A stretch of DNA of 64,000 nt from Hymenobacter armeniacus (GTDB lineage: Bacteria > Bacteroidota > Bacteroidia > Cytophagales > Hymenobacteraceae), in the NCBI RefSeq assembly GCF_014699055.1, contig NZ_JACXAC010000002.1:682001-746000 (forward strand), given 5' to 3'. Both the position numbers and the translations under genes were made by a program. The notes beneath the pieces were generated by a model, which was not told the origin of the DNA, made no database searches, and saw nothing but the letters and a program-made list of their open reading frames with translations. Positions 1 to 64,000 of the stretch are shown piece by piece; the stretch's first letter is position 1, and each line of letters begins with the position of its first letter.

Positions 1-202
1 TGCCCAGCCGCGTCTTTATCAGCACTTCGGAGCCGGGGTATTGCTTGCCGTAGGCCAGCAGCGCCGCCGGGGCCGTGCTGTCGGTGAGGGTGGCCAGGTC
101 GGGGCCGGGCACGGCGGGCTTGGCTTTGGGCGCGGCGGTGGGGGGCGGGGTTTGGTTGCAGGCGGCGAGCAGCACCAAGCCGGCAAAAAGGAAGCGGTTC
201 AT
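1..202 (-). CDS. Lipoprotein, N-terminal fragment (possibly peptidyl-prolyl isomerase)
   Basis: This is the first 67 codons of a minus-strand gene that runs off the left edge. It starts with ATG at 202 and encodes a lipoprotein signal peptide with lipobox LLAAC (Cys15), followed by a Pro/Ala-rich linker. The last visible residues, EVLIKTRLG, resemble the first strand of cyclophilin-type isomerases of Bacteroidota, but the diagnostic part is outside the window. The lipoprotein call is secure; the isomerase idea is only an inference. Confidence 0.6.
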   Translation of the reverse strand, partial: MNRFLFAGLVLLAACNQTPPPTAAPKAKPAVPGPDLATLTDSTAPAALLAYGKQYPGSEVLIKTRLG

Positions 203-357
203 GGCCGAAAATACGCTGCTGACGGTTTTTCGGCCCACCTGGCGCCCACAGAAACGGCGCAGCGCCCGCAGAACGTTCTGCGAATGCTGCGCCGCTTCGG
301 TGGGCGCTAGGTGGGCCATTGCCAGTAGGCAACCGCTACGGCGTTGGCTTGCCCGGG

Positions 358-1530
358 CTACTCGCCCTTCAGCTTCACTTTTTCGCTGCCGTCTTTGCCT
401 TTGGTTTTCACCTTCACCTTGTCGGTAGCCGGGGTGGGCGCCGGCGCCGAGGCGGGAACGCCTTCGGGTGCTTCGGTGGCGGCCGGCTCGGCCATTTCCT
501 TGGCCGACTTGATTTCGTCGGCGGTTTCTACCTTCTTCACCTTCTGCTGGGCCAGCAGCAACTGGTCCTGGGCCAAGGTGTTTTTCTTCCAGGCCGAGAG
601 CTCGGTGCTGAGCTTTTCCTTTTCTTCCTTGGTGGGCTTGCTGGGCGTCATCAGCGCGTTCAGGTCGGGCTTGCCGGCGTCTTGCCAGGCCGTGAGCCAC
701 AGCGACGACACCAGCGTGGGCGCGCCCTTGAGGCGGTAGTCCACCATGCCGCCCACTTCCTTCTCGTAAGCATCGGCAAAGGCATCGGAATAGCGGCGCG
801 AGGTTTTGCCGTAGCGGTGCGAGAACGTGAAGCGCACGTCGGGCTTCATCGTTTTCTCAATCTTGGTGGCCCGGTCAAAGGTCTCGCCCAGAAAGCCGTA
901 GCTCTGCTGAATAACCTCCCAAATGGCTGCCAGCGGGTCTTTCACGTACTTGGCCGGCTCGCCCACCAGCTTGTAGTCGTTGATGAACCGCTCGGGCAGC
1001 TGGCTTTCCCAGAGGCTGTGCAGGCCCTTCTGGTCGGTGAGCTGGCCGTCGTAGTTGATGGTGGTGTGCAGCGGCACGAAGGCGTCGCCCACGTAGTGGC
1101 TCAGCTCGGCCGAATACTTGATGATGGCCGTGGTGTCGCGCTGGCGGAAGGCCTCGGTGAGGTTGTCCTTCACCTCCATCACCACCCACGGCACGGTGCC
1201 GTACTTTTTGAGCGTGTCGGGCTTGAATTTTTCCGCCGCCTTGTCGTATTGCCGGGGCATCTTGCCGAAGGGGTTGTCTTCGGAGTAATGGTCCATGTCG
1301 ATGTAGTGCTTCGGCGCCTCGGTGGGGTCGTCGTTGCGGCGCTCGTCGGGCGCAGTGCTCTGGCGCACCAGGTCGCCCATGTGCCGGTAATAGAAGGCTT
1401 GCAGCGACGACGGCAACTCGTATACCGCCACCTGCGTGATGGTGCGGTGGCCGAAAAAACCCCAGGCGCCGGCAGTGCCGTGGGCAAGCATGAGGGCCGC
1501 AAGCAGCAGCGGCAGGATGGTTTTTTTCAT
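358..1530 (-). CDS. Secreted zinc-dependent phospholipase C / S1-P1 nuclease-like protein
   Basis: The product is 390 residues, starting at the ATG at 1530, directly before a signal peptide (MKKTILPLLLAALMLAHG). Cleavage after AGA would leave WGFFGHR as the mature N terminus; an N-terminal Trp followed by a His is the zinc-binding start of the S1/P1 nuclease and zinc-dependent phospholipase C fold. Further metal-ligand candidates are HYIDMDHY, ELSHYVGDAFVPLH and a later H-x-L-W-E. The C-terminal quarter is Lys/Glu/Ala-rich and of low complexity, so it is probably a flexible tail. It likely acts in the periplasm or outside the cell on phosphodiesters. Whether the substrate is lipid or nucleic acid cannot be told from sequence. 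Confidence 0.75.
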   Translation of the reverse strand: MKKTILPLLLAALMLAHGTAGAWGFFGHRTITQVAVYELPSSLQAFYYRHMGDLVRQSTAPDERRNDDPTEAPKHYIDMDHYSEDNPFGKMPRQYDKAAEKFKPDTLKKYGTVPWVVMEVKDNLTEAFRQRDTTAIIKYSAELSHYVGDAFVPLHTTINYDGQLTDQKGLHSLWESQLPERFINDYKLVGEPAKYVKDPLAAIWEVIQQSYGFLGETFDRATKIEKTMKPDVRFTFSHRYGKTSRRYSDAFADAYEKEVGGMVDYRLKGAPTLVSSLWLTAWQDAGKPDLNALMTPSKPTKEEKEKLSTELSAWKKNTLAQDQLLLAQQKVKKVETADEIKSAKEMAEPAATEAPEGVPASAPAPTPATDKVKVKTKGKDGSEKVKLKGE

Positions 1531-1707
1531 GAAAAATGGAAAGATGCGAGGACCGGACACACTGGCCCTGCCCAAAGTTCGGCAATGCCCGGGACATTTG
1601 CCGGCCTTCGGGGATTTAGCCGTTTTTGCCGGAGCGGGCCGGGAACCCCAGGCCTTTGCTGCGGTGTATCTTTAGCGGCGCAGTTGCCGCTTGTCTTGCT
1701 TTTATTT

Positions 1708-2289
1708 ATGCCGTTTGTTCGCTGGTTTTTGGTTGTTTTGGGGGCGTTGTTGGTTGGTCCGGTGGGCGCGCAGGTATTCACCATTCCGCCCGGCGCCTAC
1801 CGCACGGGCGCCGATTACCACCGGCGCCAGCCCCAGCCCGCCGGCATCGACGCCACCTACCCCAACAAGCGCGGCGAAGTAGTGGTGGTGGTGCCCCGCG
1901 GTTCACAGAAGGTAAAGCTGACCCTGCCGCCCGACAGCGTGTGGGGCTACGTGTCGGGCAAGGGCCGCACCACCCGCATCTACCGCGGCCAGGAATACCG
2001 CCTCGAATACGCCGACACCCTCAGCGTGTACACCAGCAACTCGCAGCCCACTTCTTCGGGGCAAGTGGGCGGCCAGCTGGCCAACACGCAGTATTTCTTC
2101 AGCCGGGGCCTGTCGGGGCTGGTGTTTCCGCTCACCGCCCGCTACGTGCGCGAAGCCTACGCCGCCAGCAACCCCGAGTTTGTGGCGGCCCTCGGCAAGC
2201 TCGGCCTGGGCCAAAGCCTGGTCGATTTTGACAAGAAAACCGGCCTCTTCCGCATCACCACGCTCTACCGCGAGGCGGGCGGGCGCTAG
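1708..2289 (+). CDS. Hypothetical secreted protein
   Basis: 193 residues. The ATG at 1708 begins a clear signal peptide (MPFVRWFLVVLGALLVGPVGAQ) with the usual A-Q cleavage site. The mature part is rich in Pro, Arg and Tyr, with short segments about producing a string-like surface or shaft (VVVVPRG, TLPPDSVWGYV) but no motif I recognise. The open frame extends upstream, but nothing before this ATG looks coding. Its stop codon overlaps that of the convergent CinA-like gene by 3 bases. Confidence 0.6.
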   Translation: MPFVRWFLVVLGALLVGPVGAQVFTIPPGAYRTGADYHRRQPQPAGIDATYPNKRGEVVVVVPRGSQKVKLTLPPDSVWGYVSGKGRTTRIYRGQEYRLEYADTLSVYTSNSQPTSSGQVGGQLANTQYFFSRGLSGLVFPLTARYVREAYAASNPEFVAALGKLGLGQSLVDFDKKTGLFRITTLYREAGGR

Positions 2290-2837
2290 GCCGCGGTGCT
2301 GGCCTTTCGGCCCGGGCGGGTGCTGCTGGGCTGGGCGGCCACAGCCGCCACTTGCCGGCGCTCCAGCAGGGCCATCAGCTTCTCGTAGATGAGGGAAGCC
2401 GCCTGCTGGCGCAGCTCATCGGCGGTCCCGGTCAGCTCGGCCCGGTACTCGTGGGCGTGGCCGTCCAGCAGTATGGTTACGAAGGTGGTGCCCACCGGCT
2501 TGTCGGGCGTGGCCGAGGCGCCGTCGCCGCACAGGCCCGTCACGGCCACGTGCACGTCGGCGGCCGGCAGGTGCTTCTGCAGGCCCAGGGCCATTTCGTT
2601 GGTGGTTTGCTGGCTTTCGGCCGAGTAGGTGGCCAGGGTTTCCTTTTTCACGCCCAGCAGCTTCTGCTTGGCCTCGGTGTGGTACGTCACCACCGAGCCC
2701 AGCAACACCTCGCTCACGCCCGTGGCCGGGGCCAGCTGCGCCGCCACTAGGCCGCAGGTGCAGCTTTCGGCCAGGGCCAGGGTGAGCTTGTGTTTGAGAA
2801 ACTGCTGAACGAGGGCTTCGACGTCGGGTCTTTTCAT
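2286..2837 (-). CDS. CinA C-terminal-domain protein (nicotinamide-nucleotide amidase-like)
   Basis: 183 residues, with the start taken as the ATG at 2837 (MKRPDVEALV). The frame continues upstream with non-conserved sequence. The protein is a stand-alone CinA C-terminal domain, the module that deamidates NMN in pyridine nucleotide salvage. Family landmarks are LALAESCTCGLVAAQL, GSVVTYHTEAKQKLLGV and AVTGLCGDGASATPDKPVGT. The family usually has ESCTGG and GxAGP at these places; here they read ESCTCG and GLCGDG, so two glycine positions have become cysteine or shifted. Activity may be altered. There is a long Ala-rich tail after residue 165. Confidence 0.75.
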   Translation of the reverse strand: MKRPDVEALVQQFLKHKLTLALAESCTCGLVAAQLAPATGVSEVLLGSVVTYHTEAKQKLLGVKKETLATYSAESQQTTNEMALGLQKHLPAADVHVAVTGLCGDGASATPDKPVGTTFVTILLDGHAHEYRAELTGTADELRQQAASLIYEKLMALLERRQVAAVAAQPSSTRPGRKASTAA

Positions 2838-2982
2838 GGCGCAAACAGGTGGGGCTTGGCCACCGCTTACGCCCGCCGTCGCCGTCCGGGTTGCGGCTGA
2901 GCTTACTTGTTCCTGCCGCTTAAGGCCTAAAAACATGGCAGGTCGAGCTTGAGTAGCCGTCGCGGGCGCGCCCTGGCCCGGG

Positions 2983-4281
2983 CTATTCCTGGCGGTACGT
3001 CACGCCGGCTTTCATCACAAATTTGGGCCGCGTCAGCACCGCGATGTCTTGCAGCGGGTCGCCCTCCACGGCCACGATGTCGGCGTATTTGCCGGCTTCC
3101 AGCGCGCCCAAGTCGGCGGGTTCTCCTATTAACTGAGCGGCGTTCAGCGTAGCCGCCCGAATGGCTTCCAAGGGCGGCATGCCGGCCTCGGTCATGTAGC
3201 CAAACTCTTTGGCGTTTTGGCCGTGGCGGTACACGCCGGCGTCGGTGCCAAAGGCCACGCGCACGCCGGCCTTGTAGGCGCGGGCAAAGGTGCCCTGCAT
3301 CTTGGTGCCCACGTTCAGCGCCTTGGCGGCGATGACGGGCGGGAAATAGCCCGGGTGTGTGCGCGTGGTGTCGGCCACCGACTTGCCGGCGATGAGCGTG
3401 GGCACGTACCAAGTCTTGGTTTTGGCCATGAGCTTGATGGCTTCGTCGTCCATCAGCGAGCCGTGGTCGATGCTGGTCACGCCGGCCCGCACGGCCCGCT
3501 TGATGCCTTCGGCCCCGTGGGCGTGGCAGGCCACGGGCAGGCCCAAGTCCTTGGCCGTTTGCACAATGGCCTGGATTTCCTCTTCGGAGTATTGGGCGCC
3601 GGTGCCGTCCTTGCTCAGGTCGAGCACGCCGCCGGTGCTGGCAATTTTGATGAGGTCGGCGCCGCGCTTGAACTGCTCGCGCACGGCTTGCCGGCATTGG
3701 TCGGGGCCGTTGGCGAGGTTGACGGGGTGGCCGGCGTGCTCTATCTGCTCGAGGTTGAGGCCGTCGGTTTCGTCCATGTGCCCGCCGGTGGCCGAAATGG
3801 CCATGCCGGCCGAGTAGATGCGTGGGCCCGGCACCAGGCCCTGGGCCACGGCGTTGCGCAGGCTGGTGTTCACGCCCGAGCCGCCGCAGTCGCGCACGGT
3901 GGTGAAGCCGGCCCGCAGCGTGGTGAGGGCGTAGCCCTGGGCCCGGTAGGCAATGTCGGCGGGGTTGAGGGTGAACTGCTCGCGGAACTGGTTGCGGCTC
4001 GACTCCGACTCCAGGTGCACGTGGCAGTCGATGAGGCCGGGCAGCACGGTCCGGTTTTCGAGGTTGATGATTTTATCCTGCGCGCCGCCGGCCGCGGTGT
4101 AGCCGCTTTGGATGGCCACAATTCGGTCTTTTTCCACCACAATCGTTTGCTGGCTCAGCAGCTTGCCGCTTCGCACGTCCAGCAGCTTGCCGCAGTGCAG
4201 GTAGGTTTTTTGGGCAAAAGCGGGGCCGGTGGCCAGCAGAAAAACGGCCGTGGCGAATGCGGGAATAGAATTGCGCGTCAT
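2983..4281 (-). CDS. Secreted metal-dependent amidohydrolase (imidazolonepropionase/prolidase-like)
   Basis: 432 residues beginning at ATG 4281 with a signal peptide ending in PAFAQ. It shows the amidohydrolase superfamily signature in order: DCHVHLE (metal HxH), STGGV, the metal histidines of CHAHGAEGI and IDHGS, and the catalytic aspartate in FGTDAGVYRHG. This set matches the bacterial Xaa-Pro dipeptidase/aryldialkylphosphatase-type amidohydrolases, often exported in Bacteroidota. It probably hydrolyses dipeptides or cyclic amides in the periplasm; the substrate is not predictable. It is divergent from the acyl-CoA-binding protein gene, with 74 bases between the starts. Confidence 0.85.
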   Translation of the reverse strand: MTRNSIPAFATAVFLLATGPAFAQKTYLHCGKLLDVRSGKLLSQQTIVVEKDRIVAIQSGYTAAGGAQDKIINLENRTVLPGLIDCHVHLESESSRNQFREQFTLNPADIAYRAQGYALTTLRAGFTTVRDCGGSGVNTSLRNAVAQGLVPGPRIYSAGMAISATGGHMDETDGLNLEQIEHAGHPVNLANGPDQCRQAVREQFKRGADLIKIASTGGVLDLSKDGTGAQYSEEEIQAIVQTAKDLGLPVACHAHGAEGIKRAVRAGVTSIDHGSLMDDEAIKLMAKTKTWYVPTLIAGKSVADTTRTHPGYFPPVIAAKALNVGTKMQGTFARAYKAGVRVAFGTDAGVYRHGQNAKEFGYMTEAGMPPLEAIRAATLNAAQLIGEPADLGALEAGKYADIVAVEGDPLQDIAVLTRPKFVMKAGVTYRQE

Positions 4282-4355
4282 ACGTTTGTGTGAATGAGCC
4301 GCCAAGGTACACCCGGACGCTTCACTTCAAATCCACCGCAAACCAACCCCCAACC

Positions 4356-4610
4356 ATGACCACGCAAGAAGAATTTGACGCCGCCAGCCAGCGTGCCCAG
4401 CAACTGCCCAGCAAGCCCTCCAACATGGTGCTGCTGCAGCTCTACGCCCTCTACAAGCAAGCCACCGAAGGCGACATCAGCGGCGACCGCCCCGGCGGCT
4501 TCGACTTCAAAGCCATTGCCAAATTCGACGCCTGGAACGGCCTGCGCGGCACCAGCAAAGAAGCCGCCCGCCAGCAATACGTGGAGCTGGTGAACGAGCT
4601 GGCCGGGTAA
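4356..4610 (+). CDS. Acyl-CoA-binding protein
   Basis: 84 residues, close to the usual ~86 of this family. The ATG at 4356 (MTTQEEFDAA) was chosen over the upstream open frame because the family begins there. Conserved ACBP residues are visible in LLQLYALYKQATEGD, RPGGFDFKAIAKFDAWN and GTSKEAARQQYVELV. It is a soluble four-helix protein that carries long-chain acyl-CoA esters in the cytoplasm. TACGTTTG at 4281-4288 matches the Bacteroidota -7 box and would start the mRNA some 60 bases before the ATG, although I see no good -33 partner. Confidence 0.93.
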   Translation: MTTQEEFDAASQRAQQLPSKPSNMVLLQLYALYKQATEGDISGDRPGGFDFKAIAKFDAWNGLRGTSKEAARQQYVELVNELAG

Positions 4611-4630
4611 GCGTAACGCACACCATCAGC

Positions 4631-4722
4631 ACGTCATGCTGAGCGCCGCCGAAGCATTTCTGCCACAGTAGTAATATTTATTTACTTGGTAGAAATGCTT
4701 CGGCAGCGCTTAGCATGACGTT
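4631..4722. repeat. Dispersed palindromic repeat, family R1, copy a
   Basis: An imperfect inverted repeat of about 30-base arms (ACGTCATGCTGAGCG... and its complement ending GCATGACGTT) around an AT-rich centre. Other copies lie near 8.9, 13.6, 43.9, 52.8 and 61.7 kb, always between genes. Confidence 0.9.
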
Positions 4723-4749
4723 CTTTTTTCATCTCCCACACCCCCCGCC

Positions 4750-5790
4750 ATGGACATTTCCCGCAAAAAGCCTTCGTACCCGCTCACGCCGGCCCTGCGC
4801 GAGTACCTGCGCGACTACGACCGCGACGTGGCCCTGCCCGTGGCCTACGCCGACCTGCGCCGCTTCAGCAACTCCTTCCCGCTGCTGGACCGTACCGGCA
4901 AGGACACGCTCTGGCAAACCGTCTACTTCGAAGGCCCCGAAATGCAGGAGCTTAGCCGGGGCCTCACCGAGGTGTACGCGCAGCTGAAAACGGCGGGAGA
5001 TATGTCGTTCACGCAGCACCTCGTGGCCGACCGCATCGACTACTGCGAGTTCGGCAACTCGCGGCCGTTCCGGGTGCGCATCGTCAACCGCTTCAACGAC
5101 AACTACGACTATTTCTACGTGAAGCAGGCCGACGCCTCGCGCCTCTACGGGCTGGAGCTGGAGCACCTGCTGTCGCCCAATTCCATCAACTTTCTGGTGA
5201 GCGGCGACACGCTAATAGAGGAACACATCGTGGGCATTCCCGGCGACGATTTCATCAATCGCCACATGTCGCAGCCGCACCTCAACCAGGTGCGCATCGC
5301 CAAGGAGTTTGTGAAGTTTAACGAGCGCTGCTTTGTGCGCCTGCTCGGCGACATGCGCGCCTACAACTACGTCATCGCCGTGACGCCCGACTTCGAAGAC
5401 GAGCAGTACCGCGTGCGGGCCATCGACTTCGACCAGCAGAGCTACGAGGGCCGCCGCAGCATGTACCTGCCCCGCGCCTTCAAAGACAACGCGCCCGTGG
5501 TGGACATGTGCGCCAAGCTTCTCAAGCCCGAAACCGTGCGCCAGTACCAAACCGAGGAGCGCGCCCTCATGGCCGGCCGCGCCCGCGCCGAGCGCCACCG
5601 CCTCAAGGCCCTGCTCGACGTGATGCGCGAGCACGACCTGGCGCCGCTCGAGAAAGTGGAGCAACTCAAGGCCGAACTCAACCGCTACCACCACACCGAG
5701 GCCTTCGCCGCCTGCGACTCGATGGGCGACCTCGTGCGCCAAAACCTCTGGCTGACGCTGGGGCCCAGCGCCCGGCCGGCGGCGGGGTAG
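4750..5790 (+). CDS. Hypothetical protein, possible kinase-like fold
   Basis: 346 residues, ATG at 4750, no signal peptide or membrane segment. The stretch LGDMRAYNYVIAV, followed about 20 residues later by AIDFDQQSYEG, resembles the catalytic loop (D..N) and metal-binding DFD of protein-kinase-like enzymes, and EEHIVGIPGDDFI might be part of the N-lobe. No P-loop or glycine-rich loop is obvious, so the kinase idea is tentative. The C-terminal third is highly charged and probably helical (RARAERHRLKALLDVMRE). A GNAT gene follows after 30 bases on the same strand. Confidence 0.65.
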   Translation: MDISRKKPSYPLTPALREYLRDYDRDVALPVAYADLRRFSNSFPLLDRTGKDTLWQTVYFEGPEMQELSRGLTEVYAQLKTAGDMSFTQHLVADRIDYCEFGNSRPFRVRIVNRFNDNYDYFYVKQADASRLYGLELEHLLSPNSINFLVSGDTLIEEHIVGIPGDDFINRHMSQPHLNQVRIAKEFVKFNERCFVRLLGDMRAYNYVIAVTPDFEDEQYRVRAIDFDQQSYEGRRSMYLPRAFKDNAPVVDMCAKLLKPETVRQYQTEERALMAGRARAERHRLKALLDVMREHDLAPLEKVEQLKAELNRYHHTEAFAACDSMGDLVRQNLWLTLGPSARPAAG

Positions 5791-5820
5791 GGGCGAACTG
5801 TTTTTCCCAACTGCTACGTC

Positions 5821-6312
5821 GTGAATCTTCCTCCATTCCACTCCTTCCCCGTGTTGACGTCGGGGACAGTGCTGCTGCGGCAAGTCGAGCCGGCCGATGC
5901 AAGCAGTCTACTCGAAATATCATTCTACGATGCCCGCCCGGCCCGGAACCCAGGCGAGGCGGCGCAAATGCAGCAAAAAATTAACGCCGACTACCGCGCT
6001 GGTACCGGCATTCACTGGGTCATTGTCAGCAGCGCAACGGCTGAAGTCGTCGGCACGGTGGGCTATTATCGAGGATTTGCCCACAGCGTTGGTGAACTAG
6101 GCTGTGTGTTAAAACCTGCATTTCGAGGCCAGGGCTTGATGAGCCAGGCCATGAAGCTGGCCATTGGGTTTGGGCTGGGCACCATGCTCCTGTCTCAGGT
6201 GAAGGCCATTACGGGCCGGCAGAATGCGGCCGCCATCAGGCTGCTTGGGCGGCTGGGTTTCCGCCAAACAGCGAACCTTGCCAACGACGAAGTGGCCTAC
6301 TCCTTAACCTGA
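5821..6312 (+). CDS. GNAT-family N-acetyltransferase
   Basis: 163 residues from a GTG at 5821. It has the RimJ/RimL-like layout: an N-terminal strand LTSGTVLLRQVEPADASSL, the core VGTVGYYRGF, then the acetyl-CoA-binding turn FRGQGLMSQAMKLAIGFG (R-x-x-G-x-A/G-like), and ending with AAIRLLGRLGFRQT. It probably acetylates an amine of a small molecule or of a protein N terminus. Base composition is slightly less GC-rich than its neighbours. Confidence 0.8.
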   Translation: MNLPPFHSFPVLTSGTVLLRQVEPADASSLLEISFYDARPARNPGEAAQMQQKINADYRAGTGIHWVIVSSATAEVVGTVGYYRGFAHSVGELGCVLKPAFRGQGLMSQAMKLAIGFGLGTMLLSQVKAITGRQNAAAIRLLGRLGFRQTANLANDEVAYSLT

Positions 6313-6313
6313 A

Positions 6314-6351
6314 GCGGCCCGTGGTGCACCAATCGGTGCACCACGGGCCGC
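6314..6351. terminator. Bidirectional hairpin terminator candidate
   Basis: A perfect 17-bp stem (GCGGCCCGTGGTGCACC and its complement) with a 4-base loop lies between convergent genes, 2 bases after the GNAT stop. There is no strong T-run, so termination is inferred from position. Confidence 0.6.
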
Positions 6352-6371
6352 TCAAAATTGACACGTCGTAG

Positions 6372-6602
6372 TTATACCGCCGGCTTGGGCGCGGGCAGGT
6401 CAAACGCCGTGGCGTCGTGCTCGAAATGGCCTTTGTGCGAGCCGTCGCAGAAGGGCTTCTGCTTGGACAGCCCGCAGCGGCAGATGCTGATGCGCTGGCG
6501 GCCGCCGAGGCCGTAGGGGTTGCCCTGCGCGTCGACGAGTTCGATGTCTTCGCCCTCCACGCGGAGGGAGCCGTTGGAAAGGACGGTGAGTTTGGTGGCC
6601 AT
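6372..6602 (-). CDS. CDGSH-type iron-sulfur protein
   Basis: 76 residues with a single CDGSH domain. The motif CRCGLSKQKPFCDGSH supplies the three cysteines and one histidine that hold a [2Fe-2S] cluster in the mitoNEET family. The N-terminal half (LSNGSLRVEGEDIELVD) is the usual beta-rich part of the bacterial stand-alone type. It is cytosolic and likely a redox or cluster-transfer protein. Only about 25 bases separate it from the GNAT gene upstream on the same strand, so the two may be cotranscribed. Confidence 0.92.
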   Translation of the reverse strand: MATKLTVLSNGSLRVEGEDIELVDAQGNPYGLGGRQRISICRCGLSKQKPFCDGSHKGHFEHDATAFDLPAPKPAV

Positions 6603-6627
6603 GGTGTGTTGGTTGAAAAAAGGTAAA

Positions 6628-7155
6628 TTATAGCGTCTTGCGCATGATGTAATCGTTCATGAAATAGGGCCCGATGGGCACGTCCACCTCGCGCTGGCGG
6701 GCAAAGCCGCGCCGCTCGTAGAAGGAGATGGCGGGGTTGTAGCGGTTCACGTTCAGGTCCAAGAACTGGCCGCCGGCGGCGCGGGCGGCGTTTTCCACCG
6801 CCTCAATGAGGTGCACGCCCAGGCCCTGGCCCTGGCGGGTGGGCAGCACGTAAATCTTGTGCAGCTTATAGCCGTTGTGGCCGTCTTCCTCGGCCGGCAG
6901 CGGGCTGAACGACGCAAAGCCCGCCGGCTCGCCGTCCACATACGCCAGCAGAAAAGAGTGGTGCTGCTCGGCCATCTGTCGCTTCAGCGAGGCTGGCGTG
7001 TAGATGACGCGGTACATGTACTCAATCTGCTCGCGCGAGATGATGAAGCGGTAGGTGGGCTCCCAGGTGGCCTCGGCCAGGCCGATGATGGTGGGAATGT
7101 CCTGGAGCGTAGCGGGCTCGATGCGCGGCGGCGCGAGTTGGGCGTCAGAAGTCAT
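6628..7155 (-). CDS. GNAT-family N-acetyltransferase
   Basis: 175 residues from the ATG at 7155 (MTSDAQLAPP); an upstream TTG in frame is less likely. The core YVDGEPAGFASFSPL is followed by the acetyl-CoA loop LPTRQGQGLGVHLIEAVE (Q-G-x-G-x-G/A type) and a typical end NPAISFYERRGFARQREV, as in small-molecule and protein acetyltransferases of the PhnO/Rim type. It lies directly upstream of the CDGSH gene on the same strand. Confidence 0.85.
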   Translation of the reverse strand: MTSDAQLAPPRIEPATLQDIPTIIGLAEATWEPTYRFIISREQIEYMYRVIYTPASLKRQMAEQHHSFLLAYVDGEPAGFASFSPLPAEEDGHNGYKLHKIYVLPTRQGQGLGVHLIEAVENAARAAGGQFLDLNVNRYNPAISFYERRGFARQREVDVPIGPYFMNDYIMRKTL

Positions 7156-7268
7156 AAGCGGCAAAACACGAAATTGCGGCGAAAAAACCGAAACCGGCCG
7201 CCCGTTTCATACGGTTGGCGCGCTCCTTGCGTTAAAACCGCCCATTGCACCACCTTTTTCGCCTCACC

Positions 7269-7727
7269 ATGAAATCTGCCTCCCTCTTTTTTCTGTTCGT
7301 TGCCGCCCTGCCTCTCGCCGGCCAGGCCCAAAATGCGACGCAGGAAGAATTGTTGAAGCGCGGCGAACTCACTGGCTCGCGCCCCACCAGCAGCCTGCCC
7401 GCCCAGGCCCGCGCGGCCGCGCGCCGCCAGCCCGCTTCCGACCCCGTGCAGCAGCACTTTCTCAACTCCGACGTGAACCTGGCCCAAACCACGGCCGACC
7501 AACTGCCCGACCTCTACGAGCGGTTTATTGCCACCACCCGCGACGAGCGCCGCCAGTGGAACGCCCAGCAGTGGGAAGCCGCCGCGCAGGTCCTCGCCCG
7601 CCTCAACCAGCGCTACGAGCAAGTGCGCACCGACCTGCCCCTCGAAGAGCGCCTGCGCATCCGCAGTTTCCAGGGCGAGTTCTACACCCTGCGCAGCGCC
7701 CGCACCGTGAAAGAGAAGCTGGACTAG
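7269..7727 (+). CDS. Hypothetical secreted protein
   Basis: 152 residues, ATG 7269, with signal peptide MKSASLFFLFVAALPLAGQAQ. The mature protein is highly charged and mostly helical (DLYERFIATTRDERRQW, QVLARLNQRYEQVRTDLP), with no recognised motif. It overlaps the stop of the convergent STAS-like gene by 3 bases. Confidence 0.65.
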   Translation: MKSASLFFLFVAALPLAGQAQNATQEELLKRGELTGSRPTSSLPAQARAAARRQPASDPVQQHFLNSDVNLAQTTADQLPDLYERFIATTRDERRQWNAQQWEAAAQVLARLNQRYEQVRTDLPLEERLRIRSFQGEFYTLRSARTVKEKLD

Positions 7728-8176
7728 TCCGGCCGGGCCAGCTGGTCGTTCCGCTGCTGCACCAGCCAGGCCATGGCCGTTTCCAAATCGTCGAACTGCT
7801 CGATGGCGAGGTGGGGCTTGAGCGCCGCAATGAACTCGTGGCTGGCAAACTGGTTTTCGCGGTCGGGCGAAAACAGGTAGGCCATGGCCCGCACTCCGGC
7901 GTTCAGGGCCTGGGGCAGCCACTCGTAGAGCAACCAGGGCAGGGCGTCGCTCCAGTCGCCGCCGGTGTCGCTCTTGTCGTTGAGAATGAGTGAGTAATGT
8001 AGTTTGTCGCGCCACTGCGCTCCTTGCTGCACCCCGCGGATGAGCTCGGCGCCCGTGAGCTGCCCGTGCCAGCGCACGTACAGCAGCTCGTGCTCGGGGT
8101 AGTAGAAGTATTCGGCCAGGGGGGCGCCGTGGCCATCCGTCAGACTCAGTAGTTGGGTAGGGGTAGGGAAGTGCAT
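7724..8176 (-). CDS. SpoIIAA/STAS-like cytosolic protein
   Basis: 150 residues starting at ATG 8176. The pattern EYFYYPEHELLYVRWHGQLTG, then LHYSLILNDKSDTGG, resembles the small STAS-like (SpoIIAA-like) proteins common in Hymenobacteraceae, which often sense or partner other proteins. No catalytic residues stand out. It has its own divergent promoter (see 8210-8236). Confidence 0.55.
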   Translation of the reverse strand: MHFPTPTQLLSLTDGHGAPLAEYFYYPEHELLYVRWHGQLTGAELIRGVQQGAQWRDKLHYSLILNDKSDTGGDWSDALPWLLYEWLPQALNAGVRAMAYLFSPDRENQFASHEFIAALKPHLAIEQFDDLETAMAWLVQQRNDQLARPD

Positions 8177-8209
8177 GGCAGGAAATTACAACCATTTCAC
8201 CAATACTTC

Positions 8210-8236
8210 CAAATATATACGATGTTAAATAGACAA
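8210..8236 (-). promoter_or_regulatory. Promoter of the STAS-like gene
   Basis: Read on the minus strand, TATATTTG (8217-8210) matches the Bacteroidota -7 box TAnnTTTG, and TTG (8236-8234) lies 16 bases upstream as a -33 element. The predicted start is about 25 bases before the ATG. Confidence 0.5.
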
Positions 8237-8257
8237 GGTGATGTACAGCCCCGCTGC

Positions 8258-8265
8258 TACCTTTG
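8258..8265 (+). promoter_or_regulatory. -7 box of the deoxynucleoside kinase gene
   Basis: TACCTTTG fits TAnnTTTG and lies 37 bases before the ATG. The -33 element is not clear. Confidence 0.45.
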
Positions 8266-8302
8266 GGGTTCTGCTTTTCTCTCGTCTTTTCGTTCGTAGC
8301 GC

Positions 8303-8926
8303 ATGCACATCGCCATCGTCGGCAACATCGGGGCTGGTAAAACCACGCTGGCCCACAAACTGGCCCAGCATTTCCGCTGGGAAGTTTTTCTCGAAGACGT
8401 GGACGACAATCCTTACCTCAAGGATTTTTACCACGACATGCCCCGCTGGGCGTTCCACTTGCAGGTGTATTTTCTCAACGGCCGCTTTCGCCAAACCCAG
8501 CGCATCAAAGAGCTGCAGAAAGCCGGCCGGGGCATCATTCAAGACCGCACCATCTACGAAGACGCCCACATCTTTGCGGCCAACCTGCACGAGTCGGGCC
8601 TGCTCGAAACCCGCGACTACAACAACTACTACGCCCTGTTCGAGTCAATGATTGACCTGGTGGCGCCGCCCGACCTGCTGCTCTACCTGCGCGCCGACCT
8701 GCCCAAGCTCGTGAGCCAGATTGAAAAGCGCGGCCGCGACTACGAAAACAGCATCAGCATCGAATACCTCAAAAGCCTCAACGAGCATTACGAGAAGTGG
8801 ATTAGTGCCTACACCGCCGGCCGCTCCCTCATCGTGGACGTGAGCGAACTCGACTACGTGCGCAACCCCGAAGACCTCGGGACCATCATCGACAAGATTA
8901 ATACCACGCTGTTCGGCCTGTTTTAG
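8303..8926 (+). CDS. Deoxynucleoside kinase
   Basis: 207 residues, the normal length. The P-loop is GNIGAGKT near residue 8, followed by EDVDDNPYL (substrate base recognition) and the DRT-type motif IIQDRTIYEDAHIF typical of dCK/dGK/TK2-type enzymes. A lid region with KRGRDYENSISIEYL follows, which is the dNK arginine-rich lid. It phosphorylates deoxynucleosides in the cytoplasmic salvage pathway. Bacterial relatives usually prefer dA/dG; the specificity here was not determined. Confidence 0.92.
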   Translation: MHIAIVGNIGAGKTTLAHKLAQHFRWEVFLEDVDDNPYLKDFYHDMPRWAFHLQVYFLNGRFRQTQRIKELQKAGRGIIQDRTIYEDAHIFAANLHESGLLETRDYNNYYALFESMIDLVAPPDLLLYLRADLPKLVSQIEKRGRDYENSISIEYLKSLNEHYEKWISAYTAGRSLIVDVSELDYVRNPEDLGTIIDKINTTLFGLF

Positions 8927-8937
8927 CGGGCTGATTA

Positions 8938-9056
8938 TGGGCTAATAAGAACGTCATGCTGAGCGCAGCCGAAGCATCTCGCGTGCAGAAGTAATCAGAT
9001 TACTTCTGCGGTAAAGATGCTTCGGCTGCGCTCAGCATGACGTTCTTATTAGCCCA
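8938..9056. repeat. Dispersed palindromic repeat, family R1, copy b
   Basis: The longest copy, with arms running from TGGGCTAATAAGAACGTCAT to its complement. The stem continues beyond the shared core (GCTGAGCGCAGCCGAAGCAT), so these flanks are unique to this copy. It sits 12 bases after the kinase stop and just before the convergent DUF2461 gene. Confidence 0.9.
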
Positions 9057-9065
9057 TTCAGCACG

Positions 9066-9743
9066 TTATTGCCCGCCCGGCAGTGCTTCGTTGAAAAAAT
9101 CCACCAGTGGCCGCGCTGCCGCAATGGCGGCCACCACCTCATCTACAAAGCCGGGCGCCAGTACCTCGGCATCGGTATAAAACCGGCCCGCGCCGAAAGA
9201 TTTCAGGCGCAGCCAGGCCACATCCGGGTCGTCGGCGGCGTAGCCGCGGGGCGGCCGCGTCAGCTGCGGGCCGGTGGTGTCCAGCCCCTCGGGGAAGTAG
9301 CGCAGCAGCTCCGGCGCCTGCCGCAGCCGGTGGAAGGCCTCGCCGTTGTAATGGATTTCCTGCCGAATGGCGGCCAGCATCTCGGGGGTGGGGTGGAAGG
9401 TGCCCGCCCCCAGCCAGCTCTTGCCTTCGGGCTGAATGGCCAGGAAATACCCCGCCCGCGGTGCGTGCCGACCGCCCAGCTTGAGGCCGGCGCCCATGCG
9501 CCGCTTGTAGGGCTCCGGGTCGCGGTGTGCGCGGTCGTTTTTATGCAGCCGAAACATCACGTCGCCCGTGGTAAGGTTGGCCAGGTCGGGGTCGGTGGCA
9601 GCCACGCGGGCCAGTACCTGTCGCACCAGCTCCGTGCAGGCAGCGCGGGCGCGCTGGTACTCGGGGCGATGGGCGGCCATCCAGGGCGTGTTGTTGTTGG
9701 CCGCCAGCTCGGCCATAAAATGCAGCAAATAGTCCAGTTCCAT
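9066..9743 (-). CDS. DUF2461 domain protein
   Basis: 225 residues. The order of blocks matches DUF2461 (TIGR02453): LDYLLHFMAELAANNNTPW near the N terminus, MFRLHKNDRAHRDPEPYKRR, the GYFLAIQPEGKSWLGAGTF core, then LKSFGAGRFYTDAEVL. Its function is unknown; it is a soluble protein of conserved occurrence in bacteria and fungi. Confidence 0.85.
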   Translation of the reverse strand: MELDYLLHFMAELAANNNTPWMAAHRPEYQRARAACTELVRQVLARVAATDPDLANLTTGDVMFRLHKNDRAHRDPEPYKRRMGAGLKLGGRHAPRAGYFLAIQPEGKSWLGAGTFHPTPEMLAAIRQEIHYNGEAFHRLRQAPELLRYFPEGLDTTGPQLTRPPRGYAADDPDVAWLRLKSFGAGRFYTDAEVLAPGFVDEVVAAIAAARPLVDFFNEALPGGQ

Positions 9744-9830
9744 GCAAAAGCCCGGCGTAGGGCCGGACCTAGCACAACGCGGCCGCCAGCGCAGGAGTTG
9801 CAGCGGAGGCTGTAGCGACGCCCGCGCCGG

Positions 9831-10655
9831 CTATTTGCGGCTGAGTATCGTCAGGGCATCGCCCACGCGCAGGCGGCCGTGGCCCGGACCGGTCACGTTC
9901 TGGCCGAACAGGGCGCTGTTTTCAGCCTGGCGGTAAGTGGCCAGGGTGCGTAGCGGGTCGCCCACCGGGCTTTTTTGGGCCGTGGTTTGGTCGATGGTCG
10001 TCAGCACGCAGCGCCCACAGCCCCGCACGGCCCGGAAGGGCAAGTCGCCAATTTGGAACTGCTCCCATTCGTCGTCCTCGTAGGCCGCGCCGCCGCCAAA
10101 CACCAGGTTGGGCCGGAAGCGGTTCATTGGCACGGGGTGGGGCAGGCGGGTATTCAGGTCGGCCAGGGCCGCTTCGCCCAGCAGCAGAAAGGGGTAGCCG
10201 TCGGCAAAGCTCACCAACTGGCCTTCGGGGTTGAGGGCCGGCTCTACATCGCGGCGCACCATGTCCGACATGTACACCAAGCGGCAAGGGCGGCCCACGG
10301 CTTCCGTGAACCAGTCATCGGCCTCCGGTGTGCCGCGCCAGGCCCACAGAATGTCGTCCCACACGGTCACAAACAGCGTCCGGTCAGGCGTTGCCTCAAA
10401 CGGAATGAACAGCGGCAGCAGCTCCGGCCGCTGCCGGTGCGAAATCAGGAAGCCATTGTAGGCGGGCGCCACGGCCAGCAACGCCAAATCGGGCTGTTGT
10501 CGCTGCGTCATGAAGCGGTTGCGCTCGTCCACCAGCAGCCAGCGGCGGTCGTGGCGCAGCCCGCGCGGGGTCACGTCGGCCTCCGCCACGGCATAGCCGC
10601 CGAGGGACTTAACGGGGTAGAGGTACAGGCCAGTGAGGGTGAGCGGTGCAGACAT
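9831..10655 (-). CDS. MOSC-domain protein, mARC/YcbX-like
   Basis: 274 residues starting at ATG 10655. The N-terminal MOSC_N beta-barrel (LYLYPVKSLGG, GLRHDRRWLLVD) is followed by the MOSC domain with GCGRCVLTTIDQTT; the Cys in this motif binds the molybdenum cofactor sulfur in mARC/YcbX. It probably acts in reduction of N-hydroxylated compounds or in sulfur transfer. The -7 box TACTTTTG lies on the minus strand at 10667-10660, only five bases before the ATG, so the mRNA may be almost leaderless. Confidence 0.85.
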   Translation of the reverse strand: MSAPLTLTGLYLYPVKSLGGYAVAEADVTPRGLRHDRRWLLVDERNRFMTQRQQPDLALLAVAPAYNGFLISHRQRPELLPLFIPFEATPDRTLFVTVWDDILWAWRGTPEADDWFTEAVGRPCRLVYMSDMVRRDVEPALNPEGQLVSFADGYPFLLLGEAALADLNTRLPHPVPMNRFRPNLVFGGGAAYEDDEWEQFQIGDLPFRAVRGCGRCVLTTIDQTTAQKSPVGDPLRTLATYRQAENSALFGQNVTGPGHGRLRVGDALTILSRK

Positions 10656-10659
10656 GGCA

Positions 10660-10667
10660 CAAAAGTA
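10660..10667 (-). promoter_or_regulatory. -7 box directly before the MOSC gene
   Basis: TACTTTTG matches TAnnTTTG. Transcription would start about at the ATG (10655). Confidence 0.45.
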
Positions 10668-10714
10668 CCGGCCTCGGGCCATCCCCGGGCACCGGCTGTG
10701 CGCGCGCTGGCCGG

Positions 10715-11482
10715 TTATTCCACCACCAGCAGGTCGGCAGCCCGCACAAAGGCCACCTTGCGCTGCCATTCCACCCGGTACCAGATGTCCTGGCGGCCCA
10801 GCACGGGCAGGCGGTCGCCGGTGGCCGCGGTGCTCAGCCAGGCCGCGCCGGCACTGGGCCCCGCCATCAGGGCCGCCCCCGCACGGGCCACCAGCCCCGT
10901 CGGCGCTGGCCGCAGCCATTGTAGGTAAGCCGCGAGCAGGGCCACGTAGGCCGCATAGCCCAGCCAGGCAGTGCGGCCTGCCCGGCGCCACAGCAGCCAC
11001 ACGGCTCCCACAATGGCTCCTCCCAGCAGTGCCTGCAGCCCGGGGTAATAGTAGCGGTGCGCCTGTACGCGCAGCTCCTGCTGCCAGGTGGCTGGGTAGC
11101 CCACCAAGCGGTGTTGGGCCGCTAAGGCGGCCATTTGGCGCCACGTGCGCACCCGCGGCTGCCGGGCCTGCGCCATGCTCAGGTACAGCAGTGCGGCGGG
11201 GTAGTGCCCCAACTGCTGCTGCGCATAGGCCAGTTTCAGCAGTAGTTCTGGCGATACCTGCCGCTGCCGCCACACCTGATGGTGGTATCCGGAAGCCGCC
11301 GCCTCAAACCTGCCCGCTGCAAACAACGAGTCGGCCCGACGAAGGCTCACGGCAGGGCTGAGGTCTGGAGCCTGCAAATTTTTTTTTGCGGCCGGGTTCG
11401 CACCCAATGCCCAGAGCGGCAGGAGGATTAAACCGATTAAAAGGGGCCGCCGAGCGAAAGAGAATACTTTTTTTTGAATCAA
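10715..11482 (-). CDS. TPR/SH3-type membrane protein (BatE-like)
   Basis: About 255 residues. A TTG at 11482 was chosen because it precedes a signal peptide (KKVFSFARRPLLIGLILLP). The frame has another TTG at 11551. After the signal come TPR-like helices (LRRADSLFAAGRFEAAASGY, LLLKLAYAQQQLGHYPAALLYL), a predicted membrane segment (LLGGAIVGAVWLLW and following), then an SH3-like end (DRLPVLGRQDIWYRVEWQ). This architecture matches BatE of Bacteroidota, but no bat neighbours are present. Start and exact function are uncertain. Confidence 0.6.
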   Translation of the reverse strand: MIQKKVFSFARRPLLIGLILLPLWALGANPAAKKNLQAPDLSPAVSLRRADSLFAAGRFEAAASGYHHQVWRQRQVSPELLLKLAYAQQQLGHYPAALLYLSMAQARQPRVRTWRQMAALAAQHRLVGYPATWQQELRVQAHRYYYPGLQALLGGAIVGAVWLLWRRAGRTAWLGYAAYVALLAAYLQWLRPAPTGLVARAGAALMAGPSAGAAWLSTAATGDRLPVLGRQDIWYRVEWQRKVAFVRAADLLVVE

Positions 11483-11484
11483 GG

Positions 11485-11515
11485 TTGTGTAGTTCGGGAG
11501 CTGGTAGTACTTTTG
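11485..11515 (+). promoter_or_regulatory. Promoter of tRNA-Lys
   Basis: TTG at 11485-11487 and TACTTTTG at 11508-11515 with a 20-base spacer form the full Bacteroidota promoter pattern, 41 bases upstream of the tRNA. Confidence 0.7.
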
Positions 11516-11556
11516 TGCCACCAAAGAAGGAAACGCCCTTCCAAGGTGCAAAGTAC

Positions 11557-11629
11557 GATTCTGTAGCTCAGCTGGTAGAGCAGTACACTTTTAATGTACG
11601 GGTCCTGGGTTCGAATCCCAGCGGGATCA
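11557..11629 (+). tRNA. tRNA-Lys (TTT)
   Basis: Canonical cloverleaf of 73 bases. The D-arm GCTCAGCTGGTAGAGC, anticodon arm GTACA-CTTTTAA-TGTAC with anticodon TTT, and T-arm CTGGG-TTCGAAT-CCCAG are all well paired. The acceptor stem GATTCTG/CGGGATC has two G-U pairs and the CCA end is not encoded. Confidence 0.97.
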
Positions 11630-11633
11630 CAGC

Positions 11634-11669
11634 AAAGCGCCCCATTCTGGAAACAGGATGGGGCGCTTT
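11634..11669 (+). terminator. Terminator of tRNA-Lys
   Basis: Perfect 12-bp stem AAAGCGCCCCAT/ATGGGGCGCTTT right after the tRNA, followed by a T-containing stretch. Confidence 0.75.
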
Positions 11670-11740
11670 CGTTTTCGGTCGGTCCAGTTGCAGCAAGTCC
11701 CGAACGCGTAGCTCCAATCCAACAACAAGGCAAACGAAAA

Positions 11741-11771
11741 AAGCCCTGCAGAAACTTTCGCTGCAGGGCTT
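11741..11771 (-). terminator. Terminator of the argF' transcript
   Basis: Stem AAGCCCTGCAG/CTGCAGGGCTT, followed on the minus strand by a run of T; it lies just beyond the argF' stop. Confidence 0.8.
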
Positions 11772-11794
11772 CTTAATTACGGGAGCAACCGCGG

Positions 11795-12739
11795 CTACTT
11801 CAACAGTTCGTGTAGCACGGTTTGCATGGAGATGGTGCGGTTGCCGGCTTCCTGGATGATGAGCGAGCCGGGCGCGTCGAGCACGGCGTCGGACACTTCC
11901 ACGTTGCGGCGCACGGGCAGGCAGTGCAGAAACTTGGCGTCGCTGGTCAGGGCCATGTGCTCGGGGGTGAGCATCCAGGCGGGGTCGTTTTGCAGCACCT
12001 GACCGTACTGGAGGTAGCTGCTCCAGTTTTTGGCTTGCACGTAATCGGCGCCTTCCAGCGCCTTGCGCTGGTCGTACTCGATGCGGGCGCCTTTGGTGAA
12101 TTTGGGGTCCAGCTCGTAGCCCTCGGGGTGGGTGATGACAAAATCAACCCAATCGATTTCCGAGAACCAGTCGCAGAAGGAATTGGGCACGCACTGGGGC
12201 AGGGCGCGCACGTGTGGCGCCCAGGTGAGTACCACTTTCACGCGATTCTTCTGCTTGGTCTCGGCCACGGTGATGAGGTCGGCGAACGACTGCAGCGGGT
12301 GCAGGGTGGCGCTTTCGAGGCTGATGACGGGCACGGTGGCGTACTGCAGAATCTTGTTGAACACGACTTCGCCGTAGTCCTCGGCCTTGTCCTTGAGGCT
12401 GGGGAAGGTGCGCACGCCCAGCACGTCGCAGTATTGGCTCATCACCGCAATGGCGTCCTTGATGTGCTCTTGGGTGCCGCCGTTCATCACCGCGCCGTCG
12501 GCCATTTCCAGCGTCCAGGAGTCGGCGCCGGCATTTAGCACCCAAGCTTGCGCGCCCAAGTTGTAGGCCGCTTTCACCGAGCTGAGGCGGGTACGCAGGC
12601 TGGGGTTGAAGAAGATGAGGCCGACGGTTTTATTGCGCCCGACGTGCTGGTAGCCGTAGGGGTTGGCCTTGATTTCCAGGGCTTGCTTGAGGAGGGCGTG
12701 GTAGTCGCCGGCATCGGCGAAGGAGGTGAATTTTTTCAT
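11795..12739 (-). CDS. argF': N-acetyl/N-succinylornithine carbamoyltransferase
   Basis: 314 residues. It transfers the carbamoyl group from carbamoyl phosphate to N-acylated ornithine, the Bacteroidota version of arginine synthesis. The carbamoyl-phosphate loop reads FFNPSLRTRLS instead of the STRT of OTCases, and HCLPVRRNVEVSDAV is the typical C-terminal lid of the acylornithine branch. Residue 90, which by my recollection separates acetyl (Glu) from succinyl (Pro) enzymes, is Gln here. It stands at the end of a minus-strand run with carAB and argDCG. Confidence 0.93.
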   Translation of the reverse strand: MKKFTSFADAGDYHALLKQALEIKANPYGYQHVGRNKTVGLIFFNPSLRTRLSSVKAAYNLGAQAWVLNAGADSWTLEMADGAVMNGGTQEHIKDAIAVMSQYCDVLGVRTFPSLKDKAEDYGEVVFNKILQYATVPVISLESATLHPLQSFADLITVAETKQKNRVKVVLTWAPHVRALPQCVPNSFCDWFSEIDWVDFVITHPEGYELDPKFTKGARIEYDQRKALEGADYVQAKNWSSYLQYGQVLQNDPAWMLTPEHMALTSDAKFLHCLPVRRNVEVSDAVLDAPGSLIIQEAGNRTISMQTVLHELLK

Positions 12740-12796
12740 AAATTGTGCAATGATTTATAAACAGGGCATTAGGCGCGAGTAAAGAGAGATACTATC

Positions 12797-13537
12797 CTAC
12801 TTATTTCCGACGCTTGAATACTCTCCGTTATATAGGCGAGCTACGCTGTCGATAACGCACCGGTCATTCTCTTTTTTCGTGTAAAGTATAAAGCTGGATT
12901 TTTCATCTCCGGGCAATGCTACCGGCAATTCATAAATGCCGTCGCGGGTTTTTGCATTCGATGCTCGATAGGCGCGTAGCTTATCAATATCCGACGTTGC
13001 GTAAAGCTCCATCATCCAGAATACTTCATCCGCCTCGAATCCTTCTGGCTCCCCATCTTCCATTTTGGCGGCATCCAGTGCTTTGCCACGTTTTAGAAGA
13101 GATGCACGCTTTTCCTGCAAATAACTTTTTGAAAAGTAGCCAGACTTTCCAAGCATTGCCAAATAGCTTTCGACGCTGCGCCAATCCATTTGATAATACT
13201 TCGTTGAGCTTCTCTGCTCTGGCGCTATGCGTGCTGCTAAAGCTGAATCGGTTTCTGGAGTGATGGGTATTTTGAATTGCACACTTGACCCTTCAGGGTG
13301 TGGCTTCTCATAATCTACAAGGTTCAGATACCAGCGCAGAAATCCTTTCATGCGTTCTCCACAAGCATCCAAATGTGTTGTAGCCGGTGTAGCAGCAACT
13401 ACAGAATCTTTGGTAACTGCTTGTTCTCCTGCGTTAGCCACTGCTTGCTGCGAGGACTTGTCCGAATCGCAGGCAATCAAGCTAATGCCGAATAGAGCCG
13501 CCATAAATGAATTGGCAAACCGCGTTGAATTAAGCAT
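12797..13537 (-). CDS. Hypothetical lipoprotein
   Basis: 246 residues with lipobox ISLIAC (Cys23) after a short signal peptide. The mature part contains a Ser/Ala linker (SSQQAVANAGEQAVT) and a domain with ERMKGFLRWYLNLVDYEKPH, KYYQMDWRSVESYLAML and YKKEND-like basic stretches; this resembles DUF3828-type lipoproteins but I cannot confirm it. It is more AT-rich than the arg/car genes on both sides, and it interrupts them without breaking the direction of the run. Confidence 0.65.
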   Translation of the reverse strand: MLNSTRFANSFMAALFGISLIACDSDKSSQQAVANAGEQAVTKDSVVAATPATTHLDACGERMKGFLRWYLNLVDYEKPHPEGSSVQFKIPITPETDSALAARIAPEQRSSTKYYQMDWRSVESYLAMLGKSGYFSKSYLQEKRASLLKRGKALDAAKMEDGEPEGFEADEVFWMMELYATSDIDKLRAYRASNAKTRDGIYELPVALPGDEKSSFILYTKKENDRCVIDSVARLYNGEYSSVGNK

Positions 13538-13561
13538 TGAATTCTAATTACAGAGAAACAA

Positions 13562-13629
13562 AAAGAACGTCATGCTAAACGGCATCGAAGCGGTAGAGAT
13601 GCTTCGACTGCGCTCAGCATGACGTTCTT
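13562..13629. repeat. Dispersed palindromic repeat, family R1, copy c
   Basis: A shortened copy, with arms AAAGAACGTCATGCT and its complement around a GAAGCGGTAGAGATGCTTC centre, between carB and the lipoprotein gene. Confidence 0.85.
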
Positions 13630-13648
13630 CTCCGTTTGCTCGGGCTAC

Positions 13649-16600
13649 TTACATCGCCTTATATTCGTTCCAGCTCTTAATCTTCAAGTCCTTCATCTCC
13701 AAGGTGCAGAAGGCCTTGATAAACGCTTTGGCCAGACGGGCATTGGTCAGCAGCGGAACCCCAAAATCGATAGCCGTGCGACGGATTTTGTAGTCGTTAT
13801 CCAACTCGCCTTTCGACAAGTTTTTCGGTATGTTGATGACCAGGTCGATTTTCTTTTCTTTCAAATACGTCAGCACATTGGGCTCCTGCATTTCATCGGG
13901 CCAGTAGAGCAGGCTGCTAGGAATGCCGTTTTCGGCGAAAAAGCGGTGCGTGCCTTGGGTGGCGAAAATGGTGTAGCCCTTTTTCACCAGCAGCTCGACT
14001 GCTGATAGCAGCGTTACTTTCGACTTGATGGGGCCGCCGGATATCAGCACCGATTTCTGCGGGATTTTGTAGCCCACGCTCAGCATCGATTTCAGCAGGG
14101 CTTCCTCGGCGGTGTCGCCTAGGCAGCCTACTTCGCCGGTGCTCACCATGTCGACGCGCATCACAGGGTCGGCGCCGGGCAGTCGAGTGAACGAGAACTG
14201 CGGCGCCTTCACGCCCACAAACGGCAGGTCGTAGACCCGCTCGCTTTCGTCGCGGGCCACTTTCTTGCCCAGCAGTACCTGGGTGGCCTTTTTGATGAGG
14301 TTGTTGCCCGACACTTTGGACACGAACGGGAAGCTGCGCGAGGCCCGGATATTGCACTCAATCACGCGAATGGCGCCGTTCTTTTCCAGAAACTGGATGT
14401 TGAACGGGCCGCTGATTTGGTAGCGCTTGGCCACCTTTTCGGCAATAATTTTGAGCTTGCGAATGGTGCCCACGTACACCCGCTGGGGCGGGTAGTACAT
14501 GGTGGCGTCGCCGGAGTGCACGCCGGCAAACTCCACGTGCTCCGAGATGGCGTAGCTCACAATGTCGCCGTGGTCGGCCACGGCATCCAGCTCTATTTCC
14601 TTGGCTTCCTGAATGAATTCCGACACCACCACCGGGTATTCGGCGCTCACTTCCACGGCCGTTTGCAGGAAAGCTTCCAGCTCTTGCGGGTTCGACACCA
14701 CGTTCATGGCCGCGCCCGACAGCACGTAGCTCGGACGGATGAGCACGGGGAAGCCCACTTCCTGCACAAACTCGTGCATGGCTTCGAGCGAGGTTAGCTC
14801 CTTCCAGCGAGGCTGCGCAATGCCCAACTCGTCCATGATGCTGGAGAACTTGTGGCGGTTTTCGGCCTCGTCGATGCGGGCCGGCGCGGTGCCCAGAATG
14901 GGCGCCTGCGCCTCGGCCAGACGGGTGGCGAGGTTGTTGGGAATCTGGCCGCCGGTGGAGAGAATCACGCCCTCCGGCTGCTCAAAGTCCAGGATGTCCA
15001 TCACCCGCTCGAAGCTCAACTCCTCAAAATACAGCCGGTCCGACACGTCATAATCGGTCGAAACGGTTTCGGGGTTGTAGTTGATGATGATGGTTTTGTA
15101 GCCTTCCTCGGCGGCGGTTTGCACGGCGTTCACGCCGCACCAGTCAAACTCCACCGACGAGCCGATGCGGTACACGCCCGAGCCCAGCACCACGATGGAT
15201 TTGTTGGTTTCCGGCGCCAGGTCGTTTTCGGTGCCGTGGTATGTGCTGTAGAGGTAGTTGGTTTTGGCCGGAAATTCAGCCGCCAGCGTGTCAATCTGCT
15301 TGATGACCGGCAGCACGCCCAGGGCCTTGCGGCGGGTACGCACGAGCAACTCGTCGGCCTTCACATCGCCTTCGCCCAGCAGCTTTACGGCAATTTGCTG
15401 GTCGGAGAAACCGGCTTTTTTAGCCTCGCGCAGCAGCTGGGTTTCCAGGCCGTCCACGCCGTTGCTGCGGCCAGCGGCCAGCTTCTTGCCTAGCTCAAAA
15501 ATGGTGAGCAGGCGCTGCAAAAACCAGTGGTCGATTCTGGTCAGGTCGTGGACCTGCTGCAGCGTGTAGCCAGCCTCAAAGGCCAGGTTGATGGCGAAGA
15601 TGCGCTCCTCGTTAGGCTCGCTCAGGAGCTTGTCAATCGTCGCGTTGTCCACGGTTTCGGGCTTGTTGGCCACGAAGCCGCGCTTGCCGGTGTCCAGCAT
15701 CCGCAGGCCTTTCTGAATGGCTTCCTCGAAGGATTTGCCGATGGCCATCACCTCTCCCACGCTCTTCATGGCCGAGCCAATCTGCCGGTTCACGCCCTCG
15801 AATTTGCCGAGGTCCCAGCGCGGCAGCTTCACCACCACGTAGTCGAGCGCCGGCTCGAAAAAGGCCGAAGTCGTCTGCGTCACGCTGTTTTTCAGCTCCG
15901 ACAACGAGTAGCCCAAACTCAGTTTGGCCGCCACGAAGGCCAGCGGGTAGCCCGTGGCCTTCGAGGCCAGCGCCGAGGAGCGTGACAGGCGCGCGTTCAC
16001 CTCAATCACGCGGTAATCCTCGGAAACAGGGTCGAGGGCGTACTGAATGTTGCACTCGCCCACGATGCCCAGGTGGCGAATGGTCTTGATGCCGATGCTG
16101 CGCAGCTTGTGGTACTCGCGGTTGCTCAGCGTCTGCGACGGGGCCACCACGATGCTCTCCCCGGTGTGAATGCCGATGGGGTCGAAGTTCTCCATGTTGC
16201 AGACCGTGATGCAGTTATCGTACTGGTCGCGCACCACTTCGTACTCCACTTCCTTCCAGCCCTTCAAGGATTCTTCCACCAGAATCTGGTCGGACGTGGT
16301 GAAGGATTTCTGGGCCAGGGCCCGCAGCTCGTCCATGTTGTTGGCGAAGCCGCTGCCCAGGCCGCCCAGCGCAAACGCCGCCCGCACGATAATCGGGAAG
16401 CCGATTTTCTCGGCCGCCGCCAGGGCGTCTTCCATCGTCGTCACGGCCACGCTGCGGGCCGTGAGCACGCCAATCTGGTCGAGCTTGTCCTTGAAAATGT
16501 CCCGGTCCTCGGTGTCGATGATGCTCTGCACGGGCGTGCCCAGCACCTTTACGTTGTATTTCTCGAACACCCCGGCGCGGAACAGGGCCACGGCGCAGTT

Positions 16601-16879
16601 CAGCGCCGTTTGGCCGCCAAAGGCCACCAGAATGCCATCGGGCTGCTCTTTCTTGATGACTTCCTCCACGAAGAAGGGCGTCACGGGCAGGAAGTACACG
16701 TCGTCGGCAATGTTGTCCGACGTTTGCACGGTGGCGATGTTGGGGTTGATGAGGATGGTGCGAATGCCCTCCTCTTTCAGCGCCTTAAGGGCCTGGGAAC
16801 CGGAGTAGTCGAACTCGCCGGCCTCGCCGATTTTCAGCGCGCCGGAACCAAGGATGAGGACTTTGTTGGGTTTGTTCAT
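13649..16879 (-). CDS. carB: Carbamoyl-phosphate synthase, large subunit
   Basis: 1076 residues, the full length of the family, in two homologous halves. The first ATP-grasp half begins MNKPNKVLILGSGALKIGEA and contains the PFFVEEVI/FGGQTALNCAV substrate region; the second begins VVLGSGVYRIGSSVEFDWC, and the allosteric domain follows (SKVTLLSAVELLVKKGYTIF). It combines bicarbonate, ammonia from CarA and two ATP into carbamoyl phosphate for arginine and pyrimidines. It is preceded by carA with a 140-base gap that holds a strong hairpin. Confidence 0.98.
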   Translation of the reverse strand: MNKPNKVLILGSGALKIGEAGEFDYSGSQALKALKEEGIRTILINPNIATVQTSDNIADDVYFLPVTPFFVEEVIKKEQPDGILVAFGGQTALNCAVALFRAGVFEKYNVKVLGTPVQSIIDTEDRDIFKDKLDQIGVLTARSVAVTTMEDALAAAEKIGFPIIVRAAFALGGLGSGFANNMDELRALAQKSFTTSDQILVEESLKGWKEVEYEVVRDQYDNCITVCNMENFDPIGIHTGESIVVAPSQTLSNREYHKLRSIGIKTIRHLGIVGECNIQYALDPVSEDYRVIEVNARLSRSSALASKATGYPLAFVAAKLSLGYSLSELKNSVTQTTSAFFEPALDYVVVKLPRWDLGKFEGVNRQIGSAMKSVGEVMAIGKSFEEAIQKGLRMLDTGKRGFVANKPETVDNATIDKLLSEPNEERIFAINLAFEAGYTLQQVHDLTRIDHWFLQRLLTIFELGKKLAAGRSNGVDGLETQLLREAKKAGFSDQQIAVKLLGEGDVKADELLVRTRRKALGVLPVIKQIDTLAAEFPAKTNYLYSTYHGTENDLAPETNKSIVVLGSGVYRIGSSVEFDWCGVNAVQTAAEEGYKTIIINYNPETVSTDYDVSDRLYFEELSFERVMDILDFEQPEGVILSTGGQIPNNLATRLAEAQAPILGTAPARIDEAENRHKFSSIMDELGIAQPRWKELTSLEAMHEFVQEVGFPVLIRPSYVLSGAAMNVVSNPQELEAFLQTAVEVSAEYPVVVSEFIQEAKEIELDAVADHGDIVSYAISEHVEFAGVHSGDATMYYPPQRVYVGTIRKLKIIAEKVAKRYQISGPFNIQFLEKNGAIRVIECNIRASRSFPFVSKVSGNNLIKKATQVLLGKKVARDESERVYDLPFVGVKAPQFSFTRLPGADPVMRVDMVSTGEVGCLGDTAEEALLKSMLSVGYKIPQKSVLISGGPIKSKVTLLSAVELLVKKGYTIFATQGTHRFFAENGIPSSLLYWPDEMQEPNVLTYLKEKKIDLVINIPKNLSKGELDNDYKIRRTAIDFGVPLLTNARLAKAFIKAFCTLEMKDLKIKSWNEYKAM

Positions 16880-16971
16880 TTCGTATTGTGCTGGCGGGGC
16901 GTTGTTCCCCCGGCCTTACTCTTCACCAAGAGGAGAGCTGGATGTTAAATGCTAAAGCGGGACGTAAGCTA

Positions 16972-17015
16972 GAAAGCTAGTTTTCCGCCTTTCTCAAGGA
17001 AGAAAACTAGCTTTC
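16972..17015 (-). promoter_or_regulatory. Hairpin between carA and carB
   Basis: Perfect 14-bp inverted repeat GAAAGCTAGTTTTC/GAAAACTAGCTTTC with a 16-base loop, five bases after the carA stop. There is no T-run, so it may stabilise the carA message or dampen transcription into carB rather than end it. Confidence 0.6.
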
Positions 17016-17019
17016 CGGT

Positions 17020-18108
17020 CTAGTTTGCGGTGGCCTTATATTCTTCTACCGCTTTCAAAAAGTCATCAAATAGGTATTCGGTGTCTTCTGGTCCGCCAGC
17101 GGCTTCGGGGTGAAACTGGGTGGAGAAGAAGGGCTTGGTCTTGTGCTTGATGCCTTCACAAGTGCCGTCGTTCAAATTTTCAAAGAGCATTTCCCACTCG
17201 GCCGGCAGCGTGGCGGTGTCCACCGCGAAGCCGTGGTTTTGGCTGGTGATGAAGCTGCGCTTGGTGCCCGTGAGCAGCACCGGCTGGTTGTGGCTGCGGT
17301 GGCCGTATTTCAGCTTGAAGGTGTCGGCGCCGGCGGCCAGGCTCATGAGCTGGTTGCCGAGGCAAATGCCGAAGATGGGCTTGTCCTGCTGCAGGGCCGT
17401 TTGGAGGTGGCCGATGGTGGCCTCGCACATCTTGGGGTCGCCGGGGCCGTTGCTCAGAAACAGCCCGTCGTAGTCGATTTGGGTGAAATCGTAGTCCCAA
17501 GGCACCCGAATCAGCTCCACGTCGCGCTCCAAGAAGCAGCGGATGATGTTGGTTTTGGTGCCGCAGTCCACCAGCACGATTTTGTGCTGGCCGCTGCCGT
17601 AGTACTGCACCTCGGGCTGGCTCACCTGGGCCACGAGGTTGTCCTGGTTGGGGTCGTGCAGCGGAATGTCATCTTCGGCCACGATTTTGCCCAGCATGGC
17701 GCCTTTCTCGCGCAGCTTCTTGGTGAGCATGCGGGTATCGACGCCGAAAATGCCGGGAATGTTGTACTCGGCCAGCCAGTCGCCGAGGCTTTTGGCGGCG
17801 TTCCAGTGGCTGTGCTCCTCGGAGTAGTAATTAACCACGAGGCCGGCAATGTGAATCTTGTCCGACTCGAAAATCTTCGAAATCGACTCGTACAACTCCT
17901 CGCCGGGCACGCCGTAGTTGCCCACCATGGGGTAGGTGAGCACCAGAATCTGGCCGGCGAAGGACGGGTCGGTGAGGTTTTCGGGGTAGCCGGTCATGGC
18001 CGTGCTGAACACCACTTCGCCCGCGGCGGAGGTAAATGCGCCGAAGGAGGAACCTTGAATTTCGGTGCCGTCTTCGAGGACTAGTTTGACCAATTTCGTG
18101 TTTTCCAC
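17020..18108 (-). CDS. carA: Carbamoyl-phosphate synthase, small subunit
   Basis: 362 residues from a GTG at 18108. The N-terminal CPSase small domain (LEDGTEIQGSSFGA, TAMTGYPENLTDPS) is followed by a class I glutamine amidotransferase domain with the catalytic Cys in GICLGNQLMSLA, the GHRSHNQPVL segment and the catalytic His-Glu in FHPEAAGGPEDTE. It delivers ammonia to CarB. The codon choice and position argue for cotranscription with carB. Confidence 0.97.
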   Translation of the reverse strand: MENTKLVKLVLEDGTEIQGSSFGAFTSAAGEVVFSTAMTGYPENLTDPSFAGQILVLTYPMVGNYGVPGEELYESISKIFESDKIHIAGLVVNYYSEEHSHWNAAKSLGDWLAEYNIPGIFGVDTRMLTKKLREKGAMLGKIVAEDDIPLHDPNQDNLVAQVSQPEVQYYGSGQHKIVLVDCGTKTNIIRCFLERDVELIRVPWDYDFTQIDYDGLFLSNGPGDPKMCEATIGHLQTALQQDKPIFGICLGNQLMSLAAGADTFKLKYGHRSHNQPVLLTGTKRSFITSQNHGFAVDTATLPAEWEMLFENLNDGTCEGIKHKTKPFFSTQFHPEAAGGPEDTEYLFDDFLKAVEEYKATAN

Positions 18109-18159
18109 TGTGTTGTTGTAGTTAAAGACGGATTGACGGCGGCCTGTTTCAGCCGTTTT

Positions 18160-18456
18160 CTATTCGTGAAATTTTACTACCCGCACGCTGTCACCGCGAA
18201 ATAGAACCTGCATGGTAGCCGATGAGTCTGCCCCAATTTTGTAGTTCATCACCAGCAGGGAGTCGCCGTTCGACTTCTCCCAGTAAACCGAGTCCGGCGT
18301 AGCCAAGGCCTTAACAACCTGTTGCCGCGTCATGCCTTCTTTCACTCGATTTACGCGTTGGTACACCTGGTAGACCTGGGCAAAATATTTTATGTAAAGC
18401 CCGTACCCGATGGACAAGAAGCAGCACACGATGATGACAATGGTTGAGGCTTTCAT
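18160..18456 (-). CDS. Small membrane-anchored protein, BamE/SmpA-like fold
   Basis: 98 residues. An N-terminal membrane segment (IVIIVCCFLSIGYGLYI) is followed by the pattern RVKEGMTRQQVVKALATPDSV and GDSLLVMNYKIG, which resembles the SmpA/BamE-like fold of small envelope proteins. It lacks a lipobox, so it would be anchored by the helix. It is an extra gene between argD and carA. Confidence 0.55.
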   Translation of the reverse strand: MKASTIVIIVCCFLSIGYGLYIKYFAQVYQVYQRVNRVKEGMTRQQVVKALATPDSVYWEKSNGDSLLVMNYKIGADSSATMQVLFRGDSVRVVKFHE

Positions 18457-18518
18457 CGGCCTGGGGTCAAAGCAAATTCAACATGGAGCCACAAAGATGC
18501 GTCTCCGCCGCAGATGAT

Positions 18519-19685
18519 TTAGTCGAGTGCCGAGGCTTGAGGGATGGCTTCCACCATTTTCTCCGTCAGCGCATACAGCGCTTCCAGAAACCGGTCGACC
18601 TCAGCTTTGGTAATATTCAGGGGCGGCAGCAGGCGAAGTACCGTTGGGTCAGACGCATTGCCCACAAAAATATGGTGCTCCGAGAGAAGTTTGTCGCGCA
18701 CGTCTTTGATGGGAAAGTCGTACTTGATGCCCACCATCAGGCCGCGGCCGCGGATTTCTTCGGCGCCCGCGTTGGCTGCTAGCTCCTGGCGCAGGTACTG
18801 GCCCAGCTCGGCGGCATGGGCTACCAGGGCTTCTGCCTCGATGACTTCCAGCACGGCCAGCGCGGCGGCGCAAGCCAGGTGGTTGCCGCCAAAAGTGGTG
18901 CCCAGCAGGCCATAGGTGGCTTTCAGATGGGGCGCAATCAGGATGCCGCCGATGGGGAAGCCGTTGCCCATGCCCTTAGCCACGGAAATGATGTCGGGCC
19001 GGATGCCGGCGTGCTGGTGCGCGAAAAATTTGCCACTGCGGCCGTAGCCGCTCTGCACCTCGTCGGCGATGAGCAACACGTTGTGCGCGCCGCACAGCAG
19101 CGACAACCCCTGCAAAAACTCGTCGGAAGGCATGATGATGCCGCCCACGCCCTGAATGGGCTCAATAATCACCGCGCACACATCGCCGCCGTGCAGGATT
19201 TCGGCCACCGCCTTCAGGTCGTAATCGACGAAGCTGATGGCATGGTTGGCGTTAAAAGGAGCAACAATTTTCGGATTATCGGTGGCCGCCACCGCGCCGG
19301 AGGTGCGCCCGTGAAACGCGCCTTTGAACGCCACCACGCGGGTTTTGCCGGTGTGGAAGGAGGCCAGCTTCAGCGCGTTCTCGTTGGCCTCGGCCCCCGA
19401 GTTGCACAGAAACAGCGCGTAGTCGTCGTAGCCCGACACCTGCCCCAGCTTGTGCGCCAGCTGCGTCTGAATCGGAATCTGCACCGAGTTGGAGTAGAAG
19501 CCGATGTTTTGCAGCTGCTCGGTGAGGCGCTGCACGTAGTGCGGGTGGCTGTGGCCGATGGAAATAACGGCGTGGCCGCCGTAGAAATCAAGATATTCCT
19601 GGCCTTGGTCGTCCCACAGCTTCGCGCCCAACGCCTTCACGGGCGTGATGTTGACGAGGGGATAAACGTTGAAAAGCTCCATCAT
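18519..19685 (-). CDS. argD: Acetylornithine aminotransferase
   Basis: 388 residues from tandem ATGs at 19685/19682. It is a class III PLP aminotransferase: FYGGHAVISIGHSHP, the PLP-aromatic region GAEANENALKLAS, the aspartate in LIADEVQSGYGRSGK and the Schiff-base lysine in ISVAKGMGNGFPIG. It transaminates N-acylglutamate semialdehyde to N-acylornithine in the cytoplasm. Confidence 0.95.
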   Translation of the reverse strand: MMELFNVYPLVNITPVKALGAKLWDDQGQEYLDFYGGHAVISIGHSHPHYVQRLTEQLQNIGFYSNSVQIPIQTQLAHKLGQVSGYDDYALFLCNSGAEANENALKLASFHTGKTRVVAFKGAFHGRTSGAVAATDNPKIVAPFNANHAISFVDYDLKAVAEILHGGDVCAVIIEPIQGVGGIIMPSDEFLQGLSLLCGAHNVLLIADEVQSGYGRSGKFFAHQHAGIRPDIISVAKGMGNGFPIGGILIAPHLKATYGLLGTTFGGNHLACAAALAVLEVIEAEALVAHAAELGQYLRQELAANAGAEEIRGRGLMVGIKYDFPIKDVRDKLLSEHHIFVGNASDPTVLRLLPPLNITKAEVDRFLEALYALTEKMVEAIPQASALD

Positions 19686-19709
19686 GGCTGCATTTAAAAC
19701 TGATGTTTA

Positions 19710-20264
19710 CTACTTGAGAGGTACGTGGTGGATACCTTTAAAAATCTCTAATACTATGGCTTGATTACTTGCAGAAAGGTTCTTTCCAAGCATGCTCAAG
19801 CCAGCAGCGTTTTCACAGTCTGTAATAGCTATATAAGTAATGCCAATTCCTGTTTTTACAGGAGTTACGATGAGCGCACCCATGCCATGAATAGAATCGG
19901 CTCTGACAACGTGCCGCACTTCACCTGTATCAAAATGCCGGTAATCTCCTCTGTCTATTCGTTTCTTAAGACGAGCAACAGTAGCTTTCAAGCTGCAAGT
20001 CGTGTTATTAGCGGGCTTAATGTATTCGCTATCAAATTCAAGCTTTACTAAATCGTCCTTTAATGTGACGATGCCTTTCGCTTCAACATCGCTGGCTTCT
20101 CCAAAAGAATTTATTTTTGCTCCTGCAGGTGCAGTGAACGCCCACTTTCTATCCAAAACGTATTTGACCCACTTGGTTTTATCTATTGGGTCATGTGCTT
20201 TAGTAATCCAAGCGGTAGCAGCACAAACCGCCAGAAGTACTAAATAAAAGTGATAGCGCTTCAT
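19710..20264 (-). CDS. Hypothetical secreted protein
   Basis: 184 residues with an N-terminal signal-anchor-like segment (FYLVLLAVCAATAWITKA). The rest contains beta-type runs (GALIVTPVKTGIGITYIAI) without a motif I know. It is AT-richer than argC and argD around it, consistent with a later insertion that kept the operon orientation. Confidence 0.6.
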   Translation of the reverse strand: MKRYHFYLVLLAVCAATAWITKAHDPIDKTKWVKYVLDRKWAFTAPAGAKINSFGEASDVEAKGIVTLKDDLVKLEFDSEYIKPANNTTCSLKATVARLKKRIDRGDYRHFDTGEVRHVVRADSIHGMGALIVTPVKTGIGITYIAITDCENAAGLSMLGKNLSASNQAIVLEIFKGIHHVPLK

Positions 20265-20282
20265 CCTTTTATGGATTAAAGT

Positions 20283-21263
20283 TTAAAAGAACGAAGCTTT
20301 ACTCTTCAACCCCGTCGTTTCCGGTAGCCCGAAAATCAAATTCATATTCTGCACAGCTTGGCCCGACGCACCTTTCACCAGGTTATCAATCACCGAGGTA
20401 ATCAATAATTGCTTGCCTTGTTTCTGTACATGTAGCAGGCATTTGTTGGTGTTCACCACCTGCTTGAGGTGAATTTCCTTATCCGAAACCGTGGTGAATG
20501 GCGCGTCGGCGTAAAACTGCCGGTACAGCGCCCGCGCCTCGTCCTGCGTCAAATCCGACGGCGTGTAAACGCTGGCGAAAATGCCCCGCGAGAAATTGCC
20601 GCGGTAAGGGATGAAGTGAATCTCGGCTTCCGACTGCGGCTGCAGCTGCGCCAGGCTCTCGCCGATTTCGCCGAGGTGCTGGTGCGTGAAGGGCTTGTAG
20701 ATGGACACATTGTTGGTGCGCCACGAGAAATGCACCGTTTCCGCCAGGCTCTGGCCCGCGCCGGTGCTGCCGGTAATGGCCGAGACGTGGATGTCGTCGG
20801 TGAGCTTGCCGGCCTGGGCTAGTGGCAGCAGCGCCAGCTGGATGGCCGTGGCGAAGCAGCCCGGGTTGGCAATGCTCTGGGCTTGCTGAATGCGGCTTTT
20901 GTTCAGCTCCGGCAGGCCATATACGAACTCGCGGCCTTCAAACTCGGCATCTGCATTCAGGCGGAAATCGTTGCTCAAGTCGATGATGTGCGTGGTTTCG
21001 GGCAGGGCGTTTTTGTGCAGCCATGCTTTGGAGTTGCCGTGCCCGAGGCACAAAAACACCACGTCCTCGTCGCCGGCCAATTCAGAGGCAAAAACCAGTT
21101 CGGTTTCGCCCACCAGGTCGTCGTGCACCTGGTACACCGGGTTGCCCGCGTTCGAGGAGCTGACGATGCCGCCCAGTTCCACGAACTCGTGGTGCAGCAA
21201 AATGCGGATGAGCTCGCCAGCCGTGTAGCCGGCGCCGCCCACAATGCCGGCCTTAATTTTCAT
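20283..21263 (-). CDS. argC: N-acetyl-gamma-glutamyl-phosphate reductase
   Basis: 326 residues. The Rossmann start KAGIVGGAGYTAGELIRILL, then IDLSNDFR, and the catalytic Cys in IANPGCFATAIQLALLPL, together with AITGSTGAGQS and the His region GNFSRGIFASV, are typical ArgC features. It reduces the acylglutamyl phosphate to the semialdehyde. Its start overlaps the end of argG by 11 bases, so the two are translationally coupled. Confidence 0.97.
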   Translation of the reverse strand: MKIKAGIVGGAGYTAGELIRILLHHEFVELGGIVSSSNAGNPVYQVHDDLVGETELVFASELAGDEDVVFLCLGHGNSKAWLHKNALPETTHIIDLSNDFRLNADAEFEGREFVYGLPELNKSRIQQAQSIANPGCFATAIQLALLPLAQAGKLTDDIHVSAITGSTGAGQSLAETVHFSWRTNNVSIYKPFTHQHLGEIGESLAQLQPQSEAEIHFIPYRGNFSRGIFASVYTPSDLTQDEARALYRQFYADAPFTTVSDKEIHLKQVVNTNKCLLHVQKQGKQLLITSVIDNLVKGASGQAVQNMNLIFGLPETTGLKSKASFF

Positions 21264-22443
21264 CGTGCAGGCTGGCGCTAATTTTCAGCTGGTTGCCGAA
21301 AATCTTGATGAAACCCTTTGCGTCGCGCGAATCCCAGGCGTTGTTTTCCTCGCCGTAGGTGGCCACTTTCGACTGCATCATGTCGTATTTCGACTCTACC
21401 CCGAGCAGGTCAAATTGGTAGGGCTTGAGCTGCACGAACACCTTGCCCGACACGTGCTTCTGCGACGATGCAAGGAAGGCTTCCATGTCGCGCATCACCG
21501 GGTCGAGGTACTGCGCTTCGTGCAGCAGCGTGCCGTACCAGTTGGCGATGTAATCCTTGTGCAGCAGTTGCCAGCGGGTGCTGGTGTGCTTCTCCAGCAG
21601 GTGGTGCGCTTTGATGAGGATGAGCGGCGCGGGCGCCTCAAAGCCCACGCGGCCCTTGATGCCCAGAATGGTATCGCCCACGTGAATGTCGCGGCCCACG
21701 GCGAAGGCCGCGCCCAACTCGTTCAGCTTCTGAATCAGGGCCACCGGCTCCAGCGTTTCGCCGTTCAGCGCCACGGGCTCGCCCTTTTCAAAGGTGATTT
21801 CCACGCGCTCCGAATCCTGGCGCTGCAGCTGCGACGGATAAGCACTTTCCGGCAGGGCCTCGTGCGAGGTAAGCGTTTCGACGCCGCCCACGCTGGTGCC
21901 CCAGATGCCTTTATTAATGGAGTATTTCGCCTTTTCCCAACTCATCTCGAAGCCCTGTTTTTGCAGGTACTCAATTTCGGCTTGGCGCGACAGTTTCAGG
22001 TCGCGGATGGGCGTCAGGATTTCCGTTTTGGGCGCAATCACCGCAAACGCCACGTCGAAACGCACTTGGTCATTGCCGGCGCCGGTGCTGCCGTGCACGA
22101 TGTAGTCGGCCTCGTTGGCGCGGGCATACTCGGCAATGGCCAGCGACTGGAACATGCGCTCGGCGCTCACACTCAGCGGGTAAGTATCATTCTTCAACAC
22201 GTTGCCAAACAGCAGGTAGCGCAGGCAGTCCTGGTAGAAGCGCGTGGTTACGTCAATTACCTCGTGCTTCACCGAGCCCAGCTCGTAGGCGCGCTTCTCG
22301 ATGGCGGCCAGCTCCTCGGCCGTGAAACCGCCCGAGTTGACGATGACGGTGTGCACTTCCAAATCAAGCTCGCGCGACAGATACACGGCGCAAAACGAGG
22401 TGTCGAGGCCGCCGCTATAGGCGAGAATGGCTTTTTTCTTCAT
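21253..22443 (-). CDS. argG: Argininosuccinate synthase
   Basis: 396 residues. It joins citrulline (after deacylation) and aspartate with ATP. The ATP-pyrophosphatase loop AYSGGLDTS near the N terminus, then DYIVHGSTGAGNDQVRFD and later SVGGVETLTSHE are diagnostic. It follows the GNAT gene by only two bases and overlaps argC. Confidence 0.97.
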   Translation of the reverse strand: MKKKAILAYSGGLDTSFCAVYLSRELDLEVHTVIVNSGGFTAEELAAIEKRAYELGSVKHEVIDVTTRFYQDCLRYLLFGNVLKNDTYPLSVSAERMFQSLAIAEYARANEADYIVHGSTGAGNDQVRFDVAFAVIAPKTEILTPIRDLKLSRQAEIEYLQKQGFEMSWEKAKYSINKGIWGTSVGGVETLTSHEALPESAYPSQLQRQDSERVEITFEKGEPVALNGETLEPVALIQKLNELGAAFAVGRDIHVGDTILGIKGRVGFEAPAPLILIKAHHLLEKHTSTRWQLLHKDYIANWYGTLLHEAQYLDPVMRDMEAFLASSQKHVSGKVFVQLKPYQFDLLGVESKYDMMQSKVATYGEENNAWDSRDAKGFIKIFGNQLKISASLHDEN

Positions 22444-22445
22444 GT

Positions 22446-23078
22446 TTACTGTGCAGAATCGGTTTCAGAAAGAGTAGGAGCAGGGTCGGTGCCGATGGGC
22501 AGCGGGGGCGTGAGGTGGCTGGCGAAATCGGGAACCTGCAGTTGCACAAGCGGCTTGTCGGCCGCATCGTAGAGCATGCCGGTACAGAGGCACATCTTGC
22601 GCTCGTTCTCCATCAGAATGCCGTAGTTTTTGCAGCTTTTGCAGCCTTTCCAAAAGTCTTCGCTGCTCGTGAGCTCCGAGAAGGTCACGGGCTCGTAGCC
22701 CAGGTCGGTGTTGATTTTCATCACGGCCAAGCTGGTCGTGATGCCGAAAATCTTGGCCTGCGGGTATTTGGTGCGCGACAGCTCAAAAACTGCCTGCTTG
22801 ATGGCCCGGCCCACGCCGCCCTTGCGAATCTCGGCGTTCACAATCAGGCCCGAGTTGACCACAAACGTCTTGTCGTCAAAGGTTTCGATGTAGCAGAAGC
22901 CGGCCAGCTCGTCGTCGACGAAGGCGATGATGGCGTCGCCGCTTTCCATCTTTTTGGCCACGTAGGCCGGCTCGCGCTTGGCGATGCCCGTGCCGCGCGT
23001 CTTCGCCGACTCGATGTACCACTGGCATAATAATTCAGCGTACTGTGCGTCCGCTGGCGTTGCAACCCGAATTGTCAT
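22446..23078 (-). CDS. GNAT acetyltransferase, probable N-acylglutamate synthase
   Basis: 210 residues, first gene of the minus-strand arg run. The GNAT core is MTIRVATPADAQYAELLC, then FVDDELAGFCYIETF, the acetyl-CoA loop EIRKGGVGRAIKQAVFEL and the family-specific C-terminal part with CKSCKNY and CLCTGM, a CxxC plus CxC pair that may bind metal. No ArgJ or canonical ArgA occurs in the window, so this is the likely producer of N-acetyl- or N-succinylglutamate. This is inferred from position; related GNATs occur before argG in other Bacteroidota. Confidence 0.75.
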   Translation of the reverse strand: MTIRVATPADAQYAELLCQWYIESAKTRGTGIAKREPAYVAKKMESGDAIIAFVDDELAGFCYIETFDDKTFVVNSGLIVNAEIRKGGVGRAIKQAVFELSRTKYPQAKIFGITTSLAVMKINTDLGYEPVTFSELTSSEDFWKGCKSCKNYGILMENERKMCLCTGMLYDAADKPLVQLQVPDFASHLTPPLPIGTDPAPTLSETDSAQ

Positions 23079-23400
23079 TGATTGAGGAAATACTTAGGGA
23101 TAGATACGCGGCTGTCCGGAAACCCGCTGTATACGGGAAACTCCTGTTAAAGCCCAAACCTGTCTGTAAGTGTGAGCGGATACTAGCCCGGCTCAAAAGG
23201 GCTGGCCAAGGGGCCAACATGCGGCTGTTGAAGCCGCTAGGGTCGTCGAACCAATGCGCAAGCGGTTTCGCACACGCCGGCTACTCCCGGCCAGGCGGCG
23301 GGGGCGGGCAAAGTGGACAAGGAAACCGAACGGGTCATGGCAAAAATGAGGCGATTCGGCGCTGTAACGAAGCCGAGAACCAAGTGGTTCAAATCTGGCG
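23079..23400 (-). promoter_or_regulatory. Long 5' leader of the arg operon
   Basis: About 320 bases lie between the predicted minus-strand transcription start (~23395) and the ATG at 23078. There are several hairpins (for example around CCCGCTGTATACGGG and GCGGCTGTTGAAGCCGC) but no leader peptide or known riboswitch that I can identify. It might regulate the operon by attenuation. Confidence 0.4.
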
Positions 23401-23431
23401 CAAAGGTAAAAGGCCCTACTTTTGCCCGCAA
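23401..23431 (-). promoter_or_regulatory. Promoter of the minus-strand arg operon
   Basis: On the minus strand, TTG (23431-23429) and TACCTTTG (23408-23401) with 20 bases between them give a full TTG-N20-TAnnTTTG match. It overlaps the plus-strand argB promoter. Confidence 0.75.
23417..23424 (+). promoter_or_regulatory. -7 box of the argB-argE-argH promoter
   Basis: TACTTTTG fits TAnnTTTG, 73 bases before the argB ATG. It lies between the -33 and -7 elements of the opposing promoter; its own -33 box is weak. Confidence 0.6.
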
Positions 23432-23496
23432 CATTTCTGTGTTATTTTTTGACTGGGCCTCCGTGCACCGCGGGCCAACGCTAACGTGAAGGGTTG

Positions 23497-24279
23497 ATGA
23501 ATTCGGTAGTAAAAATATTTAAAATAGGCGGCGGCATTATTGACCACGAAGCCGAATTGCAGGAATTTCTGCGATTGTTTTCCGGCATTAGCGGCCCGAA
23601 AATATTGGTGCACGGCGGCGGCAAAGGCGCCAGCGAAATGCTGCGGCAATTGGGCATAGCGCCACGCATGGTAAACGGCCGCCGCATCACCGATGCCGCC
23701 ACGCTGGATTTGGTCACCATGTTTTACGCGGGCAAAACCAACAAGCAAATAGTGGCCACGCTGCAGAAGCTGGGCATCAACGCATTGGGCCTTACCGGGG
23801 CCGATGGCAACGTTATTCAGGCCGTGAAGCGTCCGGTGCGCGAAATAGACTACGGCTTTGTGGGCGATTTGAGCGAAGCCAGCGTGAATACCCACATGCT
23901 GCACCAGTTTCTGGCGCTGGGCCTCACGCCGGTGCTCTGCCCCATCAATCACGACGGCCAGGGACAATTGCTAAATACCAACGCCGATACCATTGCGGCC
24001 TCGGTGGCCAAGGCTTTGTGCAAGCAATACGAAGTTGAGCTGCATTTTTGCTTCGAAAAGCGCGGCGTGCTGACGGATATTTCCGACGAAACGTCGGTAA
24101 TTCCAAAAATTAATCTAGCCGATTATGCATTGCTGAAGGAAAGCGGTGTGATTGCCGACGGCATGCTGCCGAAATTAGAAAACGCATTCGACGCGCTACA
24201 ATTCGGGGTGGAAAAAGTGATTATTGAGCATGCGCTCTACATCGACGACACACTTCATACCACACTATGCCTGACGTAA
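23497..24279 (+). CDS. argB: Acetylglutamate kinase
   Basis: 260 residues from ATG 23497 (a TTG precedes it). The ATP/substrate glycine loops FKIGGGIID and VHGGGKGASEML, the NGRRITDAATLDLVTM motif and the end FGVEKVIIEHAL fit the family. It phosphorylates N-acylglutamate. There is no N-terminal helix for arginine feedback, so it is probably of the insensitive type. The 3' end overlaps argE by 13 bases. Confidence 0.95.
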   Translation: MNSVVKIFKIGGGIIDHEAELQEFLRLFSGISGPKILVHGGGKGASEMLRQLGIAPRMVNGRRITDAATLDLVTMFYAGKTNKQIVATLQKLGINALGLTGADGNVIQAVKRPVREIDYGFVGDLSEASVNTHMLHQFLALGLTPVLCPINHDGQGQLLNTNADTIAASVAKALCKQYEVELHFCFEKRGVLTDISDETSVIPKINLADYALLKESGVIADGMLPKLENAFDALQFGVEKVIIEHALYIDDTLHTTLCLT

Positions 24280-25334
24280 TAACCGAATTGCGCGATGCTG
24301 CTGTGGCGTTATTGGTTCAACTGATAAAAACGCCTTCGTTTTCGCGGGAAGAATCTGGCACGGCTGCTCTGATAGAAGCATTTTTGCTTGCGCACGGCGC
24401 AACGCCGCATCGGCAGCAGCATAACGTTTGGGCTTTCTCGGAGAATTTTGACGCGCAGAAGCCCACTATTCTGCTCAACTCGCACCACGACACGGTGAAG
24501 CCCGGTGCGGGCTGGAATTACGACCCGTTTGGGGCGGTGCTGGAAGGCGATAAATTAATTGGCTTGGGCAGCAACGACGCCGGAGCGGCGGCGGTAAGTC
24601 TGCTCGCTACGTTTCTGTATTTCCGGAATAAGTCAAATGCGTTTAATTTAATTTGCGCAATAACGGCGGAAGAAGAAATTTCCGGCGCCAATGGCATCCG
24701 CAGCGTGCTGCCGGAATTTGGGAAAGTTGACCTGGGAATAGTAGGAGAGCCCACCGGCATGCAGCTGGCCATTGCCGAAAAAGGCCTGCTGGTGCTCGAC
24801 GGCACCGCGCATGGCAAAACCGGCCACGCGGCCCGCAACGAAGGCGAAAATGCCCTCTACAAAGCCCTTGGCGACATCCAGTGGCTGCGCAATTATCAGT
24901 TTCCGAAAGTGTCGCCGCTGCTGGGGCCGGTGAAAACGACGGTTACGCAAATTAACGCCGGCACGCAGCACAACGTGGTGCCCGACCGCTGTCAGTTTGT
25001 GGTCGATGTGCGCACCAACGAGCTGTACAGCAACCAAGAAGTGCTGGAGATAATTCGGGCAAATGTACAGTCGGAAATAACGCCGCGCTCCACTCATCTC
25101 AATTCTTCCCGCATCAGCGACCAACATCCGCTTATTCGAAAGGGAAAGGCCATGGGCAAACAAATGTATGGCTCGCCCACGCTGTCGGACCAGTCGATGA
25201 TGCCGTTTGAAACCCTTAAAATGGGCCCGGGCGAGAGTGCCCGCTCGCATACACCCAACGAATACATTTTGCTTAGTGAAATTGACGCAGGCATTCGGGA
25301 TTATATCGCGCTGCTGTCGGATTTTACTTTCTAA
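24267..25334 (+). CDS. argE: M20-family deacylase (N-acetylornithine/N-acetylcitrulline deacetylase-like)
   Basis: 355 residues. Typical metal and catalytic residues are in NSHHDTVKP (H, D), GLGSNDAGAA (D), AEEEISG (Glu pair) and VGEPTG (E), as in di-zinc M20 enzymes. In this pathway it would remove the acyl group from N-acylcitrulline after the carbamoyltransferase step. It overlaps argB, so it is part of the argB-argE-argH unit. Confidence 0.93.
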   Translation: MPDVITELRDAAVALLVQLIKTPSFSREESGTAALIEAFLLAHGATPHRQQHNVWAFSENFDAQKPTILLNSHHDTVKPGAGWNYDPFGAVLEGDKLIGLGSNDAGAAAVSLLATFLYFRNKSNAFNLICAITAEEEISGANGIRSVLPEFGKVDLGIVGEPTGMQLAIAEKGLLVLDGTAHGKTGHAARNEGENALYKALGDIQWLRNYQFPKVSPLLGPVKTTVTQINAGTQHNVVPDRCQFVVDVRTNELYSNQEVLEIIRANVQSEITPRSTHLNSSRISDQHPLIRKGKAMGKQMYGSPTLSDQSMMPFETLKMGPGESARSHTPNEYILLSEIDAGIRDYIALLSDFTF

Positions 25335-25350
25335 GTGAAACGCGAATTAC

Positions 25351-25384
25351 TACTTCGCGTTGCTCGTATAGCATCCGCGAAGTA
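25351..25384. other. Hairpin between argE and argH
   Basis: Perfect 9-bp inverted repeat TACTTCGCG/CGCGAAGTA with a 16-base loop, followed by a second GC-rich repeat and the R1-like tail GCAGCATGACG. It may be a decayed R1 copy or a processing site. Confidence 0.5.
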
Positions 25385-25448
25385 AAGCGCTGCTGCGGCT
25401 CATTGCGGCGCAGCATGACGCTCTGAACTGATTTAATAGACAGGAACC

Positions 25449-26753
25449 ATGAAAATTTGGGAAAAAGGATTTTCGGTAAACGACACCATTGAGAAATTTA
25501 CGGTGGGACGTGACCGCGAATTGGATATGTATCTGGCGCCGTTTGATATGCTGGCGTCGAAGGCGCAGGCCAACATGCTGGCCAAAGTCGGTTTGATTTC
25601 TGACCAAGAGCGGCAGCAATTAATTGCCGGATTGGATGAATTGCTGGCGCAGGTAGACGCGGGCACGTTTACCATTGAGGCTGATTTTGAAGACGTGCAT
25701 TCCAAAATCGAACATTACCTCACCGAGAAGTACGGCGACGCCGGCAAAAAAATACACACGGCCCGCTCGCGCAACGACCAGGTGCTAACGGCCATTCAGC
25801 TGTTTCTGAAGGATTACACCGAGCGCATTGCGACGAAAATTGTGGCGTTGGTGCGCGTGCTGGTGCAGAAGGCTGAGGCGCACCAGGCCGATTTGCTGCC
25901 GGGCTACACGCACTTTCAGGCGGCCATGCCGAGCAGCTTTGGGCTGTGGTTTTCGGCGTATGCCGAGCATTTGCTGCTGGATTTGGCGCTGTTTGAAGCG
26001 GCCCATACTGTGGCCGATCAGAATCCGCTGGGCTCGGGAGCGGGCTTTGGCAGCAGCTTTCCGATAGACCGCGAAATGACGACCCGCGAAATGGGCTTCG
26101 GCAGCGTGGCCGTGAGCGCCGTGGGCGCGCAGATGCTGCGCGGCAAAACCGAAAAAACGCTGGCGTTTGCCATTGCCGGGGCGGCGGGCACGCTGGGCAA
26201 AATGGCCTACGACCTGGTGATGTACAACAGCCAGGATTTGGGTTTTGTGACGCTGCCCAAGGAGTTTACGACGGGCTCCAGCATCATGCCGCACAAGAAA
26301 AACCCCGACGTGTTTGAGCTGGTGCGCGCCCACGCCAACCGCCTGCAGGCGCTGCCCAACGACATTATCTTGGCCACCAGCAACCTGCCCAGCGGCTACC
26401 ACCGCGACTTTCAGCTCCTGAAAGAATTGCTGTTTGGGCCCATGGTGCAGTTCGCGGACTTGCTCGATATTTTGCTGTTTGCCTTGCCCGAAATCAAGAT
26501 TAAGCCCGGCGTGATTGAGCAGGAGAAATACGACGCTATTTTTTCGGTGGAAAACATCAACCAGCTCATCATTGCCGGGGTGCCGTTTCGCGATGCCTAC
26601 CAGCAGGTGGGCCGCGCCGTGGAAGACGGCAGCTACGTGCCGCACCGCGAATTTCAGACCACGCATCTGGGCAGCATTCACAACCTGGGCCTGGAAGAAA
26701 TCGCGGCCAAAGTGGAGCGCTGGCAGCAAAAAAGCAGGCTCTTTAGTGCGTAA
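25449..26753 (+). CDS. argH: Argininosuccinate lyase
   Basis: 434 residues, slightly shorter than most. It splits argininosuccinate into arginine and fumarate. Landmarks include the N-terminal KGFSVNDTIEKFTVGRDREL, the EDVHSKIEHYL and ARSRNDQV loops, and the superfamily signature GSSIMPHKKNPDVFEL with the catalytic Ser loop. It completes the plus-strand unit. Confidence 0.97.
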   Translation: MKIWEKGFSVNDTIEKFTVGRDRELDMYLAPFDMLASKAQANMLAKVGLISDQERQQLIAGLDELLAQVDAGTFTIEADFEDVHSKIEHYLTEKYGDAGKKIHTARSRNDQVLTAIQLFLKDYTERIATKIVALVRVLVQKAEAHQADLLPGYTHFQAAMPSSFGLWFSAYAEHLLLDLALFEAAHTVADQNPLGSGAGFGSSFPIDREMTTREMGFGSVAVSAVGAQMLRGKTEKTLAFAIAGAAGTLGKMAYDLVMYNSQDLGFVTLPKEFTTGSSIMPHKKNPDVFELVRAHANRLQALPNDIILATSNLPSGYHRDFQLLKELLFGPMVQFADLLDILLFALPEIKIKPGVIEQEKYDAIFSVENINQLIIAGVPFRDAYQQVGRAVEDGSYVPHREFQTTHLGSIHNLGLEEIAAKVERWQQKSRLFSA

Positions 26754-26786
26754 AATTGACTTCTCACGCCGCTGTTTAAGAATGAC

Positions 26787-29030
26787 ATGATGAATAACAT
26801 GACGTCGACGGCTTGCCGTCTCCGGATGCTGCGGCGTGCGGTAGGGGTGCTGCTGGTGCTGATGCTGTCCCTGGCGGGCCGGGGCCAGGGCCTGCGCGTG
26901 CTGGTGCGCGACTCGGCCCGCCACGAGCCCCTGATTGGCGCCAGCGTGGCGGTGCCCGGCACGGGGGTGGGCGCGGCCACCGACGTGACGGGTACCGCCA
27001 CGCTCGACCCGGCCCCGGCGCCCGGCACGCGCCTGCGCATCAGCGCGCTGGGGTTTCGGGCGCGGCTGGCAGTGGTGCCCGCGGCGGGTGGCGGGCTCAC
27101 GGTGCAGCTGGCGCCCAGCGCCGAAGAGATTGACGAAGTGGTGGTGACGGCCACCCGCACCAACTCCCGCATCGAAGACCTGCCCACGCGCGTGGAAGTG
27201 CTGGGCCTGGAGGAGCTGGAGGAGGAAAGCAGCATCAAACCCGCCAACATTGCAGGCCTGCTGGGCGATTTTGCCGGCGCGCAGATTCAGCCTACGTCGC
27301 CCACCACCGGCAACGCCGACCTGCGCCTGCAAGGCCTGCCGGGGCAATACACCCAGATTTTGCGCGACGGCGTGCCGCTGTACGGCGGGTTTGCGGGCTC
27401 CTTTGGCCTGCTCACCATTCCGCCGCTCGATTTGCGGCAGGTGGAACTGATTAAGGGCTCGAATTCGACGCTGTACGGGGGCGGCGCCATTGCCGGCCTG
27501 GTGAATCTGGTGAGCAAAACGCCCAACCTCGACCGGCCCAGCTACGCCTTCAGCCTCAACCAAACCACCCTGCGCGAGAGCGACCTGACCGGCTTTGCGG
27601 CCAAGCGCGGCGCGCGCTGGGGCTACACCGCGTTTGTGGGCCTTGTTAATCAAAAGGAAAAAGACGTGGACGGCGACGGGTTTGTGGACGTGCCCCGGGC
27701 CCGCAGCCTCAACCTGCACCCGCGCCTGTTTTTTTACCCCAACGCCCACAGCCAGCTGGCGCTGGGCTACAACGGCACGGCCGAAAGCCGCCGCGCCGGC
27801 GACCTGCAGGTAATGCAGCACGGCCCCGACATCGCCAGCGGGCGGCTGTTTTACGTGGACAACACCAGCCTGCGCAACACCGTGGACCTGCTGTATGTGA
27901 ACGACAGCGTGGCGCGGGGCGCCCTTACGGTGAAGGCCACGGGCACCGATTTTGTGCGCGACGTAAACACGCCAATCGCCAGTTTCACGGCGTTCCAGAC
28001 CACGTATTTCGCCGAAGTCAATTACCGGCACGGCTACGGGCGGCACACGGTGGTGGCCGGCCTCGACGCCAACGGCGAGCAGCTGGGCTCGTTCAACCGC
28101 AGCGCTACGCCGTTGCGCAGCCCGTACCGCTACGCCACGGTGGGCGCGTTTGTGCAAGACGACTGGCGCCTGCTGCCGGCCCTCAACCTGCAAACCGGGC
28201 TGCGCTACGACCACCACAACCAGTTTGGGGGTTTTTTGCTGCCGCGGGTGGCCCTGCTCTACAAGGCCAGTCCGGCCGTGACGGCCCGCCTCAACGGGGG
28301 CCTGGGCTACCGTGCGGCCGTGCCCTACATCAACAGCCTCGATGAGCGCGACTACCCGCTGGTGCAGCCCCTGCGCGGCGTGCGGGCCGAAACGTCGCTC
28401 GGCATCAACGGCGACGTGAATTTCCAGCGCACCTTCGCCGGCTTCGATACCCCGCTCACGCTGAACGTGAACCAGTCCTTTTTCTACACGCGGCTGGCCG
28501 ACCCGCTGGTGCTGAACGGCAGCGGCTTTGCCGGCCCTAGTGGGCAGAACTTTCTCACTTGGCAAAATGCTGCCGACCCGCTCTCGACGCGCGGCCTGGA
28601 AACCTACGTGCGCCTGCGGGCCGATGAAACCGAGCTCTACCTGGGCTACGTCTTTACCGATGCCCGCCAGCAATACGACGCCGTGAACGAGCGACTGCCC
28701 TTGTCGGCCCGCCATAAGTTTGCCGCCGTGGCGCTGGTCGATTTTGCCGAGAATTTCAACGCCGGGGTGGAAGCTTCCTACACCGGCCAGCAATACCTCT
28801 CCGACGGCCGCACCACGCCCGGCTACCCGCTGTTTGCGGCCATTTTGCGCTACCACACCGAGGCCTGGACGGTGGCCTTGAACGGCGAAAACCTGCTCGA
28901 CTACCGCCAGACGCGGCGCGAGCGGGTGGTGAGCCCTCCGCTGGGCAACCCCGTGTTCAGCGAGCTATGGGCCCCGGTGGAGGGCCGCGTCATCAACCTG
29001 TCGGTGACGTGGCGCTGGGTGAAAGGCTAG
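26787..29030 (+). CDS. TonB-dependent outer-membrane receptor
   Basis: 747 residues starting at tandem ATGs. After a signal peptide (LLVLMLSLAGRGQG) comes a carboxypeptidase-D-like beta-sandwich (LRVLVRDSARHEPLIGASVAVPG), then the plug domain (VVTATRTNSRIEDLPTRVEV, ILRDGVPLYGGFAGSFG, LIKGSNSTLYGGGAIAG) and the 22-strand barrel. It is predicted to import a metal chelate, haem or vitamin; the plug most resembles FecA/HmuR-type receptors but the ligand is not visible. It sits 33 bases after argH on the same strand, although coregulation is unlikely to be meaningful. Confidence 0.92.
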   Translation: MMNNMTSTACRLRMLRRAVGVLLVLMLSLAGRGQGLRVLVRDSARHEPLIGASVAVPGTGVGAATDVTGTATLDPAPAPGTRLRISALGFRARLAVVPAAGGGLTVQLAPSAEEIDEVVVTATRTNSRIEDLPTRVEVLGLEELEEESSIKPANIAGLLGDFAGAQIQPTSPTTGNADLRLQGLPGQYTQILRDGVPLYGGFAGSFGLLTIPPLDLRQVELIKGSNSTLYGGGAIAGLVNLVSKTPNLDRPSYAFSLNQTTLRESDLTGFAAKRGARWGYTAFVGLVNQKEKDVDGDGFVDVPRARSLNLHPRLFFYPNAHSQLALGYNGTAESRRAGDLQVMQHGPDIASGRLFYVDNTSLRNTVDLLYVNDSVARGALTVKATGTDFVRDVNTPIASFTAFQTTYFAEVNYRHGYGRHTVVAGLDANGEQLGSFNRSATPLRSPYRYATVGAFVQDDWRLLPALNLQTGLRYDHHNQFGGFLLPRVALLYKASPAVTARLNGGLGYRAAVPYINSLDERDYPLVQPLRGVRAETSLGINGDVNFQRTFAGFDTPLTLNVNQSFFYTRLADPLVLNGSGFAGPSGQNFLTWQNAADPLSTRGLETYVRLRADETELYLGYVFTDARQQYDAVNERLPLSARHKFAAVALVDFAENFNAGVEASYTGQQYLSDGRTTPGYPLFAAILRYHTEAWTVALNGENLLDYRQTRRERVVSPPLGNPVFSELWAPVEGRVINLSVTWRWVKG

Positions 29031-29031
29031 C

Positions 29032-29454
29032 TCAGGCCCAGGCCAGCACCACGGTGCCCGCCAAAATGAGCCCCGCGCCCAGCGCGCCGCGGGCCGAAAG
29101 GGTTTCGCCCAGAAACGCCACCGCCAGCAGCAGCGCCAGGGCCACGCTCAGCTTGTCGACGGGCGCCACGCGGCTCACGGGGCCCAGCTTCAGGGCGCGG
29201 AAATAGCACAGCCACGACGCCCCCGTGGCCAGCCCCGACAGCACCAAAAACAGCCACGTGCGGCCCGACAGCGCCGGCAGCCCCGCCGTGGCCCCGCGCG
29301 CCACGGCAATGCCCCAGGCCAGCACCAGGATGACCACCGTGCGAATGGCCGTGGCCAGGTCAGAGTCGACGCCTTTGATGCCGATTTTGGCAAAAATGGC
29401 GGTGAGGGCCGCGAAAAGGGCCGAAAACAGGGCGTAAGGAATCCAGGAAGCCAT
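29032..29454 (-). CDS. EamA-domain transporter, single-repeat form
   Basis: 140 residues from ATG 29454. There are four to five hydrophobic helices (LFSALFAALTAIFAKIG, AIRTVVILVLAWGIAVA, WLFLVLSGLATGASWLCYF, ALALLLAVAFLG). One EamA repeat is present, as in half-size DMT proteins that dimerise; the full transporters carry two. It is convergent with the TonB receptor gene, its stop codon lying one base beyond that gene's stop. The substrate is unknown. Confidence 0.8.
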   Translation of the reverse strand: MASWIPYALFSALFAALTAIFAKIGIKGVDSDLATAIRTVVILVLAWGIAVARGATAGLPALSGRTWLFLVLSGLATGASWLCYFRALKLGPVSRVAPVDKLSVALALLLAVAFLGETLSARGALGAGLILAGTVVLAWA

Positions 29455-29591
29455 AAGAAAACCAGCGTGAGGGCGGGCAAGGAGCTGCCCGTAGCCGAGC
29501 CTACGCACAACGGCCCGCAACCGTCGGGCCCCGCGGCTAGTACTAGCCCAGGCGGAGCCATTATGCCGAGTTTGCTGTTACCTTTTTACCT

Positions 29592-30317
29592 ATGCCCGAA
29601 TCTGATTCTACTTTCCGCCGGCCCGACCTGCTGCGCCTCGACTACGATACCTACCGGGCCCTGCCCGCCGTGGCCAACTCCGACCTCTCGCGCCTGCGCG
29701 ATGCCCTCGACGGGCGCCCGCCGCGCCCGCAAACCAGTGCCGCCGACGGCGCCCTGAGCTTCGGCACGGCCTTCCATACGGCTCTGCTCGAGCCCAACGA
29801 CTACGTGGCCGGCCAGCCCGGCCTCAACGACACGCTGGTGTGGTGGCTGGTGGACGGCGTGAAGCTCGACTCGCGCCTGAACGAGCTGCTGGCCGTGGGC
29901 CAGCCCGAAGTGAGCGTGCTCTTCACCGAGCCCCAGACCGACACGCTCTGCAAGCTGCGCGCCGACCTCATCGTGGACCACGCCGACCAGCCGTTCACCA
30001 TCATCGACTTCAAAACCACGATGGCGCGCGACGCCGACCATTTTCTCTGGCAGTGCTCGGCCTACGACTACGACCGCCAGGCCGCCTTCTACACCGATGC
30101 CTTGCGCGCCGAGCGGTTCCTACTGGTGGGCGTGCAGAAGGTGGAGCCGTTTGGCGTGTTCACCATTGAAGTGAGCGAGCAGATGCTGGCCGAGGGGCGC
30201 CAGAAATACCAGCGCCTGTTGCGCCTGCTAAAGGCCCCCGCCACGGCGCCCGCCTACCGGGCCGAAGCCGTGCAGGCCGCCGTGGATGCACTCGGATTGA
30301 GTGCGGAAGAATCCTGA
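29592..30317 (+). CDS. PD-(D/E)XK nuclease-superfamily protein (DUF3799/RecE-like)
   Basis: 241 residues starting at ATG 29592. The putative active site is KLRADLIVDH, then FTIIDFKTTMA (D-x-K) and WQCSAYDYDRQAAFYTD, as in PDDEXK_12/DUF3799 proteins, which are exonuclease relatives of RecE and phage Cas4-like enzymes. The N-terminal part has TYRALPAVANSDLSRLRDAL and the family's usual FGTAFHTALLEP. In this window it has no recombination partner nearby, so it may be a stand-alone host gene or a phage remnant. Confidence 0.75.
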   Translation: MPESDSTFRRPDLLRLDYDTYRALPAVANSDLSRLRDALDGRPPRPQTSAADGALSFGTAFHTALLEPNDYVAGQPGLNDTLVWWLVDGVKLDSRLNELLAVGQPEVSVLFTEPQTDTLCKLRADLIVDHADQPFTIIDFKTTMARDADHFLWQCSAYDYDRQAAFYTDALRAERFLLVGVQKVEPFGVFTIEVSEQMLAEGRQKYQRLLRLLKAPATAPAYRAEAVQAAVDALGLSAEES

Positions 30318-30543
30318 AATAAGTAAAACTAGAGTCTGTAGTGGAGGGGCCGCTCTTGGTTTCAAATTTTGTGTACACGCGTTGCATGTTAATTAATTTT
30401 AATGGTAACTTATTGATGTGAAATAAGATGGTTTTAATAATTGGGTGATTGGTTCGCAGAGAGAGTTGTAATATTGTTGCGCAATTTCGAGTTGGAATAG
30501 CGTAATAATATAATTTGTTCTCTTTTACCACTTGCTCTTTTAT

Positions 30544-32970
30544 ATGAAACAATCTTTTATGCAATGCTTGGTTGGGGCAATGCTGATAAGCCTGGCGGCG
30601 TTGCCGGTCCGGGCGCAGTACGTCTTTAAAGACAGCCCCGACGCTTCTTCCAACGGCTTGGGACCCTACTCGCAGAATTTTGACGCACTGGCGGGTACCA
30701 AGGCCACCTTCGGCAGCAATACGACGCTGCCGGGCGTGTATGCCAAATACGTGCTCGACACGGGGACCTTTGCGGGAGTGGAGTTGGAATCGTACACGCG
30801 AGCCGGCACGTCGGCCAAACTGGGGCCCGACGACGGCACGGAGGGCGCCACCGCGGCGGGCACCGTCGACGCCGACGGCACACCCCATGGGCCTTCCTGG
30901 TATCATTTCGGGGCTCCCGGCGGTACCGACCGCGCCTTGGGCGGCATTGCCGGCACCACCACCGGCTCGGGCAAAGGGTACGTGGGCATTCGGTTGAAGA
31001 ACTCGTCCACGAAAACCATCGTGAACCTGGAAATTCAGTATGCGATGGAGCAGTGGTACAATTCGAGCCAGACCCAGGCTGCCAACGTGACGGTAGACTA
31101 CCAGCGGACTACGACTACCACGGCCACCATCACCTCGCTGACAAGCGGCACTTGGCTGCCCATCGCCGACCTGGGCGTGCCGGCACCCTCCACCTCCACG
31201 GCCATTGCGCCGCGCAACGGCAACGCCGCTACCAATCGCCGCGTGAAGCAAACTACGCTGGTGGGCATCAACCTGCTGGCGGGGCAGGAAATCATGGTGC
31301 GTTTCGGCTACGTGTTCAACTCGTCTACCAACGGCAACGGCCTGAGCGTCGACGACATCGTTATTACGCCGCAAACCAACATCTTTTATTCCTTGCCCGG
31401 CGACAACAAAAATCTGGACTCGAAGAACAACTGGGGCACCAACGTGAACGGCACCGGCACCGCGCCGACCAATTTCACGGCCGACAACACCATTTATTAC
31501 GTGCAGGGCAGCACGGGCTCCGCCGACCGCATCAACGGCACCTGGACGGTGAGCGGCGCCAATTCGAAAATTGTGGTGGGCACCCCGTCGTCGCCGGCCT
31601 CGCTCTACGTGAATGCCAACGACCTCATTCAGGGCACGGTAGACGTGGGCGCTGGCTCTACGCTGCAGATTAACCAGGTGAACAACAACCTGAGCCTGGG
31701 CGCGCTGCACCCCAGCAGCACCGTGGAATACGTGAATGGCGGCACCACCAACCAGAACGTGAAAGGCGCCAGCTACGGCACGCTCAAGCTGTCGGGCACC
31801 GGTCCCAAGTTGCTCACCGGCAACGTGCTGGTGAATGCCGGCCTGGCATTCAACACCACTGGCGCGTCCATTCTCAGCTTGGCCGATTACAACCTGCTGC
31901 TGCTTAAAGGCGCTACCCTGACCGGCCTCAACGGGGCTAATACCTTTTTTGTGACCAACGGCAAGGGCAGCCTGCAGCGCACCGTGTCGAGCGACGGCGT
32001 GGAAGTGCTGTTTCCGGTGGGCACGTCGGCCACGTCGTACACGCCGGCCTTGCTCAGCCAGACCCAGGCACAGTCGGAAGACACCTACAGCGTGCGCGTG
32101 GCCCCGGAAGCCTACGTGCGCTACATCAACGAAGTGGGCGTGGTGGGCACCGAAGCCCGTGACCGCAACGTGAAAAAGACCTGGTTTGTGGGCGAAGAAG
32201 TGAGCGGCAACTCCAACCTCACCCTCAAGCTGCAATGGAACGACGTGGACGTGGTGACGGGCTTCCAGAATTCGCTGGCCCACATCAACCACTACCTGAA
32301 CGGGGCCTGGGACCGGTACACGGCCCAGCAGGGCGCCTCGGCCGGCACCGTTGCCAATTCGAGCGTGGTGTCGCGCACGGGCATCACCAGCTTCTCGCCG
32401 TTCGCCGTGTCGTCGCTGCCAAACGGCTCCCTGCCGGTGGTGCTCACGGCTTTTGGTGCTCAGCGGGCCGGCACGGCCGTGGCCTGCACCTGGACCACGG
32501 CCACCGAGCACAACAGCCGCGACTTCACCGTGGAGCGCAGCCGCAACGGCCTCACGTTTGAGTTGCTGGGCCGCGTGGCCGCGCAAGGCAGCAGCAGCGG
32601 CCCGCGCGCGTACCGCTTCGCCGACGAGCATCCGCTGGCCGGCCTGGCCTACTATCGCCTGCGCCAAACCGACCTCGACGGCACGGAGTCGTTCTCGCAA
32701 GTGGTGGCCGTGAACGGCTCGGCAGCGGTTGGCATGCCCGCGGTGGTGCCCAATCCCGGCACCGGCCGCTTTGCGCTGGTCGACGCCGATGGCCAGCCCC
32801 TCGCCGGGCCCGCTGTGGTAATCAACACGCTGGGTGCCGTGGTGCGCCGCGTGCCCGCAAGCCAAGCCGGTGCCAGCAGCTTCGATTTGAGCGACCAGCC
32901 CGCTGGCCTCTATCTGGTGCAGGTGCCCACGGCCGCCGGCACTTACACGGTGCGCGTGGTAAAGAATTAA
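30544..32970 (+). CDS. T9SS-exported surface protein
   Basis: 808 residues with signal peptide MKQSFMQCLVGAMLISLAAL. The long Ser/Thr/Asn-rich beta-type body shows no enzyme motif; it contains repeated patterns such as GTLKLSGTGPKLLTGNVLVN. The C-terminal ~75 residues (PNPGTGRFALVDADG... GLYLVQVPTAAGTYTVRVVKN) form a type IX secretion sorting domain, so the protein is exported and probably attached to the cell surface. It has its own terminator and stands alone between plus-strand genes. Confidence 0.9.
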   Translation: MKQSFMQCLVGAMLISLAALPVRAQYVFKDSPDASSNGLGPYSQNFDALAGTKATFGSNTTLPGVYAKYVLDTGTFAGVELESYTRAGTSAKLGPDDGTEGATAAGTVDADGTPHGPSWYHFGAPGGTDRALGGIAGTTTGSGKGYVGIRLKNSSTKTIVNLEIQYAMEQWYNSSQTQAANVTVDYQRTTTTTATITSLTSGTWLPIADLGVPAPSTSTAIAPRNGNAATNRRVKQTTLVGINLLAGQEIMVRFGYVFNSSTNGNGLSVDDIVITPQTNIFYSLPGDNKNLDSKNNWGTNVNGTGTAPTNFTADNTIYYVQGSTGSADRINGTWTVSGANSKIVVGTPSSPASLYVNANDLIQGTVDVGAGSTLQINQVNNNLSLGALHPSSTVEYVNGGTTNQNVKGASYGTLKLSGTGPKLLTGNVLVNAGLAFNTTGASILSLADYNLLLLKGATLTGLNGANTFFVTNGKGSLQRTVSSDGVEVLFPVGTSATSYTPALLSQTQAQSEDTYSVRVAPEAYVRYINEVGVVGTEARDRNVKKTWFVGEEVSGNSNLTLKLQWNDVDVVTGFQNSLAHINHYLNGAWDRYTAQQGASAGTVANSSVVSRTGITSFSPFAVSSLPNGSLPVVLTAFGAQRAGTAVACTWTTATEHNSRDFTVERSRNGLTFELLGRVAAQGSSSGPRAYRFADEHPLAGLAYYRLRQTDLDGTESFSQVVAVNGSAAVGMPAVVPNPGTGRFALVDADGQPLAGPAVVINTLGAVVRRVPASQAGASSFDLSDQPAGLYLVQVPTAAGTYTVRVVKN

Positions 32971-32986
32971 AGCCTTTATCGGCGGC

Positions 32987-33021
32987 AAAATCCCTTCTCA
33001 CAATCGTGAGAAGGGATTTTT
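32987..33021 (+). terminator. Rho-independent terminator of the T9SS protein gene
   Basis: Perfect stem AAAATCCCTTCTCAC/GTGAGAAGGGATTTT with loop AATC, followed by T residues. Confidence 0.9.
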
Positions 33022-33037
33022 TATGCGCAATGCAAAA

Positions 33038-33070
33038 TACTTACTAATTAGTAAGTAAGTACTATCTTTG
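33038..33070 (+). promoter_or_regulatory. Operator and promoter of the TetR-family gene
   Basis: A perfect 20-bp palindrome TACTTACTAATTAGTAAGTA (33038-33057) of TetR-operator type lies just upstream of the -7 box TATCTTTG (33063-33070). It would cover the -33 region, suggesting autorepression. The ATG at 33078 lies about at the expected transcription start. Confidence 0.8.
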
Positions 33071-33077
33071 GGGCCAG

Positions 33078-33671
33078 ATGACAACCCCCGCTGCTCCTGC
33101 CGCCCTGGCGCCCGACACCCGCACCCGCATCCTCGACCTGGCCGAAAGCCTGTTATTGGAGCGCGGCTTCAATGCGTTTAGCTACCAGCATTTGGCCAAA
33201 GCCCTCGGCGTGAAGCCGGCGGCCATTCACTACCATTACCCTAGCAAGGACGACCTGGGCACGGCCATTGTGGCCCGGCAGCTCCGGCGGCTGCGCAAGT
33301 GGCGCGACCTGCCCCGCGTGGCCGACCTGCCGCCTGCCGAGCAGCTCGAAGCGCTGTTTGCGGTGTATGACAACCACGCCCGGCAAGAATGCCGCGTGTG
33401 CCTGTTCGGCGCGCTGGCGGCCGATTTTCGGACCTTGCCGGCGCCCATGCAGGCCGAGTTGCGCACGTTCAACGGCGAGCTGACGGCCTGGCTGGCCCAG
33501 GTGCTGGCCGTGGGCAAAGCCACTGGCGCCCTGCGCTTCGTGGGCAGCCCGTCGGCCAAGGCCGTGCAGGTGCTCACCACGCTGGCCGGCGCCCTGCAGG
33601 TGGCGCGCGTGCACGACGAAACCCCGTACCACACCATCGTGAGCCAGCTCCGCCTGGAGCTGCTGGCTTAA
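33078..33671 (+). CDS. TetR/AcrR-family transcriptional regulator
   Basis: 197 residues. The N-terminal helix-turn-helix (TRTRILDLAESLLLERGFNAFSY, LAKALGVKPAAIHYHY) is typical TetR. The C-terminal ligand-binding half has GALAADFRTLPAPMQ and a Cys-rich spot (ARQECRVCLFG). The palindrome directly upstream should be its operator. The following hydrolase and MOSC genes on the same strand are likely targets. Confidence 0.9.
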   Translation: MTTPAAPAALAPDTRTRILDLAESLLLERGFNAFSYQHLAKALGVKPAAIHYHYPSKDDLGTAIVARQLRRLRKWRDLPRVADLPPAEQLEALFAVYDNHARQECRVCLFGALAADFRTLPAPMQAELRTFNGELTAWLAQVLAVGKATGALRFVGSPSAKAVQVLTTLAGALQVARVHDETPYHTIVSQLRLELLA

Positions 33672-33726
33672 TGCCCGAACGGCTGCTCGGGCCGCTGCTT
33701 TTGCTTCACCTCTTTTTGCCTGCGCT

Positions 33727-34653
33727 ATGACCAACACCTTCTCGCCCGCTCACGACTACTACCTGGCCGAAGAACCAGCCATTGCCCGGGCGCCGCGCGT
33801 GCGTTATCCCTCGCCGCCCGCCGGCCTGCGGCTGCTGCGCTGGCAGCTGAAGGTGCTCTCAGCGGTGGCGCCGGCGGTGGCATTCCGCACGGCCTGGAAG
33901 GTGTTTTGCACGCCCCGCCGCCTGCCCGAAAAAGGCTGGGAAGCCCCCGCGCTGGCCGATGCCCGCCGCCGCACTGTGCCCGCCAGCACCGGCCCCGTGG
34001 CCGTGTACGAGTGGGGGCCGGCCGCCGCGCCGGCCGTGGTGCTGGTGCACGGCTGGGAGCACCGGGCCAGCTTTTGGCGGGCCTGGGTGCAGCCGCTGGT
34101 GGCGGCCGGCTACCGCGTGGTGGCCCTGGACGGACCGGCCCACGGTGCCTCGGCTGGCAAGCTGGTGACGCTAACGGACTTCGGCGGCGCGGTGCAGGCC
34201 GTGGTCGATACGGTGGGGGAGGTGCGCGCCATTGTGGCGCATTCGTTTGGGGCTGCGTCGGTGGCGGGCCTGCCGGTGCGGCTGCCCGGCGGGGCGCCCT
34301 TGCCGCGTTTGGTATTGATGAGTGCGCCGGTGGGCCCCCGGGCCGTGGCCGGGCGCTTTGCTGATTTCTTGCAGCTGCCGGCCGCGTTCGTGACGCAGTT
34401 TGCGCAGTACGTGCAGCAGGCCACCGGACGCTCCGCCGATTCTTTCGGCGCGGCGGTGGCGGGGCCCATGGCAGGCGCCGAGCAAGTGCTGGTGCTGCAC
34501 GACGAGGACGACGAAATCATTCCCTTTGCCGAAGGCCGGCAAATTGCGGCGGCCTGGCCCGGCGCGGTGCTGCACGCCACCAAAGGCCTTGGCCACAACC
34601 GCATTCTGCGCGATGAAGCCGTGGTGCGGGCTGGGGTGGCCTTTATCGGGTAG
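33727..34653 (+). CDS. Alpha/beta hydrolase
   Basis: 308 residues. After a ~95-residue N-terminal extension comes the hydrolase fold: oxyanion loop VLVHGWEHRASFW, nucleophile elbow VAHSFGAAS (A-x-S-x-G instead of G-x-S-x-G), acid in DEDDEIIPFAEG and the histidine in GLGHNRIL. It is a probable soluble esterase. It follows the TetR gene by 55 bases and is probably in its operon. Confidence 0.85.
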   Translation: MTNTFSPAHDYYLAEEPAIARAPRVRYPSPPAGLRLLRWQLKVLSAVAPAVAFRTAWKVFCTPRRLPEKGWEAPALADARRRTVPASTGPVAVYEWGPAAAPAVVLVHGWEHRASFWRAWVQPLVAAGYRVVALDGPAHGASAGKLVTLTDFGGAVQAVVDTVGEVRAIVAHSFGAASVAGLPVRLPGGAPLPRLVLMSAPVGPRAVAGRFADFLQLPAAFVTQFAQYVQQATGRSADSFGAAVAGPMAGAEQVLVLHDEDDEIIPFAEGRQIAAAWPGAVLHATKGLGHNRILRDEAVVRAGVAFIG

Positions 34654-34764
34654 GGCCGGAAGCCTGCGCGCCGAGCAACCTCAGAAATGCTGGATATCTT
34701 GGCGGCGGAAAAGGAATTCCGCTTCCTTTCCCCATCTGGGCTTGCATTTTCCGGTCGTTTCATC

Positions 34765-35397
34765 ATGCGCATTCTTTCTGTCAACGTAGGCCGGCCCCGC
34801 ACGCTGGAATGGATAGGACGGGGCATTACCACCGCCATTTTCAAGGAACCCGTTGCCGGCCCCGTGTCGCTGGAAGGAAACAACCTGGCCGGCGACCAGC
34901 AGGCCGACCTGCGCGTGCACGGCGGCCCCGACAAAGCCGTGTATGCCTACGCCAGCGAGCATTACACTTATTGGGAAGCCGAATTGCAACCGGGCGCCCT
35001 GGTCGGCCCGGCTGCCTTCGGCGAAAACCTGACCACGGCCGGCCTGCTCGAGCGCGACGTGCGCATTGGCGATGAGTTTAAGATGGGCACGGCCGTGCTG
35101 CGCGCCGCCCAGCCCCGCCAGCCCTGCTACAAGCTCAACCTGCGCTTCAACGACCCCGAAATGGTGTCGCGCTTCGTGGCCGCCGGCCGCAGCGGCATCT
35201 ATTTCCAGGTGCTGCAGCCGGGCGTGGTGCAGGCGGGCGACGCCATTGAGCTCAGCCGCCGCTCGCCGTACGCCGTAACCATTCAAGACGTCACCGATAT
35301 GTACTACGGCGTGCTGCAGAGCCCCGCGGCGGTGCAGGAGCTGCTCAGCATTCCGTATCTGCCGGCCTCGGTGCGGCGCCATTTCACGGCCGGGTAA
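34765..35397 (+). CDS. MOSC-domain protein, YiiM-like
   Basis: 210 residues starting at ATG 34765 (MRILSVNVG). YiiM-type landmarks include TAIFKEPVAGPV, NNLAGDQQADLRVHGG, the Cys motif RQPCYKLNLRF, and FGENLTTAGL. In the family it binds molybdenum cofactor and reduces hydroxylamine-type compounds. It is probably cotranscribed with the upstream hydrolase. Confidence 0.88.
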   Translation: MRILSVNVGRPRTLEWIGRGITTAIFKEPVAGPVSLEGNNLAGDQQADLRVHGGPDKAVYAYASEHYTYWEAELQPGALVGPAAFGENLTTAGLLERDVRIGDEFKMGTAVLRAAQPRQPCYKLNLRFNDPEMVSRFVAAGRSGIYFQVLQPGVVQAGDAIELSRRSPYAVTIQDVTDMYYGVLQSPAAVQELLSIPYLPASVRRHFTAG

Positions 35398-35420
35398 TGC
35401 CGCCTTGCGAGGGCGAAAGC

Positions 35421-36437
35421 TTAAATAGCGTCCACGCCTTCGGCCGCTAGCTGGCGCAGCACGTCGCGCAAGCCTTCGGCCTCGCCCATGAGCCGGGCCA
35501 CGTGCTGCACGTATTCCGCCTCGGCCCGGAGGTCGCGCTTGAGCTGGCGCAATTCGAGCTCCTGCTTCTTGCCCGAACCCGTGACGAAGCCGTTGGGGCC
35601 GTACTTCAACTCGTTCATGGCCTGCTTTAGCTGGGCTTGCTGCTGCAACAGGGCGCGGGTGTAGCGGGCCAGCACGTCGTCGGCCTCGGCGTCGGCCGGG
35701 CCCGATTCGGCCAGCAGCTGCAGCAGCGCGTAGAGGTCGTCGGCCTCGTAGGCTTCGGTGATGCGCTGCATCTGGGCCGTTCGGGCGGCTTGCTTTTCGG
35801 GGTCGCGCTCCAGGTCGGGGTGATGGGTGCGGGCCAACTGGCGGTAGATGGTTTTGGCGTTGGATTCGAGCTGCTTCTGGTCGGCTTGGGCGGCTTCTTC
35901 CTGTTTGCGCTGCGCCTTGGTTTTGCGGCGGGCGCGGGCCGCCGCCGCGGCTTGCTCGTGGGGCGGCAGGGTGGGGTCGGGGGTGTATTCCGGTTCTGGG
36001 TTGGCCTGGCCCGGCTTCGGCTCGGCCGCGTCGACATTGGCTGCGGCGCCCCGCACATTGGGTGCATACTTGCGGATAATAGCCTCCTCGTCCTCACCAA
36101 ACCGGTCTTCCAGCGCCCGCGCATTGCCGAGTATCAGTTCCGTAATCTGATGCTCCTCCAGGCGGCTGAAGTAGCGCAGTAGCAGGGCTTCTTCCAGCGG
36201 CGGAAACAGGCTGCGCCGCGCGGCCACGACGGTTGCGGCCGCCGGGCCTACCTGCTGCCAGTAGCGCCGGCGGGCTTCGGCCTGCTCGGCGCGCAAGTCC
36301 CGCAACCGCTCGCGCAGGTTTTCCACGTCCAGAATGGCCTGTCGAAACGCCTGCTGGGCCGGGGTGCCCGCAGGCGCTTCAGCAACCCGAACGGGCACCG
36401 TGATGGGGGAGGGGTGCACCGAATCTGTTTTTTTCAT
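35421..36437 (-). CDS. J-domain-like coiled-coil protein
   Basis: 338 residues from ATG 36437. The N-terminal half is Arg/Glu-rich helix (QAILDVENLRERLRDLRAEQ). Around residues 193-235 lies a J-domain-like segment KTIYRQLARTHHPDLERDP with the HPD tripeptide, followed by QRITEAYEADDLYALLQLL, which resembles the end of a J-domain. The C-terminus is again coiled-coil. It is probably a DnaK/Hsp70 cochaperone variant or J-domain-derived scaffold; no Zn finger is present. A TAATTTTG -7 box lies at 36451-36444. Confidence 0.7.
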   Translation of the reverse strand: MKKTDSVHPSPITVPVRVAEAPAGTPAQQAFRQAILDVENLRERLRDLRAEQAEARRRYWQQVGPAAATVVAARRSLFPPLEEALLLRYFSRLEEHQITELILGNARALEDRFGEDEEAIIRKYAPNVRGAAANVDAAEPKPGQANPEPEYTPDPTLPPHEQAAAAARARRKTKAQRKQEEAAQADQKQLESNAKTIYRQLARTHHPDLERDPEKQAARTAQMQRITEAYEADDLYALLQLLAESGPADAEADDVLARYTRALLQQQAQLKQAMNELKYGPNGFVTGSGKKQELELRQLKRDLRAEAEYVQHVARLMGEAEGLRDVLRQLAAEGVDAI

Positions 36438-36443
36438 AGCCAG

Positions 36444-36451
36444 CAAAATTA
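36444..36451 (-). promoter_or_regulatory. -7 box of the J-domain-like gene
   Basis: TAATTTTG matches TAnnTTTG seven bases before the ATG, so the message would have almost no leader. Confidence 0.4.
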
Positions 36452-36476
36452 CGGTGCAGGGTGCGGGGATTACGCC

Positions 36477-37379
36477 CTACGGCCACAGCTCAAACGCCAC
36501 CCGAAACGTGTTGCAATGCGCGTCCACGATGTCAGCCAGGCGCTCGGAGTAGCCGCCGCCCATGCTCACGGCCACCGGCAGGCGCCGGGCGTGGCACAAC
36601 CCGAGCACGAATTCGTCGCGTTGCCGGCAGCCGGCGGGCGTCAGGGCCAGCTTGCCCAGCTTGTCGGTGGCCAGCACGTCGACGCCAGCCTGGTAAAAGA
36701 CGAAATCGGGCCGTACTTGCTCCACCAGCGGCGGCAGCGTCGTGGTCAGCAGCTGCAGATACCCGGCGTCGTCGGTGCCCAGCTCCAGCGCCACGTCCAA
36801 GTCAGAACGTTCCTTGCGCAGCGGATAATTGGCCCCGGCGTGCATCGAAAACGTGAATACGCGCGGCTCGTGCTGGAAAATGGCCGCCGTGCCGTCGCCC
36901 TGGTGCACGTCCAAATCCACAATCAAAATCTGCTTGGCCAGCCCGTGCGCCAGCAGGTGCGCGGCGGCGATGGCCTGGTCGTTGAGCACGCAAAACCCTT
37001 CGCCCCGGTCGGCAAAGGCGTGGTGGGTGCCGCCGGCCAGGTTCAGGCCCACGCCGTCGCGCAGGGCGTGCAGAGCCGATTGCAGCGTGCCCGCGCTGCT
37101 GCTCAGCGAGCGGCGCACCAACTGCGGGCTTTGCGGCAAGCCCAGGCGGCGCACTTCGGCGGGGCTCAGCTGCAGGTCGCGCACCTTGTGCCAATACTCG
37201 GCGGTGTGCACGCGCAGCACGTCTTCCTCGGCGCACAGCCCGGGTTCGTAAAAATCCTCCGGCGCCGCAATGCCCTGCCACAGCAGTTGCTCCCGAATCA
37301 GGGCGTATTTGGCGATGGGGAAGCGGTGCCCGGCGGGCAGGTCGAGGGTGTAATGGTCGGAAGTGGCGAGGCGCGGCAT
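36477..37379 (-). CDS. Histone-deacetylase-family protein
   Basis: 300 residues. It has the class II-type HDAC/acetoin-utilisation fold: the HH dyad in GLNLAGGTHHAFADRGEGF, zinc ligands in VDLDVHQGDGTAA and QAGVDVLATDKLG, and GGGYS near the end. It probably deacetylates a small molecule or protein lysine in the cytosol. It lies just upstream (in minus-strand order) of the J-domain-like gene. Confidence 0.92.
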   Translation of the reverse strand: MPRLATSDHYTLDLPAGHRFPIAKYALIREQLLWQGIAAPEDFYEPGLCAEEDVLRVHTAEYWHKVRDLQLSPAEVRRLGLPQSPQLVRRSLSSSAGTLQSALHALRDGVGLNLAGGTHHAFADRGEGFCVLNDQAIAAAHLLAHGLAKQILIVDLDVHQGDGTAAIFQHEPRVFTFSMHAGANYPLRKERSDLDVALELGTDDAGYLQLLTTTLPPLVEQVRPDFVFYQAGVDVLATDKLGKLALTPAGCRQRDEFVLGLCHARRLPVAVSMGGGYSERLADIVDAHCNTFRVAFELWP

Positions 37380-37517
37380 GTGGGCATAATACCCGTGATG
37401 CGTAGGCGAAGTTTATTGACCGCACTAAATCAGTTAAATTTTTCTGTGCATAAATTCTGCATAATTCGCCTGTTTTTGTAGTTTGAGAAAAATATTTACA
37501 AATTATTTTGAAAATTA

Positions 37518-37549
37518 TTTGCGCAATAAAAATTAATTGCAAACCTTTG
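37518..37549 (+). promoter_or_regulatory. Promoter of the first short transcript
   Basis: TTTG (37518-37521) and AACCTTTG (37542-37549) are separated by 20 bases, one mismatch from the Bacteroidota promoter pattern. It sits in AT-rich DNA and predicts a start near 37556. Confidence 0.6.
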
Positions 37550-37570
37550 TCGCACCAAAAGCAAACAACC

Positions 37571-37651
37571 ATGTACCGCCACGAACTATTCACCAGCAAT
37601 TCGGATAAGATGCAGCCCGGTCGGCTGCTTCCGCTCGGTACGTTTGCCTGA
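37571..37651 (+). CDS. Possible 26-residue peptide in a short transcript
   Basis: ATG at 37571 opens a 26-codon frame (MYRHELFTSNSDKMQPGR... LPLGTFA) that follows a good promoter and is ended by a strong terminator. The region could equally be a small noncoding RNA: it contains hairpins GCAGCC/GGCTGC and TTTCAG/CTGAAA. No homology is known to me. Confidence 0.35.
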   Translation: MYRHELFTSNSDKMQPGRLLPLGTFA

Positions 37652-37679
37652 TTTCAGCCCCCGCTGAAACCCGACACCG

Positions 37680-37706
37680 CCCGAGCCCACAAGCTCGGGT
37701 TTTTTG
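37680..37706 (+). terminator. Terminator of the first short transcript
   Basis: CCCGAGC/GCTCGGG stem followed by TTTTTT. Confidence 0.85.
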
Positions 37707-37744
37707 TTGTTAGTCGGTTATCAACCGCTTACCTAACGCATCCC

Positions 37745-37855
37745 ATGCCCAATATTCGCCCCAGTTACCTGCCCCAGCAGTTCTCGAAACGGCCCGATTG
37801 CGGCCGCTGGAATCGGTGTGGCCGTGCTTCTCTTCTTTGTTGGAAACGTCGATAG
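37745..37855 (+). CDS. Possible 36-residue peptide in a second short transcript
   Basis: A 36-codon frame (MPNIRPSYLPQQFSKRPDC..., Cys at positions 19, 25, 32) lies between two strong terminators. Coding status is uncertain; the DNA may be a structured RNA. Confidence 0.3.
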   Translation: MPNIRPSYLPQQFSKRPDCGRWNRCGRASLLCWKRR

Positions 37856-37882
37856 ACTCGGCGTAAACCCCGCAAATCAGAC

Positions 37883-37912
37883 AAGCCCGGCCCATAAAAA
37901 GCCGGGCTTTTT
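37883..37912 (+). terminator. Terminator of the second short transcript
   Basis: Stem AAGCCCGGC/GCCGGGCTT followed by TTT, in the plus direction. Confidence 0.8.
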
Positions 37913-37968
37913 CGTGTAATTAATGCCCAAATAAAACGCTGTTTTTATTTGAACAGGAGAGGTGTGTC

Positions 37969-38018
37969 TAATTCAAATTGAATTAAAAGTTGATTGCGAA
38001 ATGACTAATTAATTAGTC
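37969..38018. promoter_or_regulatory. Two palindromic operator-like sites
   Basis: TAATTCAA-A-TTGAATTA (37969-37985) and the perfect 16-bp GACTAATTAATTAGTC (38003-38018) sit in AT-rich DNA 250-300 bases before the PcfJ gene. They look like binding sites of dimeric regulators. Confidence 0.55.
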
Positions 38019-38122
38019 GCAAATACCTGCCTACACCATCCCATTTTTCACGCTTAGTAAATCCGATTTTTCAACATGCGTCTCCACGTATTCAGCTCCG
38101 TCTTAATTCCGCCTGGGGCGGC

Positions 38123-38257
38123 GCGGCCACTGCAAGTAGTGGCCGCTTATAAACACCGGGGCCGCTGTGAGTGGCCCCGAAACCGACAGAAATCGGGCTG
38201 CCGACTGCGTGCGCCCGCCTCCTTTTTACCTTCTAGCTAAGCACTGCCCGCGGGCAG
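38123..38257 (+). other. Hairpin-rich leader of the PcfJ gene
   Basis: Three strong stems occur in the region before the start codon: GCGGCCACT/AGTGGCCGC (38123-38146), CGGGGCC/GGCCCCG (38157-38179) and CTGCCCG/CGGGCAG (38244-38257, ending 11 bases before the ATG). They may control translation. I see no coding sequence here. Confidence 0.5.
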
Positions 38258-38268
38258 GCCCCCGCTTT

Positions 38269-39561
38269 ATGGCAAACCGTAACAAACCTGTTTCTGCGGA
38301 AGCTTACCGCTGGGAGCAGGCCGGTGCCGCCCTTGCGCGGCACATCGACTGGCGCAAATGGCCCTTGTCGAAGCAAGTTGATTTTATGTTTTCCTTCACT
38401 TCGCCCCGCGAGTTGTACGAAGCCTTGGGCGTCAACGCCGAGTTGTCGCACTTGTACGCAGCCTGTGTGTTAGGGCGGCCGGTGGCAGCGCAGCACAGCA
38501 TTCGCAAAGCGCTGCAACTGCTGGCAACCAAGCGCGTAGCGGTGTTGCACCGACCCGAATTGGGGCCGGCGGTGGCAGCGCTGGCCGAACGCTACCAGCA
38601 ACGGGTGCGTGACATCGCCGACTGGAAGCCGAAAAGCAGCAATGCTTTTCGCCAGCTGGTGAGCTTGGTGCAGCACCTCTTTGACCAATACGGCAACCTG
38701 CCGGCGTGGCTGTTAAATACTTGGACGCAAACGGCATTGGTGGAAGATGGCGTGAACCTGCCAGACCTAACTCTGCATGTGGGCTGGGGCCGCTCACTCC
38801 GCAGTTTTCCCGGACTGCCCGTGAAACTCAGCAAACGGCTGGAGCACGGCATGCGGGAAGCACCTGCGGGCTGCACGTTTCGCGAAGCCTTGCGCTATGC
38901 CCAACTCGCCGCCCGCGATGCATTGGAATGGTGGGGCGTGGTGATGGAGTCGCGTTTGGGCCGAGCACCGCTGCTCGACGATGCCTTCTGGCTGGGCGTG
39001 GTGGATTTTTTCATTGCCACGCCCATGGTCGACCCGCGCCACTTGGGCCCCGTGTGCGACTGGATTCATCAGAAGCGTAGCGTGGGCATTGGGCCTGAAC
39101 CGCCGCAGCCAGGCTTTTCGCTGAAAGGCCGCAGCATGGTTTCGGTGCTCGCCCAAACCGAGCGCTGGCACCAGGCCGACGTCCGGCAGCGTCGTCAATC
39201 GGGCGATGCGGAACCGGACGTCAACCACCGCTGGGCGGGCTTGCCAGTGGCTGATTTCGTGGCCGGGTCGGTGCGCATTGAGCAGCTATTTACCTACGGC
39301 CAGCTCGTGGCCGAAGGCCGAGCTCTGCACCACTGCGTAGCCACCTACCTGCATTCGTGCCGCCAAGGCCGGTGCGGCATCTTCTCCCTAACGGTGGACG
39401 GGGCCCGCGCCCTGACCTTGGAGGTGGATTCCGGCCGCAAAGTGGTGCAGGTGCGCGGCAAGCACAACCGCTGGATGACCGCCGCGGAGCGCGACTGGAT
39501 AAACCAATGGCTCGACCAAGCCCGCTTGGTGCTGTCGCGGCACGTTCACATAACTGAGTAA
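38269..39561 (+). CDS. PcfJ-domain protein
   Basis: 430 residues from ATG 38269. The C-terminal ~110 residues match PcfJ: LFTYGQLVAEGRALHHCVATY (HHC at 354-356), GIFSLTVDGARALTLEVDS and VQVRGKHNRW. The remaining part is helical and not recognised. PcfJ proteins occur on conjugative plasmids and next to RNA-related genes; the biochemical role is unknown. It is followed by the TROVE gene after about 100 bases, so the two could be cotranscribed. Confidence 0.75.
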   Translation: MANRNKPVSAEAYRWEQAGAALARHIDWRKWPLSKQVDFMFSFTSPRELYEALGVNAELSHLYAACVLGRPVAAQHSIRKALQLLATKRVAVLHRPELGPAVAALAERYQQRVRDIADWKPKSSNAFRQLVSLVQHLFDQYGNLPAWLLNTWTQTALVEDGVNLPDLTLHVGWGRSLRSFPGLPVKLSKRLEHGMREAPAGCTFREALRYAQLAARDALEWWGVVMESRLGRAPLLDDAFWLGVVDFFIATPMVDPRHLGPVCDWIHQKRSVGIGPEPPQPGFSLKGRSMVSVLAQTERWHQADVRQRRQSGDAEPDVNHRWAGLPVADFVAGSVRIEQLFTYGQLVAEGRALHHCVATYLHSCRQGRCGIFSLTVDGARALTLEVDSGRKVVQVRGKHNRWMTAAERDWINQWLDQARLVLSRHVHITE

Positions 39562-39567
39562 ATGCCT

Positions 39568-39611
39568 GTGATGCGCTCAATGCGCATCACTGCCTGACCC
39601 TTGCAAGGGTC
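39568..39611 (+). other. Hairpin pair between PcfJ and TROVE genes
   Basis: GTGATGCGC/GCGCATCAC (39568-39590) and the palindrome GACCCTTGCAAGGGTC (39596-39611). No clear T-run follows. Confidence 0.5.
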
Positions 39612-39663
39612 TTCAAAAATTGGTCTTCAAAAATTAAAATCCCACCCTCTTAGCACGTTGCTT

Positions 39664-41190
39664 ATGCGCTTCAACTTCTTCTCCCGAAACCGCGCCCCCA
39701 CCACCGTCAACCACGAGGGCGCGCCCGCCTTCACGCTCACGCCCCAGGTCGAGCTGTATGCGGCCGTGGCCACGGCGGCGCTCAGCGACCTGTTCTACGA
39801 AAAAGCCGACACCCGCCTGACGCGCCTGCGTGAATTGGTGGCCAAAAACGAGCCGTTGTTCGTGGCTCAGCTGGCGGTATACGCCCGCGAAAGCCTGCAC
39901 TTGCGCTCGGTGCCGTTGGTACTGTGCGTGGAGCTGGCCCGCCTGCACCGCGGCGACAGCCTCCTGAGCCGCCTGGTGGCGCGGGTGGTGCAGCGCCCCG
40001 ACGAAATCACTGAATTGCTGGCCTATTACGCCCAGGCCAACGGCCGCGGCGGCACCAAAATCCTCAACCGCGTCTCCAAGCAGCTACAAAAAGGCCTGGC
40101 GCTCAGCTTCAATCGTTTCGACGGCTACCAGCTGGCGAAGTACGACCGCGCCGGGGCGGTGCGCCTGCGCGATGCCTTGTTTGTGGTGCACCCCAAAGCC
40201 CGCGACACAGCCCAGCAGGCCTTGTTCGACCAATTGGTGCGCGGCGAATTGCCCACGCCCTACACTTGGGAAACCGAGCTGTCGGCGGTGGGGCAGCAAG
40301 CCTTCACCACCGAAGCCGAGCGGCAAGCGGCCATCCGCCAGACCTGGGAAACGCTCATTGCGAGCGGCAAGCTGGGCTACATGGCCTTGCTCCGCAACCT
40401 ACGTAACATCCTCGAAGCCAATGTTTCGGCCGCGGCGATGGAGCGGGTGTGCGATACCCTCGCCGACCGGTTTGCGGTGGCGCGCAGCAAGCAGCTGCCG
40501 TTCCGTTTCCTGGCCGCCTACCGAGAGGTGAAAGCCGTGCAAAGCGGCCACGTAGCCGGCGTGTTGGCGGCCCTGGAAACGGCCATTGCGCACAGCGCCG
40601 TGAACCTGCGCGGCTTCGGGCCCGACACCCGCGTGGTGGTGTCCTGCGACGTGTCGAGCTCCATGCAGCAGCCCATTTCGGCGCGCAGCAAAGTGCTGCT
40701 CTACGACGTGAGCCTCGTGCTGGGCATGTTGCTGCAAAGCCGCTGCCAGCACGTGACCACCGGCATGTTCGGCAACACGTGGAAGCGCATCAGCCTGCCC
40801 CGCGGGCCGGTGCTCCGCAACGTGGAAGAGTTTTACCGCCGCGAAGGCGAGGTGGGCTATTCCACCAACGGCTACCTCGTGGTGCGCGACTTGCGCGAGC
40901 GCCGGGAAGTGGTCGACAAAGTGATGGTATTCACCGACGTGCAGCTGTGGAACAGCACCGGCGACGGCGGCACCCTGGCCCAGGAATGGGCCGAGTACCG
41001 CCGCACCGTGGCCCCCGGCGCCCGCCTCTACCTTTTCGACCTGGCCGGGCACGGCACCGCCCCGCTGGAGGTGCGCCCCGAAACGGGCGTGGCCCTCATC
41101 GCCGGCTGGTCCGACAAAGTATTCGACGTGGTTCAGGCGCTGGACAACGGCGGCTCGGCACTCTCGGAAATCGAGAAAATCGACTTGTAA
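39664..41190 (+). CDS. rsr: Ro60-like TROVE-domain protein (Rsr)
   Basis: 508 residues from ATG 39664 (MRFNFFSRNRAPTT). The N-terminal TROVE part consists of HEAT-like helices (AVATAALSDLFYEKADTRLTR, ESLHLRSVPLVLCVELARL, KLGYMALLRNLRNILE) that form the RNA-binding ring in Ro60. The C-terminal von Willebrand A domain has a MIDAS motif DVSSS (Asp329) and later VFTDVQLW. Ro proteins bind Y RNAs and misfolded RNA. The next genes here encode Y-like RNAs and RtcB, as in RNA-repair loci of other bacteria. Confidence 0.92.
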   Translation: MRFNFFSRNRAPTTVNHEGAPAFTLTPQVELYAAVATAALSDLFYEKADTRLTRLRELVAKNEPLFVAQLAVYARESLHLRSVPLVLCVELARLHRGDSLLSRLVARVVQRPDEITELLAYYAQANGRGGTKILNRVSKQLQKGLALSFNRFDGYQLAKYDRAGAVRLRDALFVVHPKARDTAQQALFDQLVRGELPTPYTWETELSAVGQQAFTTEAERQAAIRQTWETLIASGKLGYMALLRNLRNILEANVSAAAMERVCDTLADRFAVARSKQLPFRFLAAYREVKAVQSGHVAGVLAALETAIAHSAVNLRGFGPDTRVVVSCDVSSSMQQPISARSKVLLYDVSLVLGMLLQSRCQHVTTGMFGNTWKRISLPRGPVLRNVEEFYRREGEVGYSTNGYLVVRDLRERREVVDKVMVFTDVQLWNSTGDGGTLAQEWAEYRRTVAPGARLYLFDLAGHGTAPLEVRPETGVALIAGWSDKVFDVVQALDNGGSALSEIEKIDL

Positions 41191-41236
41191 CAACCACGCT
41201 GAACGGCCGGGCAATAAAGCGGAACCCCCGGCCGCC

Positions 41237-41322
41237 GCGTATTCGCGTCTCGGCATTGAACGATGATTTCCTGGACGACGCCCAAATGGCGCAAACGACG
41301 AGACGCGAATACGCGTCTCTAC
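41237..41322 (-). repeat. Dispersed palindromic repeat, family R2, copy a
   Basis: About 86 bases, with palindromic ends GCGTATTCGCGTCTC and GAGACGCGAATACGC and an inner part TTGAACGATGATTTCCTGG. It is inverted relative to copy b at 42021. Confidence 0.75.
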
Positions 41323-41383
41323 GACGGTGGCGAAGCCCCTCACTAATAATTTTTTCCTAAGCGAGAGCCTCTTAATCTACTAC

Positions 41384-41507
41384 CTGCCGAAAGGCAGAAT
41401 AAAAAACACGCTCATGACGTTAAAACACAGACTCCACGACTAGGAAGACGGCTGCCCAACAGGGCAGTCGCCGACCGGAACGGGCGCCCGCTGCGGCAGC
41501 CCGTTCC
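41384..41507 (+). ncRNA. Structured region before the Y-RNA array
   Basis: Three good stems occur in this non-coding stretch: CTGCC-GAAA-GGCAG with a GNRA loop, CTGCCC-AACA-GGGCAG (41452-41467) and GGAACGGG/CCCGTTCC (41477-41507). It lacks the GYCGTAG and CTGTTGC boxes of the Y-like RNAs. It may be a further small RNA or a leader of the array. Confidence 0.4.
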
Positions 41508-41517
41508 ACCTCGGTGG

Positions 41518-41663
41518 CATCCGCATGGTTCAGGTGCCGTAGGCGGGCGATACTTCGTTGGTTGAAATCTGACTATTAATCAGAGAGATTGGGTTCGAAT
41601 CCCCTGCTGTTGCCTCGGCAACAGCTGACGCGCCAGCTGCTTGTTGCCCTGAACTGGCGGATG
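41518..41663 (+). ncRNA. Y-RNA-like RNA 1 (tRNA-mimic head without D-arm)
   Basis: The ends pair as CATCCGC/GCGGATG and GGTTCAGG/CCTGAACT. Then follow the conserved box TGCCGTAG, the 7-bp inner stem GCGGGCG/CGCCAGC (one mismatch), ATACTTCG, and on the 3' side TGCTTGTTGC. The head holds an anticodon-arm-like hairpin TCTGA-CTATTAA-TCAGA, a T-loop TTCGAAT with a 3-bp stem, and an 8-bp capped stem GCTGTTGC-CTCG-GCAACAGC. A D-arm is missing. Confidence 0.75.
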
Positions 41664-41680
41664 AAGCCGAGAAAAAATAC

Positions 41681-41834
41681 GTTTCCGGGTGGGTGCCGTA
41701 GCCGGGCCTTCCTTCGCACCAACCTCAGGTGCGGTCGCGGGTTCGACTCCCGAAGTGCTGCCGCCAGGCAGGGCGACTGCAAATTGGTAGGGCCGCACCA
41801 GCTGGCCGGGCGCCTGTTGCCCCACGCCGGAAAC
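41681..41834 (+). ncRNA. Y-RNA-like RNA 2 (permuted tRNA-mimic head)
   Basis: Outer stem GTTTCCGGGTGGG with CCCACGCCGGAAAC (one bulge), box TGCCGTAG, inner stem CCGGGCC/GGCCGGG (one G-G), TTCCTTCG, and 3' box CGCCTGTTGC. The head has an anticodon-arm-like GCACC-AACCTCA-GGTGC, a T-arm around TTCGACT, a capped stem CTGCC-GCCA-GGCAG, and a degenerate D-arm (TTGGTAG retained). Confidence 0.8.
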
Positions 41835-41843
41835 TTCATGTCT

Positions 41844-42003
41844 AATCCCTGTCCGGGTGTCGTAGCCCGGCCATACTTCGCACTTTTAATGCCCAGGACG
41901 CGGGTTCAAGTCCCGCCGGTAGTTGCCGCAAGGCTGTCGCCGTAGCTCAGTTGGTTAGAGCAGGATATCGGAGGCCGGGCGCCTGTTGCCCCGGGCAGGG
42001 ATT
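41844..42003 (+). ncRNA. Y-RNA-like RNA 3 (permuted tRNA-mimic head)
   Basis: The ends pair over 14 bases, AATCCCTGTCCGGG with CCCGGGCAGGGATT. Box TGTCGTAG, perfect inner stem CCCGGCC/GGCCGGG, ATACTTCG and 3' box CGCCTGTTGC follow. The head has T-arm GCGGG-TTCAAGT-CCCGC, an acceptor-like stem capped by GCC-GCAA-GGC, and a full D-arm GCTC-AGTTGGTTA-GAGC. Its first bases, CACTTTTAATG, equal the anticodon-loop region of tRNA-Lys at 11586-11596. Confidence 0.88.
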
Positions 42004-42020
42004 TTGAGAAATTGAACGAA

Positions 42021-42106
42021 GTAGAGACGCAATATTTTGCGTCTCGTCGTCAGGAAATCGTCCGGCGAGTCGTTCAACGAGGAGACGCGAAGTGTCGCGT
42101 TTCTAC
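42021..42106 (+). repeat. Dispersed palindromic repeat, family R2, copy b
   Basis: GTAGAGACGC...GCGTCTC ends with inner CAGGAAATCGTC; 86 bases, opposite to copy a. It lies between Y-like RNAs 3 and 4. Confidence 0.75.
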
Positions 42107-42111
42107 ACCTC

Positions 42112-42191
42112 AGCCGGATGCCGTAGGCTTGCGTTCCTTCGACCTGTTAAGTCGCCTTTTGGCTCAACGCAAGTCGCCTGTCGCTCCGGTT
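42112..42191 (+). ncRNA. Y-RNA-like RNA 4 (minimal, no tRNA-like head)
   Basis: Outer stem AGCCGGA/TCCGGTT, box TGCCGTAG, inner stem GCTTGCG/CGCAAGT (one G-U), TTCCTTCG and 3' box CGCCTGTCGC are all kept, but only about 26 bases with one small hairpin (GCC-TTTT-GGC) form the head. A run of T follows, as at a terminator. Confidence 0.75.
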
Positions 42192-42198
42192 TTTAGCT

Positions 42199-42350
42199 GA
42201 TAAAATGGGCCGGTGCCGTAGCACCGCCATACTTCGTTCAGGTCGATGGGGTCGCCGGTTCGATTCCGGCTCGCGGGTTTCGGCCCGCGGTAGCTCAGTT
42301 GGTAGAGCACATATGTGGGCGGTGCGCCCTGTTGCCCGGTCCGTTTTATC
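42199..42350 (+). ncRNA. Y-RNA-like RNA 5 (permuted tRNA-mimic head)
   Basis: Outer stem GATAAAATGGGCCGG with CCGGTCCGTTTTATC, box TGCCGTAG, perfect inner stem CACCGCC/GGCGGTG, ATACTTCG and 3' CGCCCTGTTGC. The head has T-arm GCCGG-TTCGATT-CCGGC, an acceptor-like stem CGCGGG/CCCGCG closed by a small loop, TA, and D-arm GCTC-AGTTGGTA-GAGC. A T-run (42353-42359) follows. Confidence 0.9.
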
Positions 42351-42370
42351 TATTTTTTTCATCAACGAAC

Positions 42371-42393
42371 GAGACGCGAATACGCGTCTCTAC
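42371..42393. repeat. Dispersed palindromic repeat, family R2, copy c (short)
   Basis: GAGACGCGAATACGCGTCTC plus TAC, the palindromic end of the R2 family, 20 bases before the rtcB start. Confidence 0.7.
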
Positions 42394-42412
42394 CTCGTGC
42401 AACGACCATGTT

Positions 42413-43813
42413 ATGGCCACTCTTTTACGCGGCAACGACCTTCGCACCCTCGGGTTTCCCGAAGGCCGGGCCATTGGGCTCGCGCTGGCTCAATTGCAGC
42501 GCAAGCACCTCAAAAAACTCTCCCAAACCGACCAGCTTGCCTTGCTGGGTCAACTGTTAGCTAATCCCAAAGACTACCTCACCGACCTCGACTGGAGCCA
42601 CACCGCGGCGGCCTTGCTGCCGACGCCCTCGCGGCACATTGCGCTGGTGGAGCGCAAGCCCTACGCCACGTTCGGCGCCGAGCACATCGACCCCAGCGCC
42701 ATTCACCAGATGGAAACGGCCATGAAACTGCCCGTGACCGTGGCCGGCGCCCTCATGCCCGACGCCCACCACGGCTACGGCTTGCCCATTGGCGGGGTCC
42801 TGGCGACGGATAACGCGGTGATTCCCTACGCCGTGGGCGTCGACATCGGCTGCCGCATGGCCTTGTCGGTGTTCGATTTGCCGGCCAAGTACCTCACGCA
42901 ACGCGTGCAGGAATTGCGGACGGTGTTGCTCAATAACACCCGTTTCGGCTCCGGCCGGGGCTGGGAGCGGGGGCAGCGCATGGCCTCGGCCGTGCTGGAG
43001 CGCGACGAATTTCTGGAAATCCCTTTCCTGAAAAACAAGCGCGACAAAGCCGCCGAGCAAGTGGGCACTTCCGGTTCCGGCAACCACTTCGTGGAGTTCG
43101 GCATTGTCGAAATCACCGAAGCGGAAAACGAGCTGGGCGTGCCGGTGGGCCAGTACCTGGGCGTGCTCTCGCACTCCGGCTCGCGGGGCCTGGGCGCCGG
43201 CATTGCCGAGCACTACACCCGCCTGGCCAAAGACGTGTGCCAACTGCCCACCGAAGCCCAGCACCTCGCCTGGCTCGGCCTCGACACCGAAGCCGGCCAG
43301 GAGTACTGGGCGGCCATGAACCTGGCCGGCGACTACGCCTCGGCCTGCCACGCCCAAATTCACCAGCGCTTGGCCAAAGCCCTGGGCGAGCGGCCCGTGG
43401 CCAAAGTGGAAAACCACCACAACTTCGCCTGGAAGGAGCGGCTGGCCGATGGCCGCGAGGTGGTGGTGCACCGCAAAGGCGCCACGCCGGCCGGCGCAGG
43501 CGTGCTCGGCATCATCCCCGGCTCGATGACGGCGCCTGGCTTCATCGTGCGCGGCCGGGGATTGGCGGAGTCGTTGGCTTCGGCCTCGCACGGCGCCGGG
43601 CGGCTCATGTCGCGCACGCGGGCCAAGGCGGAGCTGACCGAATCGGGCGTGCGCAAGCACCTGGCCGAGCACGGCATCGAGCTCATCGGGGGCGGGCTTG
43701 ATGAGGCGCCGATGGCCTACAAGGACATCCACACCGTGATGGCCAGCCAGCGCGAGTTGGTGGATGTGCTGGGCTCGTTCACCCCAAAAATCGTGCGGAT
43801 GGACGGGGCGTAG
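42413..43813 (+). CDS. rtcB: RtcB-family RNA ligase
   Basis: 466 residues from ATG 42413 (MATLLRGNDLRTLG). RtcB joins RNA 2',3'-cyclic phosphate and 5'-OH ends using GTP and Mn. Landmarks: MPDAHHGYGLPIGGVLATD, VGVDIGCRM (Cys147; many RtcB read DIGCGM), GTSGSGNHFVEFG, LSHSGSRGLG, HRKGATPAGAG and the ASHGAGR segment (His393), which by memory contains the guanylylated histidine in characterised enzymes. It lies directly after the Y-RNA array and on the same strand. Confidence 0.95.
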   Translation: MATLLRGNDLRTLGFPEGRAIGLALAQLQRKHLKKLSQTDQLALLGQLLANPKDYLTDLDWSHTAAALLPTPSRHIALVERKPYATFGAEHIDPSAIHQMETAMKLPVTVAGALMPDAHHGYGLPIGGVLATDNAVIPYAVGVDIGCRMALSVFDLPAKYLTQRVQELRTVLLNNTRFGSGRGWERGQRMASAVLERDEFLEIPFLKNKRDKAAEQVGTSGSGNHFVEFGIVEITEAENELGVPVGQYLGVLSHSGSRGLGAGIAEHYTRLAKDVCQLPTEAQHLAWLGLDTEAGQEYWAAMNLAGDYASACHAQIHQRLAKALGERPVAKVENHHNFAWKERLADGREVVVHRKGATPAGAGVLGIIPGSMTAPGFIVRGRGLAESLASASHGAGRLMSRTRAKAELTESGVRKHLAEHGIELIGGGLDEAPMAYKDIHTVMASQRELVDVLGSFTPKIVRMDGA

Positions 43814-43840
43814 GCCACGGCACTTTTCACCTAACCGGTC

Positions 43841-43932
43841 CGGCTGAGCGCAGCGAATCATCTCCACCGCAGGAGTAATCAAGTCCCTGCAACCAAGCAA
43901 CAGAGATGCTTCGACTGCGCTCAGCACGACGG
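43841..43932. repeat. Dispersed palindromic repeat, family R1, copy e (degenerate)
   Basis: GGCTGAGCGCAGCGAATCAT and GAGATGCTTCGACTGCGCTC arms, just after rtcB. Confidence 0.7.
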
Positions 43933-44279
43933 CCTTGTTTGTTTTTTGGCTACGCTGTTGAATGCCAACGTAGGCGCAGTTTTCAACAAAAAAGTTGAGC
44001 TGCTCTGTAAAGCATGCTAATGGAATTGATTCTGCCCAAGCTACTTAGCAATAAACCTGGCGTTGTTTAGCAACACGTAATGAAAAAGACACTTTCCGCG
44101 TGGTCATTTTCCGAACTGAATGCGCTGAAACAGCGTATTTAAGGCGTATAGCAAACATGCTGGCTGGCTTAGCAGCCACTCGCAACGGCCGTGTTTGGTA
44201 TTGTGGGCATTGCTTCGCTTCTTGCCCCGGAGTGCGGACACCAGCTGCTGGCCAAGCTGAGGAAACACCAGAGCCATCA
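43933..44279. other. Decayed stretch without a confident gene
   Basis: About 350 bases after rtcB. Short stop-broken frames occur, one reading VFGIVGIASLLAPECGHQLL, which looks like gene debris. I cannot assign anything. Confidence 0.4.
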
Positions 44280-44315
44280 AAAAAGCCCCGTCGGTTGCTA
44301 CTGACGGGGCTTTTT
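44280..44315 (+). terminator. Rho-independent terminator
   Basis: AAAAAGCCCCGTC/GACGGGGCTTTTT with a 10-base loop. It ends the decayed region. Confidence 0.8.
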
Positions 44316-44386
44316 CATTTCTTCCGAAGCCGGAAATCGCCCCAGGGCCCGCATACAGCAGGCTTGCTACTTTCTCCTTTCCGCCC

Positions 44387-44545
44387 ATGTCGAACCAGAT
44401 TCGCGGCAACGACCTTCGCAAAATCGGCTACCCCGCGGGGCCGGCCATTGGCCGCACCCTTGATGTGCTGGCCCCACAGCCTTTCAGCCTATTAAACGAC
44501 AATAAAATCCAACCAGCCAAACCAATTACCTGCCATCTGGCGTAG
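44387..44545 (+). pseudogene. N-terminal fragment of a second rtcB
   Basis: A 52-codon frame begins MSNQIRGNDLRKIGYPAG and PAIGRTLDVL, clearly related to the start of the intact RtcB (LLRGNDLRTLGFPEGRAIG). A 19-base block (CGCGGCAACGACCTTCGCA) is identical in both. The fragment then loses similarity and stops. Confidence 0.8.
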
Positions 44546-44594
44546 ATACTGCCAAGTCTTCTACAGGAGACAGTTGTTTTCATAGCTAGGAAAG

Positions 44595-44621
44595 CCTTCC
44601 GCCACTGGCGGAAGGTTTTTT
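44595..44621 (+). terminator. Rho-independent terminator
   Basis: CCTTCCGCC/GGCGGAAGG stem with a 3-base loop and TTTTTT, after the rtcB fragment. Confidence 0.8.
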
Positions 44622-44698
44622 ATTACAAGCTGCAAATCAGCTGTTTTGCCTTGCTTGCGCATTTATCGACAGTAAACGTATTCCTACTATTAGGCAAC

Positions 44699-44732
44699 AA
44701 AAAGCCCCGACTGCACGCAGTCGGGGCTTTTT
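44699..44732. terminator. Bidirectional terminator after the large T9SS gene
   Basis: AAAAAGCCCCGACTG/CAGTCGGGGCTTTTT with loop CACG, 32 bases beyond the stop of the minus-strand gene. Confidence 0.85.
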
Positions 44733-44763
44733 GTTGGAAAACCCTATGGTTTCGCAGCAGAGG

Positions 44764-47700
44764 CTACTCGACCACCAGGCGTTTCACCACCAGGCCGGCG
44801 GCGGTGCGGGCCTGCACCGAGTACACCCCGGCGGCCAGGTTGGCCACGGGCAGCTCCAGCGTTTCGGCCGCGCCGGGGGCCAGCGTGCGCGTGAGCACCG
44901 TGCGGCCCAGGTTGTCGACCACCGACACCGGCGTGGCTTGGGTGCCGCGCAGGGCCACCGGCAGCAGCAGCGTGGCCGCGCCGTGGGCCGGGTTGGGGTA
45001 CACGCTGGCCAGCTGGGCCAGCGCGGCGGGCGCCGTGGCCAACACGCGGGCCTGCGTGGTGAAGAGCACGGCGTAGCGGCCGCCGGCTGCGGCGTTGGGC
45101 GCCAGCGAGAGGCTCAGTGCGGGCGTCGCGGCCAGGTCGGTGTAGGTGCCGCTGAGGGCATCGCGCAGGTAGGCGTGGTAGCCGGCGGGCAGGTTGGCCA
45201 GGTTATCGACGGCCAGGGTGTAGGTGCCGGCCGTGAGCGAAGCCACTTGCAGGGGCAGCAGCACGTCGGCCCCGGTGAGGGCGGGCTGGCCGTTGATGGC
45301 CAGGGCTTCGGCGCTGGCCTCGGTGGCCAGAGTCAGGCCGTTGGGGGCCGGCAGGTGGTAGGCGTCGAAGGCGCGGTCGAAGCCGGCGGTGGCGCCTGCT
45401 TCAAAATAGATGGCGGCCTGCGTGGCCACGGCGGCGTTGCTCAGGCTGAGTTTCAGCTGCGGACGGGTGTCGGCGGTGCCGCGCTGGAAGGGCGTGGTGT
45501 CGTAATTCGTCACGCGCTCGGCATTGGTGAAGCTGATGCTGCCGCTGCCCCCGGTCGTGCTGGTGCGCACGAAAAAGCCCTGGGCCACGGGCAGCAGGTT
45601 GGTGCCGCCGTTGGTGCTCTGGCCGTTCACGTAGCTGGCGTAGCTGCCGGTGTACTGGCCGCTGCTCTTGAAGACATACAGCGTGTTGTCGACGTTGGTG
45701 AGGCGGCCGTTGTTCACCACCAAGTTCCAGTCGAGGGCCGAGGGGTAGGGGTTGCCGCGCAGGTGCCAGCCGCTTTGGGCCTGCGTGCCGCGGGTGAGGC
45801 CGTTGACCGACAGGGTGCCGGTGAAGGGCACGCCCACGAAGTCGACCACTTGGCCGGCGCCGATGTTCACCGTGTAGCCCTGCGAGACGATGAGCAGGCT
45901 GTTGAGCGCCGGGGGCGACATAAAGCCTTTGTCAAAGTCCGTGGAGCCGGCGCCGCCGCTGGTGTTCACGCGGGTTTCGTTGTAGCTAAATACCGTGGGG
46001 AAAGGCACCACGGTATTGCCTACTGTGTTGTAGTTCGGGTTCACCACCGGCGTGAAAGTGCTGGTGGCCAGGTCGGCCACGGTAGAGCTTTGCACCGGCG
46101 AGCTGAAGTGGCGGTAGCCCAGGCCGGCGTTGCGGGTGGGGTCGATGTAGCGCTGCACGGTGGCGGCGCCGTTCACCACGCCGCCGGTGTTCACCACAAT
46201 GGCCGTGCCGGCTGCCGAGGAAAGCAGCGTCAGGGTTTGGCCGTTGGTAATGAGGTCGCCTGCTTGCAGCACCACGCGTTGGGTGATGCTCACGGCTTGG
46301 CTCAGGGTGAGGCCGGCCGCGTTCTGAACGGCCAGGTTCAACACCCGGCTGGGCAGGCCCGGGCCCGTCACCTGGGCCGCGGTGCCGGCATAGCCATAGC
46401 TGGCGTCGGGGCTGAAGGTGCGCGTGCCCGACACCTGGATGGCGCCGGTGGCGCCCGTGGCGGCAATGCCCGCCGGGTCGCAAATGACTAGGTTAGCATT
46501 GGCTTGCAGCACGAAGCTGCCCGTTCCGGTAATGGGCTGGCAGTTCTGCACCAGGGTGCCGCCCGTTTGCACGGTCAGGGTGCCGGCCACCGTGAGCGGG
46601 CCCGTGAGGTTGGCCAGGCCCGTGCTGGTGATGGTAACGTTGTTGTAGTTGCCCTGCACAGGTTGCGTCGTGCTCACCGTGAGGTCCGTGAGCGGGGCGG
46701 CCGTGGTGGAGAAGCTCACCGTGGCGGCGCTCGAAGTGGCCCCGCCAGCGCAGTTGCTCACGATGCTCACCGTGTAGGCGGTGCTGGGGTTCAAGCCCGT
46801 GAAATTGACCGAAGTAGCGCCGGCCGGCAGCGTTTGCGTGGTGGTGGCCGGCGAAGTCGTCACGGTGTAGCCCGTGGCCGTGCCGCTGCCGGTGAAGCTC
46901 ACCGTAGCCGAGTTGCTGGTGACGTTGCTGGCTACCAGGCCCGAGGGGGCATTGCAGGGTGCCGCGTTCACGGTGAAGGTGGCTGGGGCCGATGTCCCGC
47001 CGCCGGGGCCGGCAGTGGTCACCGTCACGTTGTAGGTGCCGGGCGTGGCTTGGTCGGCGGCGGTGAGGCCAATGGTGAGTTGGGTAGCCGACACGAACGT
47101 GGTGGTGCGGGCCGTGCCGTTGAAAGTTACCTGCGAAGCGCCGCTCACGAAATTGGTACCGGTCACGGTCAACGTTTGCGGGGCGGCGCCGGCCGTTACC
47201 GAAGCCGGCGACAAGCTGGTGATGGCCGGAGCGGGGTTGTTTACGGCGAAAGTGGCCGGGGCCGACGTGCCGCCGCCAGGAGCGGGATTGGTCACGGTCA
47301 CGTTGTAAGTGCCGGCCGTGCCGATATCGGAGGCCGGAATGCTGGCCGTCAAGCTGGTGCCAGAGACGAAGGCGGTGGTGCGAGCCCCGCCGTTGAAATT
47401 GACCACGGCGCCCGACACGAAGCCCGTGCCCGTTACCGTGAGCGTAAACCCGGCGCCCCCGGCCGTGGCCGAGTTCGGGCTGAGGCTGGTGATAGCCGGG
47501 GCCGGATTGGGCGCGGCCGTGGTGAAGTCGATGGTGACCGGCGCGGCCGTGGCGCCCGCGGCGCAGTTGCTCACGATGCTCACCGTGTAGGTGGTGCTGG
47601 GCGCGAGGCCCGTGAAGCTGACCGAAGTGGCGTTGGCCGGCAGCGTCTGGGTGGTGGTGGCGGGCGCGGTCGTCACCGTATAGCTCGTGGCCGAAGGGCT

Positions 47701-49071
47701 ACCCGTGAACGTCACCGTGCCCGAGGTGTTGGTAACGCCCGAAGCGGCCAAACCGCTGGGCGCGGTGCAAACCGGTGCCAGCGTGGTGAAGGTGGTGCTT
47801 ACGGTGCTCGACGACAGCGCGCCCGCGAAGCAGTTGCTCACGATGCTCACCGTATAATTCGTGTTGGGCGTGAGGCCCGTCAGCGTCACCGGCGAAGAAG
47901 TCACGGTTTGGGTGGTGGCGGTGCCCCCGGCGGGCGTCACCGTTACCGTGTAGTTGGTAGCTAAGGCGTTGGGGGTAAACGTGATGGTGGCCCCGGTGCT
48001 GGTCACGCCGCTGGATGCGGGGGCGGTGGGCGCGTCGCACACCGGCGCAGCGATGGGCACGGCCAGGTCGAACACGTTGAAGCCGGCCGACTGGGCCGTG
48101 GGAATCACGGTGCGCTTGTTGTCGACCACGCCCGTCTGCAGGTTCACGTCGAACAGGTTGGTGCTCGAAATGCCGCTGCCGTTGGCCACCGTCGTTTGAA
48201 TCAGGTAGCCCAACGTTGAGTTATTCGCAATATCAAGGCCCAGGGCCAGCGAGTTGGTCAGGTTATCAAAGCCGTTGAACACAAGAGTGGGCGTGGTGCG
48301 CGTGAGCGTGCCAGCGGCCGGTGGTACTTGCGTGGTCAGGATGTTGCCGTTGGCCTTGTCGAGGTCGTAGAGCGTGGTGCTGGTGCTGCCGATGGTGGAA
48401 TTGGTGTAAGCCGCCGTCACCACTCCCGGGGTGGCCGGGGTGCCGCCAACGTAGGCCAGCGGCATGTCGGTGGCCACCAGCGAGCCGTCGACCGGGCTGA
48501 TGCGGTAGTTGTTACGGTTGCTGCTCAGCACCCGGATTTGGTCCGCTACGGGATTGAAATCGAAGCTAATGTTGAAGATGAACAGCGGGTTGGTGGGTTG
48601 GCCCAGGTCCAGCGACAGGCCCCCCCCAACCGGCGTAACCACCCCGGTGGTCACGTTCACCGTGTAGAGCTGCGTGTTTTTCACCGCGTTGGTGGGGTCA
48701 AAGGCGATGGTGGCGTCGTAGCCCAGGGCGTAAAGCTGCCCGGTGAGGGGGCGCGAGTCGATGCCGACCAGCTTCTGCCCTCCCAGCACACCGGCAATCT
48801 TCACCGGAAAGGCGGCGGGGTTGGCATTTCCGCCGGCGTTCGCGGTGAAAAAAGTGATGAGGCCCTGGTCGCCAACGACCGCCCCCGCCGGGAAGAACAA
48901 GGTGCTGTTAGGGGCGATAGGCTGCGTAGCAGTACCCAGGCCGTAAAGTGTGGTAGCCTGGGCCGGCGCTTGGGCCCGAACGGTAGCAACGCTTCCCAGC
49001 AGCAACGCGGCGCACCATAAATAGCGAAGTTGCCGGCCGAGGGCCGACAGCGCAGGTAAGTTTGTGGTCAT
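44764..49071 (-). CDS. Large T9SS-exported protein with DUF4394, FN3-like and IPT/TIG-like domains
   Basis: 1435 residues from ATG 49071 ([11 protein letters not shown]) with a signal peptide ending VRAQ. The first ~330 residues carry a DUF4394-like pattern ([38 protein letters not shown]). A run of repeated FN3-like ([28 protein letters not shown]) and IPT/TIG-like ([20 protein letters not shown]) modules follows. The C-terminus [19 protein letters not shown]... with VVKRLVVE is a T9SS sorting domain. It is probably a surface adhesin or scaffold. Confidence 0.92.
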
Positions 49072-49331
49072 GTATGAAGATTTAAAGGTTGGAAAGAACA
49101 AAAAAAAGCTCATTGCAAGCATCAGCAGGGCCTAAAAACGCCATTGGCCAAGGTACGTGGTTCGCGTAAAAGAAGATGCCCGGCGCCGGCCGCCCAACAG
49201 AGTGGCCGGCACCTCACCGGTTCCGGAAAACACCCCACCACCTTGCCTGGCAGCGTGACTACCCCGCCGGTTAGCTATTATGAATTTACCGAAATCGTTT
49301 GGGATTTCGCAATTCGGGGCCCAGTGCCGGT

Positions 49332-49847
49332 TCAGCTCAGCACCCGCACCACGTCGCCCACCCGAATGGTGCCGCCCTGCGCAATGTGCGCCGTGAGGCC
49401 GCCGTGGCCGCGCATGGCGTTGTAGCCGCCGGGGCCCAACTCTTCCTCCATGCGCGAGCAGGGGTGGCACTCGCCGGTAATGTCGAGAATGACTTCGTCG
49501 CCGATTTGAATCTGGCGGTTTTTCAGGGCCAGCAGGTTCAGGCCGCTCACGGCCAGGTTGCGGCGCAGGCGGGCGGGGTCCAGTGGCGCGTTCAGGCCCA
49601 GGTAGCCGGCCACCGCCGCCAAGTGTTCCTGCTGAATGAGCGTGACTTGGCGCTTGCCGCCCGTCTTGGGGCGGGCGTGGTCGCCCAGCATGTGCGAATC
49701 GGTTTTGAGCTCGGCTTCGGGCACCGAAAGCAGGGGCTCGCGCCGCAGCGGACGCTGGCCAATCCACTCCAAGCGGCCGGTTTGGGGCAGGGTGGCCAGC
49801 AGGCGGGCCACGGTCGATTTATCGTCGCCGAAGAAGGGGAAAGGCAT
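49332..49847 (-). CDS. Small MOSC-domain protein
   Basis: 171 residues. It contains a MOSC domain with the Cys motif TGECHPCSRMEEELGPGGY near residue 130 and LTAHIAQGGTIRVGD at the end. It is shorter than YcbX types. It follows a membrane-protein gene by 30 bases on the same strand, so the two are probably cotranscribed. Confidence 0.8.
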   Translation of the reverse strand: MPFPFFGDDKSTVARLLATLPQTGRLEWIGQRPLRREPLLSVPEAELKTDSHMLGDHARPKTGGKRQVTLIQQEHLAAVAGYLGLNAPLDPARLRRNLAVSGLNLLALKNRQIQIGDEVILDITGECHPCSRMEEELGPGGYNAMRGHGGLTAHIAQGGTIRVGDVVRVLS

Positions 49848-49877
49848 GGGCGGAGGTACGCGGGCGCCGGGGCCGGG

Positions 49878-50342
49878 TTACAGTTCGTCGGGCGTGCCGA
49901 AGCCTTCCCGGATTTCGGTGTGCCGAATGAGGCCGCCCAGGTAGCCGGCCCGCGCCAGCAGGCCGAAGCCAGCGGCGGCCACCGCCAGCGCCGCCCACGC
50001 CACCAGCACCGCGCGCGGCGAAGCCTGCTTGAGCAGGAGCAGGCCAAACAGGGCCAGCGCCGCCGCCGTTTCGAGCACCCAAAAGCCCAGCTCGGCCGCG
50101 CCGGCGTGGGTTTGGATGAGGGCGCGGCTCACGCGCGGCAAGTCCTGCACAATGGCCGCTGCCCCCTCACCCGTGAGCTGAGCCGGCAAACACAGCACTC
50201 CCGCCGCCAGCACCGCCACCAGGCCCGCTTTTATCAGCGAAGCGTTGCGCTGCACTAGGCCCGCGCCCAGCAACACGGCCGAAAACAAGCTGCCCATTAT
50301 CGGCAAATGGTTGACGAGGAGGTGGAGGTGGGCTTGGTTCAT
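49878..50342 (-). CDS. Small multi-pass membrane protein, DUF2231-like
   Basis: 154 residues with four hydrophobic helices. Histidines cluster at HLHLLVNHLPIMGS near the N terminus and a C-terminal GGLIRHTEIREGF, a pattern seen in DUF2231/cytochrome-b-like small proteins that could bind haem. It precedes the MOSC gene. Confidence 0.6.
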   Translation of the reverse strand: MNQAHLHLLVNHLPIMGSLFSAVLLGAGLVQRNASLIKAGLVAVLAAGVLCLPAQLTGEGAAAIVQDLPRVSRALIQTHAGAAELGFWVLETAAALALFGLLLLKQASPRAVLVAWAALAVAAAGFGLLARAGYLGGLIRHTEIREGFGTPDEL

Positions 50343-50708
50343 GCTGTGTGTAAGGTGGGGCTTGGCCCTGCGCTGCTGGCAAAGCTACAAGCCGTTGCAA
50401 AGCCCGGCGCTGGCACGCAACCGTTCGGGCCCCGGCGCGACTCTTTTAATTGAACTGCTACCTCCCGGAAATCGTTATTTCAGCAGCCCCGCCCGTGGTT
50501 GCCGAGCCCGCCTTTTTGCCGGCGCCTCCGCAATGTGAGCACGGGCGCGGCCGTTAGACAAAAGCGCTGGTAGCCTGGCTGCTTTCGGTGCTGCGTCGCA
50601 GTTGTTCTGAGTGCCGGTAATGGGGCCTTTTTCTTGGCCTGATTCTCGTAATTGGCACTTCAGTTGCCTAGGTTTTAGTCAGTAGTCATTCACCTTCCGT
50701 CTTTCGCT
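50343..50708. other. Intergenic region, nothing recognised
   Basis: 366 bases between divergent genes. I see no clear promoter, hairpin or frame of note. Confidence 0.5.
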
Positions 50709-51677
50709 ATGGCTTTGCTCCCTCGCTTTTTCCGCCGGCTCGCCGCTCCGCTGCTGCTGGCGCTGCCTATTGGTTTTACTTCTGCCGCGCAGGCCCAAAC
50801 GGCCCCGGCGCCCACCGACGTTATCCGCGAAATCACCGACGCCGTGGGCCTCAAAGCCCGCTTCGAGCTGCGGGCCACGCGCGACGTCGACAACGCCGCG
50901 GCCGTGGTGTACAACGGCAAGCGTTTTCTGCTCTACAACCCCAATTTCCTGAACGACATCAACCGCGCCGGGCACACCGACTGGGCCGGCATCAGCATCC
51001 TGGCCCACGAAATGGGCCACCACCTCAACGGCCACACCCTGCGCGCCGGCGGCTCGCAGCCGGCCGATGAGTTGGAAGCCGATGAGTTCTCGGGCTTTGT
51101 GCTGCGCAAGCTGGGCGCCAGCCTGGCCCAGGCCCAGGCCGCCATGGCCACCGTGCCCGACGATGGCGGCTCGGCCACGCACCCCGGCCGGGCGCCGCGC
51201 CTGCTGGCCATCGGCCAGGGCTGGCAGCGGGCCAACGGCCAGATTGTGGCCAGCGCCCGGTCGGCCGCGCCCTCGGCCGCCCCGGCCGTGGTGGCCGCCA
51301 GCCGTCCGCAGGCCCCCGTGCGCCCCGCCGTGTATGACAGCACGCCCGTGCGCCTGTTCCCCACCGAGGAAGCCGACCAGGACGCCCGTGAAATGGTGGC
51401 CATCAACCAGGCCAACGGCAACGCCGTGAAACTGGTGGGCCAGCTCACTTTCCGCAATGACCCCAGCCGCCGCTACTACCTCACCAACGCCCTGAAAGTG
51501 GTGCGCGTAGACGACGAGGACAACGCCGAAGAAGTGGGGCGCATCACGCGCACCACCAGCCAAACTTTCCCCTACGTGCTCACCGATATGCAGCAGCGCC
51601 GCCTGTTCATCACGGCCCGCGGCGACGTGTACGACAAAGCCGGCCAGCGCGTGGCCAAGCTGCACGACCCGTCTTAA
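50709..51677 (+). CDS. Secreted M48-like metallopeptidase
   Basis: 322 residues with signal peptide ending AQAQT. The zinc site HEMGHHLNG and the downstream ELEADEFSGF (third ligand) define an M48/gluzincin-type peptidase. A Pro/Ala-rich linker (residues ~185-215) joins a C-terminal beta domain (QLTFRNDPSRRYYLTNA). It probably acts in the periplasm in protein quality control. Confidence 0.88.
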   Translation: MALLPRFFRRLAAPLLLALPIGFTSAAQAQTAPAPTDVIREITDAVGLKARFELRATRDVDNAAAVVYNGKRFLLYNPNFLNDINRAGHTDWAGISILAHEMGHHLNGHTLRAGGSQPADELEADEFSGFVLRKLGASLAQAQAAMATVPDDGGSATHPGRAPRLLAIGQGWQRANGQIVASARSAAPSAAPAVVAASRPQAPVRPAVYDSTPVRLFPTEEADQDAREMVAINQANGNAVKLVGQLTFRNDPSRRYYLTNALKVVRVDDEDNAEEVGRITRTTSQTFPYVLTDMQQRRLFITARGDVYDKAGQRVAKLHDPS

Positions 51678-51791
51678 TTCACTGTAGAGTACCTGAACAA
51701 TGCCCGTTTGCGCAAGCAGGCGGGCATTGTTCGTTTGCAGCGGCTTTGCCGTTCCTTCGCGGTTTCATTCCGCCCACTTGTTCTGCTGCAC

Positions 51792-52700
51792 ATGCTCCCG
51801 TTTCTGCTTGTCGATGCCTTTACCACCGAGCCCCTGCGCGGCAATCCCTGCGCCGTGGTGCTCGACGCCGACGACCTCGACTCCGCCCTGCGCCAGCGCC
51901 TGGCCCGCGAGTTCAATCAGTCGGAAACGGCGTTTGTGAACCGGGCCGCGCCCGGCAGCACCGAATTCACGGTGCGCTATTTCACGCCGGCCGAGGAGAT
52001 TCCGCTGGCCGGCCATCCCACCATTGCCACCGTGACGGCGCTGCTGCACGCGGGCCGGGTGGCGCTGCCGGCCGATGGCTCCCCGCTGGTGCTCACCCTG
52101 CAATTATCGGGTGGGCCCATTCGGGTGGATGTGCTGCCGGGCGCGGCCGGCCAGCCGCCCATGGTCTGGATGACCCAGCGCCGACCCGTTTTCGGCGCCG
52201 TTCACGCACCCGAAACTGTACTACCCCTTTTCGGCCTCACGCCCGACGACCTGCTGCCGGGCGCGCCCATCCAGACGGTGAGCACGGGCACGCCGCAGCT
52301 CATGGTGCTGCTGCGCGACCACGCCGCCCTGCGCCGCGCGCACGTGGCCGATGCCGCCGGCCTGGCGGCCTACCGCGCCGCGAGCGACTTTTTCAGCCCG
52401 CACTTGTTTTGCCTGGGCGGGGCCACGCCGGCCGGCCACACTTTTGCCCGGCACTTTGGCACACCGCCCGACATTTCGGAAGACCCCGTGACGGGGTCAG
52501 CCACGGGCGGCATGGCGGCGTATTTGTGGCACCACAGCTATTTGCATTCGCCGGAGTTTATCGCCGAGCAAGGCCATGACCTGGGCCGCGCCGGCACGGT
52601 GCAGGTGCGCATCAGCGGCCCACGCGAGGCCATTGAAGCGGTGCAGATTGGCGGGACGGGGGTAGTGATGCTGGAAGGCGGATTGCGCGGGGATTTGTAG
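51792..52700 (+). CDS. PhzF-family isomerase-like protein
   Basis: 302 residues starting at ATG 51792 (MLPFLLVDAFT). PhzF landmarks: VDAFTTEPLRGNPCAVVL, the catalytic Glu in NQSETAFV, PLAGHPTIATVTAL and the DPVTGSATGGMAAYL end. It is a soluble dimeric epimerase/isomerase of unknown substrate. Confidence 0.9.
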   Translation: MLPFLLVDAFTTEPLRGNPCAVVLDADDLDSALRQRLAREFNQSETAFVNRAAPGSTEFTVRYFTPAEEIPLAGHPTIATVTALLHAGRVALPADGSPLVLTLQLSGGPIRVDVLPGAAGQPPMVWMTQRRPVFGAVHAPETVLPLFGLTPDDLLPGAPIQTVSTGTPQLMVLLRDHAALRRAHVADAAGLAAYRAASDFFSPHLFCLGGATPAGHTFARHFGTPPDISEDPVTGSATGGMAAYLWHHSYLHSPEFIAEQGHDLGRAGTVQVRISGPREAIEAVQIGGTGVVMLEGGLRGDL

Positions 52701-52754
52701 GGAGTGCGGTGCAACTCCGCACCGGATTGGGCTGTTAGCAAAGTGGAAAAAGTT

Positions 52755-52784
52755 GGTCATGCTTCGGCTCCGCTCAGCATGACC
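52755..52784. repeat. R1-family remnant, copy f
   Basis: GGTCATGC and GCATGACC with CTTCGGCTCCGCTC between them; a 30-base miniature form. Confidence 0.65.
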
Positions 52785-52817
52785 GGTTTATGTCAAACGC
52801 TCAGCCTTTCCCTCTCC

Positions 52818-53687
52818 GTGCCCGAATTACCCGAAGTCGAAACCTACCGCCGATTTATTGACGAGCTGGCCGTGGGCCAAACCATTGCCGCCGTGCAGGT
52901 GAACGATGCGCACGTGCTGGCCACGCCCGAAGACCAGCTGCGCGCCGGCCTGGTGGGCCGCACCATCACGGGCACCAGCCGCCTGGGCAAAAACTGCTTT
53001 TTGGAGCTCGACAACGGCCACGTGCTGGTGCTGCACTTCGGCATGACCGGCGACGTGGGCGCCTACCGCGACGAGCCCGACGCCCCGCGCTTCACCCGCG
53101 TGGCCCTGCACCTCGAAGATTCCGGCCTGCGCCTGGCTTTCATCGACCCGCGCAAATTCGGCCGCATCCGCTTGGCCGACAGCGCCGCCGCCCACCAAAA
53201 GGCCAAGAAAATAGGCCCCGACGCCCTGGAAATAACCGCCACCGAGCTGCACCAGAAACTCAGCCGCCGCAAAACGCTGCTCAAACCTTTATTGCTCGAC
53301 CAGAGTATCACCGCCGGCCTTGGCAACTGGATAGTGGACGAGGTGCTGTTTCAGGCCAAAATTCACCCCGAGCGCATCGGCGCGACCCTGACCGAAAAGG
53401 AAGGGAAAGCCCTGCACAATGCCGTGCAGCTGGTCCTAAATACGGCCATCAATCAGGAAGCCAACTACCGGCATTTTCCGGCCAGCTTTCTCATTCACGC
53501 CCGCGAGTGGGACACGTCGGCCACGCCCGCCAGCGACGACGCCCACACTTTCTGCCCGCGCCACAAAAGCGTCAAAATCGACAAATACTACGTGGGCGGC
53601 CGGGCCACCTACACCTGCCCCAAATGCCAGCCCGCGCCGGCCTCAGTGCATGTTGCCGAGGCTGCCGGCGACAATAAAAATGCCTGA
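52818..53687 (+). CDS. mutM: Formamidopyrimidine-DNA glycosylase (Fpg/Nei family)
   Basis: 289 residues. The start is taken as the GTG at 52818, because the protein then begins with (M)PELPEVETYRR; the Pro directly after the initiator is the catalytic residue of this family and Glu follows. The helix-two-turn-helix part has LDQSITAGLGNWIVDEVLF, and a zinc-finger-like end FCPRHKSVKIDKYYVGG... TCPKCQ, where the first pair is C-x-x-H instead of C-x-x-C. It excises oxidised purines. The 3' end overlaps the convergent membrane gene by 45 bases. Confidence 0.93.
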   Translation: MPELPEVETYRRFIDELAVGQTIAAVQVNDAHVLATPEDQLRAGLVGRTITGTSRLGKNCFLELDNGHVLVLHFGMTGDVGAYRDEPDAPRFTRVALHLEDSGLRLAFIDPRKFGRIRLADSAAAHQKAKKIGPDALEITATELHQKLSRRKTLLKPLLLDQSITAGLGNWIVDEVLFQAKIHPERIGATLTEKEGKALHNAVQLVLNTAINQEANYRHFPASFLIHAREWDTSATPASDDAHTFCPRHKSVKIDKYYVGGRATYTCPKCQPAPASVHVAEAAGDNKNA

Positions 53688-53942
53688 GCACGCCCCGAAC
53701 CCCACAATAAGCACCAGCAACATGCTCACGAAGTAGGGCGCGGCGCCCACATCCTCGGGGCCGCCGCCCAAGTGCGCAAAGGCCAGAATCAAGTTGTAGA
53801 GCGCCTGGCCCAGGTAAAAAAAGCCGAACAAGAAAATGCCGGCATCGACCCCCATGTTCGCGGCCGCTCCCAGCACCACAGCCGCGGCCAGCAGAATCAG
53901 CAGGTTGTTGCGAACGATGCTGCCAAAGGTGGGCTTGTTCAT
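53643..53942 (-). CDS. Small membrane protein
   Basis: 99 residues with three hydrophobic helices (NLLILLAAAVVLGAA, GIFLFGFFYLGQALYNLILAF, YFVSMLLVLIVGFGACSGIFIVA). No motif is recognised. It overlaps the end of the mutM gene by 45 bases on the opposite strand. Confidence 0.65.
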   Translation of the reverse strand: MNKPTFGSIVRNNLLILLAAAVVLGAAANMGVDAGIFLFGFFYLGQALYNLILAFAHLGGGPEDVGAAPYFVSMLLVLIVGFGACSGIFIVAGSLGNMH

Positions 53943-53992
53943 AAGCGCATGGGGCTAAGCGAAGTTTAATTAGCAAAGAATGACTTTAGTTA

Positions 53993-54112
53993 TCAATGCA
54001 TTGCTGGCATGCTGCCGCAATTGTGCACCATCAGTAGCAGAACCAGTATTATCAGCGTAAGCGCTAGCATACAACCGGGCATTAACGATTCCTTCTTTTT
54101 TGGCGGTTCCAT
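53993..54112 (-). CDS. 39-residue membrane protein, coupled to the radical SAM gene
   Basis: A very short frame reads MEPPKKKESLMPG followed by the hydrophobic helix LALTLIILVLLLMV and ends HNCGSMPAMH. Its ATG overlaps the stop codon of the upstream radical SAM gene (TAATG), which indicates translational coupling. It is probably a small integral membrane partner; the function is unknown. Confidence 0.65.
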   Translation of the reverse strand: MEPPKKKESLMPGCMLALTLIILVLLLMVHNCGSMPAMH

Positions 54113-55518
54113 TATACAATTCCGATTCGCTCGGCCCGTAGTTCCTCCAGCCGGGCCAGCTTCTCCTGGTCGCGGTAGAAGATGTTCATCGTCTCGAAGG
54201 GAATAATTTTCAAGTCCTTGCTCACAATGTGCACGCAGGATTTCTTCACGGCCCGCACGTCGAAATTATGCGCGTCCATGAATTGCAGAATGATGATGCG
54301 GAACAGGTTTTCGTAGCCCAGATTGGGGGCCGATACCTGCGGCAGGCAGCATAACAATTGGTTGATTTCGGGCACCACCGTGTCCACGGTATTGGCCGTG
54401 CTGAACAGCTTAAGCATGTGCTGGCGCAGGCGCGGGTCGCGCTCATACACAATGGTGTTGCCGGCGTTGGTGAGCAAGTCGGCGGGGTCGACGTAGCGGG
54501 TGAGGGGGAAGACTTCGCCGTCCAGTTTTAGGGCGTAGGCCATGGCCAGCGCGTCGGGGTTGCAGGGCACGGGCAGCAGGTCGTCGGCAGTGAACACCGG
54601 GCTTTGGGCGATGATGCCCTGGCGCACTTCGGTGAGCGAAAACGAGTCGGTTTCGGGGTTGAAATTGTCGAGCCGCCCGGCGGCCTGCGTGGGCTGAAAC
54701 GTGACGCCGCGAATGCATTTCTGCTTCAGGGCGTAATCGATGATGTCGCCCATCTCGTCGTCGTTCAGGCCCTTCTGCAGCGTCACCACCAGCGTGGTGC
54801 TGAGGTTGTATTTGTTGAGGTTTTCGATGGCTTTTTGGCGCACCTCGCGCAGGTCGCGGCCGCGCATAGTCAGCAGCACGTTTTCGCGGAAGGAGTCGAA
54901 CTGCAGGTATACCTCGAATGCGCCTGCATAGGTGGCCAGCCGCGCCACGAAGGCCTCATCCTTGGCTAGGCGCACGCCGTTGGTGTTCACCATCAGGTGC
55001 TTGATGGGCTTGCGCTTGCACATGTCCAGGATTTCCCAGAACTGCGGGTGCAGCGTGGGCTCGCCGCCGGATATCTGCACCACGTCGGGCTCACCCTCGT
55101 TGGCCACCACCAGGTCCACCATGGCTTCCACTTCTTCCAAGGTGCGGTGCCGCCCGTGAGTGGGGCTGCTTTCCGCGTAGCAGGTGGGGCAGGTGAGGTT
55201 GCAGCGGTCGGTTATCTCGATGACCGTAAGGCAGCTGTGCTGCTCGTGGTCGGTGCACAGGCCGCAGTCGTAGGGGCAGCCGAAGTGCGTGGCTGCGTTG
55301 AAGCGGCGCGGTGTTTCGCTGGGCTTCACATAGTTGCGGATGCTCTTATAGTACTCAATGTCGGTAGCAATGCGCACCTTTTGCCGCCCGTGCTCCGGGC
55401 AGCGCTTAAGCATGTACACGTTCCCGTCCTCAAAGACGATTTTGGCCTCGATGCGGCGCAGGCAGTGCGGGCACAGGCTGATGGTGAAATCGTAGTAGGT
55501 GTAAGGGCGTTCGGGCAT
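54112..55518 (-). CDS. Radical SAM protein, Tes/MJ0619-like
   Basis: 468 residues from ATG 55518 (MPERPYTYYDFT). The N-terminal Cys knuckle (LCPHCLRRIEAKIVF, RCPEHG) precedes the radical SAM core with ITDRCNLTCPTCYAESSP, the CxxxCxxC motif, and the SGGEPTLHPQFW loop. A further cluster of Cys near residue 100 (HFGCPYDCGLC) is typical of MJ0619/tetraether-synthase-like enzymes. It probably acts on a lipid or pterin. It lies downstream of an Lgt-like gene and a Shedu-like gene in one minus-strand run. Confidence 0.85.
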   Translation of the reverse strand: MPERPYTYYDFTISLCPHCLRRIEAKIVFEDGNVYMLKRCPEHGRQKVRIATDIEYYKSIRNYVKPSETPRRFNAATHFGCPYDCGLCTDHEQHSCLTVIEITDRCNLTCPTCYAESSPTHGRHRTLEEVEAMVDLVVANEGEPDVVQISGGEPTLHPQFWEILDMCKRKPIKHLMVNTNGVRLAKDEAFVARLATYAGAFEVYLQFDSFRENVLLTMRGRDLREVRQKAIENLNKYNLSTTLVVTLQKGLNDDEMGDIIDYALKQKCIRGVTFQPTQAAGRLDNFNPETDSFSLTEVRQGIIAQSPVFTADDLLPVPCNPDALAMAYALKLDGEVFPLTRYVDPADLLTNAGNTIVYERDPRLRQHMLKLFSTANTVDTVVPEINQLLCCLPQVSAPNLGYENLFRIIILQFMDAHNFDVRAVKKSCVHIVSKDLKIIPFETMNIFYRDQEKLARLEELRAERIGIV

Positions 55519-55528
55519 GGTAAGTAAG

Positions 55529-56614
55529 CTACTTAACTTTGAAACTTCTGTTAAATCCAAAGCTTATTATATTGTCAAAGACTGATTTAGCTCTGTTGTA
55601 CAGCCAGTCAAAACCTACAATTTTTAAAACCCCCTGGGTTGACTCATTTTCTTTCCTCAACTGCTCTTTCTGTATTTCTGTCAAGTTGCTTTCAAGGCCA
55701 ATAATTACCAGACAAGTCGGTCGCCATATTTCAGGAAACTTATTTTTTGCATATAAATGGTTATCAATTGCCCAACTTCTGAAATCAAGCGCCTGTCTTT
55801 TCGCATGGGTAGCTGCTGCTGATAAGTTGCCTGCCTTTGTGATTATTGCTTGAGTAGGTTTTTCGATTTCTACAACTGTATATGTATTGTCGATTGCTCT
55901 GATAAGAAAATCAGGTACAAGATTTTCTCCAAATCTTGGTTTAGACCATATATTGGCAGAAAAAGGCTCTAACAAGAAATTGTTATTTTCAATAAATTCA
56001 TGATATGTTTGTTCACTGTGGTTCTCTTCTATTAAGCGTTTAAAAGACTCTACACCGCTCTTGTCAAAATGAAACCATCTAGCAACCATAGCTGCGAAAA
56101 ACGTTTCCTTGACTTTTTCATTCATTGTGAATTGCATGCCCATCATCATGCCAATGGGAAATAAGTCGTCTTTTTCTACTTCAGTCATTAATTCAAGCAA
56201 GCCTTCTCTTGCAGCTCTAATTGATGATTCTTCTTTGGATACCTTTAAAATTTTTGCCTGTTCAATTTGACGATGGAAGGGATGTTCCTCGAGATGGCCA
56301 GATGCAACGCAACTGAGAATATTTGTTACATTAAGAATATTTCTGTATGATGGATTTACTATAGTGTTTCTGACTAGCTCGTCTATTCCATTTGAACCCC
56401 AATTAATTATTGCGAAGCAGGCTGTCATTTGAAGGTCGCCTTTGAAAGTGATGCCACCATAGTCGCTATCAGCTAGCTCAGCAACCAAATTCATGGATTT
56501 AGAACTATTATCAATAATCAAGTCTTTTAACAAGCTACGGAATATATTAATATCCCATTGACCGTCTAAAACATCATGAACTCTATCTTTTAAGGCTTTC
56601 ATCAAGTTATTCAT
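55529..56614 (-). CDS. Shedu-like (DUF4263) nuclease-fold protein
   Basis: 361 residues from ATG 56614. The C-terminal part has PDFLIRA (234-240), then VVEIEKP (247-253) and ALDFRSWAIDNHLY, the pattern of the PD-(D/E)XK-type SduA/DUF4263 domain in the Shedu anti-phage system. The N-terminal helical part has no recognised domain. The gene is far more AT-rich than all neighbours. It overlaps the end of the Lgt-like gene by 8 bases and stops ten bases before the radical SAM start, so it sits precisely inside that operon. Confidence 0.75.
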   Translation of the reverse strand: MNNLMKALKDRVHDVLDGQWDINIFRSLLKDLIIDNSSKSMNLVAELADSDYGGITFKGDLQMTACFAIINWGSNGIDELVRNTIVNPSYRNILNVTNILSCVASGHLEEHPFHRQIEQAKILKVSKEESSIRAAREGLLELMTEVEKDDLFPIGMMMGMQFTMNEKVKETFFAAMVARWFHFDKSGVESFKRLIEENHSEQTYHEFIENNNFLLEPFSANIWSKPRFGENLVPDFLIRAIDNTYTVVEIEKPTQAIITKAGNLSAAATHAKRQALDFRSWAIDNHLYAKNKFPEIWRPTCLVIIGLESNLTEIQKEQLRKENESTQGVLKIVGFDWLYNRAKSVFDNIISFGFNRSFKVK

Positions 56615-57362
56615 TAAGATTTGCTTTTCTATTATCCCACACCCAAACATAATACCCCAGCCCCGCCACGCACGCCCACTGAATGGCCGTGAGCCCCAGC
56701 CCCGGCAGCGCCGCCGTGGGCTTGATGAATTCCACCAGCAGCCGGAATAGCAAATAGCCGCTCAGAAACAGCTGAAACCGCCGCCCATCGGCCAGGGGCT
56801 CGCGACACCGTTCCAGCAGCCACAGCAGCAGTGCCAGCGCCCCCAGAAACAGGATTTCGTACAGGTTGGTGGGATGGCGGCGGATGCCGTCGCCGAAATC
56901 AATGCCCCAGGGCAGGGGAGTGGCCGTGCCGTAGGTGCCGTCTTCGAGGCCGCTGAAGAAGCAGCCGAGGCGGCCAATGGCCAGGCCCAGCAGGAGGGGA
57001 AACACCATGAGGTCGCCGCTGCTGGCCGTCACGCCTAAGCGCTTTTTGGTGAGTTCCACGCCGATGAGGCCGCCCAGAAAGCCGCCCACGATGGTTTTGT
57101 TGGTGAAATAGTAGAGCCAGCCGCCGGGCGGGTGCGCCAGCAACTCGGGGTGTTCGAGCAGGCCCAGCAGGCGCGAGCCGAGCAGCGCCCCGGCGGCCGC
57201 GCCCACAAAAATCCATTGGCGGTGCGCGCTGCTGATGCGGTCGGCGTGGCCGGCGCGCAGGTGCGTATAGAGGCGGTAGCCGAGGGAGTAGGCCAGCACC
57301 TCGCACAGCAGGTGCACGGGCAGGCGCGCGGGGCCCAGGGCTAGCTCGACGGGAAAATGCAT
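56607..57362 (-). CDS. Prolipoprotein diacylglyceryl transferase-like protein
   Basis: 251 residues with seven predicted helices. Lgt landmarks are changed but visible: IGRLGCFFSGLEDGTYG (canonical GRxGNFINxE), RRHPTNLYE (canonical HPTQLYE) and LLFRLLVEFIK. Canonical Lgt attaches diacylglycerol to lipoproteins, so this is either a divergent Lgt or a related lipid enzyme acting with the radical SAM protein. It leads the operon. Confidence 0.8.
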   Translation of the reverse strand: MHFPVELALGPARLPVHLLCEVLAYSLGYRLYTHLRAGHADRISSAHRQWIFVGAAAGALLGSRLLGLLEHPELLAHPPGGWLYYFTNKTIVGGFLGGLIGVELTKKRLGVTASSGDLMVFPLLLGLAIGRLGCFFSGLEDGTYGTATPLPWGIDFGDGIRRHPTNLYEILFLGALALLLWLLERCREPLADGRRFQLFLSGYLLFRLLVEFIKPTAALPGLGLTAIQWACVAGLGYYVWVWDNRKANLNE

Positions 57363-57415
57363 TACGCAAATATGGATGCCCGTTCGCAGTGGCGCTTATT
57401 TTTAGGGCCGTATTT

Positions 57416-57973
57416 ATGCCCGTGGCCCGGTTGTTTGCTTTGCGTCGTTTGCCTTTCCCCAGCGTGCTGCTGCTGGGCATAGTGGCCCTGTTGGTGTGGG
57501 GCGCGTGCAACAATCGGCACGAAGTCTCGGCTTGCTGCGGCGAGCGGGTGGTGCGCGTCGACAGCCTAGCGGCCTCGCTGCCCGACGCCCCGCCGCGGCT
57601 CTACCTCACCATTGGCCTTCGCAACAACGACCCCGACGCCGCCCGCCTGGAAAGCGTGCGCGGCGCCCTGCTTTTCCACGGGCTTTACTGGAGCAACTTT
57701 TACCGCCCCCGGCGCCGCAACCTAATGGTGCCGCCCCAGAAAGAGTTGTTCGTGCCCCTGGTGCTGCGCCTCACCGACTCGCTGGCCTGCGACCCGAAGC
57801 TGCTGCCCAGGCTCCGGCAGGCCCTGCGCCAGGGCACAGCCGGCAATTCTACGCTGCGGCTGGAGTTGCACGTCAACCTTTTTCTGAAAGATGAAGAAGG
57901 CTATTTAGAGGATTCAGGCGAGGAAATCTCGCTGCCGGCCATGAGCACCGCAACGAGGCACCCAAAACGGTGA
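57416..57973 (+). CDS. Hypothetical lipoprotein
   Basis: 185 residues from ATG 57416. A hydrophobic N-terminus (VLLLGIVALLVWGAC) with a lipobox at GAC and the mature part (RHEVSACCGERVVRVDSLA) follow. The rest is a beta-type domain (RLYLTIGLRNNDPDAARLESV). Function unknown. It is divergent from the Lgt-like gene, with 53 bases between them. Confidence 0.65.
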   Translation: MPVARLFALRRLPFPSVLLLGIVALLVWGACNNRHEVSACCGERVVRVDSLAASLPDAPPRLYLTIGLRNNDPDAARLESVRGALLFHGLYWSNFYRPRRRNLMVPPQKELFVPLVLRLTDSLACDPKLLPRLRQALRQGTAGNSTLRLELHVNLFLKDEEGYLEDSGEEISLPAMSTATRHPKR

Positions 57974-58154
57974 AGCTGAGTAAAGATGGCAATCTAATGT
58001 CTTAAAAACATGGGCTTAAACGACTGATTTGTAATAATTACAGAAGGAAGTAAGTGGTTTGATAAAGTCGAATTCTGCGACATATTTATATTGACAGCAG
58101 TAGCAGCACTTGTACTATTGGAGTAAATAATTTCTACTCCACCAGTGCCCTGCT

Positions 58155-59846
58155 ATGAAGCAACTTATTACACCTCTAGCTCACGTTCCCGGGTTGCTGG
58201 GGCTGTTTCGTCGGCGGACGGTATCTGCTGTAGTTGCCTGGGTGGTGCTGGCCGCTTTCGGGCCGCTCGTGACGGGCTGCAACTACTACCGCACCAAAAC
58301 CCAGCCGGCCGACAAGGAAACGGTGAATCTGCTGGCCCAGTCGAAAACCTTCGTGGTGCACCAGGGCAGCACGGAATGGGTGCTGCGGCAGCCCCATTTC
58401 AACGGGGAAGCGCTGGAAGGCACCCGCGAGTCGGCCACTGGCACGCTGGCTAAATACAGCGAGCTGCCAACCGGCCGCAAAACACCGCGCTATTTATCGA
58501 AGGAAAAAAAGGTAGCGCTGAACATCGTGCACGTGTACGTCAACGACGCGCAGCCCGGAGCCGGCGACCAGGTGAGTATTCCGTTTTCGGCCATCAAGCA
58601 GATTGATTTGGTGGAGAAGGACTCGGGCCGCACCACCGCCTCCTACGTGCTGGGTACGCTGGGCGTCACGGCTGGGGTGTTTGCGTTGCTGCTGGTCATT
58701 GTGGCCCTCACCAAAAGCTCGTGCCCCTTTGTGTACGCCTTCGACGGCCAGACCTACCATTTCGAAGGCGAGGCCTACGGCGGGGCCATTTTCGCCCCGG
58801 CCGAGCGCGACGACTACCTGCCGGTGCCCGCCCTGCAGCCCGAGGGCAATCAGTATCGTCTCAAAATCAGCAACGAGCTCAAGGAGCGTCAGTACACCAA
58901 CCTGGCCGAGCTGTGGGTGGCCCAGCACCCGGCTGGCACGCAGGTGTTGCTCGACCAGCGCGGGCAGGTGCAAACCCTCACTGCCCCGCAGCCGGCCACG
59001 CAGGCCCGCACCCTGGGCGGCCACGACTGCACCGCCCAGCTGCAAGCCGCCGACCATAGCGTGGAGCTGTTCAATGAATACCTGCCCGGCCACGCCCCCA
59101 ACGAAGTGGTGCTGACCTTCGCCAAGCCCGCCGCTGCGCGCCACGGCAAGCTGGTGCTACGCGCCCAGAACTCGCTGTGGCTCGATTACCTCTACGGCCG
59201 GTTTATCGAGAAATTTGGCGCGGCCTACAACGGCTGGGCGGCCCAGCAGAAAACCCAGCCCGCCGCCATCAACCGGCAGTGGGCCCTCGACCAGCACATT
59301 CCGCTGCAGGTGTACGTGGAGGCCGGCCAGGGCTGGCAGCTGGCCGAAACCATTCCGACGGTGGGCCCCCTGGCCGCGCGCGACGTGGTGGTGCCGCTTG
59401 ACTTTCCTGCCTCGGCCACCGGCACGGTGCGCGTGAAATTGTCCTGCGGCTTCATGTTCTGGGAAGTCGACTACGCCGCCCTCGACTGCAGCCCCAACGT
59501 GCCCGTGCAGCTCGACAACTGCCGCCTGCAAAGTGCCCGCACCGAGCGCGGCGACGACGCCCGCGCCGCCCTGCGCGCCGCCGACACCATGCGCCTCAAG
59601 CAACTGCACGCCGGCACCGTGGTCGACCTCGCCTACGAAACCCGGCTGCCCGCGCCGGCCGCCGGTATGCGCCGCACGGCGTTTCTGCACACCCGCGGCT
59701 ACTACGAGCACGTGCGCGAGTTCACCGGCCTGCCCCAGCTCACCGAGCTATACGCCTTCAAAAAGCCAGGCCGCTTCGTGGCATTTTCCAAGGAAGAATA
59801 CCGCCGCGCCAGTCAGCAATTTGCCCCCGCCATCGCCCAACGCTAG
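58155..59846 (+). CDS. Hypothetical lipoprotein with an internal membrane segment
   Basis: 563 residues, ATG 58155, lipobox VTGC (Cys42) after a long signal region. A second hydrophobic segment lies near residues 170-190 (VLGTLGVTAGVFALLLVIV), then beta-type sequence with FDGQTYHFEGEAYGGAIFAPAERDDY. No known domain is evident. The next gene, a radical SAM enzyme, starts 5 bases after it, so the two form a tight pair. Confidence 0.7.
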   Translation: MKQLITPLAHVPGLLGLFRRRTVSAVVAWVVLAAFGPLVTGCNYYRTKTQPADKETVNLLAQSKTFVVHQGSTEWVLRQPHFNGEALEGTRESATGTLAKYSELPTGRKTPRYLSKEKKVALNIVHVYVNDAQPGAGDQVSIPFSAIKQIDLVEKDSGRTTASYVLGTLGVTAGVFALLLVIVALTKSSCPFVYAFDGQTYHFEGEAYGGAIFAPAERDDYLPVPALQPEGNQYRLKISNELKERQYTNLAELWVAQHPAGTQVLLDQRGQVQTLTAPQPATQARTLGGHDCTAQLQAADHSVELFNEYLPGHAPNEVVLTFAKPAAARHGKLVLRAQNSLWLDYLYGRFIEKFGAAYNGWAAQQKTQPAAINRQWALDQHIPLQVYVEAGQGWQLAETIPTVGPLAARDVVVPLDFPASATGTVRVKLSCGFMFWEVDYAALDCSPNVPVQLDNCRLQSARTERGDDARAALRAADTMRLKQLHAGTVVDLAYETRLPAPAAGMRRTAFLHTRGYYEHVREFTGLPQLTELYAFKKPGRFVAFSKEEYRRASQQFAPAIAQR

Positions 59847-59851
59847 TGCCC

Positions 59852-61096
59852 ATGGAAGCTACGCTCATCACCGACCTGCCCTTTCTCGACGCCGCTGCCA
59901 CCGAGGCGCCGGTCGTCACGCCCACGTTGCCGCCCGCCGTCATTGCCTCGCGGCTGCAGCGGGCCTGGGCCACGGCCCTGTTTTACCTCACCGATGCGCG
60001 CCTGCTCTGGCGGTTTATGCGCTCGGGGGCCCGCATGCAACTGGCCAAAACGCGCATTGAGGAGCTCAAGCGTGCTTACTACGGCGCGCTGCAGGTGAAA
60101 AAGGTGGCCCGCGTCGACGGCCGCTATTTCCGCGAATACTTCGCGCCCGGCATGCCCAGCGCGGCCTACGACACCTACATCGCCTCCACGGTGAACCGGC
60201 TGGTACCTTTCCGCGGCGACGCCGACACGCTGAATCTGGTGTTTCTGGCCATCACCAAAAAATGCCCGCTGGCCTGTGAGCATTGCTTCGAATGGGATGC
60301 GCTCAATGAGAAAGAAGTGCTTTCGCGGGCCGACATTCAGGACATGGTGGCCCAGTTTCAGGCCCGGCACGTGACGCAGATTTTCTTCAGCGGCGGCGAG
60401 CCCATGCTGCGCGTCAACGACCTGGTGGCCGTGGTGGAAGCCGCCCAGCCCGGCACCGATTTCTGGGTGTTCACCTCGGGCTTCAACTTCACCCGCGACA
60501 ACGCCCAGAGCCTGAAGCGCGCCGGCTTCACGGGCGTCAGCATCAGCCTCGACCACCACGAGCCGGCCCGGCACAACGCCTTCCGCGGCTCGCCCGATGC
60601 CTACGCCAACGCTGTGCAGGCTGCGGCCCACGCCCACGAAGCCGGCCTGGTGGTGAACCTCTCGCTGTGCGTCACGCAGGACTTTACCACCCCGGCCAAC
60701 CTCCTGGCCTACGCCCGCCTGGCCCGGCAGCTGGGCGTCACGTTCATTCAGATTCTGGAGCCGCGGGCCGTGGGCCACTACGCCGGCCAGGCCGTGGACC
60801 TGAGCCATGCCCAGGTGGCCTTGCTGGAAGAATTTTACCTGGAAATGAACTACGGCCCCGACTACCTCGACTGGCCGCTGGTGCACTACTACGGCTACCA
60901 CCAGCGCCGCATGGGCTGCGGCGGCGCCGCCGACCGGTTCCTGTACGTCGACACCGACGGCGACCTGCACGCCTGCCCCTTCTGCCAGAAGAAAAGCGGC
61001 AGCGCCCTGTGCAGCTCCAAAGGCGGTTCGCTCGATGCAGCGTTGGCCTCGCTCAAGACCCGCGGCTGCCACCCGTTTGCCCAGGCCAGCATGTAG
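59852..61096 (+). CDS. Radical SAM protein with SPASM-like end
   Basis: 414 residues from ATG 59852; a GTG overlapping the upstream stop is an alternative. After an N-terminal helical extension comes the CxxxCxxC motif ITKKCPLACEHCFEWD, the SAM loop FFSGGEPMLRVND, and a C-terminal Cys cluster (MGCGGAADRFLYVDTDGDL, ACPFCQKKSGSALC), as in SPASM/twitch enzymes that modify peptides or build cofactors. It is paired with the lipoprotein gene. Confidence 0.88.
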   Translation: MEATLITDLPFLDAAATEAPVVTPTLPPAVIASRLQRAWATALFYLTDARLLWRFMRSGARMQLAKTRIEELKRAYYGALQVKKVARVDGRYFREYFAPGMPSAAYDTYIASTVNRLVPFRGDADTLNLVFLAITKKCPLACEHCFEWDALNEKEVLSRADIQDMVAQFQARHVTQIFFSGGEPMLRVNDLVAVVEAAQPGTDFWVFTSGFNFTRDNAQSLKRAGFTGVSISLDHHEPARHNAFRGSPDAYANAVQAAAHAHEAGLVVNLSLCVTQDFTTPANLLAYARLARQLGVTFIQILEPRAVGHYAGQAVDLSHAQVALLEEFYLEMNYGPDYLDWPLVHYYGYHQRRMGCGGAADRFLYVDTDGDLHACPFCQKKSGSALCSSKGGSLDAALASLKTRGCHPFAQASM

Positions 61097-61415
61097 GATT
61101 GGGCCGCATTGAGGCGCAAAGGAGCGGCGGCGAACAACTTTTTTTCAAATTTTTTCGTCGGGGTCGCGTTTGGGTAAGCGGTAACAGAATGATGGCGTTG
61201 AAACCAATTGGTAATCAGAGAGGTGTTTGGTGGAGTAAGGTGAGGTGGACAACGGGTTTGGGCCCAGGGTTTGGTCGACGCAGACGGCCAAATGGTCGAG
61301 CGGCGGGAGCGAAGCTGCAATAATTTTGGCGCCGCCGGGGTTAACCACCCAGAAGCGACCCGCTGCAGAGGTGCGCTCCTAGCAGTTGAATTACCACTCT
61401 TAATTGGATTCCACG
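61097..61415. other. Intergenic region, no feature recognised
   Basis: About 320 bases with no convincing frame, hairpin or promoter. Confidence 0.5.
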
Positions 61416-61655
61416 ATGCTCCGCAACCTCTTTGTATTGGCCCTTCTGCTGGGCCTGTTCGCCAGCGCCGATGCTTCGGCCGCCACCGCCAAGCGCAACC
61501 CCAACCGCAAGATTGCGCCCGGCAACCACCGCCCCATCTATCGCCGCTACGGCCACCACGGCCTGTTCCACAACGGCTTCCTGGGCATCCACAGCAAGCG
61601 CCAAACCAAGATTTCGGGCGCCAAAGTGGGCAGCAAACACCGCGGTACTCTGTAA
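61416..61655 (+). CDS. Small basic secreted protein
   Basis: 79 residues with signal peptide MLRNLFVLALLLGLFASADA. The mature part is strongly basic (KRNPNRKIAPGNHRPIYRRY, HHGLFHNGFLG, SKRQTK) and rich in Gly and His. Such peptides occur beside radical SAM genes, but no recognisable substrate motif is seen. Confidence 0.6.
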   Translation: MLRNLFVLALLLGLFASADASAATAKRNPNRKIAPGNHRPIYRRYGHHGLFHNGFLGIHSKRQTKISGAKVGSKHRGTL

Positions 61656-61683
61656 ATAATTGGGACGTTAACGAGTAATCAAT

Positions 61684-61780
61684 AACCAGTCATGCTGAGC
61701 GCAGCCGAAGCATCTCTCCTGCAAGAGTGATTTTCACTACTGCGGGAGAGATGCTTCGGCTGCGCTCAGCATGACCGGTT
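61684..61780. repeat. Dispersed palindromic repeat, family R1, copy g
   Basis: A nearly complete copy with GTCATGCTGAGCGCAGCCGA and the complement, centred on TGATTTTCACTACTGCGGG, between convergent genes. Confidence 0.9.
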
Positions 61781-61810
61781 GTTATAGGAAAGGGGTTAGC
61801 TCAAAACGCT

Positions 61811-62854
61811 CTACACCTCGTTATTTTTCAGCGCCGCTTTGCGGGTGAGCGTGGTGATGGGCGAGCGGGTGAGGTCGGTTTCGCTCTCGAAACCGGTGCG
61901 GCGCACGTTGGCGGCGGGGCTTTCGCCGGTGGCGGGCAGGGCGCGGTTTAGCCAGCTCAGGATGTCGGTGGTGGTGCCGGGCAGCAGGCCGTGGAACGCG
62001 GCCAGCAGCTTGGCGGGCAGCGAGAGAATGATTTCGCCGTCGCCGCGGCGGCAGGCGTTCCAGATTTGGCGGGCCGCCTGCTCGGCGCTCATCGTGATGC
62101 CGGGCAGGGAATCGGCGATGCTGAACCAAGCAAACTCCTTCTTCTGCTGACCCTTCACAAGGGCGTGGTCGGGGCTGCCGGTGCGCAGCAGGCCGGGGCA
62201 CACCGTCGTCACGGTAATGCCGTGCTGGTGCAGCTCGGCCCGAAACCCTTCGGACAGGCCCACCAGGGCAAATTTGCTGGCGCTGTAGGGGGCCATGTGC
62301 GGCAGGGCCACCTTGCCGCCCAAGGAGGAAATGTTGACGATGCGGCCCTCGCCGCGGCGGCGCATGCTGGGCAGCACGGCCTGCATGGCGTGCAGCGGCG
62401 CCCAGAAATGGATGGCCATCGAGTCCTCGTAATCGCGCGAGTCCATGTTGTCGAGCGGGCCACCCAGGATAATGCCGGCGTTGTTGATGAGCACGTCGAT
62501 GGCGCCGAGGCGGTTTTCGACTTCGGCCACCATGGTGCGCACTTCCACCTCGTTGGTGATGTCGCGGGCCAGGGTCAGCACGTCGGCTTCGGCGGCGCCG
62601 GCGTTTAGCAAGTCCTGGCGGGCGCGGGCCAGCTCAGCTTCGTCGCGGGCGCAAATGGCCACGCGGGCACCCTCGGCCACGGCCTGGCGGGCCAGCACCA
62701 GGCCCAGGCCGCGCGAGCCGCCGGTGATGAGCACGACGCGCCGGGTGAGGTCGTAGGAGCCGCGGCGGTTGCCCCACATCGTGGCGGCCAGGGCCGCCGC
62801 GCCGAGGCCGGCGGCCAGCAGCCAGTTCTTGGAAGTGCGCTTGTCGTTTTTCAT
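61811..62854 (-). CDS. Short-chain dehydrogenase/reductase with N-terminal membrane anchor
   Basis: 347 residues from ATG 62854. A hydrophobic N-terminus ([19 protein letters not shown]) is followed by the SDR nucleotide-binding motif [16 protein letters not shown], the catalytic Ser in VNISSLGG and YSASK, and [16 protein letters not shown]. It is probably an NADP-dependent oxidoreductase of unknown substrate; the C-terminal region extends past the usual length. Confidence 0.92.
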
Positions 62855-63043
62855 GGAAGGTTGTATGCCAAACCGGCTCGAAAGGTTGCACGGACGAGGT
62901 CTGCGGGCCCGATTTTCGGTGGGGTCTGGCACGAAACGTGGTTGGCGGGGCGTTAAGGGCTGAAGGAGCGGGGTTTTCGGCCGATATTTACCCCGTCGCA
63001 GCCACCCGCTTTTTCTGTGATTGTGTTTCCCCCTCCGTTGTTT

Positions 63044-63565
63044 ATGAAAGTTCTGTTGCTCTCCTCGCTGCTGGCGGTGGCCGCCGCACCGGCCGTGCTG
63101 GCCCAGGCGCCGGCCAGGCCCACCACCGTCAAAACCAAGACGAAGCCGGTGGGCCAGGCCAGCGTGAAAACCAAAACCACCGTGCCCGCCCGCCCGGCCC
63201 CCGAAGAGCCCATGCCCGTGGCCGACGCCGCCAAGGTCGATGCCATCAGCAACGGCCTGACCACCAACATGCAGCAGAACCTCGGCCTCACGCCCCAGCA
63301 AACCGAGAAAGTGCGCGCCATCAACCGCCGCAGCGTCGACGCCGTGGAGTCGGCCCGCCTGCGCTACAAAGCCGACCCGCGCAAGCTGGCCGGCGTGGTC
63401 GAAACCGTGGGCAGCTCCCGCCTCGCGGCCATAAAAGACGTGCTCACGCCCCAGCAGTTTGCCAAGTACCAGCGCAAGCGCGAAGAGAAAATGGGCGTGC
63501 CCAACGTGCAGGGCGTGCAAGGCACTCCGCCGCCCGGTCTCGGCGGTGGCCCCGGCGACCAATAA
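63044..63565 (+). CDS. Secreted CpxP/Spy-like protein
   Basis: 173 residues from ATG 63044 with signal peptide ending LAQAP. After a Lys/Thr/Pro-rich linker come helices with NLGLTPQQTEKVRAINRRS and VLTPQQFAKYQRKREEK, the two LTxxQ motifs typical of CpxP/Spy-like periplasmic proteins. It could be a chaperone or a stress sensor. Confidence 0.7.
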   Translation: MKVLLLSSLLAVAAAPAVLAQAPARPTTVKTKTKPVGQASVKTKTTVPARPAPEEPMPVADAAKVDAISNGLTTNMQQNLGLTPQQTEKVRAINRRSVDAVESARLRYKADPRKLAGVVETVGSSRLAAIKDVLTPQQFAKYQRKREEKMGVPNVQGVQGTPPPGLGGGPGDQ

Positions 63566-63584
63566 CTCTCCTTTTAGAACCGTG

Positions 63585-63620
63585 AAAAAGCGTCGGACCC
63601 GGAAAATCTGACGCTTTTTT
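63585..63620 (+). terminator. Rho-independent terminator
   Basis: AAAAAGCGTC/GACGCTTTTTT hairpin after the CpxP/Spy-like gene. Confidence 0.85.
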
Positions 63621-63665
63621 GTGCTTCAACTATTCGGTTTCGGCCAGAAAAGCACTCACGGGCGT

Positions 63666-64000
63666 ATGCAACGCATGAGCAACCCCACTGTCACTACGCC
63701 CAACCGTTTCGCTTCTTTACTTTCCCGCGCCGGGCTCGATTGGTTTCTGCTCGCGCTCATTGGCGTAGTGGCTCTGGCTTACTGGCAGCCCGGCCTGGGC
63801 AGCAAAGCCAGCCCCGTGCCCTGGAAAACCATTACCACCGTGGGCGTAGCCCTGGTGTTTTTCTTCTACGGCCTGAAGCTGAGCGTGGAAAAACTGCGCG
63901 CCGGCATGCGCAACTGGCGCCTGCACCTGCTGGTGCAACTGGCCACGTTTGCGCTGTTTCCGGCGCTGGCGCTGCTCGTCAGGCCCTTCTTCGGCAGCGC
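63666..64000 (+). CDS. Bile-acid:sodium symporter-family protein, N-terminal fragment
   Basis: The first ~111 codons, running off the window. It starts at ATG 63666 (a second ATG at 63675). Hydrophobic helices (GLDWFLLALIGVVALAYW, TTVGVALVFFFYGLKLSVEKL, LHLLVQLATFALFPALALL) and the GLKLS motif resemble the SBF/YfeH group of bile acid:sodium symporters and sodium-dependent transporters. The substrate is not predictable. Confidence 0.75.
   Translation, partial: MQRMSNPTVTTPNRFASLLSRAGLDWFLLALIGVVALAYWQPGLGSKASPVPWKTITTVGVALVFFFYGLKLSVEKLRAGMRNWRLHLLVQLATFALFPALALLVRPFFGS

Follow-up and report, generated by a model that had tools for sequence, protein, structure and literature searches.

The interval between a Ro60 family gene (rsr) and an rtcB RNA ligase gene of Hymenobacter armeniacus holds an array of five predicted small RNA genes, of which at least two are built like sealed, rearranged tRNAs with an anticodon loop. 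The DNA analysed was a window of 64,000 nucleotides, whose coordinates are used throughout. On its plus strand, rsr (39664–41190) is followed by five tandem RNAs (41522–42347) and then by rtcB (42413–43813). The preliminary description of the locus had recognized a Ro60 protein, five Y-like RNAs, RtcB and the lack of RtcA and RtcR, and this part of its reading stood. The rarity of the layout and the place given to a PcfJ gene did not, and the sealed permuted tRNAs with their variable anticodon loops had been overlooked.

The rsr open reading frame (508 aa, TROVE plus vWA) scored 99.2 bits against the TROVE family PF05731, for which the cut-off is 23, and 23.8 bits against the Ro60 vWA family PF25045, slightly below the cut-off of 27.7. 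The best solved sequence relatives of the product are the TROVE proteins 9l5y and 9kop. The NCBI equivalog model for Rsr, NF041674, gave 25.5 bits, far below its cut-off of 900; therefore, judged by its sequence, the product is a divergent Rsr member. The rtcB product was identified by PF01139 (284 bits) and matched solved RtcB chains with an E value of 1e-31. A PcfJ-domain gene lies before rsr on the same strand (38269–39561; PF14284, 55 bits). RtcA (PF01137) and RtcR (PF06956) had zero matches across the whole genome (completeness 100), and an RtcR-controlled rtcBA operon was rejected on this ground. PADLOC returned no match for PcfJ, Rsr or RtcB.

Four of the five RNAs were found by the covariance model R1, and all lie on the plus strand. 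Copy 1 (41522–41659; 52.6 bits, E 7e-12) contains a stretch resembling the anticodon arm of tRNA-Asn (41567–41585, loop at 41573–41579), which differs from the arm of the genome's own tRNA-Asn at one of 19 bases (G34 to A) and is identical at 19/19 bases in the corresponding copies of two other loci, L040 and L041. Copy 2 (41681–41833; 65.8 bits, E 2e-15) has a T arm, and no anticodon-like loop was recognized in it. Copy 3 (41845–42001) scored 154.1 bits (E 5e-40), a value to be read knowing that it is itself part of the model. Copy 5 (42201–42347; 110.2 bits, E 7e-28) shows a T arm, a sealed acceptor, a D arm and an anticodon loop at 42237–42243 with the triplet CAG, and counting gave it 5/5 anticodon-stem pairs. 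The short copy 4 (42106–42197) was missing from the R1 genome list at E <= 1 and was identified by its boxes and a fold z of -2.49; neither a T arm nor a D arm was recognized in it, and a native tRNA-Asn(GUU) loop lies at 42144–42150 within a hairpin of four pairs. Elsewhere in the genome, the next best R1 match reached 33.9 bits and fell at tRNA genes. Scans for sigma-70 promoters (0 found vs 0.4 in shuffles) and terminators (1 found vs 1.4 in shuffles) were uninformative, and a pattern for the Bacteroidota promoter had no match in 38001–42450.

Copy 3 illustrates the architecture, which comprises a T arm (41900–41916), an acceptor hairpin sealed by a short closing loop (41917–41942), a D arm (41945–41961) and a split anticodon arm. 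The anticodon stem is formed by tRNA positions 29–31 at 41880–41882, 39–43 at 41890–41894 and 27–28 at 41963–41964, and the loop at 41883–41889 is identical to that of tRNA-Lys(UUU); the counterpart of this copy in locus L041 has a His loop instead. ARAGORN reported a tRNA-Lys gene at 41855–41927; this span lies inside copy 3, the Rfam tRNA model gave nothing there at its gathering score, and a real tRNA gene was rejected.

Folding of single sequences gave weak signals (z of -0.07 for copy 2 and -0.25 for copy 3), and the lowest-energy folds of copies 1 and 5 alone form a rival hairpin where the anticodon arm would lie. Covariation was assessed in alignment A1, which holds 47 related sequences hand-picked out of 60 candidates, with copy 3 as its first row. 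Its 45 pairs were formed in 91.3% of cells. The preliminary description had named a lack of covariation in related genomes as a possible refutation; covariation was present, with a score of 0.507 as compared with 0.195 in shuffled alignments (reached by 0/500) and at most 0.162 in slid ones. Thirty-one pairs had changed on both sides vs 26.9 in shuffles, a number reached by 6/500. In helices 1 and 2, the long stem joining the 5' and 3' ends, this was the case for 17 of 22 pairs. Both-side changes occurred in each stem except the D stem, whose four pairs are invariant in 47/47 sequences, and the T arm was paired in 99.6% of cells. For the anticodon helix, 83.7% of cells were paired and one pair had changed on both sides; the RNAalifold consensus of the alignment omitted this helix. 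Chance or base composition as the source of the fold was rejected on the covariation, the slides and the shuffles.

The covarying order is basal stem, internal loop, inner stem, anticodon hairpin, T arm, acceptor hairpin and D arm, and the Ro-type stem is inserted between tRNA positions 28 and 29. We conclude that the effector domain is almost certainly a circularly permuted tRNA whose acceptor stem is closed by a short loop and whose anticodon arm is kept. By sequence, copies 3 and 5 match this consensus. The closing loop of the acceptor hairpin has 4 nt in 68 of 92 copies, 39/92 have an acceptor region of less than 22 nt, and just 2/92 show CCA where a tRNA would end. Copies were extracted by a box pattern sought as GNYGUA; within that search, 290 of 309 boxes read GYCGUA. 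Both T and D arms were recognized in only 123 of 379 boxed stretches, among them copies 3 and 5, while copies 1, 2 and 4 were not recognized by this test. In A1, the pairs 15-148, 16-147 and 18-146 surround an unpaired C, a putative Ro60 site, and this region resembles the vertebrate Ro60 site described in PMC4726728.

The array resembles several known systems and differs from each of them. Like the YrlA RNAs of bacteria (Rfam RF02553; rsr-yrlBA-rtcBA in Salmonella), it lies beside rsr and rtcB, and its RNAs have a stem joining their ends and the same permuted order of T arm, acceptor hairpin and D arm. Against RF02553, copy 5 scored 35.4 bits and copy 3 31.8 bits, below the gathering score of 69, and at E <= 0.1, 11 of the 14 control genomes gave sub-threshold matches as well; identification as plain YrlA was thus rejected as sub-threshold and non-specific. 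To fit copy 3, the Rfam model requires an insertion where the anticodon loop sits. Unlike that model, many RNAs of the array type carry an anticodon arm, in which the triplet varies; the review passage on the tRNA-like domain of bacterial Y RNAs in PMC8394870 names D, T and acceptor arms only. With the RtcR-regulated rtcBA repair operon the locus has RtcB, Rsr and Y-like RNAs in common, whereas RtcA and RtcR are absent here. With RYPER (Rsr, Y RNA and PNPase) it shares a Ro60 family protein and Y-like RNAs, but the array holds several predicted RNAs with different anticodon loops. In the openly licensed literature we found no account of Y RNA anticodon arms or of such Bacteroidota arrays, and an earlier description may exist.

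The arrangement is common among relatives. Among Hymenobacteraceae, rtcB follows rsr and the RNAs at 51 of 61 loci, and among Flavobacteriaceae at 14 of 18; within its clade the layout is not unusual. In the other ten Hymenobacteraceae loci, rtcB was missing downstream within the stretch fetched. The PcfJ gene, which had been named as the first gene, directly precedes rsr in only 24/61 loci and is an optional neighbour. Loci carry 2 to 9 boxes, a few of them off target, and at least three in 59/61. A full-length R1 match at E <= 1e-9, a threshold chosen after viewing the result list, was obtained in 21 genomes; all of them carry rsr, as compared with 4 of 275 others. At E <= 0.001, 257 of 296 genomes matched, because the R1 core also matches tRNA genes. 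In 19 of the 21, the RNA follows rsr on the same strand at a distance of no more than about 2.5 kb; it is upstream in one genome (G244) and on another contig in one (G427).

We located the anticodon stem in 99 copies by counting back from the T arm. At least four of five pairs formed in 92 copies and all five in 70, while shuffles gave a mean of 32 (max 45) and slid positions at most 23. Pair 27-43 was GC in 62 copies, CG in 32 and AU in 3; pair 28-42 was GC in 59, AU in 22, CG in 10 and UA in 3. Among the 92 copies, U33 was kept in 85 and the triplet took 30 forms. The anticodon columns were among the fastest-changing: in 19 disjoint pairs of copies, 19/57 anticodon sites had changed vs 314/2719 other sites (p 1.6e-5), and two copies were 99% identical outside the loop, yet different inside it. 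The least constrained columns (acceptor stem with cap, and outer stem) varied at least as much as those of the anticodon; therefore, rapid change alone is no proof of selection. Loops identical to tRNA loops of the same genome were found in 29/92 copies. Seven of the 51 distinct loops were native, as compared with a mean of 2.3 in column shuffles, where 7 was reached by 17/5000. A native anticodon loop lay within a hairpin in 51 of 307 segments vs 1.2 in shuffles (max 6).

As a tentative reading, which we favour while holding it at somewhat less than an even chance, the RNAs may be decoys, presenting anticodon loops to enzymes that cut tRNAs, with RtcB resealing the cuts. Rsr would bind the basal stem and keep the RNAs stable, and the sealed acceptor end would exclude them from charging and translation. 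The several paralogues of a genome would show several anticodons and could absorb nucleases of different specificity, and RtcB would mend both bait and tRNA. A role of the YrlA tRNA-like domain as a competitive inhibitor was raised by the Salmonella authors (PMC7790460), which counts for the decoy reading; that paper also reports that Salmonella YrlA was left uncut by the nuclease studied, which counts against it, as do the 63/92 loops that are not native and the lack of a recognized anticodon-like loop in copy 2.

We consider it rather unlikely that the RNAs are ordinary Y RNA tethers, linking Rsr with PNPase or another effector in a RYPER-like complex, with the tRNA shape, anticodon arm included, serving only for effector binding. 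The Y RNA role known from Deinococcus and the binding of PNPase by Salmonella Rsr and YrlA (PMC8394870, PMC9879122) speak for tethering, as does the arm order shared with the Rfam YrlA model. However, tethering does not account for a triplet that changes while U33 stays, for native loops in excess, or for paralogues that differ in their triplets. Somewhat less likely still, the tRNA-like domains might form a platform whose anticodon arm docks RtcB or tRNA-modifying enzymes at Ro60, where broken tRNAs would be captured and resealed. The position of rtcB after most arrays agrees with docking, as does the presence of RtcB in 67 of the 68 genomes of the family that carry rsr; but of the 82 that gave no rsr match, 51 have RtcB too, and one would expect a site used for docking to stay constant, whereas a variable one is seen.

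In circularly permuted tRNA genes, the 3' half of the tRNA precedes the 5' half, an order that the array RNAs share. With a complete tRNA core, a split anticodon stem and an adjoining ligase of the tRNA-splicing family, the RNAs could be imagined to yield functional tRNAs once the Ro-type stem is removed and RtcB joins positions 28 and 29. This is very improbable: acceptor ends that could come apart, with CCA or space to add it, were not found, and the triplet UUA at locus L068 would read a stop codon. Since the acceptor ends are sealed by a short loop and CCA is lacking, there is no releasable tRNA, as far as sequence tells. The R1 core does match neighbouring tRNA genes of the genome itself, the 3' half of one and then the 5' half of the next, but because of the covariation in all stems except the invariant D stem, the chance that the RNAs are functionless tRNA-gene debris is negligible, and the long-range anticodon pairs kept in 92/99 copies and the linkage to rsr also stand against it.

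Extended to the Bacteroidota, the decoy reading suggests a fast-changing library of sealed, Ro60-held tRNA decoys. An arms race with anticodon nucleases, whether from phages, from competitors or from the cell's own defence systems, would keep renewing its set of anticodons, while RtcB would reseal bait and tRNA; this is a possible, if doubtful, scenario. The link to RNA repair proposed in the preliminary description is judged likely. The role of Rsr and Y RNAs next to RtcB is treated as an open question in PMC7790460, and a Y RNA showing a changeable anticodon loop offers a direct and testable link between Rsr, Y RNAs and RtcB. Under the decoy reading, the enzymes that cause the damage mended by RtcB would have these RNAs as substrates or be inhibited by them. 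Such a mechanism, if real, would be a new route of resistance to toxins that cut tRNAs and to phage-defence nucleases, as well as a new use for a permuted tRNA.

The locus lies in a 5.28-Mb genome (completeness 100), with the window falling within contig C4. The arrangement put forward in the preliminary description, in which rsr, five tandem RNAs and rtcB follow one another on one strand, was confirmed by the coordinates: rsr occupies 39664–41190, the RNAs 41522–42347 and rtcB 42413–43813, all on the + strand. Whole-genome searches recovered a single rsr and a single rtcB, and RtcA and RtcR, claimed to be absent, had no match anywhere in the genome. We assign the Rsr of the window to the Ro60 family as a divergent member. 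Its closest named relatives are in Hymenobacter species, with 97% identity to H. ruricola Rsr; the TROVE domain scored 99.2 bits, the Ro60 vWA domain fell narrowly below its cut-off at 23.8 bits, and the NCBI Rsr model, whose cut-off is 900, gave 25.5 bits. On our reading of the sequence, its vWA part retains a D-V-S-S-S stretch, which we take to be the MIDAS motif. RtcB matched PF01139 (284 bits) and, at E 1e-31, RtcB chains of known structure. An open stretch at 44387–44536 starts like RtcB (MSNQIRGNDLRKIGYPAGPAIG) and is likely the remnant of a second rtcB. By eye, palindromic repeats around GAGACGCGAATACGCGTCTC were also seen beside and between the RNAs, at 41237–41330, 42017–42105 and 42366–42398.

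The secondary structure was examined on A1, an alignment of one RNA class selected by hand (47 of 60 candidates). A basal stem of both RNA ends leads through an internal loop, which contains an unpaired C as well as two sequence boxes (GYCGUA and UGUUGC), to an inner stem and then to an effector domain. Covariation, the lack of which had been named beforehand as refuting, was present: the hand-written structure has 45 pairs, with 91.3% of cells paired and 31 pairs changed on both sides, and its covariation score was 0.507 vs 0.195 in shuffles (0/500 reached 0.507) and 0.09–0.16 when slid. RNAalifold alone recovered the same helices except for the anticodon hairpin. The invariant columns include UAGCUCA, the D-arm GAGC and the T-arm GUU, the parts that build the tRNA elbow. 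Single-sequence folding alone was insufficient to reveal this structure; z-scores for copies 1–5 were −1.9, −0.1, −0.3, −2.5 and −3.4, and the lowest-energy folds of copies 1 and 5 put another hairpin at the anticodon site.

The effector domain reads as a permuted, sealed tRNA that has an anticodon arm. Its positions, assigned by tRNA numbering, run from 29–43 (the anticodon hairpin) through the variable region (44–48), the T arm and the 3' acceptor strand to a short loop, followed by the 5' acceptor strand, 8–9, the D arm, 26 and 27–28. The anticodon arm was located by its distance from the T arm, counted backwards with no search for pairs, among 379 stretches found by the box pattern (309 + 81, minus 11 from dropped loci). 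Both T and D arms were present in 123 of these, and 99 of the 123 had room for an anticodon arm. At least four of five stem pairs formed in 92 of the 99 copies and all five in 70, while redealing partners among copies gave a mean of 32 and a maximum of 45, and sliding the 3' strand by 1–4 nt gave at most 23. Pair 27-43 was seen as GC, CG and AU, and pair 28-42 as GC, AU, CG and UA, with the sides about 70 nt apart; the Ro-type stem is therefore inserted between tRNA positions 28 and 29. Beyond Hymenobacteraceae, the arm was kept in 19 of 20 such copies (16 loci). That the array RNAs are tRNA genes was considered and rejected, since the acceptor hairpin is capped by a 4-nt loop in 68/92 copies and CCA stands at the end position in only 2/92. 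With the acceptor sealed and CCA rare, these RNAs are unlikely to be charged or used in translation. ARAGORN calls a tRNA-Lys at 41855–41927, and automated pipelines may annotate such Y RNAs as tRNAs.

Within the loop, U33 was kept in 85 of the 92 copies and a purine at position 37 in 88, while the triplet 34–36 took 30 forms. Loops identical to tRNA loops of the H. armeniacus genome (native loops) occurred in 29/92 copies (Lys 19, Asn 4, His 2, Gln 1, Asp 1, Pro(UGG) 1 and Pro(GGG) 1). When distinct loops were counted once, 7/51 were native; column shuffles had a mean of 2.3, and 17/5000 reached 7. Without the counting rule, 51/307 segments found by the boxes held a native loop in a hairpin, compared with 1.2 in shuffles (maximum 6), 0/307 in the reverse complement and 2/224 downstream of the T arm; three of the four ATGGGGT matches fell away from the position given by counting and appear coincidental. 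Because the copies are related, none of these loop counts represents independent events. The loops form two groups, A37 (58/68) and G37 (18/24), the latter having a near-constant stem on which its 24 copies carry 20 distinct loops. In the 37 pairs of copies with an identity of 85% or more, change in the triplet columns was 4.7 times as frequent as in the other columns (ranks 1, 6 and 5 of 154), and U33 changed in 3%. In 19 disjoint pairs, triplet changes numbered 19/57 vs 314/2719 elsewhere (p 1.6e-5). One copy at L080 and one at L082, for example, share 99% identity outside the loop and have different bases at two of the three triplet positions. Columns of the outer stem and of the acceptor stem and its cap change about as fast as the triplet, which is therefore a case of variability beside a fixed U33 and not proof of positive selection. 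By simple patterns, relatives hold further copies with a Leu-type (13) or Ser-type (11) D arm.

Within the window, copy 3 has a split stem of five pairs that carries the tRNA-Lys(UUU) loop, and copy 1 matches the tRNA-Asn anticodon arm at 18/19 bases, the exception being A in place of G34; no D arm was found in it by the pattern used. Copy 4 has a simple hairpin bearing the tRNA-Asn loop, copy 5 has a loop with the triplet CAG, one base off that of tRNA-Leu(CAG), and copy 2 has no recognisable anticodon-like loop.

Rsr relatives were found in 68/150 Hymenobacteraceae genomes, that of H. armeniacus included, and 61 loci were compared (the window and 60 of the 67 other rsr-bearing genomes). A covariance model from the 47 A1 sequences, R1, gave 340 matches in these loci at E <= 0.001. 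Among 296 Bacteroidota genomes, 21 had a full-length R1 match at E <= 1e-9, a cut fixed after the match list was seen, and all 21 carried rsr; rsr also occurred in four genomes that lacked a match of that strength (Fisher p 1.7e-28 for linkage). The next full-length match (3.4e-9, G404) fell in a genome without an rsr match, as did some weaker full-length ones in other genomes. Partial matches (model positions 36–116) were common in Bacteroidota and lay at tRNA genes in the H. armeniacus genome, as expected if the core reads as the end of one tRNA and the start of the next.

In 51/61 loci rtcB lay 3' of rsr on the same strand, and in 12/61 two RtcB genes lay downstream. In the other ten (L090–L099) no rtcB was found downstream of rsr within the stretch covered; the L092 contig stops 1.8 kb past rsr. 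That a PcfJ gene comes first held for the window (38269–39561, + strand, 5' of rsr) but is not characteristic of these loci: the gene lay immediately upstream of rsr in 24/61, and in 5/61 it sat between the RNAs and rtcB. This PcfJ-domain gene travels with the array. A gene of the TIGR02452 family, presumably a PARG-like macrodomain, occurred in 19/61 loci (for example L047:4352–5209, in the orientation of rsr) and in 11 of the 12 gaps looked at it separated rsr from the RNAs; an ADP-ribose link to RNA repair is possible. Eighteen of 30 named loci (L163–L192) came from Flavobacterium or Flavobacteriaceae, 14 of them with rtcB downstream of rsr and RNAs. Flavobacterium loci (e.g. L172:6759–6900) also showed a further RNA that shares these boxes but has its T-arm-like part seemingly last, and so would not be permuted as the array RNAs are. 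In G036 and G149, rsr is internally deleted, leaving the first 82–87 and last 34–41 residues, with RNAs and rtcB kept; the reduced gene (L218, L219) is apparently a single open frame. At rtcB loci without full rsr, RNAs were not found at L214, L215, L216 and L220 (the last with an rtcB fragment only) and were weak at L213 and L217, the latter with an rsr fragment.

Enzymes besides AriB also cut tRNA anticodon loops. AriB of PARIS cleaves tRNA-Lys (PMC11455837), and RtcB seals anticodon loops following intron removal in archaea and eukaryotes (PMC7790460). Rsr would bind the basal stem, as reported for other bacterial Y RNAs (PMC4726728), and the displayed anticodon arm would be a tRNA look-alike for enzymes reading the anticodon loop. 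Loop cutters such as AriB would spend themselves on these decoys, and RtcB would restore both decoy and tRNA. We offer this reading tentatively, at somewhat less than even chances. For YrlA, the authors of the Salmonella study consider that it may competitively inhibit an anticodon nuclease, among other possibilities, and report that YrlA itself was not cut by the nuclease studied (PMC7790460). According to PMC8394870, YrlA consists of a basal stem plus three arms (D, T and acceptor); the Rfam YrlA model required an insertion at the anticodon-loop site of copy 3 and scored under threshold. The rival readings, in which the array RNAs tether PNPase or form a docking platform for RtcB, are each rather less likely than the decoy reading. 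The open-licence literature searched yielded no description of an anticodon arm in a Y RNA. The Ro60 gene–RNAs–RtcB locus first noticed in the window stands, with its reading extended to tRNA anticodon loops: judged from sequence, the array of predicted Y RNAs is clade-wide, and many of its members display the anticodon loops of tRNAs.
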